Below, piece by piece: positions 1-43,675 of a DNA stretch of 43,675 nt. Numbering within the stretch: position 1 is the first letter of the stretch; every line of letters begins with the position of its first letter. The notes below the pieces were generated by a model. The model was not told the DNA's origin and ran no database searches. It saw only the letters and a list, made by a program, of their open reading frames with translations. The DNA is from Thermanaerothrix sp. (GTDB taxonomy: Bacteria > Synergistota > Synergistia > Synergistales > Synergistaceae): positions 1 through 43,675 of the forward strand of contig JAOACP010000016.1 of assembly GCA_026417795.1 (NCBI GenBank). Reading direction: 5' to 3'. The translations under genes and the position numbers were made by a program.

Positions 1-279
1 GGTGTGGTTGAGGTCCTCCCGCTTGAGGTACATCCTACCTCCTCCCGGCGAGAGCCTTGATAGGTTCCGGCATATGGTGAGCGCCGAAGGACGCCCCACG
101 TAGTGCTTGAGCAGCTCCCGGTACTCCCGCTGGAATCCTAGGTCGCCCACCGCCTCCTTGAAGGCCTCCTCCAGCTCCCCAAGACGCTCCGCCACCGACG
201 GGTCCACGAAGGCCCCTCCGTAAGGGCCGAAGTACCCGTCCAAAACCCTGGTCTCCTCCGCCTGGTTCGTCTTCCTCAT
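1..279 (-). CDS. trpB: Tryptophan synthase beta chain, 5' part (runs off left edge)
   Basis: The first 93 codons are in the window. TrpB makes L-tryptophan from indole and serine with PLP, in the cytoplasm with TrpA. The sequence shows the family N-terminus: FGPYGGAFVDPSVAERL near residues 17-33, then GRPSALTICRNLSRL, and YLKREDLNHT at the window edge. The lysine that binds PLP lies just beyond, outside the window. The ATG at 279 follows a GAGGAGG ribosome binding site by a short gap. No other gene lies between it and the upstream Trp attenuator, so trpB is the first structural gene read from that leader. Recognition is confident; the C-terminal three quarters cannot be judged. Confidence 0.93.
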   Translation of the reverse strand, partial: MRKTNQAEETRVLDGYFGPYGGAFVDPSVAERLGELEEAFKEAVGDLGFQREYRELLKHYVGRPSALTICRNLSRLSPGGGRMYLKREDLNHT

Positions 280-325
280 CTTGCCTTCCTCCTCTCGAAC
301 TGGTTTGTTTCCCCGTGGAATCCCT

Positions 326-367
326 AAAAAAGAGGGGGCCGCCGGGATCTTCCCCCGCGGCCCCCTA
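326..367 (-). terminator. Second (proximal) terminator of the trp leader
   Basis: On the minus strand, GGGGGCCGC pairs with GCGGCCCCC around a smaller inner GGG/CCC stem, followed by TCTTTTTT. It lies about 45 bases upstream of the trpB start. It closely resembles the terminator just upstream (392-432), which suggests a duplication or a fail-safe copy. It acts on transcription coming from the trp promoter. Confidence 0.75.
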
Positions 368-391
368 CTCGAATGAGCTGTTCCTTGGAGC

Positions 392-432
392 TCAAAAAAG
401 AGGAGGACCGCGGGATCGCCGCGGCCCCCCTC
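392..432 (-). terminator. Trp attenuator terminator (first copy)
   Basis: Minus-strand intrinsic terminator with an uninterrupted 14-bp stem: arms 419-432 and 400-413, with G-U pairs where needed. The loop has five bases and six T residues follow. It starts 39 bases after the stop codon of the Trp-rich leader peptide, where the 3:4 terminator of a ribosome-mediated attenuator is expected. Its 5' arm contains CGGCG, which can pair with CGCCG in the right arm of the upstream hairpin, giving a possible antiterminator. That pairing was found by eye only. Confidence 0.82.
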
Positions 433-457
433 AAGGATTTGCTGGAGCAAAACCCAA

Positions 458-488
458 GGTGGACGGCGGCCTTAAGGCCACCGCCACC
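458..488 (-). promoter_or_regulatory. Trp leader pause hairpin (1:2 stem)
   Basis: On the minus strand, GGTGGCGGTGGCC (488-476) pairs with GGCCGCCGTCCACC (471-458) around a TTAA loop, with one bulged base and one wobble. The left arm carries the Trp codons of the leader peptide and the loop carries its stop codon. A ribosome stalled on the Trp codons would open this stem and free the right arm to pair with the terminator's 5' arm. This is the classic attenuation layout. Confidence 0.75.
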
Positions 489-543
489 AAAGGGAGTTAT
501 TGTCGATGAGAATCAGGTTAAGAGATCTGCGCAACGTGATCAT
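472..543 (-). CDS. trpL: trp operon leader peptide
   Basis: A 23-codon ORF (ATG at 543, TAA at 474-472) ends in DNNSLWWRWP, with three Trp codons in the last five sense codons. In enterobacterial trpL the diagnostic feature is tandem Trp codons just before the terminator hairpins, and the same order is seen here. The ATG starts only six bases after the -10 box, so the transcript would begin at or next to it. The peptide may therefore be translated from a leaderless mRNA, because no Shine-Dalgarno site is possible. No in-frame downstream start with a good ribosome site was seen. The role is to sense charged tRNA-Trp; the peptide itself probably has no other job. Confidence 0.85.
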   Translation of the reverse strand: MITLRRSLNLILIDNNSLWWRWP

Positions 544-549
544 GGGTCG

Positions 550-578
550 ATGATATGCCCCCCTTGGCGTCGTGTCAA
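550..578 (-). promoter_or_regulatory. trp promoter
   Basis: Minus-strand TTGACA (578-573), a 17-base spacer and TATCAT (555-550) form a near-consensus housekeeping promoter. It lies 11 bases beyond the end of the YbjN-like gene and drives the trp leader. The predicted start site falls at about position 543, the A of the leader-peptide ATG. Confidence 0.85.
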
Positions 579-589
579 GCCTTGAGGGG

Positions 590-1057
590 TTACATTAAAA
601 CCTCCTTGTACCAGGTTACGAAGGACTCCCTGCAGGTCTTGAGGAAGTCCCTGATGCGGTCCCTGGTGACCCCTCCCTCCAGGTCCAGGTCGAGCTCAAG
701 GCAGGCCTGTTTCTTTTCGTCCATGTAGCTCCTTGAGTACCGTCGGTTCATGTTCCAGGCGTTTATCTTCTCCATGGTGGCCTTGCTCTCCGCGAAGGCT
801 ATGTAGAACTCTATGCTGCTGTCGTTGGGCGTGAGCACCAGGGCGTTGTACCCCTCCAGCTTCCAGATGATGTCCCCGTCCTTGTCGAGGTCCGCGGAGT
901 ATCCGTCCTGCTTCATTATCTTGACGAGCTCCTCCCTGGTTATCTTGTAAACCAGGTCCTGGGGGCCGCTCCCCGCCCTGGCGGTGCACGGGATGAGGAT
1001 TGAAGCCGCCGAAACCAGCAACGCGAGCAAGACCATCGGATAGCGGAGATTTCTCAC
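590..1057 (-). CDS. Secreted YbjN-like protein
   Basis: A 155-residue protein. Residues 8-26 are hydrophobic (MVLLALLVSAASILIP) and end in a likely signal peptidase site (ARA|GSG), so it should be exported. The mature part resembles the YbjN family: a DKDGDIIWKL strand, then INAWNMNRRYSRSYMD, then LELDLDLEGGVTRDRI. YbjN domains have the fold of type III secretion chaperones; the biochemical role is unknown. The GTG at 1057 is preferred over the ATG at 1138 because 1138 overlaps the -10 box of the gene's own promoter and the signal peptide then sits at the N-terminus. The gene lies downstream of nadC and upstream of the trp promoter, with no obvious functional link to either. Confidence 0.75.
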   Translation of the reverse strand: MRNLRYPMVLLALLVSAASILIPCTARAGSGPQDLVYKITREELVKIMKQDGYSADLDKDGDIIWKLEGYNALVLTPNDSSIEFYIAFAESKATMEKINAWNMNRRYSRSYMDEKKQACLELDLDLEGGVTRDRIRDFLKTCRESFVTWYKEVLM

Positions 1058-1136
1058 GTTAAATCGCCCCCCCTGCCGGCGGAACCCATGGGGCTGCCCT
1101 TGGGAATCGCCGGGTAGAATGTGTTCCCTGTGGGGC

Positions 1137-1145
1137 ATGATAGCA
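1137..1145 (-). promoter_or_regulatory. Extended -10 promoter of the YbjN-like gene
   Basis: Minus-strand TGCTATCAT is an extended -10 motif without a good -35 box. It lies about 50 bases after the nadC stop and about 80 bases before the GTG start. It suggests that the YbjN-like gene can be transcribed separately from the nad operon. Confidence 0.45.
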
Positions 1146-1195
1146 CGTTCCAGCGCTTGGGGATAGGAGGAGTCCTCGTAATGCCGTGAAGCGCC

Positions 1196-2071
1196 TTAAG
1201 GGTTGCCTTGTATTATGCCGGTGATGTTCATGCTTATGTCCATGGCGGCGACCGAGTGGGTGAGGGAGCCTACGGAGATCACGTCCACCCCCGCCATGGC
1301 GGCCTTAAGGGCCCTCTCCGCGGTCATGTTCCCCGACGCTTCGATGACGGCCCTGCCCTTGGCGAGCTTCACCGCCTCTGCCATGTCCTCGGGGGTCATG
1401 TTGTCCAGCATGATGATGTCCGCCTTGGCCCTTAGGGCCTCCTCCACCTGGGAAAGGGTCTTGACCTCCACCTCTATGGTCATGGTGTGGGGTATCCGTT
1501 CCCTTGCCATCCTCACGGCGTTCTCGATCCCCCCCGCCAGGGCTATGTGGTTGTCCTTCAGCATCACCCCGTCGGACAGGGAGAACCGGTGGTTCCGCCC
1601 TCCGCCGATCAGCACCGCCGCCTTGTCAAGGCTCCTTAGGCCCGGGGCGGTCTTGCGGGTGTCCGTCACCCTGACGGGGAATCCCGAAAGGGCCTCCACG
1701 AAGCGCCTTACCGCGGTGGCTATGCCGCTCATCCGCTGGAGCAGGTTGAGGGCGGTCCTCTCGGCGGATAGCATGGCCCCCCCATGTCCTACGACCTCCA
1801 TCAGGTCCGTGCCGGGGTTCACGGCGTCCCCGTCGTTCACGAGGAAGCGGATCTTAACGCCCTCGTCCAGGGTTGAGAAGACCCTGGCGGCCACCTCAAG
1901 GCCCGCCACCACCCCCTGGGCCTTGGCGGTGAGAAGCGCCCTTGCGGACAGCGGGCCCGTGATCACGCAGGCGGTGCTTATGTCCCCGTTGGGCATGTCC
2001 TCCATTAGGGCCCGCCGGATTATACGGTCGACTTCAAACCAGTTGTAATGCGGCTTCAAGGTTTTTATCAC
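1196..2071 (-). CDS. nadC: Nicotinate-nucleotide pyrophosphorylase (quinolinate phosphoribosyltransferase)
   Basis: A 291-residue cytoplasmic enzyme that turns quinolinate and PRPP into nicotinate mononucleotide, CO2 and PPi, the third step of de novo NAD synthesis. Family signatures are seen in order: ERTALNLLQRMSGIAT near 105-120, DTRKTAPGLRSLDKAAV near 139-155, GGGRNHRFSLSDGVMLKDNH, then IEVEVKTLSQVEEAL, IMLDNMTPEDM and the C-terminal VDVISVGSLTHS. The Arg, Lys and His residues that bind quinolinate sit in the DTRKTAPG and GGRNHR motifs. The length is typical. It starts 7 bases after the nadB stop, so it is the last gene of nadA-nadB-nadC. Confidence 0.97.
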   Translation of the reverse strand: MIKTLKPHYNWFEVDRIIRRALMEDMPNGDISTACVITGPLSARALLTAKAQGVVAGLEVAARVFSTLDEGVKIRFLVNDGDAVNPGTDLMEVVGHGGAMLSAERTALNLLQRMSGIATAVRRFVEALSGFPVRVTDTRKTAPGLRSLDKAAVLIGGGRNHRFSLSDGVMLKDNHIALAGGIENAVRMARERIPHTMTIEVEVKTLSQVEEALRAKADIIMLDNMTPEDMAEAVKLAKGRAVIEASGNMTAERALKAAMAGVDVISVGSLTHSVAAMDISMNITGIIQGNP

Positions 2072-2078
2072 TTATCCA

Positions 2079-3605
2079 TCACCCCTCCATCCAGTGGCTT
2101 CCAAGGGACTTGGGCCTGCTTAAGGCTCCCTCCACCACCGAAAGGGCCACCTGGATCATGTTCACCACCTCGAAGTGGTCCGTTGAGGACAGCTCCGACC
2201 CCATGGCGGAGCTCAGCATCCCCTCCAGCTCCTTGCGGGCTTGGGTAAGCCCTTGGGCGGTGCGTATCACGAAGGCCCCTTCGGTCATGATGCGCCGTAT
2301 ACGCTCCATCGCCTCCTTGGGGTCCCACGGGAAGTCCTTGCCCTGGCAGGCGGCCGCCTTGCCGATGTAGCGGGGAAGGAGGCCCGGCCTTGGGGTGTTG
2401 GGTATCACCTCGGCTATTCGTTTGGCGAACACCAGGGCCTCAAGGAGCGAGTTGCTGGCCAGGCGGTTTGCCCCGTGGACGCCGGTCCTGGCGGCCTCTC
2501 CGCAGGCGTAGAGGCCTTCCACGGAGGTCCTGCCCCATAGGTCCGTGGATATGCCCCCCATGAGGTAGTGGGCCACGGGACGCACCGGTATCCAGTCCCT
2601 CGTCATGTCCACGCCCTCTTCGAGGCATCGGCGGTAGATGTTGGGGAAGCGGGCCTTTATGAATTCAGCCCCCAGGTGGGTGACGTCCAGGTAAACGAAG
2701 GGGGAGCGGTGTTTCATCATCTGCCTTGTCACCGCCCGGGCCACTATGTCCCTGGGCGCCAGGTCCTTAAGGGGGTGTTCGTCCCTCATGAAGGGCTCCC
2801 CCTTTGGGGATCGCAGTATGCCCCCTTCCCCCCTCACCGCCTCGGATATGAGGAAGCTTTGCTGGGATGAGGGGGAGTAGAGGCCCGTTGGGTGGAACTG
2901 GACGAACTCCATGTCCTCCACAAGGGCGCCGGCCCTCATGGCCATGGCTATGCCGTCCCCGGAGGAGTAGCGCATGTTGGTGGTGCGCTCGTAGAGCCTG
3001 CCTATGCCGCCGGTGGCCACCACCACGTGCCTTGCGAAGAGGCACCCGGCATTTCCCCCCAGCAGTACCGCCACCCCGGCGCACCCCCACTGGTCGGTGA
3101 TTATGTCCACCGCGAAGGCGTTGCCGAAGAAGGTGAGGTTCTCCCGGCCCTCCGCGGCCTTGGCCAGGGCCCGCACGATCTCAGCGCCGGTGGAGTCCTT
3201 GGCGTGGAGGATCCGGTTTCTTGAGTGCCCCCCTTCCCGGGTGAGCTTCAGGGAGCCGTCGGGGGCCCGGTCGAACTGGACCCCCAAAGCCACGAGATCC
3301 TGGGCTATCCGGGAGCTCTCCCGAATCATGAGACGCACCGCCTCAGGGTCGTTGTGGCCGCACCCGGCCCTTAGGGTGTCCTGCACGTGGGACTCCTCGT
3401 CCTCTGGGCCCTGGCATATGGCGATGCCCCCCTGGGCTAAGCCGCTGTTGGTGTCCTTCGGCAGGTCGCTCATGACCACCGCGGTCTTCAGGGAGGAAGG
3501 CAGGTTCAGGGCGGCGAACAGACCCCCCACGCCGGCGCCTATGACGATGACGTCGAAGCGGTTGCGGTCCGTGGGTTCCCCCTCGAAGGGGGAGAGGTAT
3601 CTCAC
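2079..3605 (-). CDS. nadB: L-aspartate oxidase
   Basis: A 508-residue flavoprotein that oxidises L-aspartate to iminoaspartate, which NadA condenses with dihydroxyacetone phosphate. It has an N-terminal FAD site (VIGAGVGGLFAALNL, about 21-35) and the family block SGLAQGGIAICQGPEDEESH. Further blocks are TREGGHSRNRILHAKD, HPTGLYSPSSQQSFL and the C-terminal flavin motif YACGEAARTGVHGANRLASN. In anaerobes fumarate usually replaces oxygen as the acceptor; that is family knowledge. The start is a GTG one base after the nadA stop, which suggests translational coupling. The length is normal, with no missing motif noted. Confidence 0.96.
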   Translation of the reverse strand: MRYLSPFEGEPTDRNRFDVIVIGAGVGGLFAALNLPSSLKTAVVMSDLPKDTNSGLAQGGIAICQGPEDEESHVQDTLRAGCGHNDPEAVRLMIRESSRIAQDLVALGVQFDRAPDGSLKLTREGGHSRNRILHAKDSTGAEIVRALAKAAEGRENLTFFGNAFAVDIITDQWGCAGVAVLLGGNAGCLFARHVVVATGGIGRLYERTTNMRYSSGDGIAMAMRAGALVEDMEFVQFHPTGLYSPSSQQSFLISEAVRGEGGILRSPKGEPFMRDEHPLKDLAPRDIVARAVTRQMMKHRSPFVYLDVTHLGAEFIKARFPNIYRRCLEEGVDMTRDWIPVRPVAHYLMGGISTDLWGRTSVEGLYACGEAARTGVHGANRLASNSLLEALVFAKRIAEVIPNTPRPGLLPRYIGKAAACQGKDFPWDPKEAMERIRRIMTEGAFVIRTAQGLTQARKELEGMLSSAMGSELSSTDHFEVVNMIQVALSVVEGALSRPKSLGSHWMEG

Positions 3606-3606
3606 G

Positions 3607-4518
3607 TCATACCACCTCCAGCATCCGCTCCAGCGAGGCCCTGGCCCGGTCTATGGTGTCCTGGGGCAGGATTATCTCCTGGGTCTCCTCCTTGAGGGAA
3701 CGGAGTATGGAGGAAAGGGTGGTGCGCTTCATGTTGGGGCACACCGGGGCGGGGGAGAGGGTGTGGAAGGTCTTGTGGGGGCAGCGTTTTTTAAGCCCGT
3801 GCAGCATCCCCTCCTCGGTGCCCACGATGAACTCCATGGCGTCGGAGGAGGCGGCGAAGTCAAGCATCTGGGATGTGCTTCCCACGAAGTGGGCCATCTG
3901 CACCACCTCTTCGGGGCACTCCGGGTGGGCCATGAACAGCGCGGAAGGGTGCTCCGAAAGGGCCGCCTCCACCTGCTCCCGGGTCATGCGCTCATGGGTG
4001 GGGCAGAAGCCCTCCCAGGGGATTATCCGCACCTCCGGCACCGCTTTTTGCACGTACCGGGCCAGGTTTCGGTCCGGGGCGAATATGACCTCTCTTGCGT
4101 TGAGGGAGCGCACCACCTTGGAGGCGTTGGAGGAGGTGCAGCATACGTGGCACTCCCCCTTGACCTCCGCGGAGGTGTTGACGTAACAGACCACCGGCAC
4201 GCCGGGGTGTTTCTCCTTGAGGCGCCGCAGGTCCTCTGGCGCCACCATGTCCGCCATGGGGCATCCCGCCGCAGGTTCCGGCAGGAGCACCTTTTTGTTG
4301 GGGGAGAGGATCTTGGCGCTCTCCGCCATGAACCTTACGCCGCAGAAGACGATGATCCGGTGGTCCGTTCTGGCGGCCGCCCGGCTCAGCTGAAAGGAAT
4401 CCCCCACCAGATCCGCCACGTCCTGCACCTGTGGGATCTGATAGTTGTGGGCCAGGATTACAGCCCCCTTCGCCTCCTTGAGGCGAAGGATTTCGGACCT
4501 TACTTCGTTGAGATCCAT
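3607..4518 (-). CDS. nadA: Quinolinate synthase A
   Basis: A 303-residue [4Fe-4S] enzyme that makes quinolinate from iminoaspartate and dihydroxyacetone phosphate. Three cysteines match the known cluster ligands in position and context: Cys86 (AAGCPMAD), Cys172 (EGFCPTHE) and Cys260 (APVCPNMK). Other motifs are ILAHNYQIPQVQDVADLVGDS near the N-terminus and CYVNTSAEVKGECHVCCTSSN. The ATG at 4518 is chosen because AAGGAG and GGAGGAA sites precede it and the protein then has the usual length. A longer reading frame to 4845 overlaps the promoter region and the divergent gene's leader and looks spurious. It is the first gene of the nad operon. Confidence 0.96.
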   Translation of the reverse strand: MDLNEVRSEILRLKEAKGAVILAHNYQIPQVQDVADLVGDSFQLSRAAARTDHRIIVFCGVRFMAESAKILSPNKKVLLPEPAAGCPMADMVAPEDLRRLKEKHPGVPVVCYVNTSAEVKGECHVCCTSSNASKVVRSLNAREVIFAPDRNLARYVQKAVPEVRIIPWEGFCPTHERMTREQVEAALSEHPSALFMAHPECPEEVVQMAHFVGSTSQMLDFAASSDAMEFIVGTEEGMLHGLKKRCPHKTFHTLSPAPVCPNMKRTTLSSILRSLKEETQEIILPQDTIDRARASLERMLEVV

Positions 4519-4597
4519 TTCCTCCGGTCTCCTTTTGGATTTTTGAGTTTGAGGCTTTTCCCCCCGCCGCCGCGGTTTCAGCTGCGAGGAGCTTGTG

Positions 4598-4612
4598 ATT
4601 TGCATTACAAAT
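4598..4612 (-). promoter_or_regulatory. Inverted repeat in the nadA leader, candidate operator
   Basis: ATTTG-CATTA-CAAAT is an inverted repeat with 5-base arms and a 5-base centre. It lies between the predicted nadA promoter and the nadA start. Position and symmetry suit a repressor site. NAD-pathway repressors such as NiaR or NrtR use comparable AT-rich palindromes, but I cannot assign the regulator from this one site. Confidence 0.4.
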
Positions 4613-4638
4613 GCTAAAAAAAGGCCCATTTTTGCTAC

Positions 4639-4666
4639 ATAATAGCACACCCGCCGGGATTGTCGG
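4639..4666 (-). promoter_or_regulatory. nadA promoter
   Basis: Minus-strand CCGACA (4666-4661), a 16-base spacer and TATTAT (4644-4639) preceded by TGC, giving an extended -10. The start site would be near 4632, leaving a leader of about 115 bases that contains an inverted repeat and a T-rich tract. No second gene lies between it and nadA. Confidence 0.6.
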
Positions 4667-4691
4667 ATACCCCAGGGTGCCCCGGGTGGGA

Positions 4692-4719
4692 TTGACATAT
4701 TTGAGAAACGGAGTAGAGT
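4692..4719 (+). promoter_or_regulatory. Promoter of the iron-containing alcohol dehydrogenase gene
   Basis: Plus-strand TTGACA (4692-4697), a 16-base spacer and TAGAGT (4714-4719). The -35 is perfect and the -10 matches at four of six positions. It faces away from nadA. The predicted leader of about 60 bases contains a tiny ORF (ATG at 4751, TAA at 4763) preceded by AAAGGA. Confidence 0.55.
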
Positions 4720-4789
4720 ATGGCCCGAAGAGAGAGTGAAAAAAGGAACAATGCTTACTATATAAACCAAAAGTTTGGGGGTGTCCGAG

Positions 4790-6013
4790 TTGTGGGAGAA
4801 GAACAACTCCATATATGACGTGAAGGAGATAAGGACCAGGACCACCTGTTACCTGGGCGTGGGGGCCATAGATAAGGTGGACCCCATAATGGAGAGTCTT
4901 TCGTCCATGGGGCACCGGAAGGTGCTGGTGGTGTCCGGCAGGTCCTCCTACAGGACCTGTTGGGGGAAGGTGCTCAAGGCCTTTGAGAAGCACGGGATGA
5001 CCTACGTGCACTACGACCGCATAACCCCCAACCCCACCGTGGACTCGGTGGACGAGGCGGCCCGGATGGCCAGGGAGTTCGGGGCCACCGCGGTGGTGGC
5101 CATAGGTGGAGGGAGCCCCATAGACTCCGCCAAGAGCGCCGCCATACTGATGGAGTACAAGGACAGGACCGCTAGGGACCTGTACGAGCTCAAGTTCACC
5201 CCGCTGAAGGCGGCGCCGGTGGTGGCCATAAACCTCACCCACGGCACCGGCACCGAGGTGGACCGCTTCGCGGTGGTGAGCATTCCGGAGAAGGAGTACA
5301 AGCCCGCCATCGCCTACGACTGCATATATCCCCTGTTCGCCATCGACGACCCGTCCCTCATGACCGGCCTTCCGGAGGACCAGACCCGGTACGTGTCCAT
5401 CGACGCCCTAAACCACGTGATAGAGGCCTGCACCACCGTGGCGGCGAGCCCTTACTCCATCCTCCTGGCCAAGGAGACCGTGCGGCTGGTGGCGGAGTAC
5501 CTGCCCAAGGCTCTTGAGGACCCTAAGGACTTGGAGGCTCGCTACTACCTGCTTTACGCCTCCATGATAGCCGGCGTGGCCTTCGACAACGGGCTTCTGC
5601 ACTACACCCACGCCCTTGAGCATCCCCTGTCGGCGGTGAAGCCGGAGCTTCCCCACGGGCTTGGGCTTGCCATGATAGTGCCCGGGGTGGTGAAGAACAT
5701 CTACCCCGTAAGGGCCCAGGTGTTGGCGGAGGTGCTCGCCCCCATAGTGCCGGGCCTTGAGGGCGACCCAAGCGAGGCCGTGAAGGCCGCGGAGGGGCTG
5801 GAGGAGTGGCTCTTCTCCGTGGGCGTGACCCACAAACTCTCGGACCAGGGATTCGGGGAGGAGCACGTGTCCAAGCTGGTCCACCTGGCCAAGACCACCC
5901 CGTCCCTTGATACCCTGCTGAGCCTTGCGCCGGTGAAGGCCACGGACCAGGTGATCGAGGACATCTACCGGTGCTCCTTGAGCCCCTTAAGGTCCTCCTC
6001 TGTCTTAAGGTAG
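4790..6013 (+). CDS. Iron-containing alcohol dehydrogenase
   Basis: About 407 residues, type III Fe-ADH fold. It has an NAD(P)-binding N-terminal domain with the GGGSPIDSAKSAAIL loop (about 95-110) and HGTGTEVDRFAV. A helical metal domain follows: SIDALNHVIEA gives the first Asp and His ligands, and THALEHPLSAVKPELPHGLG the last two His ligands. Such enzymes interconvert aldehydes or ketones and alcohols; the substrate cannot be read from sequence, though butanol-dehydrogenase-like members fit best. The start is uncertain: TTG 4775, GTG 4781 and TTG 4790 are all in frame. TTG 4790 is chosen because GGGGGTG ends six bases before it. It is a single-gene unit, divergent from nadA, closed by the hairpin at 6064-6098. 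Confidence 0.88.
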   Translation: MWEKNNSIYDVKEIRTRTTCYLGVGAIDKVDPIMESLSSMGHRKVLVVSGRSSYRTCWGKVLKAFEKHGMTYVHYDRITPNPTVDSVDEAARMAREFGATAVVAIGGGSPIDSAKSAAILMEYKDRTARDLYELKFTPLKAAPVVAINLTHGTGTEVDRFAVVSIPEKEYKPAIAYDCIYPLFAIDDPSLMTGLPEDQTRYVSIDALNHVIEACTTVAASPYSILLAKETVRLVAEYLPKALEDPKDLEARYYLLYASMIAGVAFDNGLLHYTHALEHPLSAVKPELPHGLGLAMIVPGVVKNIYPVRAQVLAEVLAPIVPGLEGDPSEAVKAAEGLEEWLFSVGVTHKLSDQGFGEEHVSKLVHLAKTTPSLDTLLSLAPVKATDQVIEDIYRCSLSPLRSSSVLR

Positions 6014-6058
6014 CGCAAAAAACGCAAAAAACGCTTAAAGCTCCCTCGTCTCCTCCTT

Positions 6059-6098
6059 AAAACGCCCAGGGCCCCCGGTCGTCCCGGAGGCCCTGGGC
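6059..6098 (-). terminator. Terminator at the end of the fructose operon
   Basis: GCCCAGGGCC pairs with GGCCCTGGGC around a GC-rich inner stem (6064-6098), and the minus-strand side ends in TTTT. It lies between the convergent alcohol dehydrogenase and PTS IIBC genes. It should stop the minus-strand fructose operon and may also serve the plus-strand gene, where the T-tract is weak. Confidence 0.75.
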
Positions 6099-6114
6099 TG
6101 TCCTCACCTTTGGG

Positions 6115-7497
6115 CTACTCCTTTGGGGACTTGAGGACCCCAAGCATCACCGCGGTGAGGCCTGCGCCCAAGGCTATGGAAAGGGCGTACATACCGAGGT
6201 TCCCAACCGCTCCTGGTATGGGGAGGACGAAGACGCCTCCGTGGGGGGCCCTCAGCGTGCAGTGGAAGCCCATGGAAAGCGCCCCCGCCAGGGCGGAACC
6301 CGCCATTATTGAGGGGATGACCCTTATGGGGTCCGCCGCGGCGAAGGGTATGGCCCCCTCGGTGATGAACGACAGGCCCAGCACCCCCGAGGCCTTCGCG
6401 GCCTCCCGCTCCTCCCCCGAGAACTTGCCGGGGAAGATCATGGAGGCCAAGGCTATCCCAAGCGGAGGGGTCATACCCGCCGCCATCACCGCCGCCATGG
6501 GCTCGAAGGAGCCGCTCCCTAGAAGCCCCACCGCGAAGGTGTACGCCGCCTTGTTTATGGGGCCCCCCATGTCAAAGGCCATCATGGCCCCAAGGAGCAG
6601 TCCCAGCAAGGCGGCGTTGGAGGCGCTCATGCCCTTTAAAGCCCCGGTGGTGGCGTCCATGAGGGCCTTTACGGGGGTCCCAACCACGTAGAGCATGAGC
6701 AGTCCGGTGATGAGGGAGGAAATAAGGGGTATCACCAGAACCGGCATCAGCCCCTGAAGACCCTTGGGCAGCCGTACCTTTTGGGATATGAACAGGGCGC
6801 TGTAGCCCGCGATGAACCCCGAGGCTATGCCCCCAAGGAAGCCTGAGCCTATCTGGCTTGCCAGCATGCCGCCTATGAAGCCGGGGGCCAGGCCGGGACG
6901 GTCCGCGATCGAGTAGGCCATGTACGCGGAGAGCACCGGAACCATGAGGGCGAAGGCCGCGCCGCCGCCTATCTTCATCAGCGCCCACGCCAACGTGCCC
7001 TCCTGCTCGAAGGCCTTTATGCCGAAGGCGAACGAAACGGCTATGGAGAGCCCGCCGGCCACCACCAGGGGTATCATGTAGGAAACCCCCGTCATGAGGT
7101 GCTTGTATACCCCCTTGGCTGGAGCTTTCGCCGGGGTCTGGGCTTGGGGGGCCTCCTTATGCCCCGCGCCGCCTTTGGCCTTCTCCTCCGGGACCGGTTC
7201 CTTCAACAGCCGCTCTATGAGCCCCTTGGAGTCCTTTATGGCCTCCCCGGTTGATACCGACAGCACCCGCTTGCCGTGGAAGCGGTCCTTCTCAACCTTG
7301 GTGTCCGCCGCTATGATCACCCCGTCCGACAGGGCTATGTCCTCGGCGCTTAGAAGGTTCTCCGCTCCTGCGGATCCCCGGGTCTCCACCTTTATCTCGT
7401 GTCCCATCTCCCTGGCGGCCAGTTTTAACGCCTCCGCCGCCATGTAGGTGTGGGCTATGCCGGTGGGGCAGGAAGTTACCGCCACTATCTTAGCCAT
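6115..7497 (-). CDS. fruA: PTS fructose transporter subunit IIBC
   Basis: A 460-residue fused permease that imports fructose and phosphorylates it to fructose 1-phosphate. The IIB domain is about residues 1-100 with the phosphorylated cysteine Cys10 in VTSCPTGIAHT. An Ala/Lys/Pro-rich linker follows (about 105-130). The IIC domain of some 8-10 membrane segments runs from YKHLMTGVSYMIPLVVAGGL to the C-terminus, with GGPINKAAYTFAVGLL and ITEGAIPFAAADP characteristic of the fructose family. The ATG at 7497 is preceded by GGGAGGTGG at good spacing; the upstream ATG at 7539 has no such site. IIA is a separate gene upstream. A gap of 150 bases with a possible weak promoter separates them. Confidence 0.94.
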   Translation of the reverse strand: MAKIVAVTSCPTGIAHTYMAAEALKLAAREMGHEIKVETRGSAGAENLLSAEDIALSDGVIIAADTKVEKDRFHGKRVLSVSTGEAIKDSKGLIERLLKEPVPEEKAKGGAGHKEAPQAQTPAKAPAKGVYKHLMTGVSYMIPLVVAGGLSIAVSFAFGIKAFEQEGTLAWALMKIGGGAAFALMVPVLSAYMAYSIADRPGLAPGFIGGMLASQIGSGFLGGIASGFIAGYSALFISQKVRLPKGLQGLMPVLVIPLISSLITGLLMLYVVGTPVKALMDATTGALKGMSASNAALLGLLLGAMMAFDMGGPINKAAYTFAVGLLGSGSFEPMAAVMAAGMTPPLGIALASMIFPGKFSGEEREAAKASGVLGLSFITEGAIPFAAADPIRVIPSIMAGSALAGALSMGFHCTLRAPHGGVFVLPIPGAVGNLGMYALSIALGAGLTAVMLGVLKSPKE

Positions 7498-7647
7498 GAA
7501 AGCCACCTCCCGTTCGTCTTGGGGCTGATAAACAGCCATCTAGTTTGTATTTTTGTATCTTGCGGGCGCCAACCCGGAGGGACTCATGAAACTTAAAGGC
7601 CTCGTCCAACCATCGGCTTCGCCGGCGTGGGGCATCTGCCCCTTCCC

Positions 7648-8109
7648 CTAGTCCAGCTCTCCCTCCATCTGGCAGATCAAACCGTAAGCCTCCTCCGAGG
7701 AAGAGGCGGACAGAAGCCCCTCCCGGAAGCGTTGGTGCATGAGAAGCCTTGCTATGCTGGAAAGCGCTTTGAGGTGTTCCCCGTGGTCTTCCTTAGGCAC
7801 CGCGATGAGGAAGAATATCCTGGCCTTCGTGCCGTCCAGGGATCCCACGTCGACGCCCTCAATGGTTCTGCCCATGGCGATCCCAGGACGCGCCACGTGG
7901 GAGGATTTGGCGTGGGGGATAGCCACCCCGTGCCCTACCCCGGTGGTGCCCAGTGCCTCCCGATCTGCCACGTCCGCAAGATACCCCTTAAGATCCGTGA
8001 CGATCCCGTCCCTCCGCAACGCCTGGCCAAGACGCTCCAGGATCAGGTCCTTCCGGTTCTCCCTAAGGTCCAGGAGAACCCTGCCCGCAGTTAACAGCTC
8101 CCCAATCAT
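7648..8109 (-). CDS. PTS fructose-type IIA protein
   Basis: A 153-residue EIIA of the fructose/mannitol (Ntr-like) family. It accepts phosphate from HPr on His66 in the motif VGHGVAIPHAK and passes it to Cys10 of the IIBC protein. The C-terminal half (ARIFFLIAVPKEDHGEHLKALSSIARLL) is the usual EIIA-fructose block. The ATG overlaps the stop of the 1-phosphofructokinase gene by four bases (ATGA), indicating coupled translation. No HPr domain is fused, so HPr must come from elsewhere. EIIA-Ntr regulators are similar, but the operon context makes transport the better call. Confidence 0.93.
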   Translation of the reverse strand: MIGELLTAGRVLLDLRENRKDLILERLGQALRRDGIVTDLKGYLADVADREALGTTGVGHGVAIPHAKSSHVARPGIAMGRTIEGVDVGSLDGTKARIFFLIAVPKEDHGEHLKALSSIARLLMHQRFREGLLSASSSEEAYGLICQMEGELD

Positions 8110-9047
8110 GCTCCCACCTCCGATATCTTTATCCGCCTTGCGAGCTCCATGGCCCTATGGGGCTCCACCCTCGGCGGGTCCAGCTTGGTTATGGCGCAGA
8201 TGGCGAAGGCGGCCCCAAGGGAGGCGGTCTCCCTTAAGGTCATCCCCCCAGCCATCCCCAGCGCCATGGCGGCCACCATGGCGTCCCCCGCCCCCACGGT
8301 GGTGAGGGCCTCCACCTTGGGGGGCCTTGCGAGCAGGGTCTCGTCCTTTGAGAAGAACAACGCCCCCTCCGCCCCAAGGGACAGGGCCCCCACCGAGATC
8401 CCCGCCTCCCGGAGCTCCACCGCCGCCTCCAGGATTTCGCCGGGGCCCTCCTTGAGGCTTAAGACCTCCGACAGCTCCTTAAGGTTGGGCTTTATCCCGT
8501 GGGGACGGGCCTCAAGGGCAAGCCGCAGGGGTTCCCCGCTGGTGTCCACGATCACCCTTTTGCCCAGATCCTTTGCGAACCTGGTAAGGTGCGCCCACGT
8601 GTCCTTAGGGCACCCAGGAGGCAGGCTCCCGGACAGCACCACCACCGATGCTCCACACCCCCTGATGGCGTCCTCGATGGACCCCAGCATCCAGGGCCGC
8701 CAATTGAGGCCCGGAAGGTTGATGTCCGTCACGGCGTGGGTCAGAAGGTCCGACACCTTTATGTTCTCCCGCACCCTGCCCGGAACTACGGTGAAACACC
8801 CCCGTACGCCCCGCTTGCGAAGGGACTCCATGAAGAAGCTAAGGTCCTCTTCCCCCATGATCCCCAGCGCAGTGACGTCCCGGTGGCCGTAGTCCCCCAG
8901 GAAGGAGGCCACGTTTATGCCCTTCCCGGCGGCCCCCACGTGGTCGCTTTGTGCCCTGTTTACCTCCCCCACCTTGAGGCCATGGACGAAGACGGTCCTG
9001 TCCTTGGCGGGGTTGAGGGTAACCGTGGCTATCCCCATCTCTTCCAT
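8106..9047 (-). CDS. fruK: 1-phosphofructokinase
   Basis: A 313-residue PfkB-family sugar kinase that converts the fructose 1-phosphate made by the PTS into fructose 1,6-bisphosphate. Evidence: TVTLNPAKDRTVFV at the N-terminus, GAAGKGINVASFLGDYG for sugar binding, VLSGSLPPGCP, KPNLKELSEVL, and the catalytic loop TTVGAGDAMVAAMALG with its Asp base. The ATG at 9047 lies inside the end of the regulator gene and follows GGAGG by about seven bases. 6-Phosphotagatose kinases share the fold, but the fructose PTS neighbours decide the call. Confidence 0.93.
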   Translation of the reverse strand: MEEMGIATVTLNPAKDRTVFVHGLKVGEVNRAQSDHVGAAGKGINVASFLGDYGHRDVTALGIMGEEDLSFFMESLRKRGVRGCFTVVPGRVRENIKVSDLLTHAVTDINLPGLNWRPWMLGSIEDAIRGCGASVVVLSGSLPPGCPKDTWAHLTRFAKDLGKRVIVDTSGEPLRLALEARPHGIKPNLKELSEVLSLKEGPGEILEAAVELREAGISVGALSLGAEGALFFSKDETLLARPPKVEALTTVGAGDAMVAAMALGMAGGMTLRETASLGAAFAICAITKLDPPRVEPHRAMELARRIKISEVGA

Positions 9048-9808
9048 GTGAGGTCCTCCGCCACCTGGATAACCGGCACGAGGGACGCCAGGTCCCTTAC
9101 GTCCTCTTCCCTAGCCCCCCAGTCGGTTACAAGACACTCCAGATCCTCCAGGGGAAACATGCGGCACCCGGTCTGAACCTTGAGCTTCGTGTGGTCCGCC
9201 AAGAGGTACGAACGGCCCGCCGCCTTCAGCATGAGACGCTTGGTGTTTGCCTCCTCGTGGTTTGGAGTGCTGGCCCCAAATTCGGGATCCACTCCGTTGG
9301 CCCCTATGAACGCCGCGTCAAACCGCAGATTCTCAAGGCTCAGGTCCGCCAGGAACCCCACCAGGGACCGGGGGCCCTTCCGCATGATCCCCCCTATCAC
9401 CCAAAGCTCCACCGCCGGGTCCGCCATGAAGAGCTGCGCCACGTCCAGGGAGTTGGTGGCCACCGTGATCCGCCTGCCCGCAAGGCACCGGGCCGCCTGA
9501 AGGGTGGTGGTGCCGGAATCTATGAATACCCGCTCCCCGTCCCGGACCAGCTCCGCCGCCGCCCGGCCTATGGCCCGCTTCTCCTCCAGGTTCCTTATGC
9601 GCTTCTCCTTGAAGGACAGCTCCGCCCCGTAGCCCGCGGGCAGCGCCCCTCCGTGGGTGCGCCTTATGAGCCCCCGCTCCTCAAGGTCCCTGAGGTCCCG
9701 CCTAACCGTTGCCTCCGATGCCCCTATCTCCCGGGCTATCTGGGCCACCGACGTGGCCCCCAGGTTTACCCGGGCAAGCACCGCCGCCCGGCGCTCCTCC
9801 GGCAGCAA
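9029..9808 (-). CDS. fruR: DeoR-family regulator of the fructose operon
   Basis: A 259-residue cytoplasmic repressor of the DeoR family. The N-terminal winged helix (about 3-57) reads VAQIAREIGASEATVRRDLRDLEERGLIRRTHGG. The sugar-phosphate-sensing domain has the family block GERVFIDSGTTTLQAARCL and later FIGANGVD and LLADHTKL. The likely effector is fructose 1-phosphate, by analogy with other FruR/DeoR proteins. The start is a TTG with GGGAGGTGG six bases before it. It is the first gene of fruR-fruK-IIA-IIBC. The four 10-bp repeats in its leader are the obvious candidate operator, which implies self-regulation. Confidence 0.9.
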   Translation of the reverse strand: MLPEERRAAVLARVNLGATSVAQIAREIGASEATVRRDLRDLEERGLIRRTHGGALPAGYGAELSFKEKRIRNLEEKRAIGRAAAELVRDGERVFIDSGTTTLQAARCLAGRRITVATNSLDVAQLFMADPAVELWVIGGIMRKGPRSLVGFLADLSLENLRFDAAFIGANGVDPEFGASTPNHEEANTKRLMLKAAGRSYLLADHTKLKVQTGCRMFPLEDLECLVTDWGAREEDVRDLASLVPVIQVAEDLTWKRWG

Positions 9809-9821
9809 GGCGCCACCTCCC

Positions 9822-9861
9822 TTTGATTGAATTTGATTGATGTTGAACGTTTTTGATTATT
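9822..9861 (-). repeat. Four TTGA-type repeats at 10-bp intervals, candidate FruR operator
   Basis: On the plus strand TTGATT starts at 9823, 9833 and 9853 and TTGAAC at 9843, so four copies are spaced exactly 10 bp apart on one face of the helix. They lie between the -10 box and the regulator's start codon and cover the predicted start site. The layout suits cooperative binding of a DeoR-type repressor; binding itself is inferred. Confidence 0.6.
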
Positions 9862-9886
9862 TTATCCCCCTCGGGACATAAAGCAA
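9859..9886 (-). promoter_or_regulatory. Fructose operon promoter
   Basis: Minus-strand TTGCTT (9886-9881), a 16-base spacer and TAAAAT (9864-9859). The start site would be near 9851, inside the TTGA repeats, so a bound repressor would block initiation. Confidence 0.65.
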
Positions 9887-9987
9887 GAGGGGAGGGGGTT
9901 TTTCGTGGTTTCGTGGCCCCAGGACCACGTCTTCCCCTTCCCCTTAGGCCTTTGAAGGATACAAATGGAGTGAGTAGAGCTTGACTT

Positions 9988-10851
9988 TTATTGTTCTTTT
10001 CTGGTGTTCCCCGCGGTTGCGGCAAGGGCGAAGATCAGCACCATGGCCCCGCCTACGGCCTCTCCGGTGGATGGCGTCTGCCCAAGAAGCATCATCGCAA
10101 GAGCGGTGGCGTAAACCGGCTCCAGGCCGGAGACCAGCGCCGCCTTGGAGGGGCTCACGGTGCCCATGGAGGCTATGAATAGCCCGTGGGCCAGGGCGGT
10201 GAAGAGGACCCCCATGGATAGTAGCCCCAAGAGCTTGGGCAGGGTCATCGCCGGCGTTGGGTTTAAGAGAAGCCCCGGGGATAGGAGCAGGAAGGCCCAC
10301 CACTGTTGGATGCATGCCACCCGGAAGGGGTTGTTGCCCTTCACCAGCCGGGAGTTGAGGACCGCAAGGCCCGCGAAGGTGGCGCTGGACGTAAGGCCCC
10401 AGAGGATACCCGCAAGGCTCAACCCCCCCAAGCCCCGGCTCGAGGCCATGACCCCTATGCCCGCCAGGATGCCGCCGCCTAAGATAAGATCCCTGGCGGA
10501 GGGCCTTGAGATGCCAAGAAGGGCCTCCAACCCCATGGTGAAGAGCGGAAAGGAGGCGAACGCAAAGGTCCCCACCGCCACGGAAGAGACCCTTATGGAT
10601 TGGAAGAAGCTCCACCAGTGCAGGGCCAATATGGCCCCGCCCCCGGCGGCCCAAAGGCGGTCCCGTCCTTTTATGGGGGGGATCTTAAGGAGCTTGAGAA
10701 CCGGAAAGAGGGAAGCGGACGAGATAAGACACCGGCTTATGGTCACGAACCAGGAGGGCATGTCGAGCCAGGAGGACGCCACCCCGCTCATGCCGAAGAG
10801 AGCCACCGCCAGGTTGAGCCATACGAGCCCCCGAAGGCCCGGTGATGCCAT
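9988..10851 (-). CDS. DMT-superfamily (EamA) permease
   Basis: A 287-residue inner-membrane protein with about ten hydrophobic segments arranged as two EamA repeats: roughly 10-140 (LVWLNLAVALFGMSGVASSW onward) and 145-280 (LAGILWGLTSSATFAGLAVL onward). Each repeat ends in the Pro/Glu-containing helix typical of the family; the second is SPSKAALVSGLEPVYATALAMM. Members export or import amino acids and other metabolites; the substrate cannot be inferred here. The ATG at 10851 follows a G-rich stretch (GGGGGG) at suitable distance. It lies downstream of the radical SAM gene on the same strand, about 100 bases away. A GGGCCC-type hairpin with no T-tract lies in that gap. Confidence 0.85.
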   Translation of the reverse strand: MASPGLRGLVWLNLAVALFGMSGVASSWLDMPSWFVTISRCLISSASLFPVLKLLKIPPIKGRDRLWAAGGGAILALHWWSFFQSIRVSSVAVGTFAFASFPLFTMGLEALLGISRPSARDLILGGGILAGIGVMASSRGLGGLSLAGILWGLTSSATFAGLAVLNSRLVKGNNPFRVACIQQWWAFLLLSPGLLLNPTPAMTLPKLLGLLSMGVLFTALAHGLFIASMGTVSPSKAALVSGLEPVYATALAMMLLGQTPSTGEAVGGAMVLIFALAATAGNTRKEQ

Positions 10852-10952
10852 AAAAATACCCCCCTAACGGGCCCATGGGGCCCCGCTGGTCATCTTGATG
10901 TTGGGCTAGTGCACAAGCCCTCGCCCCCTCGTTGGGACCGATTGGGGGGATT

Positions 10953-12122
10953 CTAAGCCATTTCCTCCTCCGCTGGGAACAACCTGCCCGAGGATGCCTT
11001 GGATTCGATTATAAGACGCCGTATGGAGCGAGGATCCTCCAAAGGTGGGGTGCCATCGCGACCCCTAAAGGACAGGAAAAGGGGGGCAAGCCACGAGCGG
11101 ATCCCAAGCCGCCGTAGGTCCTCCCGCCGCAGAGCTCCGGCTCGCCTTGCCCTTACCATGGCCATGGCCCCCTTGGGGCCTATGCCCGGGACCCGCATGA
11201 GCTCCTCCACCTCCGCCCGGTTGGCGTCTAACGGGAAGAGATGATAGTTCCTCAGGGCCCAGCCGGTCTTGGGGTCCAGATCCCTGTCCAGGAACTCCCG
11301 GTCCCCCAGTATCTCCTTTGGGGTGAAGCCGTAATCCCGGATGAGGAAGTCCCCCTGATAGGCCCGGAGCTCCCGCAGCCTGTCCGGCGGGCTGTGGGGA
11401 AGCCGTTGGTCCTGGATCACCGGCACGTAGGCGGAGTAGTAGACCCGGCGGAGGTTGAAGCGACGGTAAAGGGCGTGTGACACGGAAAGCACCTCCCGGT
11501 CCGTCTCGTCCCCCGCCCCTAGGATGATCTGGGTGGTCTGCCCCCCCTTCAACTGCCCCAGGGCCTTCAGCTCCTCCGCCATGGACGCCACCTTCCCCAT
11601 GGGCCCCAGTATGGCGGGAGCCTCCTTCTGAGGGGCCAGCAGCTTCAGCATGTCGTCCCGCGGCACCTCCAGGTTCACGCTCACCCGGGTGGCCAGGGAA
11701 CAGAGCTGTCCTATGAGACCCCATGAGGCGCCGGGTATCACCTTGGCGTGCACGTAACCCCCGAAGCCCATCTCACGGCGGATGAGCCTTAAGGCCTCCA
11801 GCATCCTCTCCATGGTCCTGTCGGGGGAGATATCCACCGCGGAGCTGAGGAACAGCCCCTCCACCACACCGCCCCTTAACAGATCCTCGAAGATGGACGC
11901 CAGCTCCCGGGGCTCGAAGGATGCCCTGGGCACCGGGGCGCTGGCGCGGTTCACGCAGTAGGCGCAGTCGTAGGCACACCGGTTGCTCATCAGCACCTTC
12001 AGCACCCGGCACCGGTTGGCGAGCCATACCCCCGGAACGAGGCCCGCCTCGTGCCTCTCCCTCACGGGGGCGCAGGAGGCGTCGAACCGGGCGGACTCGC
12101 CTAGGATCTTGAGCTTCTCCAT
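10953..12122 (-). CDS. Radical SAM protein with C-terminal helix-hairpin-helix, putative DNA modification/repair
   Basis: A 389-residue protein. Cys49, Cys53 and Cys56 (NRCAYDCAYC) form the CxxxCxxC site for the radical SAM [4Fe-4S] cluster. LFLSSAVDISPDRTMERML and VHAKVIPGASWGLI continue the TIM-barrel core. The C-terminal part contains VEELMRVPGIGPKGAMAMVRARR (about 305-328), a helix-hairpin-helix typical of non-specific DNA binding. This architecture matches the family annotated as putative DNA modification/repair radical SAM protein. That family is usually encoded next to a protein with a uracil-DNA-glycosylase-like fold, and no such partner is seen within the flanking genes. The actual reaction is unknown. 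It has its own promoter overlapping the thiW stop. Confidence 0.85.
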   Translation of the reverse strand: MEKLKILGESARFDASCAPVRERHEAGLVPGVWLANRCRVLKVLMSNRCAYDCAYCVNRASAPVPRASFEPRELASIFEDLLRGGVVEGLFLSSAVDISPDRTMERMLEALRLIRREMGFGGYVHAKVIPGASWGLIGQLCSLATRVSVNLEVPRDDMLKLLAPQKEAPAILGPMGKVASMAEELKALGQLKGGQTTQIILGAGDETDREVLSVSHALYRRFNLRRVYYSAYVPVIQDQRLPHSPPDRLRELRAYQGDFLIRDYGFTPKEILGDREFLDRDLDPKTGWALRNYHLFPLDANRAEVEELMRVPGIGPKGAMAMVRARRAGALRREDLRRLGIRSWLAPLFLSFRGRDGTPPLEDPRSIRRLIIESKASSGRLFPAEEEMA

Positions 12123-12167
12123 CCTGTCCAGCTTCCTCGAGCCCCCCTTTGTTGGTATCTCTATGTA

Positions 12168-12196
12168 ATTATATTGCCTTTGATGATGTCAATCAA
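12168..12196 (-). promoter_or_regulatory. Promoter of the radical SAM gene
   Basis: Minus-strand TTGATT (12196-12191), a 17-base spacer and a perfect TATAAT (12173-12168). The -35 box overlaps the last codons of thiW. The gene can therefore be expressed independently of the TPP-controlled operon upstream. Confidence 0.7.
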
Positions 12197-12744
12197 TTGG
12201 CTTGAGCCCCCTTGTCTTCGTAAGCTCCGCAAGGATCAAGGAAGCCCCTCTTGCGGACCACGTGGGCCGTTAATGCCCCCAGGATGGAGCCCGGCACGCT
12301 GCTGGCGGCGAACCCCAGGGCGAGGAATCGAAATGGCACGTCCTTCCCCATGGCGGGCCCCACGAAGGCGGAGGCCAGGTAAGCCCCGGCTATGCATGTG
12401 CCCATCATCTCGAAGACGGCCGCCCCGATGGGGCGCCTTAGGAGCCTCGCCCCAATCCCCGCCATGATCGCCCCGGGTATGCTTCCAGGAAAGGCGAAGA
12501 GGGTGCCGGTCCCCAAGGCCACCCTGAGCAGGCTCCCAGCGGCGGCGCACCCCGCCGCCCACCAGGGCCCCAGGAGAACTCCCGCCAGCACGTTAATACC
12601 ATGCTGAAAGGGGTAGCACTTGGCGGGGCCTAAGGGAAACCAAAACCCCGAAAGGGCAACCGCCGTCCCCGCCAGGAGCCCCGCAACGGCAAGGCGCTTT
12701 GTGGCGGGGGAACTGAGAACTTTACGCCCCTCATCTACCTTCAT
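12193..12744 (-). CDS. thiW: Thiazole-type ECF transporter substrate-binding protein ThiW
   Basis: A 183-residue membrane protein with five or six hydrophobic segments. It matches ThiW: GLLAGTAVALSGFWFPLGPAKCYPFQHGINVLAGVLLGPWWA near the N-terminus, then LLRVALGTGTLFAFPGSIPGAIMAG. ThiW is the predicted S component for uptake of the thiamine precursor hydroxyethylthiazole; this comes from comparative genomics. It needs ECF ATPases and the T component, which are not in the window. The ATG at 12744 is preceded by GGGGAGGA; the frame is open to 12819 but without a ribosome site. It is the last gene of the TPP-riboswitch operon, about 100 bases after thiE, and its product would feed ThiM. Confidence 0.88.
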   Translation of the reverse strand: MKVDEGRKVLSSPATKRLAVAGLLAGTAVALSGFWFPLGPAKCYPFQHGINVLAGVLLGPWWAAGCAAAGSLLRVALGTGTLFAFPGSIPGAIMAGIGARLLRRPIGAAVFEMMGTCIAGAYLASAFVGPAMGKDVPFRFLALGFAASSVPGSILGALTAHVVRKRGFLDPCGAYEDKGAQAN

Positions 12745-12840
12745 GGAACAATCCTCCCCTTGTCTTAATTCTATAGCAGCTCTGAGTCGGGGCTTCCTCT
12801 GCCCCTGACCGCAGCGCATAATAGCCCCGGTGGGTTAACA

Positions 12841-13482
12841 TCAGCCCCTTACCGCCGTGAGGGCCCCTTTCACCGCCCCTTCCCTCACGCCAAAAGGCCC
12901 GAAGAGCCCTCCGCACATGGCTATCCCCGCAACCCCCGCCCCCTTAAGGGCCGCCACGTTGTCTTCGTTTATCCCCCCTATGGCCACGCAGGGGATCTTA
13001 ACCGCCCGCGCCACCCGGGCTATGCCTTGGGGCCCTATGACCACCGTGTCGTCCTTGGTGGGGGAGGGGAAGGCGGCGCCGGCTCCGATGTATGAGGCCC
13101 CATCTAGTTCCGCCCTTGCGGCGTCCTCCGGGATCCTGGCGGTTGCCCCGATGATGAAACCCTCCGGGGCTATCCGCCGGGCCTCCCCTATGGGGAGGTC
13201 CCTCTGCCCCAGGTGCACCCCCTGGGCCCTAGCCGCCAGCGCCACGTCCAGCCGGTCGTTCACCAGGATGAGACAGCCCAGGGGGCCGCAGGCCTCCACG
13301 AGGCCTCTGGCGATCCGGTACACGTCCATCCCGTCAAGGCCCTTGCAGCGAAGCTGAAGGGACTTCACCCCCTTGGAGGCGGCCTCAAGGGCTAGGTCCA
13401 CGATCTTACGGGGCTCCCCCAGGGAGGAGTCCAGGATTCCGTATACCGCCAGCTTCCGGGACAGATCCCACTGGTTTAGCAT
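12841..13482 (-). CDS. thiE: Thiamine-phosphate synthase
   Basis: A 213-residue TIM-barrel enzyme that joins HMP-pyrophosphate and thiazole phosphate to give thiamine phosphate. Key blocks are LQLRCKGLDG (where many homologs have QLREK), LVNDRLDVALAARAQGVHLG, the phosphate-binding AAFPSPTKDD near 137-146, and VAIGGINEDN followed by VAGIAMCGGLFG. The Cys in LRCKG in place of the usual Glu/Asp is a mild difference. The start overlaps the thiM stop by seven bases. TenI-like paralogs share the fold but lack the synthase motifs; thiM and thiD next door support ThiE. Confidence 0.92.
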   Translation of the reverse strand: MLNQWDLSRKLAVYGILDSSLGEPRKIVDLALEAASKGVKSLQLRCKGLDGMDVYRIARGLVEACGPLGCLILVNDRLDVALAARAQGVHLGQRDLPIGEARRIAPEGFIIGATARIPEDAARAELDGASYIGAGAAFPSPTKDDTVVIGPQGIARVARAVKIPCVAIGGINEDNVAALKGAGVAGIAMCGGLFGPFGVREGAVKGALTAVRG

Positions 13483-14315
13483 TCCACCACCTCCAGTCTC
13501 TCAAGGGCGCTCTCCACTTCCGACCCTTCCCCGGCCCCGTGATGGCACAGGAAGAGGAAGTCCAGCACGTGCTTAAGGAAACCCTCGGGGCCTGAGGCAG
13601 GCGCTGTCCATTGGGCCCACTGGGCGGCGGCCTTGAAGAGGGCGCATCCCCACACCGCCGCCCTGTAGGGCTCTACATTGGCCCCCATGGCGCAGACCAT
13701 GACGGATCCCAAGGCGCACCCAAGCCCCGGCACCGCGGCCCCCATGGGGCTTCCGCCGCTTATCACCGCCCCCCTCCCATCGAAGGCCACCACGTCGGCT
13801 TCGCCGGTGGCCGCCACGCAGCACCGAAACCTATTGGACAGCTCCAGCGCCAGCTTCAGCGCCTCTTGCGCGTCCATCCTACCTTGGGCCGCGTCAACCC
13901 CCGAGGGCTCCCAAACCCTGCCACACGCCAGCGCCAGGACCTCCCCGTAATTGCCCTTCACCACCTGCGGCCCCGAGTGGCAAAGGCTAAGCCCCACGCG
14001 GAGCCGCCCCTCAAAGGAAGAACACCCCACCGGGTCAAGTAGAAAGGGTTTCCGCTGCCCCTTGAAAAGCTTTGCCGCCAGCTGGTATGCCCTCTCCGAG
14101 TGCTCCGCCGGCGTGCCCAGGTTGATTAGCCCCGATTGGGCCATGGCGGAGGCCTCGGGCAGTTCCGCCGGCAGGTCCGTCATGATGGCCCTTCCCTTAA
14201 GGGCGTAACAGGCCTTGGCCTGCAGCGCCGAGGCCACCCGGTTGGTGACGTGGTGCACCAGCGGGGACCGCCGGGCCACCTCAAGGGCTATCCCTCTAAG
14301 CTCGTTTCCGTCCAT
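13476..14315 (-). CDS. thiM: Hydroxyethylthiazole kinase
   Basis: About 279 residues. It phosphorylates salvaged 5-(2-hydroxyethyl)-4-methylthiazole for ThiE. Evidence: PLVHHVTNRVASALQAKACYAL at the N-terminus, INLGTPAEHSERAY, FLLDPVGCSSFE, VVKGNYGEVLALA, and GGSPMGAAVPGLGCALGSVMV around the ATP/catalytic site. In many homologs that last block is TGTGCMLTA-like, so the region is somewhat divergent here (PGLGCALGS). The ATG at 14315 follows GAGGAT and overlaps the end of thiD by 28 bases. An in-frame ATG at 14342 is possible but would overlap more. Confidence 0.9.
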   Translation of the reverse strand: MDGNELRGIALEVARRSPLVHHVTNRVASALQAKACYALKGRAIMTDLPAELPEASAMAQSGLINLGTPAEHSERAYQLAAKLFKGQRKPFLLDPVGCSSFEGRLRVGLSLCHSGPQVVKGNYGEVLALACGRVWEPSGVDAAQGRMDAQEALKLALELSNRFRCCVAATGEADVVAFDGRGAVISGGSPMGAAVPGLGCALGSVMVCAMGANVEPYRAAVWGCALFKAAAQWAQWTAPASGPEGFLKHVLDFLFLCHHGAGEGSEVESALERLEVVEC

Positions 14316-15106
14316 GGCATCCTCACATGGTGCCCAAGGCACCCGTGCCCTTTGCCGAAGGCCTTCCCCCAGAGGATCGCGTTCCTCACGTACTCCCGCC
14401 CCCTGGTGACCGCGGTCTTCAGATCGCTTCCCGCCGCCAGCTCCGCCGCTATGGCGCTGCTTAAGGCGCAGCCGGTGCCGTGGTCGTTGGCCGAGTCTAT
14501 CCGCAGGTCCTCGAACATCACCGCCTCTTGCTGCGTAACCAGCACGTCCAGTATCCCGTCCCCCGTAAGGTGTCCTCCCTTAAGCAGAACCCCCTTGGCC
14601 CCCAGCTCCATGAGGCGGGACGCCGCCTGGGGCATGTCCCGGCTTGTAAGGGATCCCCTTGGGAGGTTGAGCAGCCGCTCCCCCTCCGGAAGGTTTGGGG
14701 TTATGAGGTCCGCCATGGGGATGAGCCGTTCCTTAAGTGCCCTCTCAGCCCCCGCCTCCATGAGGCTGTGTCCGCTCTGGGACACCATTACGGGGTCCAG
14801 CACGATGGGCCCCCGGAAACCATGCAGCTCATCCGCCACCGCTTCTATGGTGGTGCTGGAGGACAGCATGCCTATCTTCACCGCCCCCACCGGGAAGTCC
14901 TCCAGCACCGCCCGGATCTGCTCCCTCACGGACCTCTCCGACAGGTTCTCCACGTGGAACACCCCCGTGGAGTTCTGGGCGGTAACCGCGGTTATGACGC
15001 AGGTGCCGAACACCTTAAGGGCCATGAAGGTCTTGAGGTCCCCCTGGATGCCCGCCCCGCCGCCGGAGTCGCTGCCCGCTATGGTCAAAGCCACTCCTCG
15101 AAACAA
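14288..15106 (-). CDS. thiD: Hydroxymethylpyrimidine/phosphomethylpyrimidine kinase
   Basis: A 272-residue ribokinase-fold enzyme that phosphorylates HMP and HMP-P to HMP-pyrophosphate. Motifs: LTIAGSDSGGGAGIQGDLKT at the N-terminus, GTCVITAVTAQNSTGV, VKIGMLSS, VLDPVMVSQSGHSLM, LITPNLPEGERLL, GVLLKGGHL, and the catalytic DSANDHGTGCALSSAIAAEL. The likely start is TTG at 15106, preceded by AGGGGTG; a GTG at 15094 is an alternative with a poorer ribosome site. It is the first gene after the TPP riboswitch, so TPP controls the whole operon. Confidence 0.94.
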   Translation of the reverse strand: MFRGVALTIAGSDSGGGAGIQGDLKTFMALKVFGTCVITAVTAQNSTGVFHVENLSERSVREQIRAVLEDFPVGAVKIGMLSSSTTIEAVADELHGFRGPIVLDPVMVSQSGHSLMEAGAERALKERLIPMADLITPNLPEGERLLNLPRGSLTSRDMPQAASRLMELGAKGVLLKGGHLTGDGILDVLVTQQEAVMFEDLRIDSANDHGTGCALSSAIAAELAAGSDLKTAVTRGREYVRNAILWGKAFGKGHGCLGHHVRMPWTETSLEG

Positions 15107-15245
15107 CGAAGATCACCCCTTCAAGACGGATTTGCCGCCTTGCTTCGCCGGGGAACCCTTTTTAAGAAGCCTGAACGCGCCGCTGCGAGCAGGAAAGAGG
15201 GAAGAGGCCTTGGGGCTTTCGCCCCCTTGGGTATGTAAGGATCAT

Positions 15246-15337
15246 CCTTCGCTCCCTACGCCGGCATTACCCGGATCAGGTTCTTGGGGTCGAGGGCCCA
15301 TGCCCTCCTCTCAGCCCCTTGGGGCTCCCCCGGAAAG
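15246..15337 (-). ncRNA. TPP riboswitch (THI element)
   Basis: The minus strand contains the conserved THI core: GGGGCTGAGAGGAGGGC, then a variable GGGCCCTC arm, then CGACCCCAAGAACCTGATCC and GGGTAATGCCGGCGTAGGGA. CTGAGA, GACCC, GAACCTGATC and the TAATGCC...GCGTAGGGA parts are the pyrimidine- and pyrophosphate-binding elements. It lies 140 bases upstream of thiD. Between them a GGGGC-GAAA-GCCCC hairpin (15211-15225) is followed by a pyrimidine-rich stretch but no clean T-run. Whether control is by termination or by ribosome-site masking is unresolved. Confidence 0.96.
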
Positions 15338-15377
15338 CTTTTATGAAAGGCATCAGCCTTTGGCTGGCTTAAGTAAT

Positions 15378-15406
15378 TTAATACCCCTTAACCTCAATTA
15401 GGTCAA
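15378..15406 (-). promoter_or_regulatory. thi operon promoter
   Basis: Minus-strand TTGACC (15406-15401), a 17-base spacer and TATTAA (15383-15378). The transcript would start about 35 bases before the TPP riboswitch core. Confidence 0.75.
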
Positions 15407-15435
15407 GGCCGGAAGACGAAGCCCAAAGGCGGTTA

Positions 15436-15465
15436 TGGACTTGACTTCCCGTGATGGCGTATCAT
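15436..15465 (+). promoter_or_regulatory. Probable promoter of the gmd cluster
   Basis: Plus-strand TGGACT (15436-15441), an 18-base spacer and TATCAT (15460-15465), about 40 bases before the gmd start. It diverges from the thi promoter about 30 bases away. The -35 matches at four of six positions, so this is a moderate call. Confidence 0.45.
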
Positions 15466-15503
15466 GGGCGTTGACTTTGCCTTGATCGAATGGAGTGTGG
15501 AAG

Positions 15504-16604
15504 TTGAAACCGAAGAAGGCTTTGATAACCGGCATAACTGGGCAGGACGGGGCTTACCTGGCGGAGTTCCTCCTGTCCAAGGGGTACCAGGTGCACGGCG
15601 TAAAGCGCCGGTCCTCCCTTTTCAACACCGGAAGAATAGACCACCTTTACGAGGACCCCCACGTGGAGAACCGGCGCCTCATCCTCCACTACGGGGATCT
15701 CACCGACTCGTCCAGCATAATAAGGGTCCTTCAGGAGGTACAGCCCGACGAGATATACAACCTCGGGGCCCAGAGCCACGTAAAGGTGTCCTTCGAGACC
15801 CCGGAGTATACCGCCAACGGGGACGGCATAGGGGTCTTGAGGATCCTGGAGGCCATGAGGATACTTGGCATGGAACGTTCCTGCCGGTTCTACCAGGCCT
15901 CCACCAGCGAGCTCTACGGCAAGGCCTGCGAGGTGCCCCAGCGGGAGACCACCCCCTTCTACCCTCGAAGCCCTTACGGGGCGGCGAAGCTCTACGGGTA
16001 CTGGATAACCGTCAACTACCGGGAGGCCTATGGCATCTTCGCCTGCAACGGCATCCTCTTCAACCACGAGTCCCCCCTGCGGGGAGAGACCTTCGTGACC
16101 CGGAAGATAACCCGTGCCGCCGCCAGGATAGCCCTGGGCCTTCAGGACAAGCTCTACCTTGGGAACCTGGACGCCAAGAGGGACTGGGGGCACGCCAGGG
16201 ACTACGTGGAGGCCATGTGGCTCATGCTGCAGCAGGAGAAGCCCGACGACTACGTGATAGCCACCGGCAGGACCCACACGGTGAGGGAGTTCGCCTCCCT
16301 TGCCTTCTCCGAGGCGGGGATACCGTTGCGGTGGGAAGGGAAGGGTTTGGAGGAGAAGGGCATCCACGAAAGGACCGGTAAGGTCCTGGTGGAGGTGGAT
16401 CCCCGCTACTTCCGCCCCACGGAGGTGGACATACTGCAGGGAGACCCCTCAAAGGCCATGAGGGTGCTTGGCTGGCGCCCTAAGACCACCTTGGAGGAGC
16501 TGGTCAAGGAGATGGTGGCCCACGACATGGAGGCCTCCCGGCGGGACCTTCTCTGCCGTGATGCGGGTTACTCGGTGAGGCGCTCCGCGGAGGACGTGCT
16601 GTGA
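15504..16604 (+). CDS. gmd: GDP-mannose 4,6-dehydratase
   Basis: About 366 residues, extended short-chain dehydrogenase fold. It converts GDP-D-mannose to GDP-4-keto-6-deoxymannose, the first step to GDP-L-fucose. Motifs: [20 protein letters not shown] with the NADP-binding glycine pattern, [19 protein letters not shown], the catalytic Ser/Thr-Glu in [10 protein letters not shown], and YxxxK in [30 protein letters not shown] and [20 protein letters not shown] follow. TTG 15504 is preferred because GGAG lies eight bases before it; GTG 15495 in the same frame abuts that site. The overlapping fcl supports the fucose branch over perosamine or rhamnose. Confidence 0.95.
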
Positions 16605-17554
16605 TGGACATGCGGATGCCGGAACCCATATTCGTGGCGGGGCACCGGGGCCTGGTGGGCTCCGCCCTGGTGCGGGCCCTCAAGGCCCGGGGGTATGAAA
16701 GCATAATAACTGCGACACGGCAGGAGCTGGACCTCACGGACCAGGGGGCGGTGAGGCGCTTCATGGAGTACCACAGGCCCGGGTCGGTTTTCATGGCCGC
16801 CGCCAAGGTGGGGGGCATAATGGCTAACGCCTCGCATCCTGCGGAGTTCATATACGAGAACCTGGCGGTGGAGGTCAACGTGATCCACCAGGCCTGGACC
16901 GCGGGGGTGAAGAAGCTTCTGTTCCTGGGGAGTTCGTGCATATACCCCAAGATGGCTCCCCAGCCCATGAGGGAGGAGTACCTGCTGACCGGTCCGCTGG
17001 AGCCTACAAACGAGGCCTATGCGGTGGCCAAGATAGCGGGGCTCAAGATGTGCGAGTACTACAACCGGCAGTACGGCGTGCCCTTCATCTCCGTGATGCC
17101 CACCAACCTCTACGGCCCGGGGGACAACTTCCACCCGGAGAGCTCCCACGTGATCCCCGGCATGATCCGGAAGTTCCATAAGGCCAAGGAGGAGGGGCGA
17201 GGTGAGGTGACCCTGTGGGGAACCGGCGCCCCAAGGCGGGAGTTCCTCCACGTGGACGACCTGGCGTCCGCCTGCGTATTTCTCATGGAACGCTACCAGG
17301 AACCTGAGATCGTGAACGTGGGCTCCGGGGAGGACCTACCCATAGCCCAGCTTGCGGAGATGATAAGGCGGGTGGTGGGCTTTGAGGGGGACATCCTGTG
17401 GGACCGGTCCAAGCCCGACGGTACCCCAAGGAAGCTCCTCGACGTGTCCAAGATACGCTCCATGGGCTGGAAACCCACCATAACCCTTGAGGATGGCCTT
17501 AAGGACACGTATCGATGGTTCTTGGACCACATGGATTCGATTCGGGGGCGCTGA
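16604..17554 (+). CDS. fcl: GDP-L-fucose synthase
   Basis: About 316 residues. This epimerase/reductase converts GDP-4-keto-6-deoxymannose to GDP-L-fucose with NADPH. Evidence: FVAGHRGLVGSALVRALKARG at the N-terminus, FMAAAKVGGIMANASHPAEF, LFLGSSCIYPKMAPQPM with the catalytic Ser/Cys, and the YxxxK pair in NEAYAVAKIAGLKMCEYY. The conserved TNLYGPGDNFHPESSHVIP and APRREFLHVDDLA are also seen. The ATG at 16604 overlaps the gmd stop (TGATG). A GTG at 16601 directly upstream is an alternative. The gmd-fcl pair gives a complete GDP-fucose supply if GDP-mannose is made elsewhere; no mannose-activation genes are in the window. Confidence 0.95.
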   Translation: MDMRMPEPIFVAGHRGLVGSALVRALKARGYESIITATRQELDLTDQGAVRRFMEYHRPGSVFMAAAKVGGIMANASHPAEFIYENLAVEVNVIHQAWTAGVKKLLFLGSSCIYPKMAPQPMREEYLLTGPLEPTNEAYAVAKIAGLKMCEYYNRQYGVPFISVMPTNLYGPGDNFHPESSHVIPGMIRKFHKAKEEGRGEVTLWGTGAPRREFLHVDDLASACVFLMERYQEPEIVNVGSGEDLPIAQLAEMIRRVVGFEGDILWDRSKPDGTPRKLLDVSKIRSMGWKPTITLEDGLKDTYRWFLDHMDSIRGR

Positions 17555-17555
17555 C

Positions 17556-18554
17556 ATGAAGGTAAAGGTTACTACCCAATTCCCGGAGTGGCCCCTTAGG
17601 CTTCAGAGCCCATCGGGGCTTTGCCAGTGGGACGGGGTTAGGTTCTTCATCGACGACGACACCGACGAGGCGGACGCCTGGGTGGTGTTTGATAACGTAA
17701 AGCGCACGGTGTCCGCCCTTTGCCCCCCGGAGAAGGTGGTGCTAATAACCTTCGAGCCTCCGGCCATAAAGAGCTACCCCTCTTCTTACCTTAAGCAGTT
17801 TGCCAGGGTAGTGACGTGCCATAACATGGACCACCCGGGGGTGATACGGTGGCAGCAGAGCCTTCCCTGGCACTACGGCCGGAACCTGGCGGGGCAAGGG
17901 GAGGATCGGTTCCTTGAGAGCTACGACACCCTTTCGGCGGACGACCCCTTCTCGGCCAAGGAGCGTCTTGCCTCCATAGTGTGTTCCGCCAAGCGCAGCA
18001 GGGACTGCCACCGCCGCCGCCATGAGTTCGTGTCCCTCCTTGAGGAGGCCCGCATAGAGGGGTTGGAGTTCTTCGGCCGGGGGCGTCCAGTGGAGGCGCC
18101 CTGTAAGCGGGATGCCATAAGGCCCTATAAGTACCACGTGGTGCTTGAGAACTCCTCGTATCCCGACTATTGGTCCGAGAAGCTGGCGGACGCGTACCTG
18201 GGGGGCGCCTTCCCCATATATTGGGGCTGTCCAAACTTGGAGGATTACTTCCCGGAGGGGTCCTTCGCCAGGATAGACATCGAAAGACCCAAAGAGGCGG
18301 TGGAACGGATAAGGGAGATCCTGGGAAGCTCCCTCTACGAGGACTCCATAGAGGCCTTGCGGAAGGCCAGGGACCTGGTGCTCAACCGCTACAACTTCTT
18401 CCCCGCCATGGCGTCATTGCTTAAGGAGATACCCGGCGGCAGCCCCCGGATGGTCATCATAAAGCCGGAGGAGCTCTTCACCCTGAGGGGGATGGTGCGG
18501 CGGGTGCGGCTTAAGGTGAAGCGCATGCTGGGGGCGGAGTGTGACCTAAGGTGA
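17556..18554 (+). CDS. Glycosyltransferase family 10, alpha-1,3/4-fucosyltransferase-like
   Basis: A 332-residue protein. The GT10 signature is clear: RPYKYHVVLENSSYPDYWSE (189-208) continuing through EKLADAYLGGAFPIYWGC, including Glu198-Asn199 and Glu208-Lys209 for the GDP-fucose site. The family moves fucose from GDP-fucose to a GlcNAc or Glc residue. The C-terminus ends in a basic helix (RGMVRRVRLKVKRMLG), similar in style to the membrane-associating tail of Helicobacter pylori fucosyltransferases. There is no signal peptide, so it is likely cytoplasmic at the inner membrane. It starts two bases after the fcl stop, with GGGGGCG as ribosome site. The acceptor is unknown; surface glycan is the natural inference. 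Confidence 0.87.
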   Translation: MKVKVTTQFPEWPLRLQSPSGLCQWDGVRFFIDDDTDEADAWVVFDNVKRTVSALCPPEKVVLITFEPPAIKSYPSSYLKQFARVVTCHNMDHPGVIRWQQSLPWHYGRNLAGQGEDRFLESYDTLSADDPFSAKERLASIVCSAKRSRDCHRRRHEFVSLLEEARIEGLEFFGRGRPVEAPCKRDAIRPYKYHVVLENSSYPDYWSEKLADAYLGGAFPIYWGCPNLEDYFPEGSFARIDIERPKEAVERIREILGSSLYEDSIEALRKARDLVLNRYNFFPAMASLLKEIPGGSPRMVIIKPEELFTLRGMVRRVRLKVKRMLGAECDLR

Positions 18555-19570
18555 GTCTCAACGTGATCCAGGTGCTGCCGGAGTTCGTGGAGGGCGGGGT
18601 GGAGCGGCACGTGCTGTACCTTTCGAACGCCCTTCACGCCATGGGGCACCGGGTAACCGTGGTGTCCCACGGCGGCCCGCTGGAGGGCCTTCTAAACGGC
18701 CCTTTCCACGTCTCAATGGATGTCCACCGAAAGAACCCGGTTTCAGGGGCCGCCTGTGCCTTGAGGCTTTCCAGGCTGGTGTTGAGGACGGGCGCCATGG
18801 TGGTGCACGCCCATTCCAGGGTGCCCGCCTGGATCTCCTGGTGGGCCTCCGCCCTGTCGGGGATCCCCTGGATGGCCACTTGCCACGGCTTCTACAGCAG
18901 GAACCTGGGCCTTCTCCCTTACAGGAGGGCGGGACGTCTCATCTGCGTAAGCCGCGCGGTGCGGGACTTCTTCGACGCCGTGGCTCCCAAGGTGCCGAAG
19001 GACGTGATATACAACGGCCTTAGCCCCTCACCACTTTCGTGGCAGGGAAGCGGCGAGGCGGTAAAACACCTGGTCTTCGTGGGGCGCCTTACCCCCGTTA
19101 AGGGCCTTCAGGTACTGCTGGCCGCCCTCGGGAAGCTTCGGGACTTGGGGTGGTTTTTGCACGTGGTGGGGGACGGGCCCAAGATGGAGGAGTACAGGGC
19201 CTTCGCGGAGGAGCTTGGTTTGTCCTCCAGGGTCCGGTTCTTAGGCTTTGTCCAAGAGCCCGAGGAGGTCATGGCAAGGTGCGACTGCCTTGTCTTCCCG
19301 TCCCTTGAAGAGGGCATGGGGCTGGTCTTGATGCGGGCCGTATCCATGGGGATGCCGGTTTTAGCCTCCCGCATCCCCGCGGTGATGGAGCTTGCCAGAG
19401 ATGGGGCTTCTCTCGTACCCCCGGGGGACGTGGACGCCTGGGCAGGGGCGCTGGGGGACTTCATTCGCCACGGCAAGGCCCAGTCCTTTGACCTCTCCGT
19501 AATACCATCGGTGGACGAGATGGCGTATAAGGTTGAGGAGTCTTACGTAAGGCTCCTTAGAGGTTTGTAG
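18551..19570 (+). CDS. Glycosyltransferase family 4
   Basis: A 339-residue GT-B enzyme. The N-terminal domain has NVIQVLPEFVEGGVERHVLYLS, the usual glycine-rich start of GT4 proteins, and VVHAHSRVPAWISWW. The C-terminal domain has HLVFVGRLTPVKGLQVLLAAL (nucleotide-sugar binding) and SRVRFLGFVQEPEEVMARC. The ExxxxxxxE-type motif is in CLVFPSLEEGMGLVLMRAVS. Members transfer sugars from UDP- or GDP-donors; donor and acceptor are not readable. The GTG start overlaps the preceding stop by four bases. It is part of the gmd-fcl-GT10-GT4 unit, presumably building the same surface glycan. Confidence 0.85.
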   Translation: MSLNVIQVLPEFVEGGVERHVLYLSNALHAMGHRVTVVSHGGPLEGLLNGPFHVSMDVHRKNPVSGAACALRLSRLVLRTGAMVVHAHSRVPAWISWWASALSGIPWMATCHGFYSRNLGLLPYRRAGRLICVSRAVRDFFDAVAPKVPKDVIYNGLSPSPLSWQGSGEAVKHLVFVGRLTPVKGLQVLLAALGKLRDLGWFLHVVGDGPKMEEYRAFAEELGLSSRVRFLGFVQEPEEVMARCDCLVFPSLEEGMGLVLMRAVSMGMPVLASRIPAVMELARDGASLVPPGDVDAWAGALGDFIRHGKAQSFDLSVIPSVDEMAYKVEESYVRLLRGL

Positions 19571-19616
19571 CCGAAAGGCGTTGGTTGTGTCCCGCGGGGT
19601 TTTGCGGTTTTAGGAT

Positions 19617-19647
19617 ATGCCGAGGTTGTCCTGCGGCATGGGGTTTT
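19617..19647 (+). terminator. Possible terminator or attenuator before the first heptosyltransferase gene
   Basis: Plus-strand ATGCCGAGG, a TTGT loop and CCT-G-CGGCAT form a 9-bp stem with one bulged G, followed by GGGGTTTT. It lies in the 115-base gap between the GT4 gene and the GT9 gene. It may end the fucose cluster transcript or reduce expression of the following genes. Confidence 0.45.
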
Positions 19648-19685
19648 AGCGAGCTTAAAAGCACACCGGCGGGAGGGTGCGTAAA

Positions 19686-20663
19686 TTGAGGATAGATCCT
19701 TCGAGGGTCCAGCGGGTTTTGGTGATAGGGCTTTCCTGCCTTGGGGATATGCTGCTGGCCTCCGCGGCCCTTTGGAACCTGCGGCTTTTTTTGCCCAAAA
19801 GTGACTTCACCATACTTGTGGGTCCCAGGGCTTTGGAGGCGGTGAAGGAGGATCCCATGTGGAACCGGGTGGTGGTGTACGACCGCCAGCGGGACTTCCC
19901 GGGGATAGTAGGCCGGTGGCGTTTCATATCGTACATGAGGAGCTTCTCTCCGGATCTCGTGGTGGACCTGCGATCGGGCCTTAACCCGCTCTTCTCCGGT
20001 GCTAGGTACGCTCCCCTGTGGGGAATTAGGGAGCTTATGCTGCCAAAGGGTCTGCACGAGGCGGAGCGGAACCTGTGGTGCATGTCCACCCTTGGGGTGC
20101 CGCTGGTGACCAGGGGCATGAGGTTTTACATAACCCCCAAGGCCCATCGGGAGGCGGAGGCCGTCCTTGGGGGCCGCAGCCCGGTGGTGGTCCTTAATCC
20201 GGGGGCTAATTCCAGGTTTAATAGATGGCCCGTTGATGGGTTCTTAAGCGTCGCCAGGTGGTTGGCTGGTAGGGGCTTATATGTTGGAGTGATAGGCAAG
20301 TCTCAGGATGAGATGGTTCTGGGGGAGACGATACTATCAGGTGTTGGTGATAGGGGAGTGGACCTAAGATCCCTCCCGTCCCTTGGGGTTTTAGGGGCGG
20401 TTATTTCCAGGGCTTCCCTGTTCGTGTCCAACGACACGGGGCCCCTGCATCTTGCAAGCGCGGTGGGGACTCCGACGGTTGGCATATACGCTAGGCGTGA
20501 CCTGGCGCTGCGCTACGGTCCTTGGGGCAACAGGCATGTCTGCGTGCTGCCTACTGAGGACCCCGCCGACGAGGCCGATGGGTCCAGGCTGGAGGCGCTT
20601 AAGTCCATAGGTGTGGATTCCGTGTTGGAGGCCTGTTCCCGTGTCCTGGAGGGTAGGGTGTGA
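19686..20663 (+). CDS. Glycosyltransferase family 9 (heptosyltransferase)
   Basis: About 325 residues, ADP-heptose:LPS heptosyltransferase family. The N-terminus has VLVIGLSCLGDMLLASAALW, the GT9 start (IRxxxLGDxxL type). The C-terminal domain has VVLNPGANSRFNRWPVDGF for the ADP-heptose site and SLFVSNDTGPLHLASAVGTPTVGIYA, the strongest signature. It probably adds heptose to the LPS inner core at the cytoplasmic face. TTG 19686 is preferred because GGGAGGG ends eight bases before it; GTG 19677 overlaps that site. The gene is read through into gmhB by a four-base overlap, which ties it to heptose synthesis. Confidence 0.88.
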   Translation: MRIDPSRVQRVLVIGLSCLGDMLLASAALWNLRLFLPKSDFTILVGPRALEAVKEDPMWNRVVVYDRQRDFPGIVGRWRFISYMRSFSPDLVVDLRSGLNPLFSGARYAPLWGIRELMLPKGLHEAERNLWCMSTLGVPLVTRGMRFYITPKAHREAEAVLGGRSPVVVLNPGANSRFNRWPVDGFLSVARWLAGRGLYVGVIGKSQDEMVLGETILSGVGDRGVDLRSLPSLGVLGAVISRASLFVSNDTGPLHLASAVGTPTVGIYARRDLALRYGPWGNRHVCVLPTEDPADEADGSRLEALKSIGVDSVLEACSRVLEGRV

Positions 20664-21187
20664 ACCGAGCGGTGTTCCTGGACCGGGACGGGGTGATCAT
20701 AAGGGATGTGGGATACCTGGGGGAGCCGGCGGGGGTGGAGCTGCTGCCAGGCGTTCCCAAAGCCTTGGGGCGCCTTAAAGAGGCTGGGTGGATGCTTGTG
20801 GTGGTCACCAACCAGTCCGGCATAGGACGAGGGTTCTTCTCCGAGGAGGACCATCTCATGGTGAGAAGGAGGATGGAGGAGCTCCTTTATGACTTCGGGG
20901 TGCGGCTGGACGGCTACTTCCACTGCCCCCACGGCCCCATGGAGGGGTGCTTTTGCAGGAAGCCAAGGCCCGGCTTGGTATTAAAAGCCAGTTGGGAGCT
21001 TCAGATTGACCCCGCCCGCTCCTTCGTGGTGGGGGATAAGATGAGCGACGTTGAGCTGGCCTGGAACGTTGGGGCCTTGGGTATACTGGTGGGCGATGAC
21101 GCTCCCTCGGCGGTCTACCATGCCAGAGGACCTATCTTGAGGACCCCTGGGCTTGCCGGTGCGGCGGAGCTCATCTTGGGCCCTTGA
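20660..21187 (+). CDS. gmhB: D-glycero-D-manno-heptose 1,7-bisphosphate 7-phosphatase
   Basis: A 175-residue HAD phosphatase that removes the 7-phosphate before HldE adds AMP. Motif I is FLDRDGVI (DxD), motif II is VVTNQSGIGRG, and the Lys is in CRKPRPG. Motif IV is VVGDKMSDVE. HCPHGPMEGCFC is the zinc-binding insert that separates GmhB from histidinol phosphatases of similar size. The GTG start overlaps the stop of the GT9 gene. With gmhA, hldE and hldD close by, the pathway assignment is firm. Confidence 0.93.
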   Translation: MNRAVFLDRDGVIIRDVGYLGEPAGVELLPGVPKALGRLKEAGWMLVVVTNQSGIGRGFFSEEDHLMVRRRMEELLYDFGVRLDGYFHCPHGPMEGCFCRKPRPGLVLKASWELQIDPARSFVVGDKMSDVELAWNVGALGILVGDDAPSAVYHARGPILRTPGLAGAAELILGP

Positions 21188-21208
21188 AAATCAGCCACGT
21201 AAACATGG

Positions 21209-21231
21209 AAAATCCGCCTCCTGGAGGTGGC
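21209..21231 (-). terminator. Probable terminator of hldD
   Basis: Minus-strand CCACCTC-CAG-GAGGCGG with one mismatch, followed by ATTTT, about 35 bases beyond the hldD stop. It lies between convergent gmhB and hldD. The stem is short, so the call is modest. Confidence 0.45.
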
Positions 21232-21266
21232 CTGCCCGGAAGAGGATCCGCCGGAGGGAAGGGGCG

Positions 21267-22226
21267 TCAGCCCTTTGAGGCTTCTTTCAAAAAGCGGCAG
21301 TAATCCTCAAGGGCCTCCTCTAAGGGGGTGAACTCGTGAGGATACCCGGCCCTTCGTAGGTTGGAGAGGTCCGCTTCCGTATGGTTTTGATACTTGCCCC
21401 TAAGGGCCTCTGGAAAGTCCACATAAGTTATTTCCCCGTATCCCAGCGCTTTTATTATCCCGTTGGCGACTTGGTTAAAGCTTTTTGGCGCGCCGGTGCC
21501 GCAGTTGTAGATGCCGCTGGGTCCTTGGTTGGCCCAAAACCACAGGTTGACCTTCACCACGTCCTTTACGTACACGAAGTCCCTCCGTTGCTCTCCGTCG
21601 ACGTACCCATCGGTCCCTTTGAAGAGCCTTGCCTTGCCGGTGGCGGTGATCTGATTGTAGAAGTGGTAGGCCACCGATGCCATGTTGCCCTTGTGGAACT
21701 CGTTGGGGCCGAACACGTTAAAATACCTGAGCCCTACCACCGGACTGGATGCGGCCTTAATCTGTTTTCTTACGTGATTGTCGAACACCAGCTTGGACAA
21801 ACCGTATGGGTTGAGAGGCCGTTCACATCCCGGCTCCTCGCTGAAACCCAGGTCTCCATTGCCGTATACCGCGGCGCTGGAGGCGTATATGAACGGAACC
21901 TTATTCTCCAGACAGAAGTTGAGTAGGTCTACGCTGTAGGACGTGTTGTTGTCCATCATGTAGTCCCCATCCATCTCCATGGTGTTAGAGCAGGCCCCTT
22001 GATGGAAGACCCCTTGAACGTCCACGCCGTTGAACCTGCCGGACGAAAGCAATTGGCGGAACCGGTCCTTGTGCAGGTAGTCGGTGAACCTGAGGCCTGT
22101 CAGGTTCTTGTATTTCTCTGACCTTGCCAGACGGTCCACAACCAGGATGTCGTCCAATCCCATGTCGTTAAGGCCCTTTATCAGGTTGCTGCCGATGAAC
22201 CCGGCGCCGCCGGTTACTATTATCAC
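21267..22226 (-). CDS. hldD: ADP-L-glycero-D-manno-heptose 6-epimerase
   Basis: A 319-residue NADP-dependent epimerase (RfaD) that makes ADP-L-glycero-beta-D-manno-heptose for LPS inner core. Evidence: MIIVTGGAGFIGSNLIKGLN, the diagnostic FHQGACSNTMEMDGDYMMDN, SSAAVYGNGDLGFSE, YxxxK in NPYGLSKLVFD, and RYFNVFGPNEFHKGNMASVA. The start is GTG with GGGAGTGA upstream. It is the only heptose gene on the minus strand here, placed between gmhB and gmhA, and it diverges from gmhA through a shared promoter region. Confidence 0.96.
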   Translation of the reverse strand: MIIVTGGAGFIGSNLIKGLNDMGLDDILVVDRLARSEKYKNLTGLRFTDYLHKDRFRQLLSSGRFNGVDVQGVFHQGACSNTMEMDGDYMMDNNTSYSVDLLNFCLENKVPFIYASSAAVYGNGDLGFSEEPGCERPLNPYGLSKLVFDNHVRKQIKAASSPVVGLRYFNVFGPNEFHKGNMASVAYHFYNQITATGKARLFKGTDGYVDGEQRRDFVYVKDVVKVNLWFWANQGPSGIYNCGTGAPKSFNQVANGIIKALGYGEITYVDFPEALRGKYQNHTEADLSNLRRAGYPHEFTPLEEALEDYCRFLKEASKG

Positions 22227-22382
22227 GTTGAGTCACTCCCTAAGGTTTGGTCCCTGGCAGTACATGACGGCCATGCAACATAAAAACATATAGACCCTTA
22301 CGAGACGCGGGTGCTTGTGTGCCTTGCAAGAGGCCCTTTTGTTAACGTGTCGATGTTTTCTATGGGGTTGCGCTTCTTTTGG

Positions 22383-22389
22383 TATTATA
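22383..22389. promoter_or_regulatory. Overlapping divergent -10 boxes for gmhA and hldD
   Basis: The plus strand reads TGGTATTATAG, an extended -10 (TGG-TATTAT, 22383-22388) facing gmhA. The same bases on the minus strand read CTATAATA, a perfect TATAAT (22389-22384) facing hldD. Neither side has a good -35 box. Two polymerases could not occupy the site at once, so the two arms of the heptose pathway may compete for initiation. Confidence 0.55.
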
Positions 22390-22439
22390 GCCCATGTTAA
22401 CGGTGCCACCCGCATTTGATGGAAGGAATGGTTCGTACG

Positions 22440-23042
22440 ATGATCGACAGTGTTTTAGAACAGCTCAACGCCACGGCCGGGGAGCTTCACCGCTGGGCTA
22501 CCAGCGAGGGGGTTAAGAGGCTTGAAGAGGCGGCGGACCTCATCGCCGGGGCGCTTCTCAAGGGGGGCAAGCTGTTGCTTTGCGGCAACGGCGGAAGCGC
22601 CGCGGACTGCCAGCATGTGGCGGCGGAGTTCGTCTGCAGGCTCTCCGCCTCCCGCCCAAGGGGGCCCATGGCCGCCCTTGCCCTTACAACCGACACATCC
22701 TTCATAACCGCCTGTTCCAACGACTACTCCTTCGACTTGGTCTTCGCAAGGCAGGTGAGGGGGCTGGGCAGGCCTGGGGATGTGCTGATGGCCATAAGCA
22801 CCAGCGGGTCCTCCAGGAACGTGGTGTTGGCGGCGGAGGAGGCCAAGAAGATTGGGATCCCAGTGGTGTCCCTCACGGGCCCTGGAGGACAGCTGCCACG
22901 GATCGCCGATGTGGCCATCATGGTCGACTCCTCGGATACGGCGGTTATACAAAACGTGCATCTTGCGCTGGAGCATGCCCTTTGCCGCATGGTGGAGGAG
23001 ATGGTGGTCCAGGGAGGTTTTTTCGATGAGCCAAGGGCTTAA
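22440..23042 (+). CDS. gmhA: Sedoheptulose 7-phosphate isomerase (phosphoheptose isomerase)
   Basis: About 200 residues, one SIS domain. It converts sedoheptulose 7-phosphate to D-glycero-D-manno-heptose 7-phosphate, the first heptose-specific step. Motifs: LLLCGNGGSAADCQHVAAEF, ALTTDTSFITACSNDYSFD, ISTSGSSRNVVLAAE, and the C-terminal NVHLALEHALCRMVE with catalytic Glu/His. Several starts are in frame (TTG 22416, ATG 22419, ATG 22428, ATG 22440). 22440 gives the usual N-terminus, with AAGGA about 12 bases before. The gene overlaps hldE. Confidence 0.94.
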   Translation: MIDSVLEQLNATAGELHRWATSEGVKRLEEAADLIAGALLKGGKLLLCGNGGSAADCQHVAAEFVCRLSASRPRGPMAALALTTDTSFITACSNDYSFDLVFARQVRGLGRPGDVLMAISTSGSSRNVVLAAEEAKKIGIPVVSLTGPGGQLPRIADVAIMVDSSDTAVIQNVHLALEHALCRMVEEMVVQGGFFDEPRA

Positions 23043-24489
23043 GGAACTCCTGTCCCGCTGTTCCCGAAGAAGGGTTTTCGTGATAGGCGACATGATGCTG
23101 GACCGGGTGATAAGGGGAGAGGTGGAGCGGATCTCCCCGGAGGCCCCGGTCCCGGTGGTGCGTTACAGGGATGAAGAGTTCCTTCTTGGCGGGGCCTGCA
23201 ACGTGGCCCATAACATGGCAAGGCTGGGCTGCCTGGTTACGGTGTTAGGGCTTTTGGGGAAGGACCCCCATGGGGATGAGCTTTTAAGGATATTGGGTGA
23301 GAAGGGCATCGGCTTTGCGGGTTTTCGCGGCGCAAGGCCCACCACCACGAAAACCAGGGTCGTGGCAAGCCGCCATCAGCTCCTGAGGGTGGACAGGGAG
23401 GAAGCTAGATGGCTTTCAGAGGCCGAAGAAAAAGGGCTTTTAGATGCGCTGGAGGGCGAGGTCTTAAGGGAAGCCCCGTCGGTGGTGGTGTTGTCCGATT
23501 ACGCCAAGGGGGTTTGCTCCCCCGGGCTTTGTCAAAAGGTCATATCCCGTTTCTCCTCCCTGGGAGTTCCCGTGTTGGTGGACCCCAAGGGGTCCGATTG
23601 GGAGAGGTACCGCGGGGCCTTCATGGTGACCCCGAATCTCAGGGAGCTGGGCATGGCTTTAGGCAAGGCGCTCCCAAACGAGGACATGGCCGCTGAGGCC
23701 GCCGCCAGGGAGTTGATGGAGCGCTTTGATTTGAAACATGTCATGGTCACCAGGTCCGAGATGGGGCTTTCCCTGTTCGGAGGCGGCATCACTCTGCACG
23801 AGCGTTCCTGCGCCAGGGAGGTTTACGATGTAACCGGCGCTGGAGACACGGTGGTGGCAGTCTTTGCGGCCCTTTTGGGGGCCGGTGCGGAGGTCTCTAG
23901 AGGGGCCCATTGGGCCAACCGGGCGGCGGGGTACGTGGTGGGCAAGGAGGGCACCTACGCCATAGGAGCCGCTGAGCTCCTGTCCCTTTCCCATGGCGCG
24001 GAGGATAGCAAGCTGGTGGAGTCCTTCGAGGAAGCGGCGGCGGTGGTTGAGAAGTGGCGTAAGTCGGGGGAGACCGTGGTGTTCACCAACGGATGCTTCG
24101 ACATACTCCACTTAGGGCACGTCCGTTGCCTTCGGGCCGCCAAGGCCATGGGGGACCGTTTGGTTGTGGGGCTTAACTCCGATGATTCGGTAAGGCGCCT
24201 TAAGGGATCCGAGAGGCCGTTGAACCCTCAGTGGATGAGGGGTGAGGTTTTGGCTTCCCTTGAGGCGGTGGACCTGGTGGTGATCTTCCACCAGGACACC
24301 CCCCTTGAGCTCATAAAGGCGCTGCGCCCCCACGTGCTGGTCAAGGGAGGCGACTACCGGGAGGACCAGATAGTGGGAGCCCGTGAGGTAAGGTCCTGGG
24401 GAGGCCGGGTTGAGGTGGTGCCCCTTCTGGAGGGGGTAAGCACCACTGGGATAATAGGAAAGGCAAGGGGAGATGTTGACAATGGATAA
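23026..24489 (+). CDS. hldE: Bifunctional heptose 7-phosphate kinase / heptose 1-phosphate adenylyltransferase
   Basis: A 487-residue two-domain enzyme. The kinase domain (about 1-320, PfkB fold) has VFVIGDMMLDRVIRGEVERI, GGACNVAHNMARLG and VYDVTGAGDTVVAVFA with catalytic Asp274. The adenylyltransferase domain (about 347-487) has VVFTNGCFDILHLGHVRCL with HxGH at 362-365, GLNSDDSVRRLKG and GVSTTGIIGKARG. The two act before and after GmhB in the pathway. The ATG at 23026 has GGGAGG upstream and overlaps gmhA by 17 bases; the frame extends further up but only as a shadow of gmhA. The fused form is the Gram-negative type. Confidence 0.96.
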   Translation: MSQGLKELLSRCSRRRVFVIGDMMLDRVIRGEVERISPEAPVPVVRYRDEEFLLGGACNVAHNMARLGCLVTVLGLLGKDPHGDELLRILGEKGIGFAGFRGARPTTTKTRVVASRHQLLRVDREEARWLSEAEEKGLLDALEGEVLREAPSVVVLSDYAKGVCSPGLCQKVISRFSSLGVPVLVDPKGSDWERYRGAFMVTPNLRELGMALGKALPNEDMAAEAAARELMERFDLKHVMVTRSEMGLSLFGGGITLHERSCAREVYDVTGAGDTVVAVFAALLGAGAEVSRGAHWANRAAGYVVGKEGTYAIGAAELLSLSHGAEDSKLVESFEEAAAVVEKWRKSGETVVFTNGCFDILHLGHVRCLRAAKAMGDRLVVGLNSDDSVRRLKGSERPLNPQWMRGEVLASLEAVDLVVIFHQDTPLELIKALRPHVLVKGGDYREDQIVGAREVRSWGGRVEVVPLLEGVSTTGIIGKARGDVDNG

Positions 24490-25456
24490 GCCCCTTCCAG
24501 TGCCGCAAGATGGAGAGCGGATGCTCTTCGTCCGTTTCAGCTCCCTGGGGGATGTGGTGCTTGCCATGAAGGAGGCGAAGGCCCTTAAGGACCGTTTCCC
24601 GGGAATTGAGCTTTGGTGGCTTTGCTGTGATGAGTATTCGGAGCTTGTGACGTCACAGCCCTATGTGGATGGAGTGGTGGGCTGGGACAGGAGCGAAGGC
24701 CGAATGAGCGTTTTCAAACTCATAGACCGGATAAAGGGCATGAAATTCCGATGGCTTTTCAGCTGCCAAGACAACGACAGGACCGCCCTTGTGTCGCTGC
24801 TCTCGCGCATACCGTTCCGTATAGGCGGACATCGTCTATTCGGTTTCGCGTTCCATGCCTCCCAAGAGGAGGCTTGGGAAGTGTGGGGCGGAAAGACGAG
24901 GCCTGCTAAGTCGCTCTACGGGGATCCCAAGCGGTCAGAGGCCCTTCGTTCGATCCTTGGGGATCGAAGGGTGGTGATGTGTATACTGGGCACCAGCAAG
25001 CCCTACAAGAACTGGCTGGTGGATCACTGGATCCTCATGCTGTCTAAGCTGCCACATGGATTGACGGCGGTTCTCACCGGCAGCGGCCCGGAAGAGACCC
25101 GAATGGCCAATCTCGTAGAGGAGGCAGTGGGCCCCCAAAGGGTCATCAACCTGGCGGATCGTTTGGACCTTATGGACCTGATAGCCCTTTCGGAGATGTC
25201 TTCCTGTGCGGTGGGAGGGGATACGGGTCCGCTGCACATGGCACGGGAGGCGGGGATTCCTTGCGTTGGGCTCTTCGCCATAAAGGACCCTGCACAGTGC
25301 TCCCATGAAGGACCCAACTTAACGTCCGTTATATCCCCCTTGGCGGTGGACGACTATGAGCCCCTTAAGGTGGACCCAGACCAGCAGAGGGTCATGAGGG
25401 CCATTGACCCCGATGTGGTGCTGTCCCTTACGGTTAAGGCTGCTCTTAGAGAGTAG
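24473..25456 (+). CDS. Glycosyltransferase family 9 (second heptosyltransferase)
   Basis: A 327-residue GT9 protein. ERMLFVRFSSLGDVVLAMKEA is the typical N-terminus (RxxxLGDVV). MCILGTSKPYKNWLVDHWIL and LTAVLTGSGPEE mark the start of the C-terminal Rossmann domain. SSCAVGGDTGPLHMAREAGIPCVGLFA is the nucleotide-sugar signature. It is distinct from the GT9 at 19686-20663 and probably adds a different heptose. Its start overlaps the end of hldE: ATG 24473, or ATG 24482 with AGGGGAG before it. It ends the gmhA-hldE-GT9 unit. Confidence 0.88.
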   Translation: MLTMDKPLPVPQDGERMLFVRFSSLGDVVLAMKEAKALKDRFPGIELWWLCCDEYSELVTSQPYVDGVVGWDRSEGRMSVFKLIDRIKGMKFRWLFSCQDNDRTALVSLLSRIPFRIGGHRLFGFAFHASQEEAWEVWGGKTRPAKSLYGDPKRSEALRSILGDRRVVMCILGTSKPYKNWLVDHWILMLSKLPHGLTAVLTGSGPEETRMANLVEEAVGPQRVINLADRLDLMDLIALSEMSSCAVGGDTGPLHMAREAGIPCVGLFAIKDPAQCSHEGPNLTSVISPLAVDDYEPLKVDPDQQRVMRAIDPDVVLSLTVKAALRE

Positions 25457-25461
25457 GGTTT

Positions 25462-25506
25462 AAAAGCGCCCTGAGGCTGAAACTGGGCGTTCCAGCCCCA
25501 GGGCGC
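25462..25506 (-). terminator. Terminator between convergent GT9 and aminotransferase genes
   Basis: GCGCCCTG pairs with CAGGGCGC, and the inner GGCTG pairs with CAGCC (25466-25506). The minus-strand side ends in TTTT (25465-25462). It mainly serves the aminotransferase gene, and the stem may also slow plus-strand transcription. Confidence 0.8.
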
Positions 25507-25529
25507 ATCACTATGGGGTTGGGGTTGCG

Positions 25530-26627
25530 TCACCTCCCCCCGCAAAGGCCGCAAAGGACCTCCGCGAGGGCGTCCAGCGTCCGGCGCACCAGGTGCTCCC
25601 GGGCCTGGTTGCCCATGTGGCCTATCCTGAAGACCTTCCCCGCCAAGGGGCCGTAGCTGCCTCCTAAGACCACTCCCATGGCCCTAAGGCGCTGGTCCAT
25701 CTCCCGCCAGGTTATGCCGTCGGGCACCACTGCGGCGGTGACCGTGGGGGAGCAGTACTCCCGGCGCTCCGGGAATATCTCCAACCCCATCTCCAAAAGC
25801 CCCTCCACGCAGAGGGCGGAGCACCTGCGGTGCCTTGATATGACCTCCTCAAGCCCCTCCGCCTCGATGAGCTCCAGGGAGGCCCCAAGGGCCTTAAGTG
25901 CCCGCCAGTTGTGGGTGTAGGGGAAGCTCCCCGCCTCCGGGGCGGAGAGGAACGGAAGCAACGCGTCATACCCCTGGTAGTTCCTCTGTCGGATCGCCTT
26001 GGCGGCCCTTGGGCTCACGGTGGTTACGCAGAGGTCCGGCGGCAGGGACAGGCACTTCTGGCTTCCCAAAAGGCCTATGTCGATGCCGCTTCCGTCCACG
26101 TCAAGCCAGGCTCCGAAGGCGCTGGAGACGAAGTCCGCGCAGAACAGCGCGTCCACCTCCCGGGCTATCTCCCCAAGGGGTTCAAGGGGGGATATGGTGC
26201 CGCTGGGGGTTTCGCAGTGCACCGCGGTTATCATCTTGGGCCGAAATCTCAGCGCCCTGTCCCGCACCCTGTCCGGGTCCGGGACGGAGTTGAAGGGGAA
26301 CTCCAGCAGCTCCACCTCAAGCCCCAGGGCCCTTCCCATCTGGGCGAAGCCGCTGCCGAAGACCCCCGAGGACACCGCAAGCAACCGGTCCCCTGGAGCC
26401 ATGACGCTGTTCAACGCCCCCCACAGGGCCAGCATGCCCTCCCCGCTCTGGAGGGCCACGGTGCCGCCTACGTTAAGCAGCCTGCCTATGCGGCAGGCGC
26501 AGTGCCTGTAAAGGGAAGCGAAATCCTCCTCCAGGTCGGGGCTCCCTACGTCCTCCCCGTAGCATCGCAAAACCTCTTCGGGACAACGCACCGGGCCAGG
26601 GACCATGCCCACCGGATACCTCTCCAT
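25530..26627 (-). CDS. Class V aminotransferase (serine-pyruvate / alanine-glyoxylate type)
   Basis: A 365-residue PLP enzyme. Motifs: YPVGMVPGPVRCPEEVL at the N-terminus (pGPv), VALQSGEGMLALWGALNSV, ITAVHCETPSGTISPL, and ALFCADFVSSAFGAWLDVD with the PLP-ring Asp. The Schiff-base lysine is in LLGSQKCLSLPP, and GGSYGPLAGKVFRIGHMGN binds the carboxylate. Such enzymes act on serine, alanine or glyoxylate, or on phosphonates and taurine; the exact pair cannot be told. The ATG at 26627 follows GGAGGTG at good spacing, so the longer frame to 26750 is rejected. It is a single-gene unit with a palindrome at its likely promoter. Confidence 0.88.
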   Translation of the reverse strand: MERYPVGMVPGPVRCPEEVLRCYGEDVGSPDLEEDFASLYRHCACRIGRLLNVGGTVALQSGEGMLALWGALNSVMAPGDRLLAVSSGVFGSGFAQMGRALGLEVELLEFPFNSVPDPDRVRDRALRFRPKMITAVHCETPSGTISPLEPLGEIAREVDALFCADFVSSAFGAWLDVDGSGIDIGLLGSQKCLSLPPDLCVTTVSPRAAKAIRQRNYQGYDALLPFLSAPEAGSFPYTHNWRALKALGASLELIEAEGLEEVISRHRRCSALCVEGLLEMGLEIFPERREYCSPTVTAAVVPDGITWREMDQRLRAMGVVLGGSYGPLAGKVFRIGHMGNQAREHLVRRTLDALAEVLCGLCGGR

Positions 26628-26659
26628 GGGAACACCTCCAATCGCGGATCTTTCCAAAC

Positions 26660-26673
26660 GCCATTTTAATGGC
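26660..26673. promoter_or_regulatory. GCCATT-TT-AATGGC palindrome, candidate operator
   Basis: A 14-base inverted repeat with six-base arms, 33 bases upstream of the aminotransferase start. It overlaps a TAAAAT (minus strand, 26668-26663) that could be the -10 box. That would suit a repressor site. The -35 is weak. Confidence 0.4.
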
Positions 26674-26804
26674 TCCACGCCCCCATTACAGCCACAACCG
26701 CTTAGGCCAAGGGCCCTTATCTGTGTCCGTGGCCGGTTCATCCGGTCCAAACCACGGCGGGAGATTAGATGCCGTAAAGGTAAAGCCCCAAACTCCTAGC
26801 TGGG

Positions 26805-28238
26805 TTACTCGGGCTTCTTGAAGTGCACACGGAACCATTTGGAGGTTTCCTTGGGCAGCACCCGGTAGCCCTTGCGCTCCTTGGTCATCCATATGAAGTA
26901 GTCCTGGGAGAAGGACTCCTGCAGCGCCCTTATCCCCTTGTCCCGGTTCTCCTTTATCAGGGCGTAGGAGTCCTTGAGGGTCCTGTCCTCGTCGTTGTCC
27001 CACCTGAAAGCCGCCAGGGCGTAGCAGAAGCTCTTGGGCTCCCCCCCGAATGGGGCGAACTGGGGGATCAAGAGCGAGTTGTCGGTCCAGTCGTAGACCC
27101 CCAGCCCCCTGCCTGGGGTTAAGAGGACCTTGGGGATCCCGTACATTCGAACCCTTGGAACCCTTAATAGGTCCGGATCCAGGGGGGTGAGGTCCATCAT
27201 TATCTCCCCCGCCCGCTGGAAGCCTATGGGGCGTCCGGTTTCGGTGTTCAATGGCGATGTGTCCATGCGCCCTATCCGGGCCGCCAACGTCATGAACTCC
27301 TTCTTGCGGTTAACGCCGTCCCGGAGCTCCCCTTTGAGGGCCGGCACCCCCTTGCCCTTGAACTTGCGCCGGAACATCTCCACCCGGGTGGCCCAGCGGT
27401 GCTCCTCGTTCCTTAAGTGCACCTCCAGGTTGGCGAGGAACTTGGTCCTGTCGTGGAGCCCCAAGATCTTCTGAAGCTCCCCTTCCCCAAACTCCGGCAG
27501 CTCCTTCTCCGCTCTGCTGAGGCACCCCATGAGGTCCCTCTCCGCTATCTCGTACCTCTTGTTCTGCTCTATGTAGCCCTCCAGCTCGCTGCCCTGGGCC
27601 TCCCTGATGCGGCGGGTCCTCATCTGGAACTCCGTGTGGATCCTAAGGTACGACTCCAGGTTCGAGAGGATATCCTGAACCTCATCGCAGGTGACGAAGC
27701 TGCAGCGGCACAGCACCATGGACACCGCCATCCTGCGCCGGCTCTCCGTGGCGGCCAGATCCTCCCCGAACCGGCGGATCTTCTCCTCCAGGCTGCACCC
27801 CCCCTGGGGGCCCTCGTAGGGCCTGTCAAACAAAAGGGCGTAGGTCTCGGCGATGAAGTCGGTCATCCTCATGTACTGGTATATGTCCAGGCGGGAGGAT
27901 GCCTCGAGTTCCTGGGCGAAATGGGGGTTCTCCTCGGTTATCCCCTCCCCAAGGTGGCCGAAGTCTATTACCAGCCTCTCCTCGGGGGAGAAGGAGAGCC
28001 TCTCGGGTGGCTCCTTGGAGGCGTCTATCTTGGCCTCCACTATACCCCAGGCGAGGTCCACGTAAAGGCTTGAGGCCCGCTGCCAAAGGGTCCTGTAGGC
28101 CTTCCGGTCCTGTGGATCCTCCGAGGCCCCAAGAGAGGACATCTCAGGCCCCATGGCCTTGAGCTCCGCCGCGGGATCCACCACCCCTTGGTTTCCCTTG
28201 TAAACCTCCAGAAGATACTTTAACGGCTCGTAGGACAC
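26805..28238 (-). CDS. Protein of unknown function, 477 residues
   Basis: I do not recognise a family. The protein appears soluble, with no signal peptide or membrane segment, and is largely helical and charged. Visible blocks include VIDFGHLGEGITEENPHF, YMRMTDFIAETYALLFDRP and MVLCRCSFVTCDEVQDILSN (three Cys). A C-terminal half with GYRVLPKETSKWF at the end follows GLGVYDWTDNSLLIPQFAP. A central part near 210-330 (helical, Lys/Arg/Glu-rich) could be a coiled coil. The start is GTG at 28238 with GGGGGAT upstream. It diverges from the UPF0182 gene through an overlapping promoter, hinting at a shared regulon. Cytoplasmic location is an inference. Confidence 0.72.
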   Translation of the reverse strand: MSYEPLKYLLEVYKGNQGVVDPAAELKAMGPEMSSLGASEDPQDRKAYRTLWQRASSLYVDLAWGIVEAKIDASKEPPERLSFSPEERLVIDFGHLGEGITEENPHFAQELEASSRLDIYQYMRMTDFIAETYALLFDRPYEGPQGGCSLEEKIRRFGEDLAATESRRRMAVSMVLCRCSFVTCDEVQDILSNLESYLRIHTEFQMRTRRIREAQGSELEGYIEQNKRYEIAERDLMGCLSRAEKELPEFGEGELQKILGLHDRTKFLANLEVHLRNEEHRWATRVEMFRRKFKGKGVPALKGELRDGVNRKKEFMTLAARIGRMDTSPLNTETGRPIGFQRAGEIMMDLTPLDPDLLRVPRVRMYGIPKVLLTPGRGLGVYDWTDNSLLIPQFAPFGGEPKSFCYALAAFRWDNDEDRTLKDSYALIKENRDKGIRALQESFSQDYFIWMTKERKGYRVLPKETSKWFRVHFKKPE

Positions 28239-28303
28239 CTCAAATCCCCCTCTTAAAAGATACCCTAATATTGTCGGACCTTCTGGGCCTGGGACTTTAG
28301 GCT

Positions 28304-28310
28304 TATAATA
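28304..28310. promoter_or_regulatory. Overlapping divergent -10 boxes for UPF0182 and the 477-residue gene
   Basis: The plus strand has a perfect TATAAT (28304-28309). The same stretch on the minus strand reads TGCTATTAT, an extended -10 (TATTAT, 28310-28305). Neither has a strong -35. The arrangement repeats the one at 22383-22389 between gmhA and hldD. Confidence 0.5.
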
Positions 28311-28356
28311 GCATATCTTAATCGGAATTTTTGATCCATACGGAGGTGCATATGGG

Positions 28357-31125
28357 TTGAGTTTCTTTCATTTTCATTTCGGCCCCTTCCGGGGGTTCAA
28401 GAGGCGGGAGTGGATCCCCGGCGATGGGGACAACCAGTGGAATCCCCTGGAGGAGGTCTTAAGATCCCGCCCCACAGGGCCCATCAACCCCATGGGATGG
28501 GTGTTAGCCGCTGGGCTGGTCGGAGCTATTGTGCTCCTGCTGGTCATGCCGTGGTTTTTCACGGAGCTTTGGTGGTTCAGGTCCATAGGCCTTGAGGGGG
28601 TCTTCGTAAGGCGCGTGCTGGCGAGGGCTGGGATGTTCCTGCTGGGCTTTTTAGCCGCTGGGGCCGTGCTTATGAGGTCCCTGGGCGGGGCCGCTTCGCC
28701 GGCCCTTCGGGCGGGGGCGCTGTTGGGGGCCCTGTTCAAGGGGCTGCAGCTTTCGTCCATGTGGCTTACGGTCCTATCGGGGGTCTTTATGGCTCCATTG
28801 GGGGTCAAGGACCCCCTGTTCGGTTTGGACGCGGGGTTTTACTTGTTCGCCATGCCGGCGTTGGAGGGGCTTTTAAGGTGGCTTTGGGGCCTTTGGGTTT
28901 TTTCGGTCCTAGCGGCGGTGGCGTCGGCGAGGCTTGAAGGGGGGCTTTCTTCCCTTTATTCGAGGCTGCTGTCCCTTAGGTGGCTGCCGTCATTTGGGCT
29001 CTTGCTTTGGGCCGCCTCGGTGGCGCTGGAGGCCCTGTCCCTTGTATGGGCGCCGGGCAGGGTGGTGTACGGCGCGTCCTTCGCGGACGCGAAGGTGAAG
29101 CTGCCCCTCATGCTGCTGCAGTGTGCGGTCCTGGCCGCCATTTCCTTCGCCCTGGCCCTGGGGCGTATCAAGCTATCGGCGAAGCTTGCCAAGACCCTGC
29201 TGGCCCTTTTGGCGGGGCTTTGGTTCATCCGGGGGTTTTTGCCCGGGGTGGTGCATCAGCTGGTGGTGCGCCCAAACGAGTTTCAGATGGAGAGGCCCTA
29301 CATAGCCGCCCACGTGGACATGACCCTCAAGGCCTATGGGCTGCAGGGTGTAAGGACCGTCCCGGTGGATCCCGCCCCCAGGGTTGCCCCGGAGGACCTC
29401 TCGGAGCGCCAGATGAAGAACATAAGGCTTTGGGACTACGAGCCCCTGCTCACCGCCTACAAACAGCTACAGGAGATAAGGTCTTACTACGAGTTTCTAG
29501 GCGCCGATGTGGACCGTTACCCCTCCGATGACGGGAGGCTGCGGCAGGTGATGCTGGCGGTACGGGAGCTGGATCACCGGAAGCTCCAAAGCCAGACATG
29601 GGTCAACCGCCACCTGGAGTTCACCCATGGCTACGGTCTGGTGATGAACTACGTCAACCAGGTGGCCCCCGGCGGCATGCCGGAGCTGGTGATCAAGGAC
29701 ATCCCTCCCACAGGGGGGCCGGTGGAGCTCAAGACCCCCGCCATTTACTACGGGGAGATGGATTACCCCTATGCCCTGGTAAAGACCAAGGTCCGGGAGT
29801 TCGACTATCCCAGCGGAGACTCCAACGTGAGGACCACATACTCCGGCAACGGGGGGGTTAGTGTGGGCTCCTGGGTCAGGCGGCTCGCCTTCGCCCTTAG
29901 GTTCATGGATCTGGACCTACTCTTCACCAGGGCCTTGACTGATGATAGCAAGATTATGTTTAATAGGAACATAATTGCCATGGCAAGCCGCGTGGCCCCC
30001 TTTCTGGTGTACGATTCGGACCCGTACCCGGTGATCCATGGGGGAAGGGTGGTTTGGATGTTGGACGGGTACGTGGTAAGCCGGCACTTCCCATACTCAA
30101 GGCCCATGGAGGCCAGCCTTGGGGGTGGGGGTGTGAGGCTTAACTACGTGCGGAACAGCGTGAAGGTCACGGTGGACGCCTTTGACGGGCAGATCCGTTT
30201 TTACGGCGCCGACGACCCGGCGTTGCGGCCCTACCGGAGGATTTTCCCTGGCCTTTTCCGCCCCCTTTCGGAGATGCCGAAGGACCTCAAGGGGCACATG
30301 AGGTACCCGAAGGACCTTTTCGCCTTGCAGGCCGGGGCCTTCCGGCTTTATCACATGAGGGACCCCAACACCTTCTACAACCGGGAGGACCTTTGGCAGA
30401 TATCTCCCCCTGAGTCCCGGCGGCCCATAAGGCCCAACTACGTGACCATGGACATGGGGGATCCGGCGGGAGAGGAGTTCGTCCTCATGGTGCCCTTCAT
30501 GCCCGTGGGGAGGAACAACCTGGTGGGGTGGATGGCCGCCCGGTGCGACGGCAGCCATTACGGTGAGCTGGTGGTGTACAAGTACCCCAAGCGGAACCTG
30601 GTTTTCGGCCCCACACAGGTGGAGGCTTTGATCGACCAGAACCCGGAGATATCCGCCCAACTGTCCCTGTGGAGCCAGAGGGGCTCCGACGTGATAAGGG
30701 GTGATCTGTTGGTGCTGCCCATGGGAAGGTCGATCCTCTACGTTCAGCCCCTGTACCTCAAGGCGGAGCGGGGGGAGCTGCCGGAGCTTAAGCGGGTGGT
30801 GCTCTCCTCCGGGGGCCGGGTGGTTTGGGGTGAGACCCTGGAGGAGGCCTTGGGGCGCCTTTTGGGGGGCGGATCCGCGGCGTTGGTTGAGAAGCCCGAA
30901 AGGGCGCCTGAGTCCCTAGGGGGTGCGGTGAAGGAGGTCATTGCCAACGCCCAGGAGGCCTTGAAGAGGGTCCAGGGGGCCTTTAAGAGGGCCCGGTTGG
31001 CCTTGGAGGACTCCAGGGAGGCCCTTAAAAGGTACGATTTCGCCGATTACGGAAGGGCCATGAGGGATTTGGAGGAGGCGTTTGAGGAGATGTCCAGGTA
31101 TTTGTCCGGTGGTGATGGTCCCTGA
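28357..31125 (+). CDS. UPF0182 family membrane protein
   Basis: A 922-residue protein. The N-terminal third has about seven hydrophobic segments, roughly 46-68, 92-108, 133-148, 160-190, 210-230, 250-270 and 278-292. The conserved family block QLVVRPNEFQMERPYIAAHV (301-320) follows and continues to LKAYGL. A large domain on one side of the membrane holds LVIKDIPPTGGPVELKTPAIYYGEM, MVPFMPVGRNNLVGWMAARCDG and GDLLVLPMGRSILYVQPLYL. The tail (about 840-922) is helical and charged. Length and order fit UPF0182, whose function is unknown. The start is TTG 28357 after GGAGGTG; a two-codon ATG-GGT-TGA ORF sits just before it. It leads a cluster with a PP2C phosphatase and a Ser/Thr kinase. Confidence 0.9.
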   Translation: MSFFHFHFGPFRGFKRREWIPGDGDNQWNPLEEVLRSRPTGPINPMGWVLAAGLVGAIVLLLVMPWFFTELWWFRSIGLEGVFVRRVLARAGMFLLGFLAAGAVLMRSLGGAASPALRAGALLGALFKGLQLSSMWLTVLSGVFMAPLGVKDPLFGLDAGFYLFAMPALEGLLRWLWGLWVFSVLAAVASARLEGGLSSLYSRLLSLRWLPSFGLLLWAASVALEALSLVWAPGRVVYGASFADAKVKLPLMLLQCAVLAAISFALALGRIKLSAKLAKTLLALLAGLWFIRGFLPGVVHQLVVRPNEFQMERPYIAAHVDMTLKAYGLQGVRTVPVDPAPRVAPEDLSERQMKNIRLWDYEPLLTAYKQLQEIRSYYEFLGADVDRYPSDDGRLRQVMLAVRELDHRKLQSQTWVNRHLEFTHGYGLVMNYVNQVAPGGMPELVIKDIPPTGGPVELKTPAIYYGEMDYPYALVKTKVREFDYPSGDSNVRTTYSGNGGVSVGSWVRRLAFALRFMDLDLLFTRALTDDSKIMFNRNIIAMASRVAPFLVYDSDPYPVIHGGRVVWMLDGYVVSRHFPYSRPMEASLGGGGVRLNYVRNSVKVTVDAFDGQIRFYGADDPALRPYRRIFPGLFRPLSEMPKDLKGHMRYPKDLFALQAGAFRLYHMRDPNTFYNREDLWQISPPESRRPIRPNYVTMDMGDPAGEEFVLMVPFMPVGRNNLVGWMAARCDGSHYGELVVYKYPKRNLVFGPTQVEALIDQNPEISAQLSLWSQRGSDVIRGDLLVLPMGRSILYVQPLYLKAERGELPELKRVVLSSGGRVVWGETLEEALGRLLGGGSAALVEKPERAPESLGGAVKEVIANAQEALKRVQGAFKRARLALEDSREALKRYDFADYGRAMRDLEEAFEEMSRYLSGGDGP

Positions 31126-31145
31126 GGTGCGCCGGCTCTCAGATC

Positions 31146-31808
31146 ATGGGAGCTCGAAGATTCCAGGAGGATGCCTTCGGATTTGGTGAGGGGCCCAACC
31201 TTTACGGGGCCGTGGCGGACGGCATGGGGGGCATGCTCATGGGGGCGGAGGCTTCCAGGATAGCGGTGGAGGCCGCCATGGGGGCCCTTCGGAGCGGCGA
31301 AAGCCCTCTTCAGGCGGTGATGCGGGCCCAGAAGGAAGTTCAGATTTGGGCAAAGGGGCTTGGGATCCTGGGCCTTACGGGCACCACCCTTTCGGTGGCC
31401 GCCGTGGACTCCTCCCTGGGGCTTCTGGACTGGGCCTCTGTGGGGGACAGCCGGGTATACCTCTACCGAAAGGGCAGGCTGGAGCTGCTCTCAAGGGACC
31501 ACACGGTGGCGGAGGCGGTCCGGGTCTTAGGGGGGGATCCAGGGGCTTTGGGGCCCCAGGGGGATTTCATAACCAGCTTCATAGGCATAGAGGATCTGTC
31601 GGAGGTCTCCCGGCCCGATAAACCGGTTAAACTTGACGAAGGCGACGCGGTGCTGTTGGTGTCCGACGGGGTCTACCGGGCGTTGTCGCCCGCGGAGATG
31701 GCGGAGCTTATGACCGGAGATGACCCGGCCTCCGCCATCCTGTGGGCGGTGTCGTCCAAGCAGGTCAAGGGGCAGGACAACGCAACTGTGGTGGTGCTGG
31801 CCCTGTGA
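31146..31808 (+). CDS. PP2C-family protein phosphatase
   Basis: About 220 residues. PP2C motifs: GARRFQEDAF (Arg and metal-binding Asp), AVADGMGGMLMG, GLTGTTLSVAAVD, ASVGDSRVYLYR, LLVSDGVYRALS, and the last metal Asp in GQDNATVVVLAL. It should remove phosphate from Ser/Thr, most likely from targets of the kinase encoded next. The start is unclear. ATG 31146 begins in the middle of the first strand and lacks a ribosome site. The open frame continues up to a CTG at 31122 that overlaps the UPF0182 stop and would add eight residues (LRCAGSQI), a better fit to the family. There is no membrane segment. Confidence 0.87.
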   Translation: MGARRFQEDAFGFGEGPNLYGAVADGMGGMLMGAEASRIAVEAAMGALRSGESPLQAVMRAQKEVQIWAKGLGILGLTGTTLSVAAVDSSLGLLDWASVGDSRVYLYRKGRLELLSRDHTVAEAVRVLGGDPGALGPQGDFITSFIGIEDLSEVSRPDKPVKLDEGDAVLLVSDGVYRALSPAEMAELMTGDDPASAILWAVSSKQVKGQDNATVVVLAL

Positions 31809-31867
31809 GACCCAATCGGAGACCGAAGGACGTTGAGAGTGGGGGTGCTTCGCAGGTGGCCCATAGA

Positions 31868-33253
31868 ATGGACATAAGGCTTCCTTCCGGCTCGGTGCTC
31901 ATGGACCGTTACCGGGTGGGCACCCTTTTGGGCCGTGGGGGCTTCGGCATGACCTACATAGCCTGGGACCGGGTGTTGGAGCTCAAGCTGGCGGTGAAGG
32001 AGTACTTCCCCATGGGGCTCGCCTTCCGGGCCCCGGACGGTTCGGTGTACTGTCCCCCCGGCGAGGAGGAGACCTTCGAGGAGGGGCTTGAGCGGTTCCT
32101 GGAGGAGGCCAGGACCCTTGCGAGGCTGGACCGCATAGACGGGGTGGTGTCCGTCCGGGACTACTTCAAGGCCAATGGAACCGCCTACATGGTCATGAAC
32201 TACGTGGAGGGCAAGACCCTGAAGGACTACCTGGAAGAGCGTGGGGGGAAGATGGACTTCGAAGAGGCGGTGGACCTGCTGCTTCCCCTGATGGAGGCCC
32301 TCCACAGGGTCCATCGGGAGGGGTGCCTGCACCGGGACGTGAGCCCCGACAACATCCTGGTGTCCCCCGACGGCCGCTGCACCCTGATAGACTTCGGCGC
32401 CGCCCGGGGGAGCTTCCGGAGCACCGTCAGCGTATCCGCGGTCTTGAAGCCCGGGTACGCCCCGGAGGAGCAGTACCGAGGAGGAGCGGACCAGGGGCCC
32501 TGGACCGACGTCTACGCCATGGGGGCCACCCTTTACCGGTGCGTGGCCGGCTTCCCGCCCCCGGACCCCATGGAGCGCCTCAAGGGCCGAAGGCTCCAGG
32601 TTCCCAAGGGGGTGCCCAGGGGGGCCTTCAGGGCCATAGAAAAGGCCTTGGAGGTGAACCGGGAGGAGCGGTTCCAGGACATGATGTCCTTAGTCGAAGC
32701 CCTTCACCCCCACTTGGGGATCGGGATCCCGGTGAACATGAGGACTATTAGCGTGGCGCTGCTCTTGGGGCTGTTCTTCGCCCTTGGGGCGGTGACCGCG
32801 GTGGGCAGCCGCCTTAGGAGCCTTGGGGTGCCCTCCTTGAGGGATGTGGTCCGATTCGCCTCCCCTACGGACGGCAACGGCGCGTCCAAGAAGGGGGAGG
32901 GGGTTTTTCAGGATAGGGAGGCGGCTTCGCCTTCCAATGCCAACGTAGCCATTGGCGCCTCCAATGACCTGTCCGGCTCTTCCAGCAAAGCCCAGGAGAG
33001 CCCTTCGGCCCTTGCGGAGGCCCGGGGGATGTTGAACCGGGGGGATTTCGAGGGGGCCTTGCGCCTTGCGGAGGAGGCCCAGCGGGTGAGCCGGGACAAG
33101 CGGGGGGCTCTTCTGGTGGGGGCAAGGGCCGCCATGGGGCTTGGCAGGATCGACCTCGCAAGATCCAAGCTGGAGGCCCTGATGGCGCTGGATCCCCTGT
33201 ACCCCGGCGCCTCTGACCTGGCGGAACAGCTTAAGTTGAAGCTGACAAACTAG
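31868..33253 (+). CDS. Membrane-anchored Ser/Thr protein kinase with C-terminal TPR-like repeat
   Basis: About 461 residues. The Hanks-type kinase domain is residues 14-283: GRGGFG (22-27), Lys44 in VKEYFP, catalytic HRD at 155-157 with Asn162, DFG at 175-177 and APE at 198-200. All key residues are present. One membrane helix (about 293-313) is followed by a Ser/Ala/Asn-rich linker. A C-terminal segment (about 385-455) of paired helices (ARGMLNRGDFEGALRLAEEA and ARAAMGLGRIDLARSKLEAL) is TPR-like and should lie in the periplasm. The start may instead be GTG 31805, which overlaps the phosphatase stop and gives 21 extra residues. ATG 31868 begins right before the domain. It probably forms a pair with the phosphatase. 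Confidence 0.9.
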   Translation: MDIRLPSGSVLMDRYRVGTLLGRGGFGMTYIAWDRVLELKLAVKEYFPMGLAFRAPDGSVYCPPGEEETFEEGLERFLEEARTLARLDRIDGVVSVRDYFKANGTAYMVMNYVEGKTLKDYLEERGGKMDFEEAVDLLLPLMEALHRVHREGCLHRDVSPDNILVSPDGRCTLIDFGAARGSFRSTVSVSAVLKPGYAPEEQYRGGADQGPWTDVYAMGATLYRCVAGFPPPDPMERLKGRRLQVPKGVPRGAFRAIEKALEVNREERFQDMMSLVEALHPHLGIGIPVNMRTISVALLLGLFFALGAVTAVGSRLRSLGVPSLRDVVRFASPTDGNGASKKGEGVFQDREAASPSNANVAIGASNDLSGSSSKAQESPSALAEARGMLNRGDFEGALRLAEEAQRVSRDKRGALLVGARAAMGLGRIDLARSKLEALMALDPLYPGASDLAEQLKLKLTN

Positions 33254-33269
33254 ATCTTAAGGAGGACTG

Positions 33270-34481
33270 ATGGAGTTGTTTCCCTCTGGTTCAATCGTCA
33301 TGAGGCGGATAAGGCTTGCGGCCCTTGGGGCCTGGGGCTTGGCGTTTCTCTACTTCCCCGGAGCGGCCTTCGGGGACTTCCGGGGGTATCTTCCCGCCAT
33401 ACCGGCCCTTCCAGGTGCGGTCAACCGGCTGGTGTTCGTGGCCCCCGAGGAAGGGAAGTACGTGCTCTACTGCACCTCTGGGCTTGGGACCTTGGGGGCT
33501 AGGGGGGTGAGGGGTGAGGCCCTGGAGATAACCGCCTCCAAGGGGGAGACGTTGGAGGTTTGGTACTGCTACGAGGGGGATGTGCCAGACGGGGTGCTGG
33601 AGGAGGCGGTGATAGCCGAGCGGTCCGGCGCGGAGGCCTTCAAGGCCCCCTTCCAGCTCGGCATGCGCCCCGCGGCCAGGAGGATCGAGGTGCCCCTGGC
33701 GATCAAGGGGCTCCCCCGGCTCGTAAGGGTTGAAGTGGCGGACCAGCTTCATCCATCCCTGGACGTCAAGGGGGCCTTGAAGTTTCAAGGGGGCTCCATA
33801 AACCTGACGGGCTTCGTGGAGCATCTCGGAAAGTCCTATCCCCTGGATCCCGAAGGGTGGGCGGTGCTGCCTCCCGACGCGGTTTCCGGGGACGTAACGG
33901 TGCTCTGCGGCCTGGTATCCCGGAACGTGGGAGGGGCCTTGACGCCGGTTCAGTTCCGCCTGAACCTCAAGGAGGCGGACCTGCCCGCCGACTGGGCCTT
34001 CCTATATTCCCTGGCGGGACGGTTCGATGACCGGTCCTTGGGTTTTGCGCTTACCATGCTGCCCAAGGGGGCCATGGAGGCGGGGGAGGCCCTGGGCTTA
34101 AGGGCCAAAGCGTCGGGGCAGGGGCTCCTGGCCCTGGGGGAGCTCTTTAGGGGCTCGGAGGCCGCCAAGGCCTTCCTCCGGGGCTACCTCAAGGGGGCTG
34201 ACATGGCCATGGTGGCGGTTGGCCCCGGTGCCAGCGTGCGGGTGAGCTCCCCCGCCGGGGCCTCCATGACTTGGCAGGAGGCCAGGGGCAACGGCTGGAC
34301 CTACGTGCTATTCCCAAGGAAGGGTCGGGTGCTGCTGGCCCTCAACGGAGACGGGACTTCCCCGGTGGAGATAGCTAAGGTGCTTAAGGAGGGGGAGGTG
34401 AGGCGTTCCTATCCGGAGGGGAACTGGAGCCGGAACGTTGAGGTCATAGGAGACAGGCTCAACCCGTCGGCGGGAAACTAA
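33270..34481 (+). CDS. Secreted protein of unknown function
   Basis: A 403-residue protein with an N-terminal export signal: basic RRIR, then LAALGAWGLAFLYFPGAAFG, with a likely cut before DFRGYLPAIP. The mature part is rich in beta-type strands and Gly (EGKYVLYCTSGLGTLGARGV, LEVWYCYEGDVPDG), with two Cys near 74 and 107. The C-terminal part includes ASVRVSSPAGASMTWQEARG and TYVLFPRKGRVLLALNGDG. I do not recognise a family. Its ATG has the strong site AAGGAGG five bases before and lies 16 bases after the kinase stop, so it is co-transcribed. Its place suggests a periplasmic partner or ligand of the kinase's outer domain; that is inference. Confidence 0.75.
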   Translation: MELFPSGSIVMRRIRLAALGAWGLAFLYFPGAAFGDFRGYLPAIPALPGAVNRLVFVAPEEGKYVLYCTSGLGTLGARGVRGEALEITASKGETLEVWYCYEGDVPDGVLEEAVIAERSGAEAFKAPFQLGMRPAARRIEVPLAIKGLPRLVRVEVADQLHPSLDVKGALKFQGGSINLTGFVEHLGKSYPLDPEGWAVLPPDAVSGDVTVLCGLVSRNVGGALTPVQFRLNLKEADLPADWAFLYSLAGRFDDRSLGFALTMLPKGAMEAGEALGLRAKASGQGLLALGELFRGSEAAKAFLRGYLKGADMAMVAVGPGASVRVSSPAGASMTWQEARGNGWTYVLFPRKGRVLLALNGDGTSPVEIAKVLKEGEVRRSYPEGNWSRNVEVIGDRLNPSAGN

Positions 34482-34503
34482 AGGGGGCCGGCCCCCTTTA
34501 AGG
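34480..34503 (+). terminator. Terminator of the UPF0182-kinase cluster
   Basis: AAAGGGGGCCGGCCCCCTTT (34480-34499) is a perfect 20-base palindrome that overlaps the stop codon of the secreted-protein gene and ends in TTT. The T-tract is short, so termination may be partial. The next gene, at 34555, is on the same strand. Confidence 0.6.
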
Positions 34504-34554
34504 GGCGCTGAACCCTACGGGCGCTGGGCTTAAACCCTGGAGGGGGGATGTGCG

Positions 34555-35427
34555 GTGTCCTTGGAGTCGGTCCTGCTGCTTTTCGACTTTAACCACCCGG
34601 TGTGGGATTTCTCCACCGTTGAGATGGCGGGGGAGGACCCTTCTTTTCTCATGGAGCTGGTACAATGCGGCCTTGTGGAGGAGCGGGATGGGTGCTTTGT
34701 GCTCACCGAATCGGGGGTTCGGGAGTTCGAAACCCTTCGGGATCAGTGTTTCCTGGACAGCCCCCCGGGGCTTCCCCCTTCTGATCCCCCGTTGTGGCTT
34801 CGGCGCAACCGGCTGGAGATGGCCTTTAAGGGGGCCTTCGCCGGGAGGTGGGGCAACAAGAGAACCCATCCTGGGGTGAAGCTGTCATTCCTCGCCCCCC
34901 CTATGGAGGCGGTGTTTGAGGGACCCCGCTTCACTGGGTGGCGCGTTTCAGGTAAGACGGCCCATGGCGTCCTTGAGCTTGACCTTTTGCTCCTGTTCGA
35001 CTACGACTTCTCCTGCTACATGGGCTCACCCAGGCACCCGGAGGACCACGAGGGGGTCTTAAACGCGGACCGGGTGCTCATGGTGATGGCGGATGAGCTG
35101 GATTTGCGGATGTCCATTGCAAGGCTTGGGGATGCTCACCGGTGGCTTTGGGACCGTAGGCGGGTCTTCGGAAGCTCCTTCGACCTGGACTGTCAGGGGC
35201 AGGATTCCGTCACCTGGTGGGCCTGGGTCGCCCAGGAGGAGGGCCATGCCCTGGAGCTGCACCGCCGCCTTGAGCCCTTTGGCGAGGCCCTCTGCGGGCC
35301 CTCTAAACCCCTGGACCTTTGGGTCTTGAGCCTGGAGGCGTTGGCGGGGGCCCCCAGGGATGAGACCTTCTACGACCTCTTCCACCAGGTGGGGCACCGG
35401 GTCTTCGCCTCCGGCGCGGTGGGATGA
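34555..35427 (+). CDS. Protein of unknown function with possible winged-helix N-terminus
   Basis: A 290-residue soluble protein. Residues about 25-62 (SFLMELVQCGLVEERDGCFVLTESGVREFETL) look like helix-turn-helix plus wing, in the style of MarR-like or DUF-type DNA-binding domains. Residues 95-290 contain LELDLLLLFDYDFSCYMGSP, PEDHEGVLNADRVLMVMADE and SVTWWAWVAQEEGHALELHR, with no family I know. The start is GTG 34555 after GGAGGGGGG. It follows the palindromic terminator of the kinase cluster and may be partly co-transcribed. Regulator function is a guess from the N-terminal pattern only. Confidence 0.7.
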   Translation: MSLESVLLLFDFNHPVWDFSTVEMAGEDPSFLMELVQCGLVEERDGCFVLTESGVREFETLRDQCFLDSPPGLPPSDPPLWLRRNRLEMAFKGAFAGRWGNKRTHPGVKLSFLAPPMEAVFEGPRFTGWRVSGKTAHGVLELDLLLLFDYDFSCYMGSPRHPEDHEGVLNADRVLMVMADELDLRMSIARLGDAHRWLWDRRRVFGSSFDLDCQGQDSVTWWAWVAQEEGHALELHRRLEPFGEALCGPSKPLDLWVLSLEALAGAPRDETFYDLFHQVGHRVFASGAVG

Positions 35428-35467
35428 AGGGCCGCCCGGTCTGTGGGGCCGCTGGCGCCTTGGGGCC

Positions 35468-35514
35468 CAAAAACTATAAAAAACTCAAAAAGGGGGGCCA
35501 TGTGACCCCCCTTT
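35468..35514. terminator. Bidirectional terminator
   Basis: AAAGGGGGG pairs with CCCCCCTTT around an eight-base loop (35488-35514). The minus-strand side is followed by TTTTT and, a little further, TTTTTT, a strong exit for the gene at 35537-36454. The plus-strand side has only CTTTCG, adequate at best for the gene ending at 35427. Confidence 0.85.
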
Positions 35515-35536
35515 CGAGTATAAGACAGGATCCCCC

Positions 35537-36454
35537 TCAGTCCCCCAGGATCTCCATGAGCTTCCCTATGGCCCACTGGTCGAGCTCCGATGGTTCGTCT
35601 GGCCTTGGGCCGCCGTAGGTCAGCAGATTCCTTATGAGGTCCGACTTCTCCTTGGGGAGGTGGTTCAGCATCTCATCGAGCTCCTCGGTCTCGTCCTCGT
35701 CCAGCCGGCCGGTGAGGCGGCCTATGACCAGGGCTGGCAGGTACAGGTAGAAGAGCCGGTCGTCGGACTCGGTCCAGGGCCCCTCCAGATAGGCGGCCTC
35801 GTGGAATATCTGGTCGTATTGGAAGTCCTCGTCCTCGTCCTCGTCGGGCAGGGCCTCCAGCCCCAGTATCACGAAGGGCAGATCCGGGGACAGGGAGAAG
35901 GCGTCCAGCACCGCCTCCCATATCTCCCCCTCCGGGGCGTCCTTCTCGATCAGGGCTATGGCCCTTCCGTGGGCCCCCGCCGGGCTGTCTAGGGAGTCCT
36001 GGTCGTAGGTCTCAAGGATGGAGGAGAAGTCCTTCTTGTCCAGGAGGGCCCTGTAGAGCAGGAGCCGAGCGGGGAAGATCTCCTCGTCGGCATCGAACTC
36101 CATGAGCTTCCTGGCGTAGGCCTCGGCGTCGTCAAACCTCCCCAGGGCGTGGGAGGCGGAGGACAGGTGCATGAGCGCCTCCCCGTAGGTCTGAACCAAT
36201 GTCCGCTCGTCGTAGAGCCCCTTGGGCTCCTCCCCGCCGAGGCGGCGCACCGTCTCCGCAAGGGCCTCCCGCAGGTCCCCGATGCTTCTTAGGGCCTCTT
36301 CCTCGTCCTTCAAGGTCCAAAGGGCCACCTTGGCAGCGGGGTTTGATGGGTCCTCCTTCAGCAGCGCCTTCGCCGCCCGCTGTATCTCCTCTTCGTCGGA
36401 GGCCTCGTAGAGCCTCTCGAGCAGTTCCTCTATCTTGTCGCCGTTAAACGCCAT
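35537..36454 (-). CDS. Acidic TPR-like protein of unknown function
   Basis: A 305-residue, very acidic, mostly helical soluble protein. Repeating helix pairs of TPR style are visible, such as EEEIQRAAKALLKEDPSNPA (about 22-41) and YGEALMHLSSASHALGRFDD followed by AEAYARKLMEFDADEE. The second half has a DEDEDEDF stretch and DRLFYLYLPALVIGRLTGRL. No catalytic motif was seen. Such proteins usually act as protein-binding scaffolds. The ATG follows AAAGGGGGA at good spacing. It is monocistronic: its own promoter overlaps the preceding gene's stop and a strong terminator follows. Confidence 0.75.
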   Translation of the reverse strand: MAFNGDKIEELLERLYEASDEEEIQRAAKALLKEDPSNPAAKVALWTLKDEEEALRSIGDLREALAETVRRLGGEEPKGLYDERTLVQTYGEALMHLSSASHALGRFDDAEAYARKLMEFDADEEIFPARLLLYRALLDKKDFSSILETYDQDSLDSPAGAHGRAIALIEKDAPEGEIWEAVLDAFSLSPDLPFVILGLEALPDEDEDEDFQYDQIFHEAAYLEGPWTESDDRLFYLYLPALVIGRLTGRLDEDETEELDEMLNHLPKEKSDLIRNLLTYGGPRPDEPSELDQWAIGKLMEILGD

Positions 36455-36487
36455 GTTGAAGTCCCCCTTTAAGGTCTAGGTGGGAGC

Positions 36488-36516
36488 ATTATAGCCTAAC
36501 GGGCTCCTCCTGGCAC
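36488..36516 (-). promoter_or_regulatory. Promoter of the TPR-like gene
   Basis: Minus-strand GTGCCA (36516-36511), a 17-base spacer and a perfect TATAAT (36493-36488). It overlaps the last codons and the stop of the GGDEF/HD-GYP gene. Confidence 0.65.
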
Positions 36517-38228
36517 CTAAGCAGCAGGTCCCGGATGGCATCCAGGAGGGACGGATCGAAAAGACGGCCCTTGTCCCTTGCCATGAGGCTCCAGGCTGCG
36601 CCGGCCTCCATGGCGCCGCCGTCCGGGTTTGTCAGGGACTCGTAACGGTCAAGGACCTGGAACACCCTGACCGGCAGGGGGATGTCGGCGCCCTTAAGGC
36701 GCTGGGGATAACCGCTTCCGTCCCACCGCTCGTGGTGGGACAGTATGAGATCCGCCGCGGGCAACAGCTCCGGTATGCTCTTGGCTATCCGGTATCCCGT
36801 GATGGGGTGGTCCTGGTCCGTCTCCAATGCGTCCTCGTCCACCGGGGGCTCCCGGTTTATCAGGTCCTTGGAGGAGACTATGCCTATGTCGTGGTAGGCG
36901 CACAGGAGCTTGAGGGCCTTGCTGTCCTCCTCCCCCATGCCAAGCTGTCTGTCCAGCATCTCGCATAGGTCCGAAAGGCGCTTGATGTGGAGCCCCATGT
37001 GCCCCCCGAAGGCCCGGTGCAGCTTCTCCTCCAGGTGGGCCAGGATCCTGAGCCTCGCCCTTCGGCCCTCCTTCATCTTCATCTTGTACATGAGGTCCTC
37101 GGCGGGCTTCAGCATGGCGTCCCGCCAGTCCTCCTCCGGGTGCTCCTTCACCCCGAAGCCCAGGGATATGCTGGGCCGGACCAGCCCCTGCCCCTTCCAG
37201 GAGGAGCACATGTGATGGATCCGGTTGATCCGGTCCACAGCCTTTTCCACGCCGGTCTTGGGAAGGAGGAGTATGAACTCGTCCCCGCCCCAGCGGAATA
37301 TGAGGTCCCCGGGGCGTCCGCTCTCCCGGAGTATCTTGGCTATGGTTGTGAGTAGCAGGTCCCCTTCCGGGTGGCCGAAGGCGTCGTTTGCCAGCTTAAG
37401 GCCGTTGACGTCCCCCATTATGAGGCAAAGTGGCATATGCTCCGGGTTGTCCAGCCGCTTGAGCTCCTCGTCGAAACAGCGGCGGTTGAGAAGCCCCGTT
37501 AGGGGATCGTGCATGTTGAGGAACCGTATCTGCTCCTCCGCCTCCCGCCTCTCCGATATGTCCTCCACCACGCCCACCACCCCAAGGAACGTGCCCTTAA
37601 GGGACGTCATGGGCCGGAACTGGGCCTTTATCCAGGTGGTCCTGTTGCCGGAGAAGGGGGTGTAACGGCCCTCGTACATGCCAGGGGTCCCAGACAGTGC
37701 CTGCAGGATCGCCTTCTTCATCCACGGGTCCTTGAGGTTGTCTATCACGTTGATCCCAATGAGCCGCTCCCTGGTGGTGCCCATTATCTCCAGGAAGTGA
37801 TCGTTCATGTCGGTTATTATCCCGTCGTGGTCTATGTGCACTATGCCCAGGGGCGAGTGGTCGAAGATGGTGTGGTACCGCTCCTCGCTCCTCTCCAGCG
37901 TCTCCTCCGCCCGCTTTATGCGGCTTATGTCCCGGCAGGAGAGGACGAAAAGGTCCCTCTCCCCGTCGGAGGTCCTGCCCAGCAGGGCCTCGGTGGGTAT
38001 CTCGGAGGGACCCTTCTTCAGGGGTATGTCCATCGGGGGGTAGGGGGGCTTGCCGGCGCCCATGAGGTTCCTAAGCCTCCCCCAGTACACCGGGGGTAGG
38101 ACGTCCTTTACGTGCTGCTTTCCCTTGAGCAAAGCCCAAGCCTTTGGGGAGGACATCAAAACCCGTCCTTCCGGGTCCATCACGAAAATGTAGTCCTCGA
38201 ATCCTGCCATCAGGCTAACGGCGTCCAA
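36489..38228 (-). CDS. PAS-PAS-GGDEF-HD-GYP cyclic-di-GMP protein
   Basis: A 579-residue soluble signalling protein. Two PAS-type sensors are at about 8-105 and 115-230 (second: YHTIFDHSPLGIVHIDHDGI, with VVGVVEDISERREAEE at its end). The GGDEF domain (about 235-385) has intact GGDEF at 314-318 and an inhibitory-site RxxD (305-308) exactly five residues before it, so it should make cyclic di-GMP with product feedback. The HD-GYP domain (about 395-560) has His446-Asp447, His474, His498-His499, GSGYP and Asp527, so its metal ligands are present and it should break down cyclic di-GMP. The Lys of the usual HDIGK is Ile here (HDIGI). The start is TTG 38228 after GGGGGGTAG. No membrane segment is seen. 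Confidence 0.9.
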   Translation of the reverse strand: MDAVSLMAGFEDYIFVMDPEGRVLMSSPKAWALLKGKQHVKDVLPPVYWGRLRNLMGAGKPPYPPMDIPLKKGPSEIPTEALLGRTSDGERDLFVLSCRDISRIKRAEETLERSEERYHTIFDHSPLGIVHIDHDGIITDMNDHFLEIMGTTRERLIGINVIDNLKDPWMKKAILQALSGTPGMYEGRYTPFSGNRTTWIKAQFRPMTSLKGTFLGVVGVVEDISERREAEEQIRFLNMHDPLTGLLNRRCFDEELKRLDNPEHMPLCLIMGDVNGLKLANDAFGHPEGDLLLTTIAKILRESGRPGDLIFRWGGDEFILLLPKTGVEKAVDRINRIHHMCSSWKGQGLVRPSISLGFGVKEHPEEDWRDAMLKPAEDLMYKMKMKEGRRARLRILAHLEEKLHRAFGGHMGLHIKRLSDLCEMLDRQLGMGEEDSKALKLLCAYHDIGIVSSKDLINREPPVDEDALETDQDHPITGYRIAKSIPELLPAADLILSHHERWDGSGYPQRLKGADIPLPVRVFQVLDRYESLTNPDGGAMEAGAAWSLMARDKGRLFDPSLLDAIRDLLLRCQEEPVRL

Positions 38229-38263
38229 GCGGGCTACCCCCCTGAATGCTTGATATTCCCTAC

Positions 38264-38292
38264 ATTATCCTATGATTTTTTTATAGCCGCAA
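38264..38292 (-). promoter_or_regulatory. Promoter of the GGDEF/HD-GYP gene
   Basis: Minus-strand TTGCGG (38292-38287), a 17-base spacer and GATAAT (38269-38264). It overlaps the end of the helicase-nuclease gene, so the signalling gene has its own start rather than relying on read-through. Confidence 0.6.
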
Positions 38293-41200
38293 CTCTTCCC
38301 CCATCGGCAGACGCCGCACATCTGGGTCTTGGGTTCGTATGGACCCAAGGCCTTTCGGGCTATGTCCAGGAGCTGGGATTCCATTTGAGCCCAGTCTGCC
38401 GATTCCACCGCTATTTTTTCGTACTTTCCGTTCAAGGGCCTTAGGCGCCAGAGGGCCATGTCCGGCTCCTGGCCGGTGATGAGCCACGCCGCCAGGCCGT
38501 AGAAGCGCATCTGGTCATGGTAGAGCTCCTGGATTGGGTTGTCCTCGTGGGTTATCTTGTAGTCCCTTATTATGGGCCCCTCCGAGGCGTGGAGGAACAG
38601 GTCCATGGAGCCCACCATGCGGAAGCGCCCCTTAACCGGCACCCGGAAGGGGACCTCCCGCTTGGCCCCCCGCCGCAGGAGGCTCCGGAACTCCTCGCCG
38701 GTGTCCGACAGGGCGAAGCCGTGAAGCCACTCCAACAGCGCGTCCTTCCAGCGGGTCTTCCTGAGGGCCATTAGCACCTCCGAGGGCATGGAGGCGGTGT
38801 CCTCCATTATCTCAACAAGGCGATCGGGGTTCCCGTCCCAGCGCCTCATGACCCAGTGGGCCAGGCTCCCCAGGTCTGACCCGCCGGGCCCCAGGTCCCC
38901 CAGCTCCTTGTCCCATCTTGGCGCCAGCCCCTGCCTGAAGGTTATCCTGTAGGCCACGGGGCAGAACCGGAAGAGGCTGTAGGAGGTGGCGGACATCTGC
39001 AGCATCGCCCCTTCCCTCGGGGGAAGCTCCAGGGGACAGGGCGCGGGTGCCTCCTCTTGGGCGGCCCCCTTGGGCCCCTCCGCGGGGCTTATGTAGATCC
39101 CCTCCCCCAGGGGCTCCAGGGCCTCCATGGCGTTCCGGGCCCAGGAGTTTGCCCTCCTTTTTGAGGGGGACGCCAGGATGAGCCGGTCCTTTGCCCTGGT
39201 GCAGGCCACGTAGAAGACCCGGAGGCTCTCCTCCTCCTGGGCCGATTTCTCAAGCAGCTGGTGGGCCTTGGATAAAACCCCTTTGCCGCCGTGGAGCTCC
39301 TTTACGAGGGAGCTGGAGGGCACCGCCCCCAGGTGCTTGGACAGGAGAAGCCTCGACTGGTTTTCCCTCTTGCGTTGGGATGGGGATAGGATCACGGCGG
39401 TTATGGGGAACTCAAGCCCCTTGGCGGCGTGAACGGTCATTATGCTTACCGCGTCGGCCTTGGACGTGCTGGGCTCTTCGATGGAGGAGCCGACCATAGC
39501 GGACTTCAGGTGCTCCGCCGCCCCTATGAGGCTGTGCCCCATGGTCCTGTGGTAGTCCAGCAGTATCTCCCTGGCCCTTCGGAGGTTGAGTGCCACCCGT
39601 TCCCGGTCTTGGGGCCGCACCTCCTCAAGCCAGCTTAGGTCCTTCAGTATGTGGTCCACCACCGCCCAGGCCCCGGCGGCCTTGGCCATGTCCGCCATCT
39701 TGGATATCCCAAGGCGCGCTGTCTCGAGGGCGGCTTCAACGCTGTCGGTCCGGATCGGGTTCTTTACGAACCGGCCCAGGAAGGGGGACCCCGCCGCCGA
39801 AAGCAGCGTGAGGTCAGACCGGTCGCCCCCTATGGCGGCCAAGAGGGCCGTGAGGTCCCGGATCTCGAAACGGTTCCCGTAATCCTTGGAACTGTGCATC
39901 ACGTGGGGGATCCCAAGCTCCTGAAAGGCCCCGCTCACCCTGGGGTACTGGGTCCTGGCCGCCACCAGCACCGCGAAGTCCTCCCAGCGGCACCTCCTTA
40001 AGATGCCGCCGTCCAATACCTCAAAGCCCTGGTCCATCATCCGCAGGAACTCCATCCCAAGGATGCGGCTTGCCTTAAGCACATGCTCCTCCTGTTTCTC
40101 CTTCTTCCCTTCCGGTTCCTCCTCCGGCGCTATGAGGACCCTTGAGGGGATTTGATCTAGGTGCTCCGGATGCGTAAGGGGCTCATACCCCTCCTCTATG
40201 CCGGTGCCGATTGAGCCCCCGAAGGCGTGGGAGAAGATCCGGTTCACCGCCCCTATGACCTCCGGGGAGCTCCGCCGGGACTCCGTGAGGCTCACCACGC
40301 CTCCCAGGGGACGTGCCTCCGATATGAGCCGCTGGAACAGCCCAAGGTCCGTGTCCCGGAAGCGGTATATGGACTGCTTGAGGTCCCCCACCACGAACAC
40401 CGAGGCCCCGCCCTCCGCGAAGGACTTCACCAGCTCGAACTGAAGCCAGTCGGTGTCCTGGAACTCGTCCACAAGCACGTGCCTGAAACGGCTCTTGAGG
40501 GGCTCCCGCCTCACCGCTTCCCCCGCCAGGTCTATGAGGTCCTGAAAGGACAGCTGCCCCGAAGATAGCCTGCGGCGGTTCCATGCCTCCCACCCCACGG
40601 CGCACACCCGGTTGCACAGCCCCAGCAGCTCCCCTTCGGCGGGGGCATTCCCCGCCCTTTGCCCCTCCAGCAGCTTCTTTACGCCAAGCAGGGGGGCCGA
40701 TGACTTTTTAACCGCATTGCGGACCTCGCTGACCGACGGTTCCTTGGGGTTAAGCCATTGAAGATCCAATGACTTAAGCAGTTCGTCAAGGGCGTCCTTC
40801 CGCTTGCTCCTCGTGTTGTTGAATTTTTCTATGAACTTGCCGATTAAGTCCAGCATCCCATCGATGTCCGATGCGTCGGGAACCGGCACGCGTTCCGGCT
40901 CCTTGGGGTCCGCGGCTAGAAGCTCCACCGCCAGGCTTGAGGCCATCTCAAGCCACCGGCCCATGGAGGCGGCCATCTTGCTTAAGAGCTCATCAAGCCA
41001 CCCCTCCCGGCCGGTGAAGCTCCAAAGGCTTTCCGGCGAGAAGCCCTCGGTTTTCGCAAGCTTGTCGGCGGCGCTCACCGCCATGTCCGCCAGCTGCTGG
41101 GCCCCCACCCGGTTCACCAGCTCCCGGACCTTTTCCGCATGGGCCTCGAAGAGATCCTTGGCCCTTAGGACCCACGGATCTGCCGCATCGCCCCCAAGGC

Positions 41201-41684
41201 GGCGGACGAACCACTTAGCGTCGGGCCCCTCCAGGGCCATGGCCAGCTCCCGGCGGAACTCATCGACGTGGAAGGGCGAAAGGATGGAGGGGTTGAGGGG
41301 TATCCCCAGCTCCATGGAGGACTCCCGGATCAGCCGAAGCGCGAAGGAGTGTATGGTGGATATGTATGCCTCCCCGACGCGGTTGGACATCTCCACAAGG
41401 CGCGGGTCCTTAAGCTCCTCCCCCCAGACCCTTAAGATGTGCTCTATCCGCTCCCGCATCTCCTGGGCCGCCTTCTCGGTGAAGGTGAGAACCGCCAGCT
41501 GGTCCAGCGAAAGGTCCTCTTGGCTTGCCAGCAGGTACGCCACCCTTCCGCTCAGGGTATGGGTCTTGCCGGTCCCCGCCCCGGCCTTGACGGCGGTTAT
41601 CTTTGAGTCGGAGGTTATGGCCCGCCGCTGGTTGGGCGAGTAGCGGGAGCTTAAGATCCCCTCCATGGCCTCCCTATTGGTCAT
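38265..41684 (-). CDS. addA: AddA-type helicase-nuclease (UvrD/RecB superfamily)
   Basis: A 1139-residue enzyme for processing double-strand DNA ends in recombination repair. Helicase motifs: AGAGTGKTHTLSGRVAYLL (Walker A), LTFTEKAAQEMRERI, HVLVDEFQDTDWLQF (Walker B), VVGDLKQSIYRFRDTD, IMTVHAAKGLEFPI and RVFYVACTRAKDRLIL. The C-terminal nuclease has GSMD (Asp1028) and IIRDYK (Asp1041, Lys1043), the PD-(D/E)xK core. Cys908 (RFCPVAY) with Cys1123, Cys1126 and Cys1132 (CGVCRWGKSC) has the spacing of a [4Fe-4S] nuclease, which Bacillus AddA is not known to have. The ATG at 41684 overlaps the upstream gene by 11 bases; the longer frame to 41774 is a shadow. Confidence 0.88.
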   Translation of the reverse strand: MTNREAMEGILSSRYSPNQRRAITSDSKITAVKAGAGTGKTHTLSGRVAYLLASQEDLSLDQLAVLTFTEKAAQEMRERIEHILRVWGEELKDPRLVEMSNRVGEAYISTIHSFALRLIRESSMELGIPLNPSILSPFHVDEFRRELAMALEGPDAKWFVRRLGGDAADPWVLRAKDLFEAHAEKVRELVNRVGAQQLADMAVSAADKLAKTEGFSPESLWSFTGREGWLDELLSKMAASMGRWLEMASSLAVELLAADPKEPERVPVPDASDIDGMLDLIGKFIEKFNNTRSKRKDALDELLKSLDLQWLNPKEPSVSEVRNAVKKSSAPLLGVKKLLEGQRAGNAPAEGELLGLCNRVCAVGWEAWNRRRLSSGQLSFQDLIDLAGEAVRREPLKSRFRHVLVDEFQDTDWLQFELVKSFAEGGASVFVVGDLKQSIYRFRDTDLGLFQRLISEARPLGGVVSLTESRRSSPEVIGAVNRIFSHAFGGSIGTGIEEGYEPLTHPEHLDQIPSRVLIAPEEEPEGKKEKQEEHVLKASRILGMEFLRMMDQGFEVLDGGILRRCRWEDFAVLVAARTQYPRVSGAFQELGIPHVMHSSKDYGNRFEIRDLTALLAAIGGDRSDLTLLSAAGSPFLGRFVKNPIRTDSVEAALETARLGISKMADMAKAAGAWAVVDHILKDLSWLEEVRPQDRERVALNLRRAREILLDYHRTMGHSLIGAAEHLKSAMVGSSIEEPSTSKADAVSIMTVHAAKGLEFPITAVILSPSQRKRENQSRLLLSKHLGAVPSSSLVKELHGGKGVLSKAHQLLEKSAQEEESLRVFYVACTRAKDRLILASPSKRRANSWARNAMEALEPLGEGIYISPAEGPKGAAQEEAPAPCPLELPPREGAMLQMSATSYSLFRFCPVAYRITFRQGLAPRWDKELGDLGPGGSDLGSLAHWVMRRWDGNPDRLVEIMEDTASMPSEVLMALRKTRWKDALLEWLHGFALSDTGEEFRSLLRRGAKREVPFRVPVKGRFRMVGSMDLFLHASEGPIIRDYKITHEDNPIQELYHDQMRFYGLAAWLITGQEPDMALWRLRPLNGKYEKIAVESADWAQMESQLLDIARKALGPYEPKTQMCGVCRWGKSCGYKKIIG

Positions 41685-43675
41685 CCCACTCACCCCCCTC
41701 GTCTTCCTCCTCCTCAAAGTCCCACGCCTCCAGCCTGCGGCAGACGCCCCCGTAGGGACAGGTGGGGCAGACATGTTTCCTTACGTTATCGTCCGTGTGG
41801 TTGGCCCTGAACTCCCCGGTCCCAAGGGCCCTGTCGAGATCCTCCAGTGCCTTTGAGGCCCTTAAGATCACGTCCTCCGCGGAGTTCCCATCTCCAGTCC
41901 CGTCCTCATCCTGGCCGGACTTTCCCTTGTTGGAGCCCTTGGGTTGGTACAGCCCGTAGGCTTGGGCCACGCCGCCTGCGTCGAAGCGGCTCCCGCCGGA
42001 GGTCCACATGACGCCTATGCGGTTTGATTTATTGAACTTGACGGGGGCCTCCCGGGATCCCCATATCTCCCAGCGGGACCTACCCAGCATGTCCCGCAGC
42101 GACACGAACCCGAAGCCCCACAGCTCCGCCCCCCGCAGCGCCGAGGGCTCCTCCAGGGGGCCGCCCTTAAGGGCCCTGGCGTACGCCGCCAGCTGCAGCG
42201 AGTCCTCGTACCGGTGGGTGCCGCCGGTCTTGAAGTCCAGTATCACGTACCCCCTGCCCTCGGGACCTTCTATCACGTCCACCAGGTCCGCCCGGCCGGT
42301 GCCCGTGTAGTTCTCCATCTCCACCTTTGGCAGCGGCACCTCCGTGAGAGTGGCCGCGAGTCTTAACCCCTTGGCTTCAAGCTCTGACCTCCGCTCCCGA
42401 AGCCAGGATACGCCCCGGCATATCATCTGGTCCAGCTCCATCTGGTACCTCTCCCTGCCTGGCTCAAGGATGGGCCCCGCGGAGGGAAGTTTTAGCACCT
42501 CCCGCATCAGGTCCTCGTGGGATATGCCGGGGTTTGTGACGGCGATCTCCATGGCCTCGTGGGCCAGGCTGCCCATGAGGTAATGGGGAACCGGGTCCAC
42601 CTCCGGCGCCCGGAGCTTCAAGATCCGCTCGCAGGCGAACCGGAATGGGCATTTGACGAAGGAGTCAATGCCGCTCAACGGCAGGCTGGGCTTAGCTTCC
42701 AGGTTCTTAATGGACACATTGACCTTGTAGGGCCCGCCAAGAGCCCTTGAGGCATCGTCCGCCGCCCTTGCGGGGAACTCTACGCCCCGTACGAAGCTTT
42801 CGGAGTGGAACAGCGACGGGGACCCGTTAAGCTCCTCCACCTTAGCCCCCATGGACAGGAGGGACTTTTCGAAGGGGGTGGGGGAGGAAGGCCTTCCGTC
42901 CCGGTCCTCCGCCCCCTGGGTCATGACGAAGGCCTCCCTGCCCGCCAGGGCCATGCGGATGAACAGGGCCTCCCTGGCCTTGCGCCTTTCGTGTAGGTCC
43001 ACCAGGTGGGTGGGGGTAAGGTCCGACCGCTCAAGGAATGAGTTGTTGACCCTGTGCCTGGAGGCTTCGTCCATGAGGGGGGACTCGTTGAGCTTCCCGG
43101 GCCAGCGGGACTGGTCCGTCCCGCACAGCACGAAGAGCCCGTGTTCCGCCAGCACCGGCGGGGCGTCCCGGTATATCCGAACCGCCCCCTCCAAGGGCTG
43201 GTCCTGGGCGGTGTAGGACGAGTTCCCCCACGCCTTAAGAAACCCCATGGCGTCCCGGAGCTTAAGTGGTTCCTGGAACGCGGGCCCCAGGTTTTCTACC
43301 TCCTCCGAAAGGGAGAAGAGCTTCTTCTCCATCTCCTCTATGGCGGAGGTGACTCCCCTCACGGTCCAGTCCAGGTCATGCCGGTCCCCTACGGCCCTGG
43401 AGATCCGCTCCGGGTCCGCCAGCTTCATCACCCCAAGGGCCTCCTCAAGGAGCCTCTTCGGGGTTGCCCCCTTCAGCAACAGCTGGCCGAACTCCGCCAG
43501 CTTAAGGAGCTTGCGCTCCCACTCCTCGCCGTGCTGGGACCTTACGAAATCCCGCCATTGGTCCAGTCCCCTGGGGCGTCGGGTCATGAGGGCCTCCATG
43601 TCGAGGTCCAGCACCGACGAAACCAGCCGCATGGCGGGGAAGAACTCCCATCCCGAGTTCGCCGCCTCCCCGCAC
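41674..43675 (-). CDS. AddB-type nuclease subunit, C-terminal part (5' end beyond window)
   Basis: At least 666 codons are open to the right edge with no convincing start. The ATG at 43632 sits in a continuing sequence (GWEFFPAMRLVSSVLDLD), so the gene is cut by the window. The last third is a RecB-like nuclease: SFVKCPFRFACERILKLRAP, YLMGSLAHEAMEIAVTN, GTGRADLVDVIEG and GYVILDFKTGG with the catalytic Asp and Lys. SLQLAAYARAL follows, then VCPTCPYGGVC. The four Cys fit the AddB iron-sulfur nuclease. Upstream parts contain ADDB-like FVLCGTDQSRWPGKLNESPL and degenerate helicase-like segments. It ends in an acidic tail (FEEEEDEGGEWDD) and overlaps the addA start, forming one operon. Confidence 0.83.
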   Translation of the reverse strand, partial: CGEAANSGWEFFPAMRLVSSVLDLDMEALMTRRPRGLDQWRDFVRSQHGEEWERKLLKLAEFGQLLLKGATPKRLLEEALGVMKLADPERISRAVGDRHDLDWTVRGVTSAIEEMEKKLFSLSEEVENLGPAFQEPLKLRDAMGFLKAWGNSSYTAQDQPLEGAVRIYRDAPPVLAEHGLFVLCGTDQSRWPGKLNESPLMDEASRHRVNNSFLERSDLTPTHLVDLHERRKAREALFIRMALAGREAFVMTQGAEDRDGRPSSPTPFEKSLLSMGAKVEELNGSPSLFHSESFVRGVEFPARAADDASRALGGPYKVNVSIKNLEAKPSLPLSGIDSFVKCPFRFACERILKLRAPEVDPVPHYLMGSLAHEAMEIAVTNPGISHEDLMREVLKLPSAGPILEPGRERYQMELDQMICRGVSWLRERRSELEAKGLRLAATLTEVPLPKVEMENYTGTGRADLVDVIEGPEGRGYVILDFKTGGTHRYEDSLQLAAYARALKGGPLEEPSALRGAELWGFGFVSLRDMLGRSRWEIWGSREAPVKFNKSNRIGVMWTSGGSRFDAGGVAQAYGLYQPKGSNKGKSGQDEDGTGDGNSAEDVILRASKALEDLDRALGTGEFRANHTDDNVRKHVCPTCPYGGVCRRLEAWDFEEEEDEGGEWDDQ

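Follow-up and report, generated by a model that had tools for sequence, protein, structure and literature searches.

A probable leaderless tryptophan attenuator with tandem terminators upstream of an orphan trpB gene in the Synergistota

How might a translating ribosome control transcription of a tryptophan gene when the leader peptide that it would read appears to leave no room for a ribosome-binding site? The question is raised by one end of a 43,675-nucleotide contig of Thermanaerothrix sp. (JAOACP010000016.1; the window hereafter denotes this whole stretch, as analysed). A first-pass annotation of this DNA had described, with no strand given, a promoter (TTGACA-17-TATCAT), a 23-codon ORF ending in LWWRWP, a hairpin that holds the Trp codons and the stop codon, and a 14-bp terminator, all preceding trpB. 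Every one of these elements is present, and they lie on the minus strand, as do all window features given below.

The promoter consists of a -35 box, TTGACA (573-578), and a -10 box, TATCAT (550-555), separated by a spacer of 17 nucleotides. It matches the consensus at 11 of 12 positions and, scored with an E. coli-like matrix, is the sole site of its kind in positions 1-1300 of the window, where 0.3 would be expected. Only six bases, CGACCC, separate the -10 box from the leader ATG at 543, and the expected transcription start, approximately 7 nucleotides downstream of the -10 box, would fall at or adjoining this same position. The apparently leaderless leader ORF (MITLRRSLNLILIDNNSLWWRWP; 472-543) comprises 23 codons, and its Trp codons and stop codon are contained in hairpin 1:2 (458-488), the putative anti-antiterminator, of which segment 2 spans approximately 458-471. 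A small stem-loop (434-455) separates this hairpin from terminator T1 (400-432), a 14-bp pairing of segments 3 and 4 with a TTTTTT (U6) tail, and segment 3 has segment 2 as an alternative partner, creating antiterminator 2:3. Between T1 and trpB lies a second strong terminator, T2 (segments 5:6; 330-370), which has a U-rich tail and had escaped the first-pass annotation. Segment 5 of T2 (approximately 353-365) is complementary to a stretch of segment 4 (403-415) over 13 contiguous pairs, G-U pairs included, an arrangement that we propose as a further antiterminator, 4:5. The trpB gene itself, a second and orphan copy, starts at 279 and is preceded by a Shine-Dalgarno (SD) sequence; its 5' part occupies positions 1-279, with the remainder on another contig of the host genome (G000:C47). 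As a whole, the leader RNA folds better than its shuffled versions (z = -6.6).

The surroundings of the attenuator region can be described briefly. The gene upstream (590-1138) ends approximately 12 nucleotides before the -35 box, and the end of the same gene is found upstream in the relative G002. Three adjacent ORFs at 1196-4845 resemble nadC, nadB and nadA, as judged by their translations, and a TPP riboswitch at 15236-15341 (77.9 bits) is the sole Rfam family found in the window.

A search of the sequences upstream of trpB in the phylum yielded 51 Trp leaders. In these, a terminator follows a hairpin whose 5' arm carries the Trp codons, and the Trp run, the stop codon, the hairpins and the downstream trpB are kept; Trp codons and hairpins thus persist in the relatives examined, a comparison that the first-pass annotation had called for. 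A second terminator, in tandem with the first, is present in 46 of the 51, the five leaders that lack it (G005, G008, G011, G154 and G155) belonging to three genera. The capacity to form antiterminator 2:3 was compared with a control in which segments were swapped between species, and here the own pairing (-22.2 kcal/mol) is stronger than the permuted pairing (-17.4 +/- 0.5 kcal/mol), with none of 5000 permutations reaching the own value, in statistics that ignore phylogeny. When the nascent chain is folded with the stalled ribosome masked, using rough ribosome footprints, 2:3 is formed before segment 4 in all leaders but one, the lone exception being L036, whose ORF reads beyond the usual stop. 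For the window sequence, stalled and released states are not clearly told apart by the folding model at its third step. At equilibrium, the completed T1 and T2 outcompete 2:3 and 4:5, and antitermination must therefore be kinetic. The locus combines, then, a leader ORF with Trp codons, the cognate trpB downstream, intrinsic terminators, and a computed antiterminator that excludes the first of them. Comparison across the orthologous leaders supports the ribosome-mediated Trp attenuation that the first-pass annotation had suggested, and we regard it as likely that the region is a Trp transcription attenuator of this type, with a leaderless leader, that controls the orphan trpB.

The presence of T2 complicates any simple version of this scheme, as transcription that passes an opened T1 would still be stopped at T2, and a backup terminator without a means of release would block trpB. 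One solution is a relay, whereby formation of 2:3 releases segment 4 to pair with segment 5, and both terminators are opened. Across the leaders, the 3' arm of T1 with its U-tract pairs with the 5' side of T2 more strongly in its own combination than in permuted ones (-16.2 versus -13.4 +/- 0.4; 0 of 5000, again with no correction for phylogeny), and the longest own helix, with loops included, is likewise longer (8.6 versus 7.65 permuted; 0 of 5000). The competing explanation, in which T2 is a mere back-up and the 4:5 complementarity a by-product of two similar G+C-rich terminators, draws on the mirror control 3:6, where the own pairing also exceeds the permuted (-14.0 versus -12.9 +/- 0.4; 7 of 5000). 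In 3:6, however, the longest own helix is scarcely distinct from the permuted (7.3 versus 7.1; 751 of 5000). Composition shuffles give z = -2.0 for 4:5 versus -0.9 for 3:6, with nearly equal values in the separate trpE leaders, and the 4:5 value is accordingly close to -2 in two separate leader families. The advantage of 4:5 over 3:6 is only suggestive when the two are compared in pairs (p = 0.07 in the trpB set and 0.15 in the trpE set), and in the window T1 and T2 are near-copies, with 4:5 and 3:6 equally strong, all of which the by-product explanation would accommodate. It would not account for two trpE leaders, G025 (11 bp) and G183 (GGCCTTGA), in which the 4:5 match extends into the loop of T2, where likeness between the stems offers no explanation, nor for how the gene would be expressed past an unreleased T2. 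We consider the back-up explanation a serious possibility that falls somewhat short of even chances, and we lean, by a narrow preference, towards the relay, in which 2:3 and then 4:5 would open both terminators. In the window, the nascent chain folded to a point ending in segment 5 contains the 13-bp helix 403-415/353-365. Direct pairing of segments 2 and 5 was also considered as an opener of T2, and was rejected when the permutation test revealed no preference for own sequences.

How the leader ORF is started is best judged from the distance between the -10 box and the start codon, which is bimodal among the 51 trpB leaders. In 20 of them 6-7 nucleotides separate the -10 box from the start, and these leaders, of 18-23 codons, all begin with ATG (20/20) and share TTGAC in the -35 box (20/20), as in the window. 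With the usual spacing between -10 box and start, the A of the ATG would be the first transcribed base, and an SD sequence would have no space downstream of the expected start. In the other 31, the likeliest start lies at least 23 nucleotides after the -10 box, mostly 25-44, and the median SD energy is -8.4 kcal/mol, the distances being less sure for L008/L034, L018 and L035, where promoter calls are weak. The first-pass annotation had noted the ATG six bases after the -10 box and the resulting lack of a ribosome-binding site; the short gap holds in the 20 orthologues, whereas the remaining 31 mostly combine a longer gap with an SD sequence. The leader of G021 (L019) has two in-frame ATGs, one 6 nucleotides after the -10 box and the other, with an SD, 33 nucleotides after it, and may represent an intermediate between the leaderless and the SD-led form. 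When mapped on the TrpB tree, the start mode requires 7-8 changes, at least 4-5 of these being forced by well-supported branches; the lower count of 7 instead of 8 is obtained when G021 is treated as ambiguous and placed among the 31. The leaderless geometry is rare elsewhere: of 24 genes with strong promoters in 400 kb of the relative G002, one shows it, and among the 22 trpE leaders of the phylum none does.

The same attenuator could, in principle, be carried on a longer transcript that starts upstream, by read-through from the 590-1138 gene or from another promoter, with the leader translated by coupling or by weak unaided initiation. No terminator separates the upstream gene, ending at 590, from the promoter, and some longer transcripts may for this reason read through; moreover, a G-rich stretch (AAGGGGGG) is found approximately 15-22 nucleotides before the ATG, inside the promoter spacer. 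However, this stretch is too distant to serve as an SD, and transcripts from the window promoter would not include it; the near-consensus promoter and the exact 6-7 nucleotides to the ATG are kept in 20 orthologues from several families with diverged flanks, and those relatives with long 5' untranslated regions do carry good SDs. A non-leaderless transcript is consequently an unlikely alternative. That the window leader is leaderless is probable and well supported, with the case resting on comparison rather than on the single sequence; transcription would then start at the ATG, initiation would presumably be of the 70S type, and attenuation may depend on this route, as the first-pass annotation had suggested.

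T-boxes and TRAP control trp genes in other organisms, and a protein- or tRNA-sensing leader of this kind might replace ribosome-mediated control. No Rfam family reaches its gathering score in the attenuator region, and the conserved part is a short ORF with Trp codons in a hairpin, making such a leader very improbable. Weak matches at 390-495 (RNAI and others) are below the gathering score and were judged to be chance. The covariance model of the enterobacterial Trp_leader family leaves the window unmatched even at E values up to 10; the window attenuator works like the members of that family but sits outside it. Finally, short Trp-rich ORFs are common in G+C-rich DNA, but the idea that one has arisen by accident in the terminator region of the upstream gene is refuted by the 51 conserved loci, and its probability is negligible.

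The proposed mechanism for the ribosome-mediated, leaderless attenuator is as follows. RNA polymerase would start at or adjoining the A of the leader ATG, and the leader ORF would be translated as a leaderless mRNA. When charged tRNA-Trp is ample, the ribosome would reach the stop codon, with segment 2 covered or kept in hairpin 1:2, allowing T1 (3:4) and then T2 (5:6) to form. When Trp is short, the ribosome would stall at the Trp codons, whereby segment 2 pairs with segment 3 and T1 is blocked; the freed segment 4 could then pair with segment 5, T2 would also fail, and trpB would be transcribed. The response to Trp and the kinetic opening of both terminators are predictions of this scheme.

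The genomic setting bears on what the attenuator is for. The host genome encodes two trpB genes, with the window copy outside the trp operon, and the full trpE-G-D-C-F-B-A operon is present on a separate contig (G000:C17). This operon is preceded by a Trp attenuator of its own, with a leader (MLFLRLQNWWWRTP) that has a strong SD and a 38-nucleotide gap between the -10 box and the ATG; neither this second attenuator nor the status of the window trpB as an extra copy was part of the first-pass annotation, and its remark that use before trpB rather than trpE is uncommon is misleading, because the host trpE operon is itself provided with an attenuator. The SD-led operon leader (L002:150-380, on G000:C17) has two tandem terminators, and complementarity of AAGGCCCC and GGGGCCTT joins the 3' arm of its T1 with the 5' side of its T2.

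Among the genomes examined, Trp leaders precede trpE in 22, and several (G000, G002, G006, G029, G055 and G076) possess both a leaderless trpB attenuator and an SD-led trpE attenuator in one cell. The orphan trpB stands alone in relatives, and 45 orphan-type proteins create one clade in the TrpB tree (support 100/99), apart from the operon-type TrpBs. The window TrpB, whose gene is divided between contigs, was for that reason left out of the tree, but its first 92 residues share 77% identity with the G002 protein, which is included. In the case of L063 (G070), a Trp leader precedes a trpB whose product groups with the operon-type proteins outside the orphan clade, which suggests a different combination of leader with gene at this locus.

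In eight complete or near-complete genomes (G001, G008, G022, G063, G064, G065, G069 and G140), trpA was not found, yet the orphan trpB is retained together with its leader in all eight; in G001, there is in addition no match to TrpE at 1e-60. These absences fit indole salvage, and the orphan TrpB probably makes Trp from scavenged indole.

How does this attenuator compare with known systems? The enterobacterial trpL-trpE attenuator, with an SD-led leader and one terminator before trpE, shares with the window the order of leader, 1:2, 2:3, 3:4 and U-tract, but differs from it in start mode, in the number of terminators and in the gene controlled. The six segments of the enterobacterial his attenuator, pairing as AB/CD/EF or alternatively as BC and DE (PMC10989985), follow the same logic as that proposed for 2:3 plus 4:5 in the window; there, however, only EF is a terminator, whereas 3:4 and 5:6 are both terminator-like with U-tracts in the window. 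The first-pass annotation had set the window apart from known trpL systems on the grounds that these start with a Shine-Dalgarno site, a contrast that fails because leaderless trpL genes are known from two organisms. In Sinorhizobium meliloti, rnTrpL starts directly with the trpL ATG (PMC7298713), so that, as apparently in the window, the transcript opens with a leaderless Trp leader ORF, followed by an attenuator; that attenuator precedes trpE(G) and has a 14-amino-acid leader, in contrast to the orphan trpB, 23-amino-acid leader, tandem terminators and mode-switching orthologues of the window. In Streptomyces lividans, an actinobacterium where leaderless mRNAs make up 17% of transcripts, trpL1 and trpL2 encode Trp leader peptides accompanied by hairpins and are leaderless, as the window leader appears to be, but are located before trpE and trpS (PMC8079986) rather than before an orphan trpB. 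Candidate Trp attenuators have also been predicted for trpB1EDGC and trpB2A of C. diphtheriae (PMC1262725), which resemble the window in preceding a unit that begins with trpB; these are actinobacterial operons, whereas the window trpB is a monocistronic orphan.

While leaderless trpL as such is already known, and attenuators before trpB-first operons have already been predicted, the part of the literature covered yielded no account of a Trp attenuator from this phylum. As far as these searches go, the following features are new: the recurrent exchange of start mode inside one orthologous attenuator, the presence in a single genome of two Trp attenuators that differ in start mode, and the arrangement of terminators in tandem. 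Taken together as a phylum-wide two-stage attenuator, with tandem terminators opened by relay, repeated switching between leaderless and SD-led starts and an SD-led trpE attenuator alongside, they make up a picture for which we see the prospects as evenly balanced.

The leaderless and SD-led forms of one orthologous attenuator in related genomes represent a natural experiment, in which one can ask if a particular route of initiation is required for attenuation, and if starting without a leader ties one gene to the overall condition of the ribosome pool. Should the relay prove true, a stalled ribosome would open two intrinsic terminators serially, and the off state would be tighter for an unchanged sensor. 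For the Synergistota, these leaders are suggestive of a TrpB for indole salvage that is under the control of Trp across a phylum.
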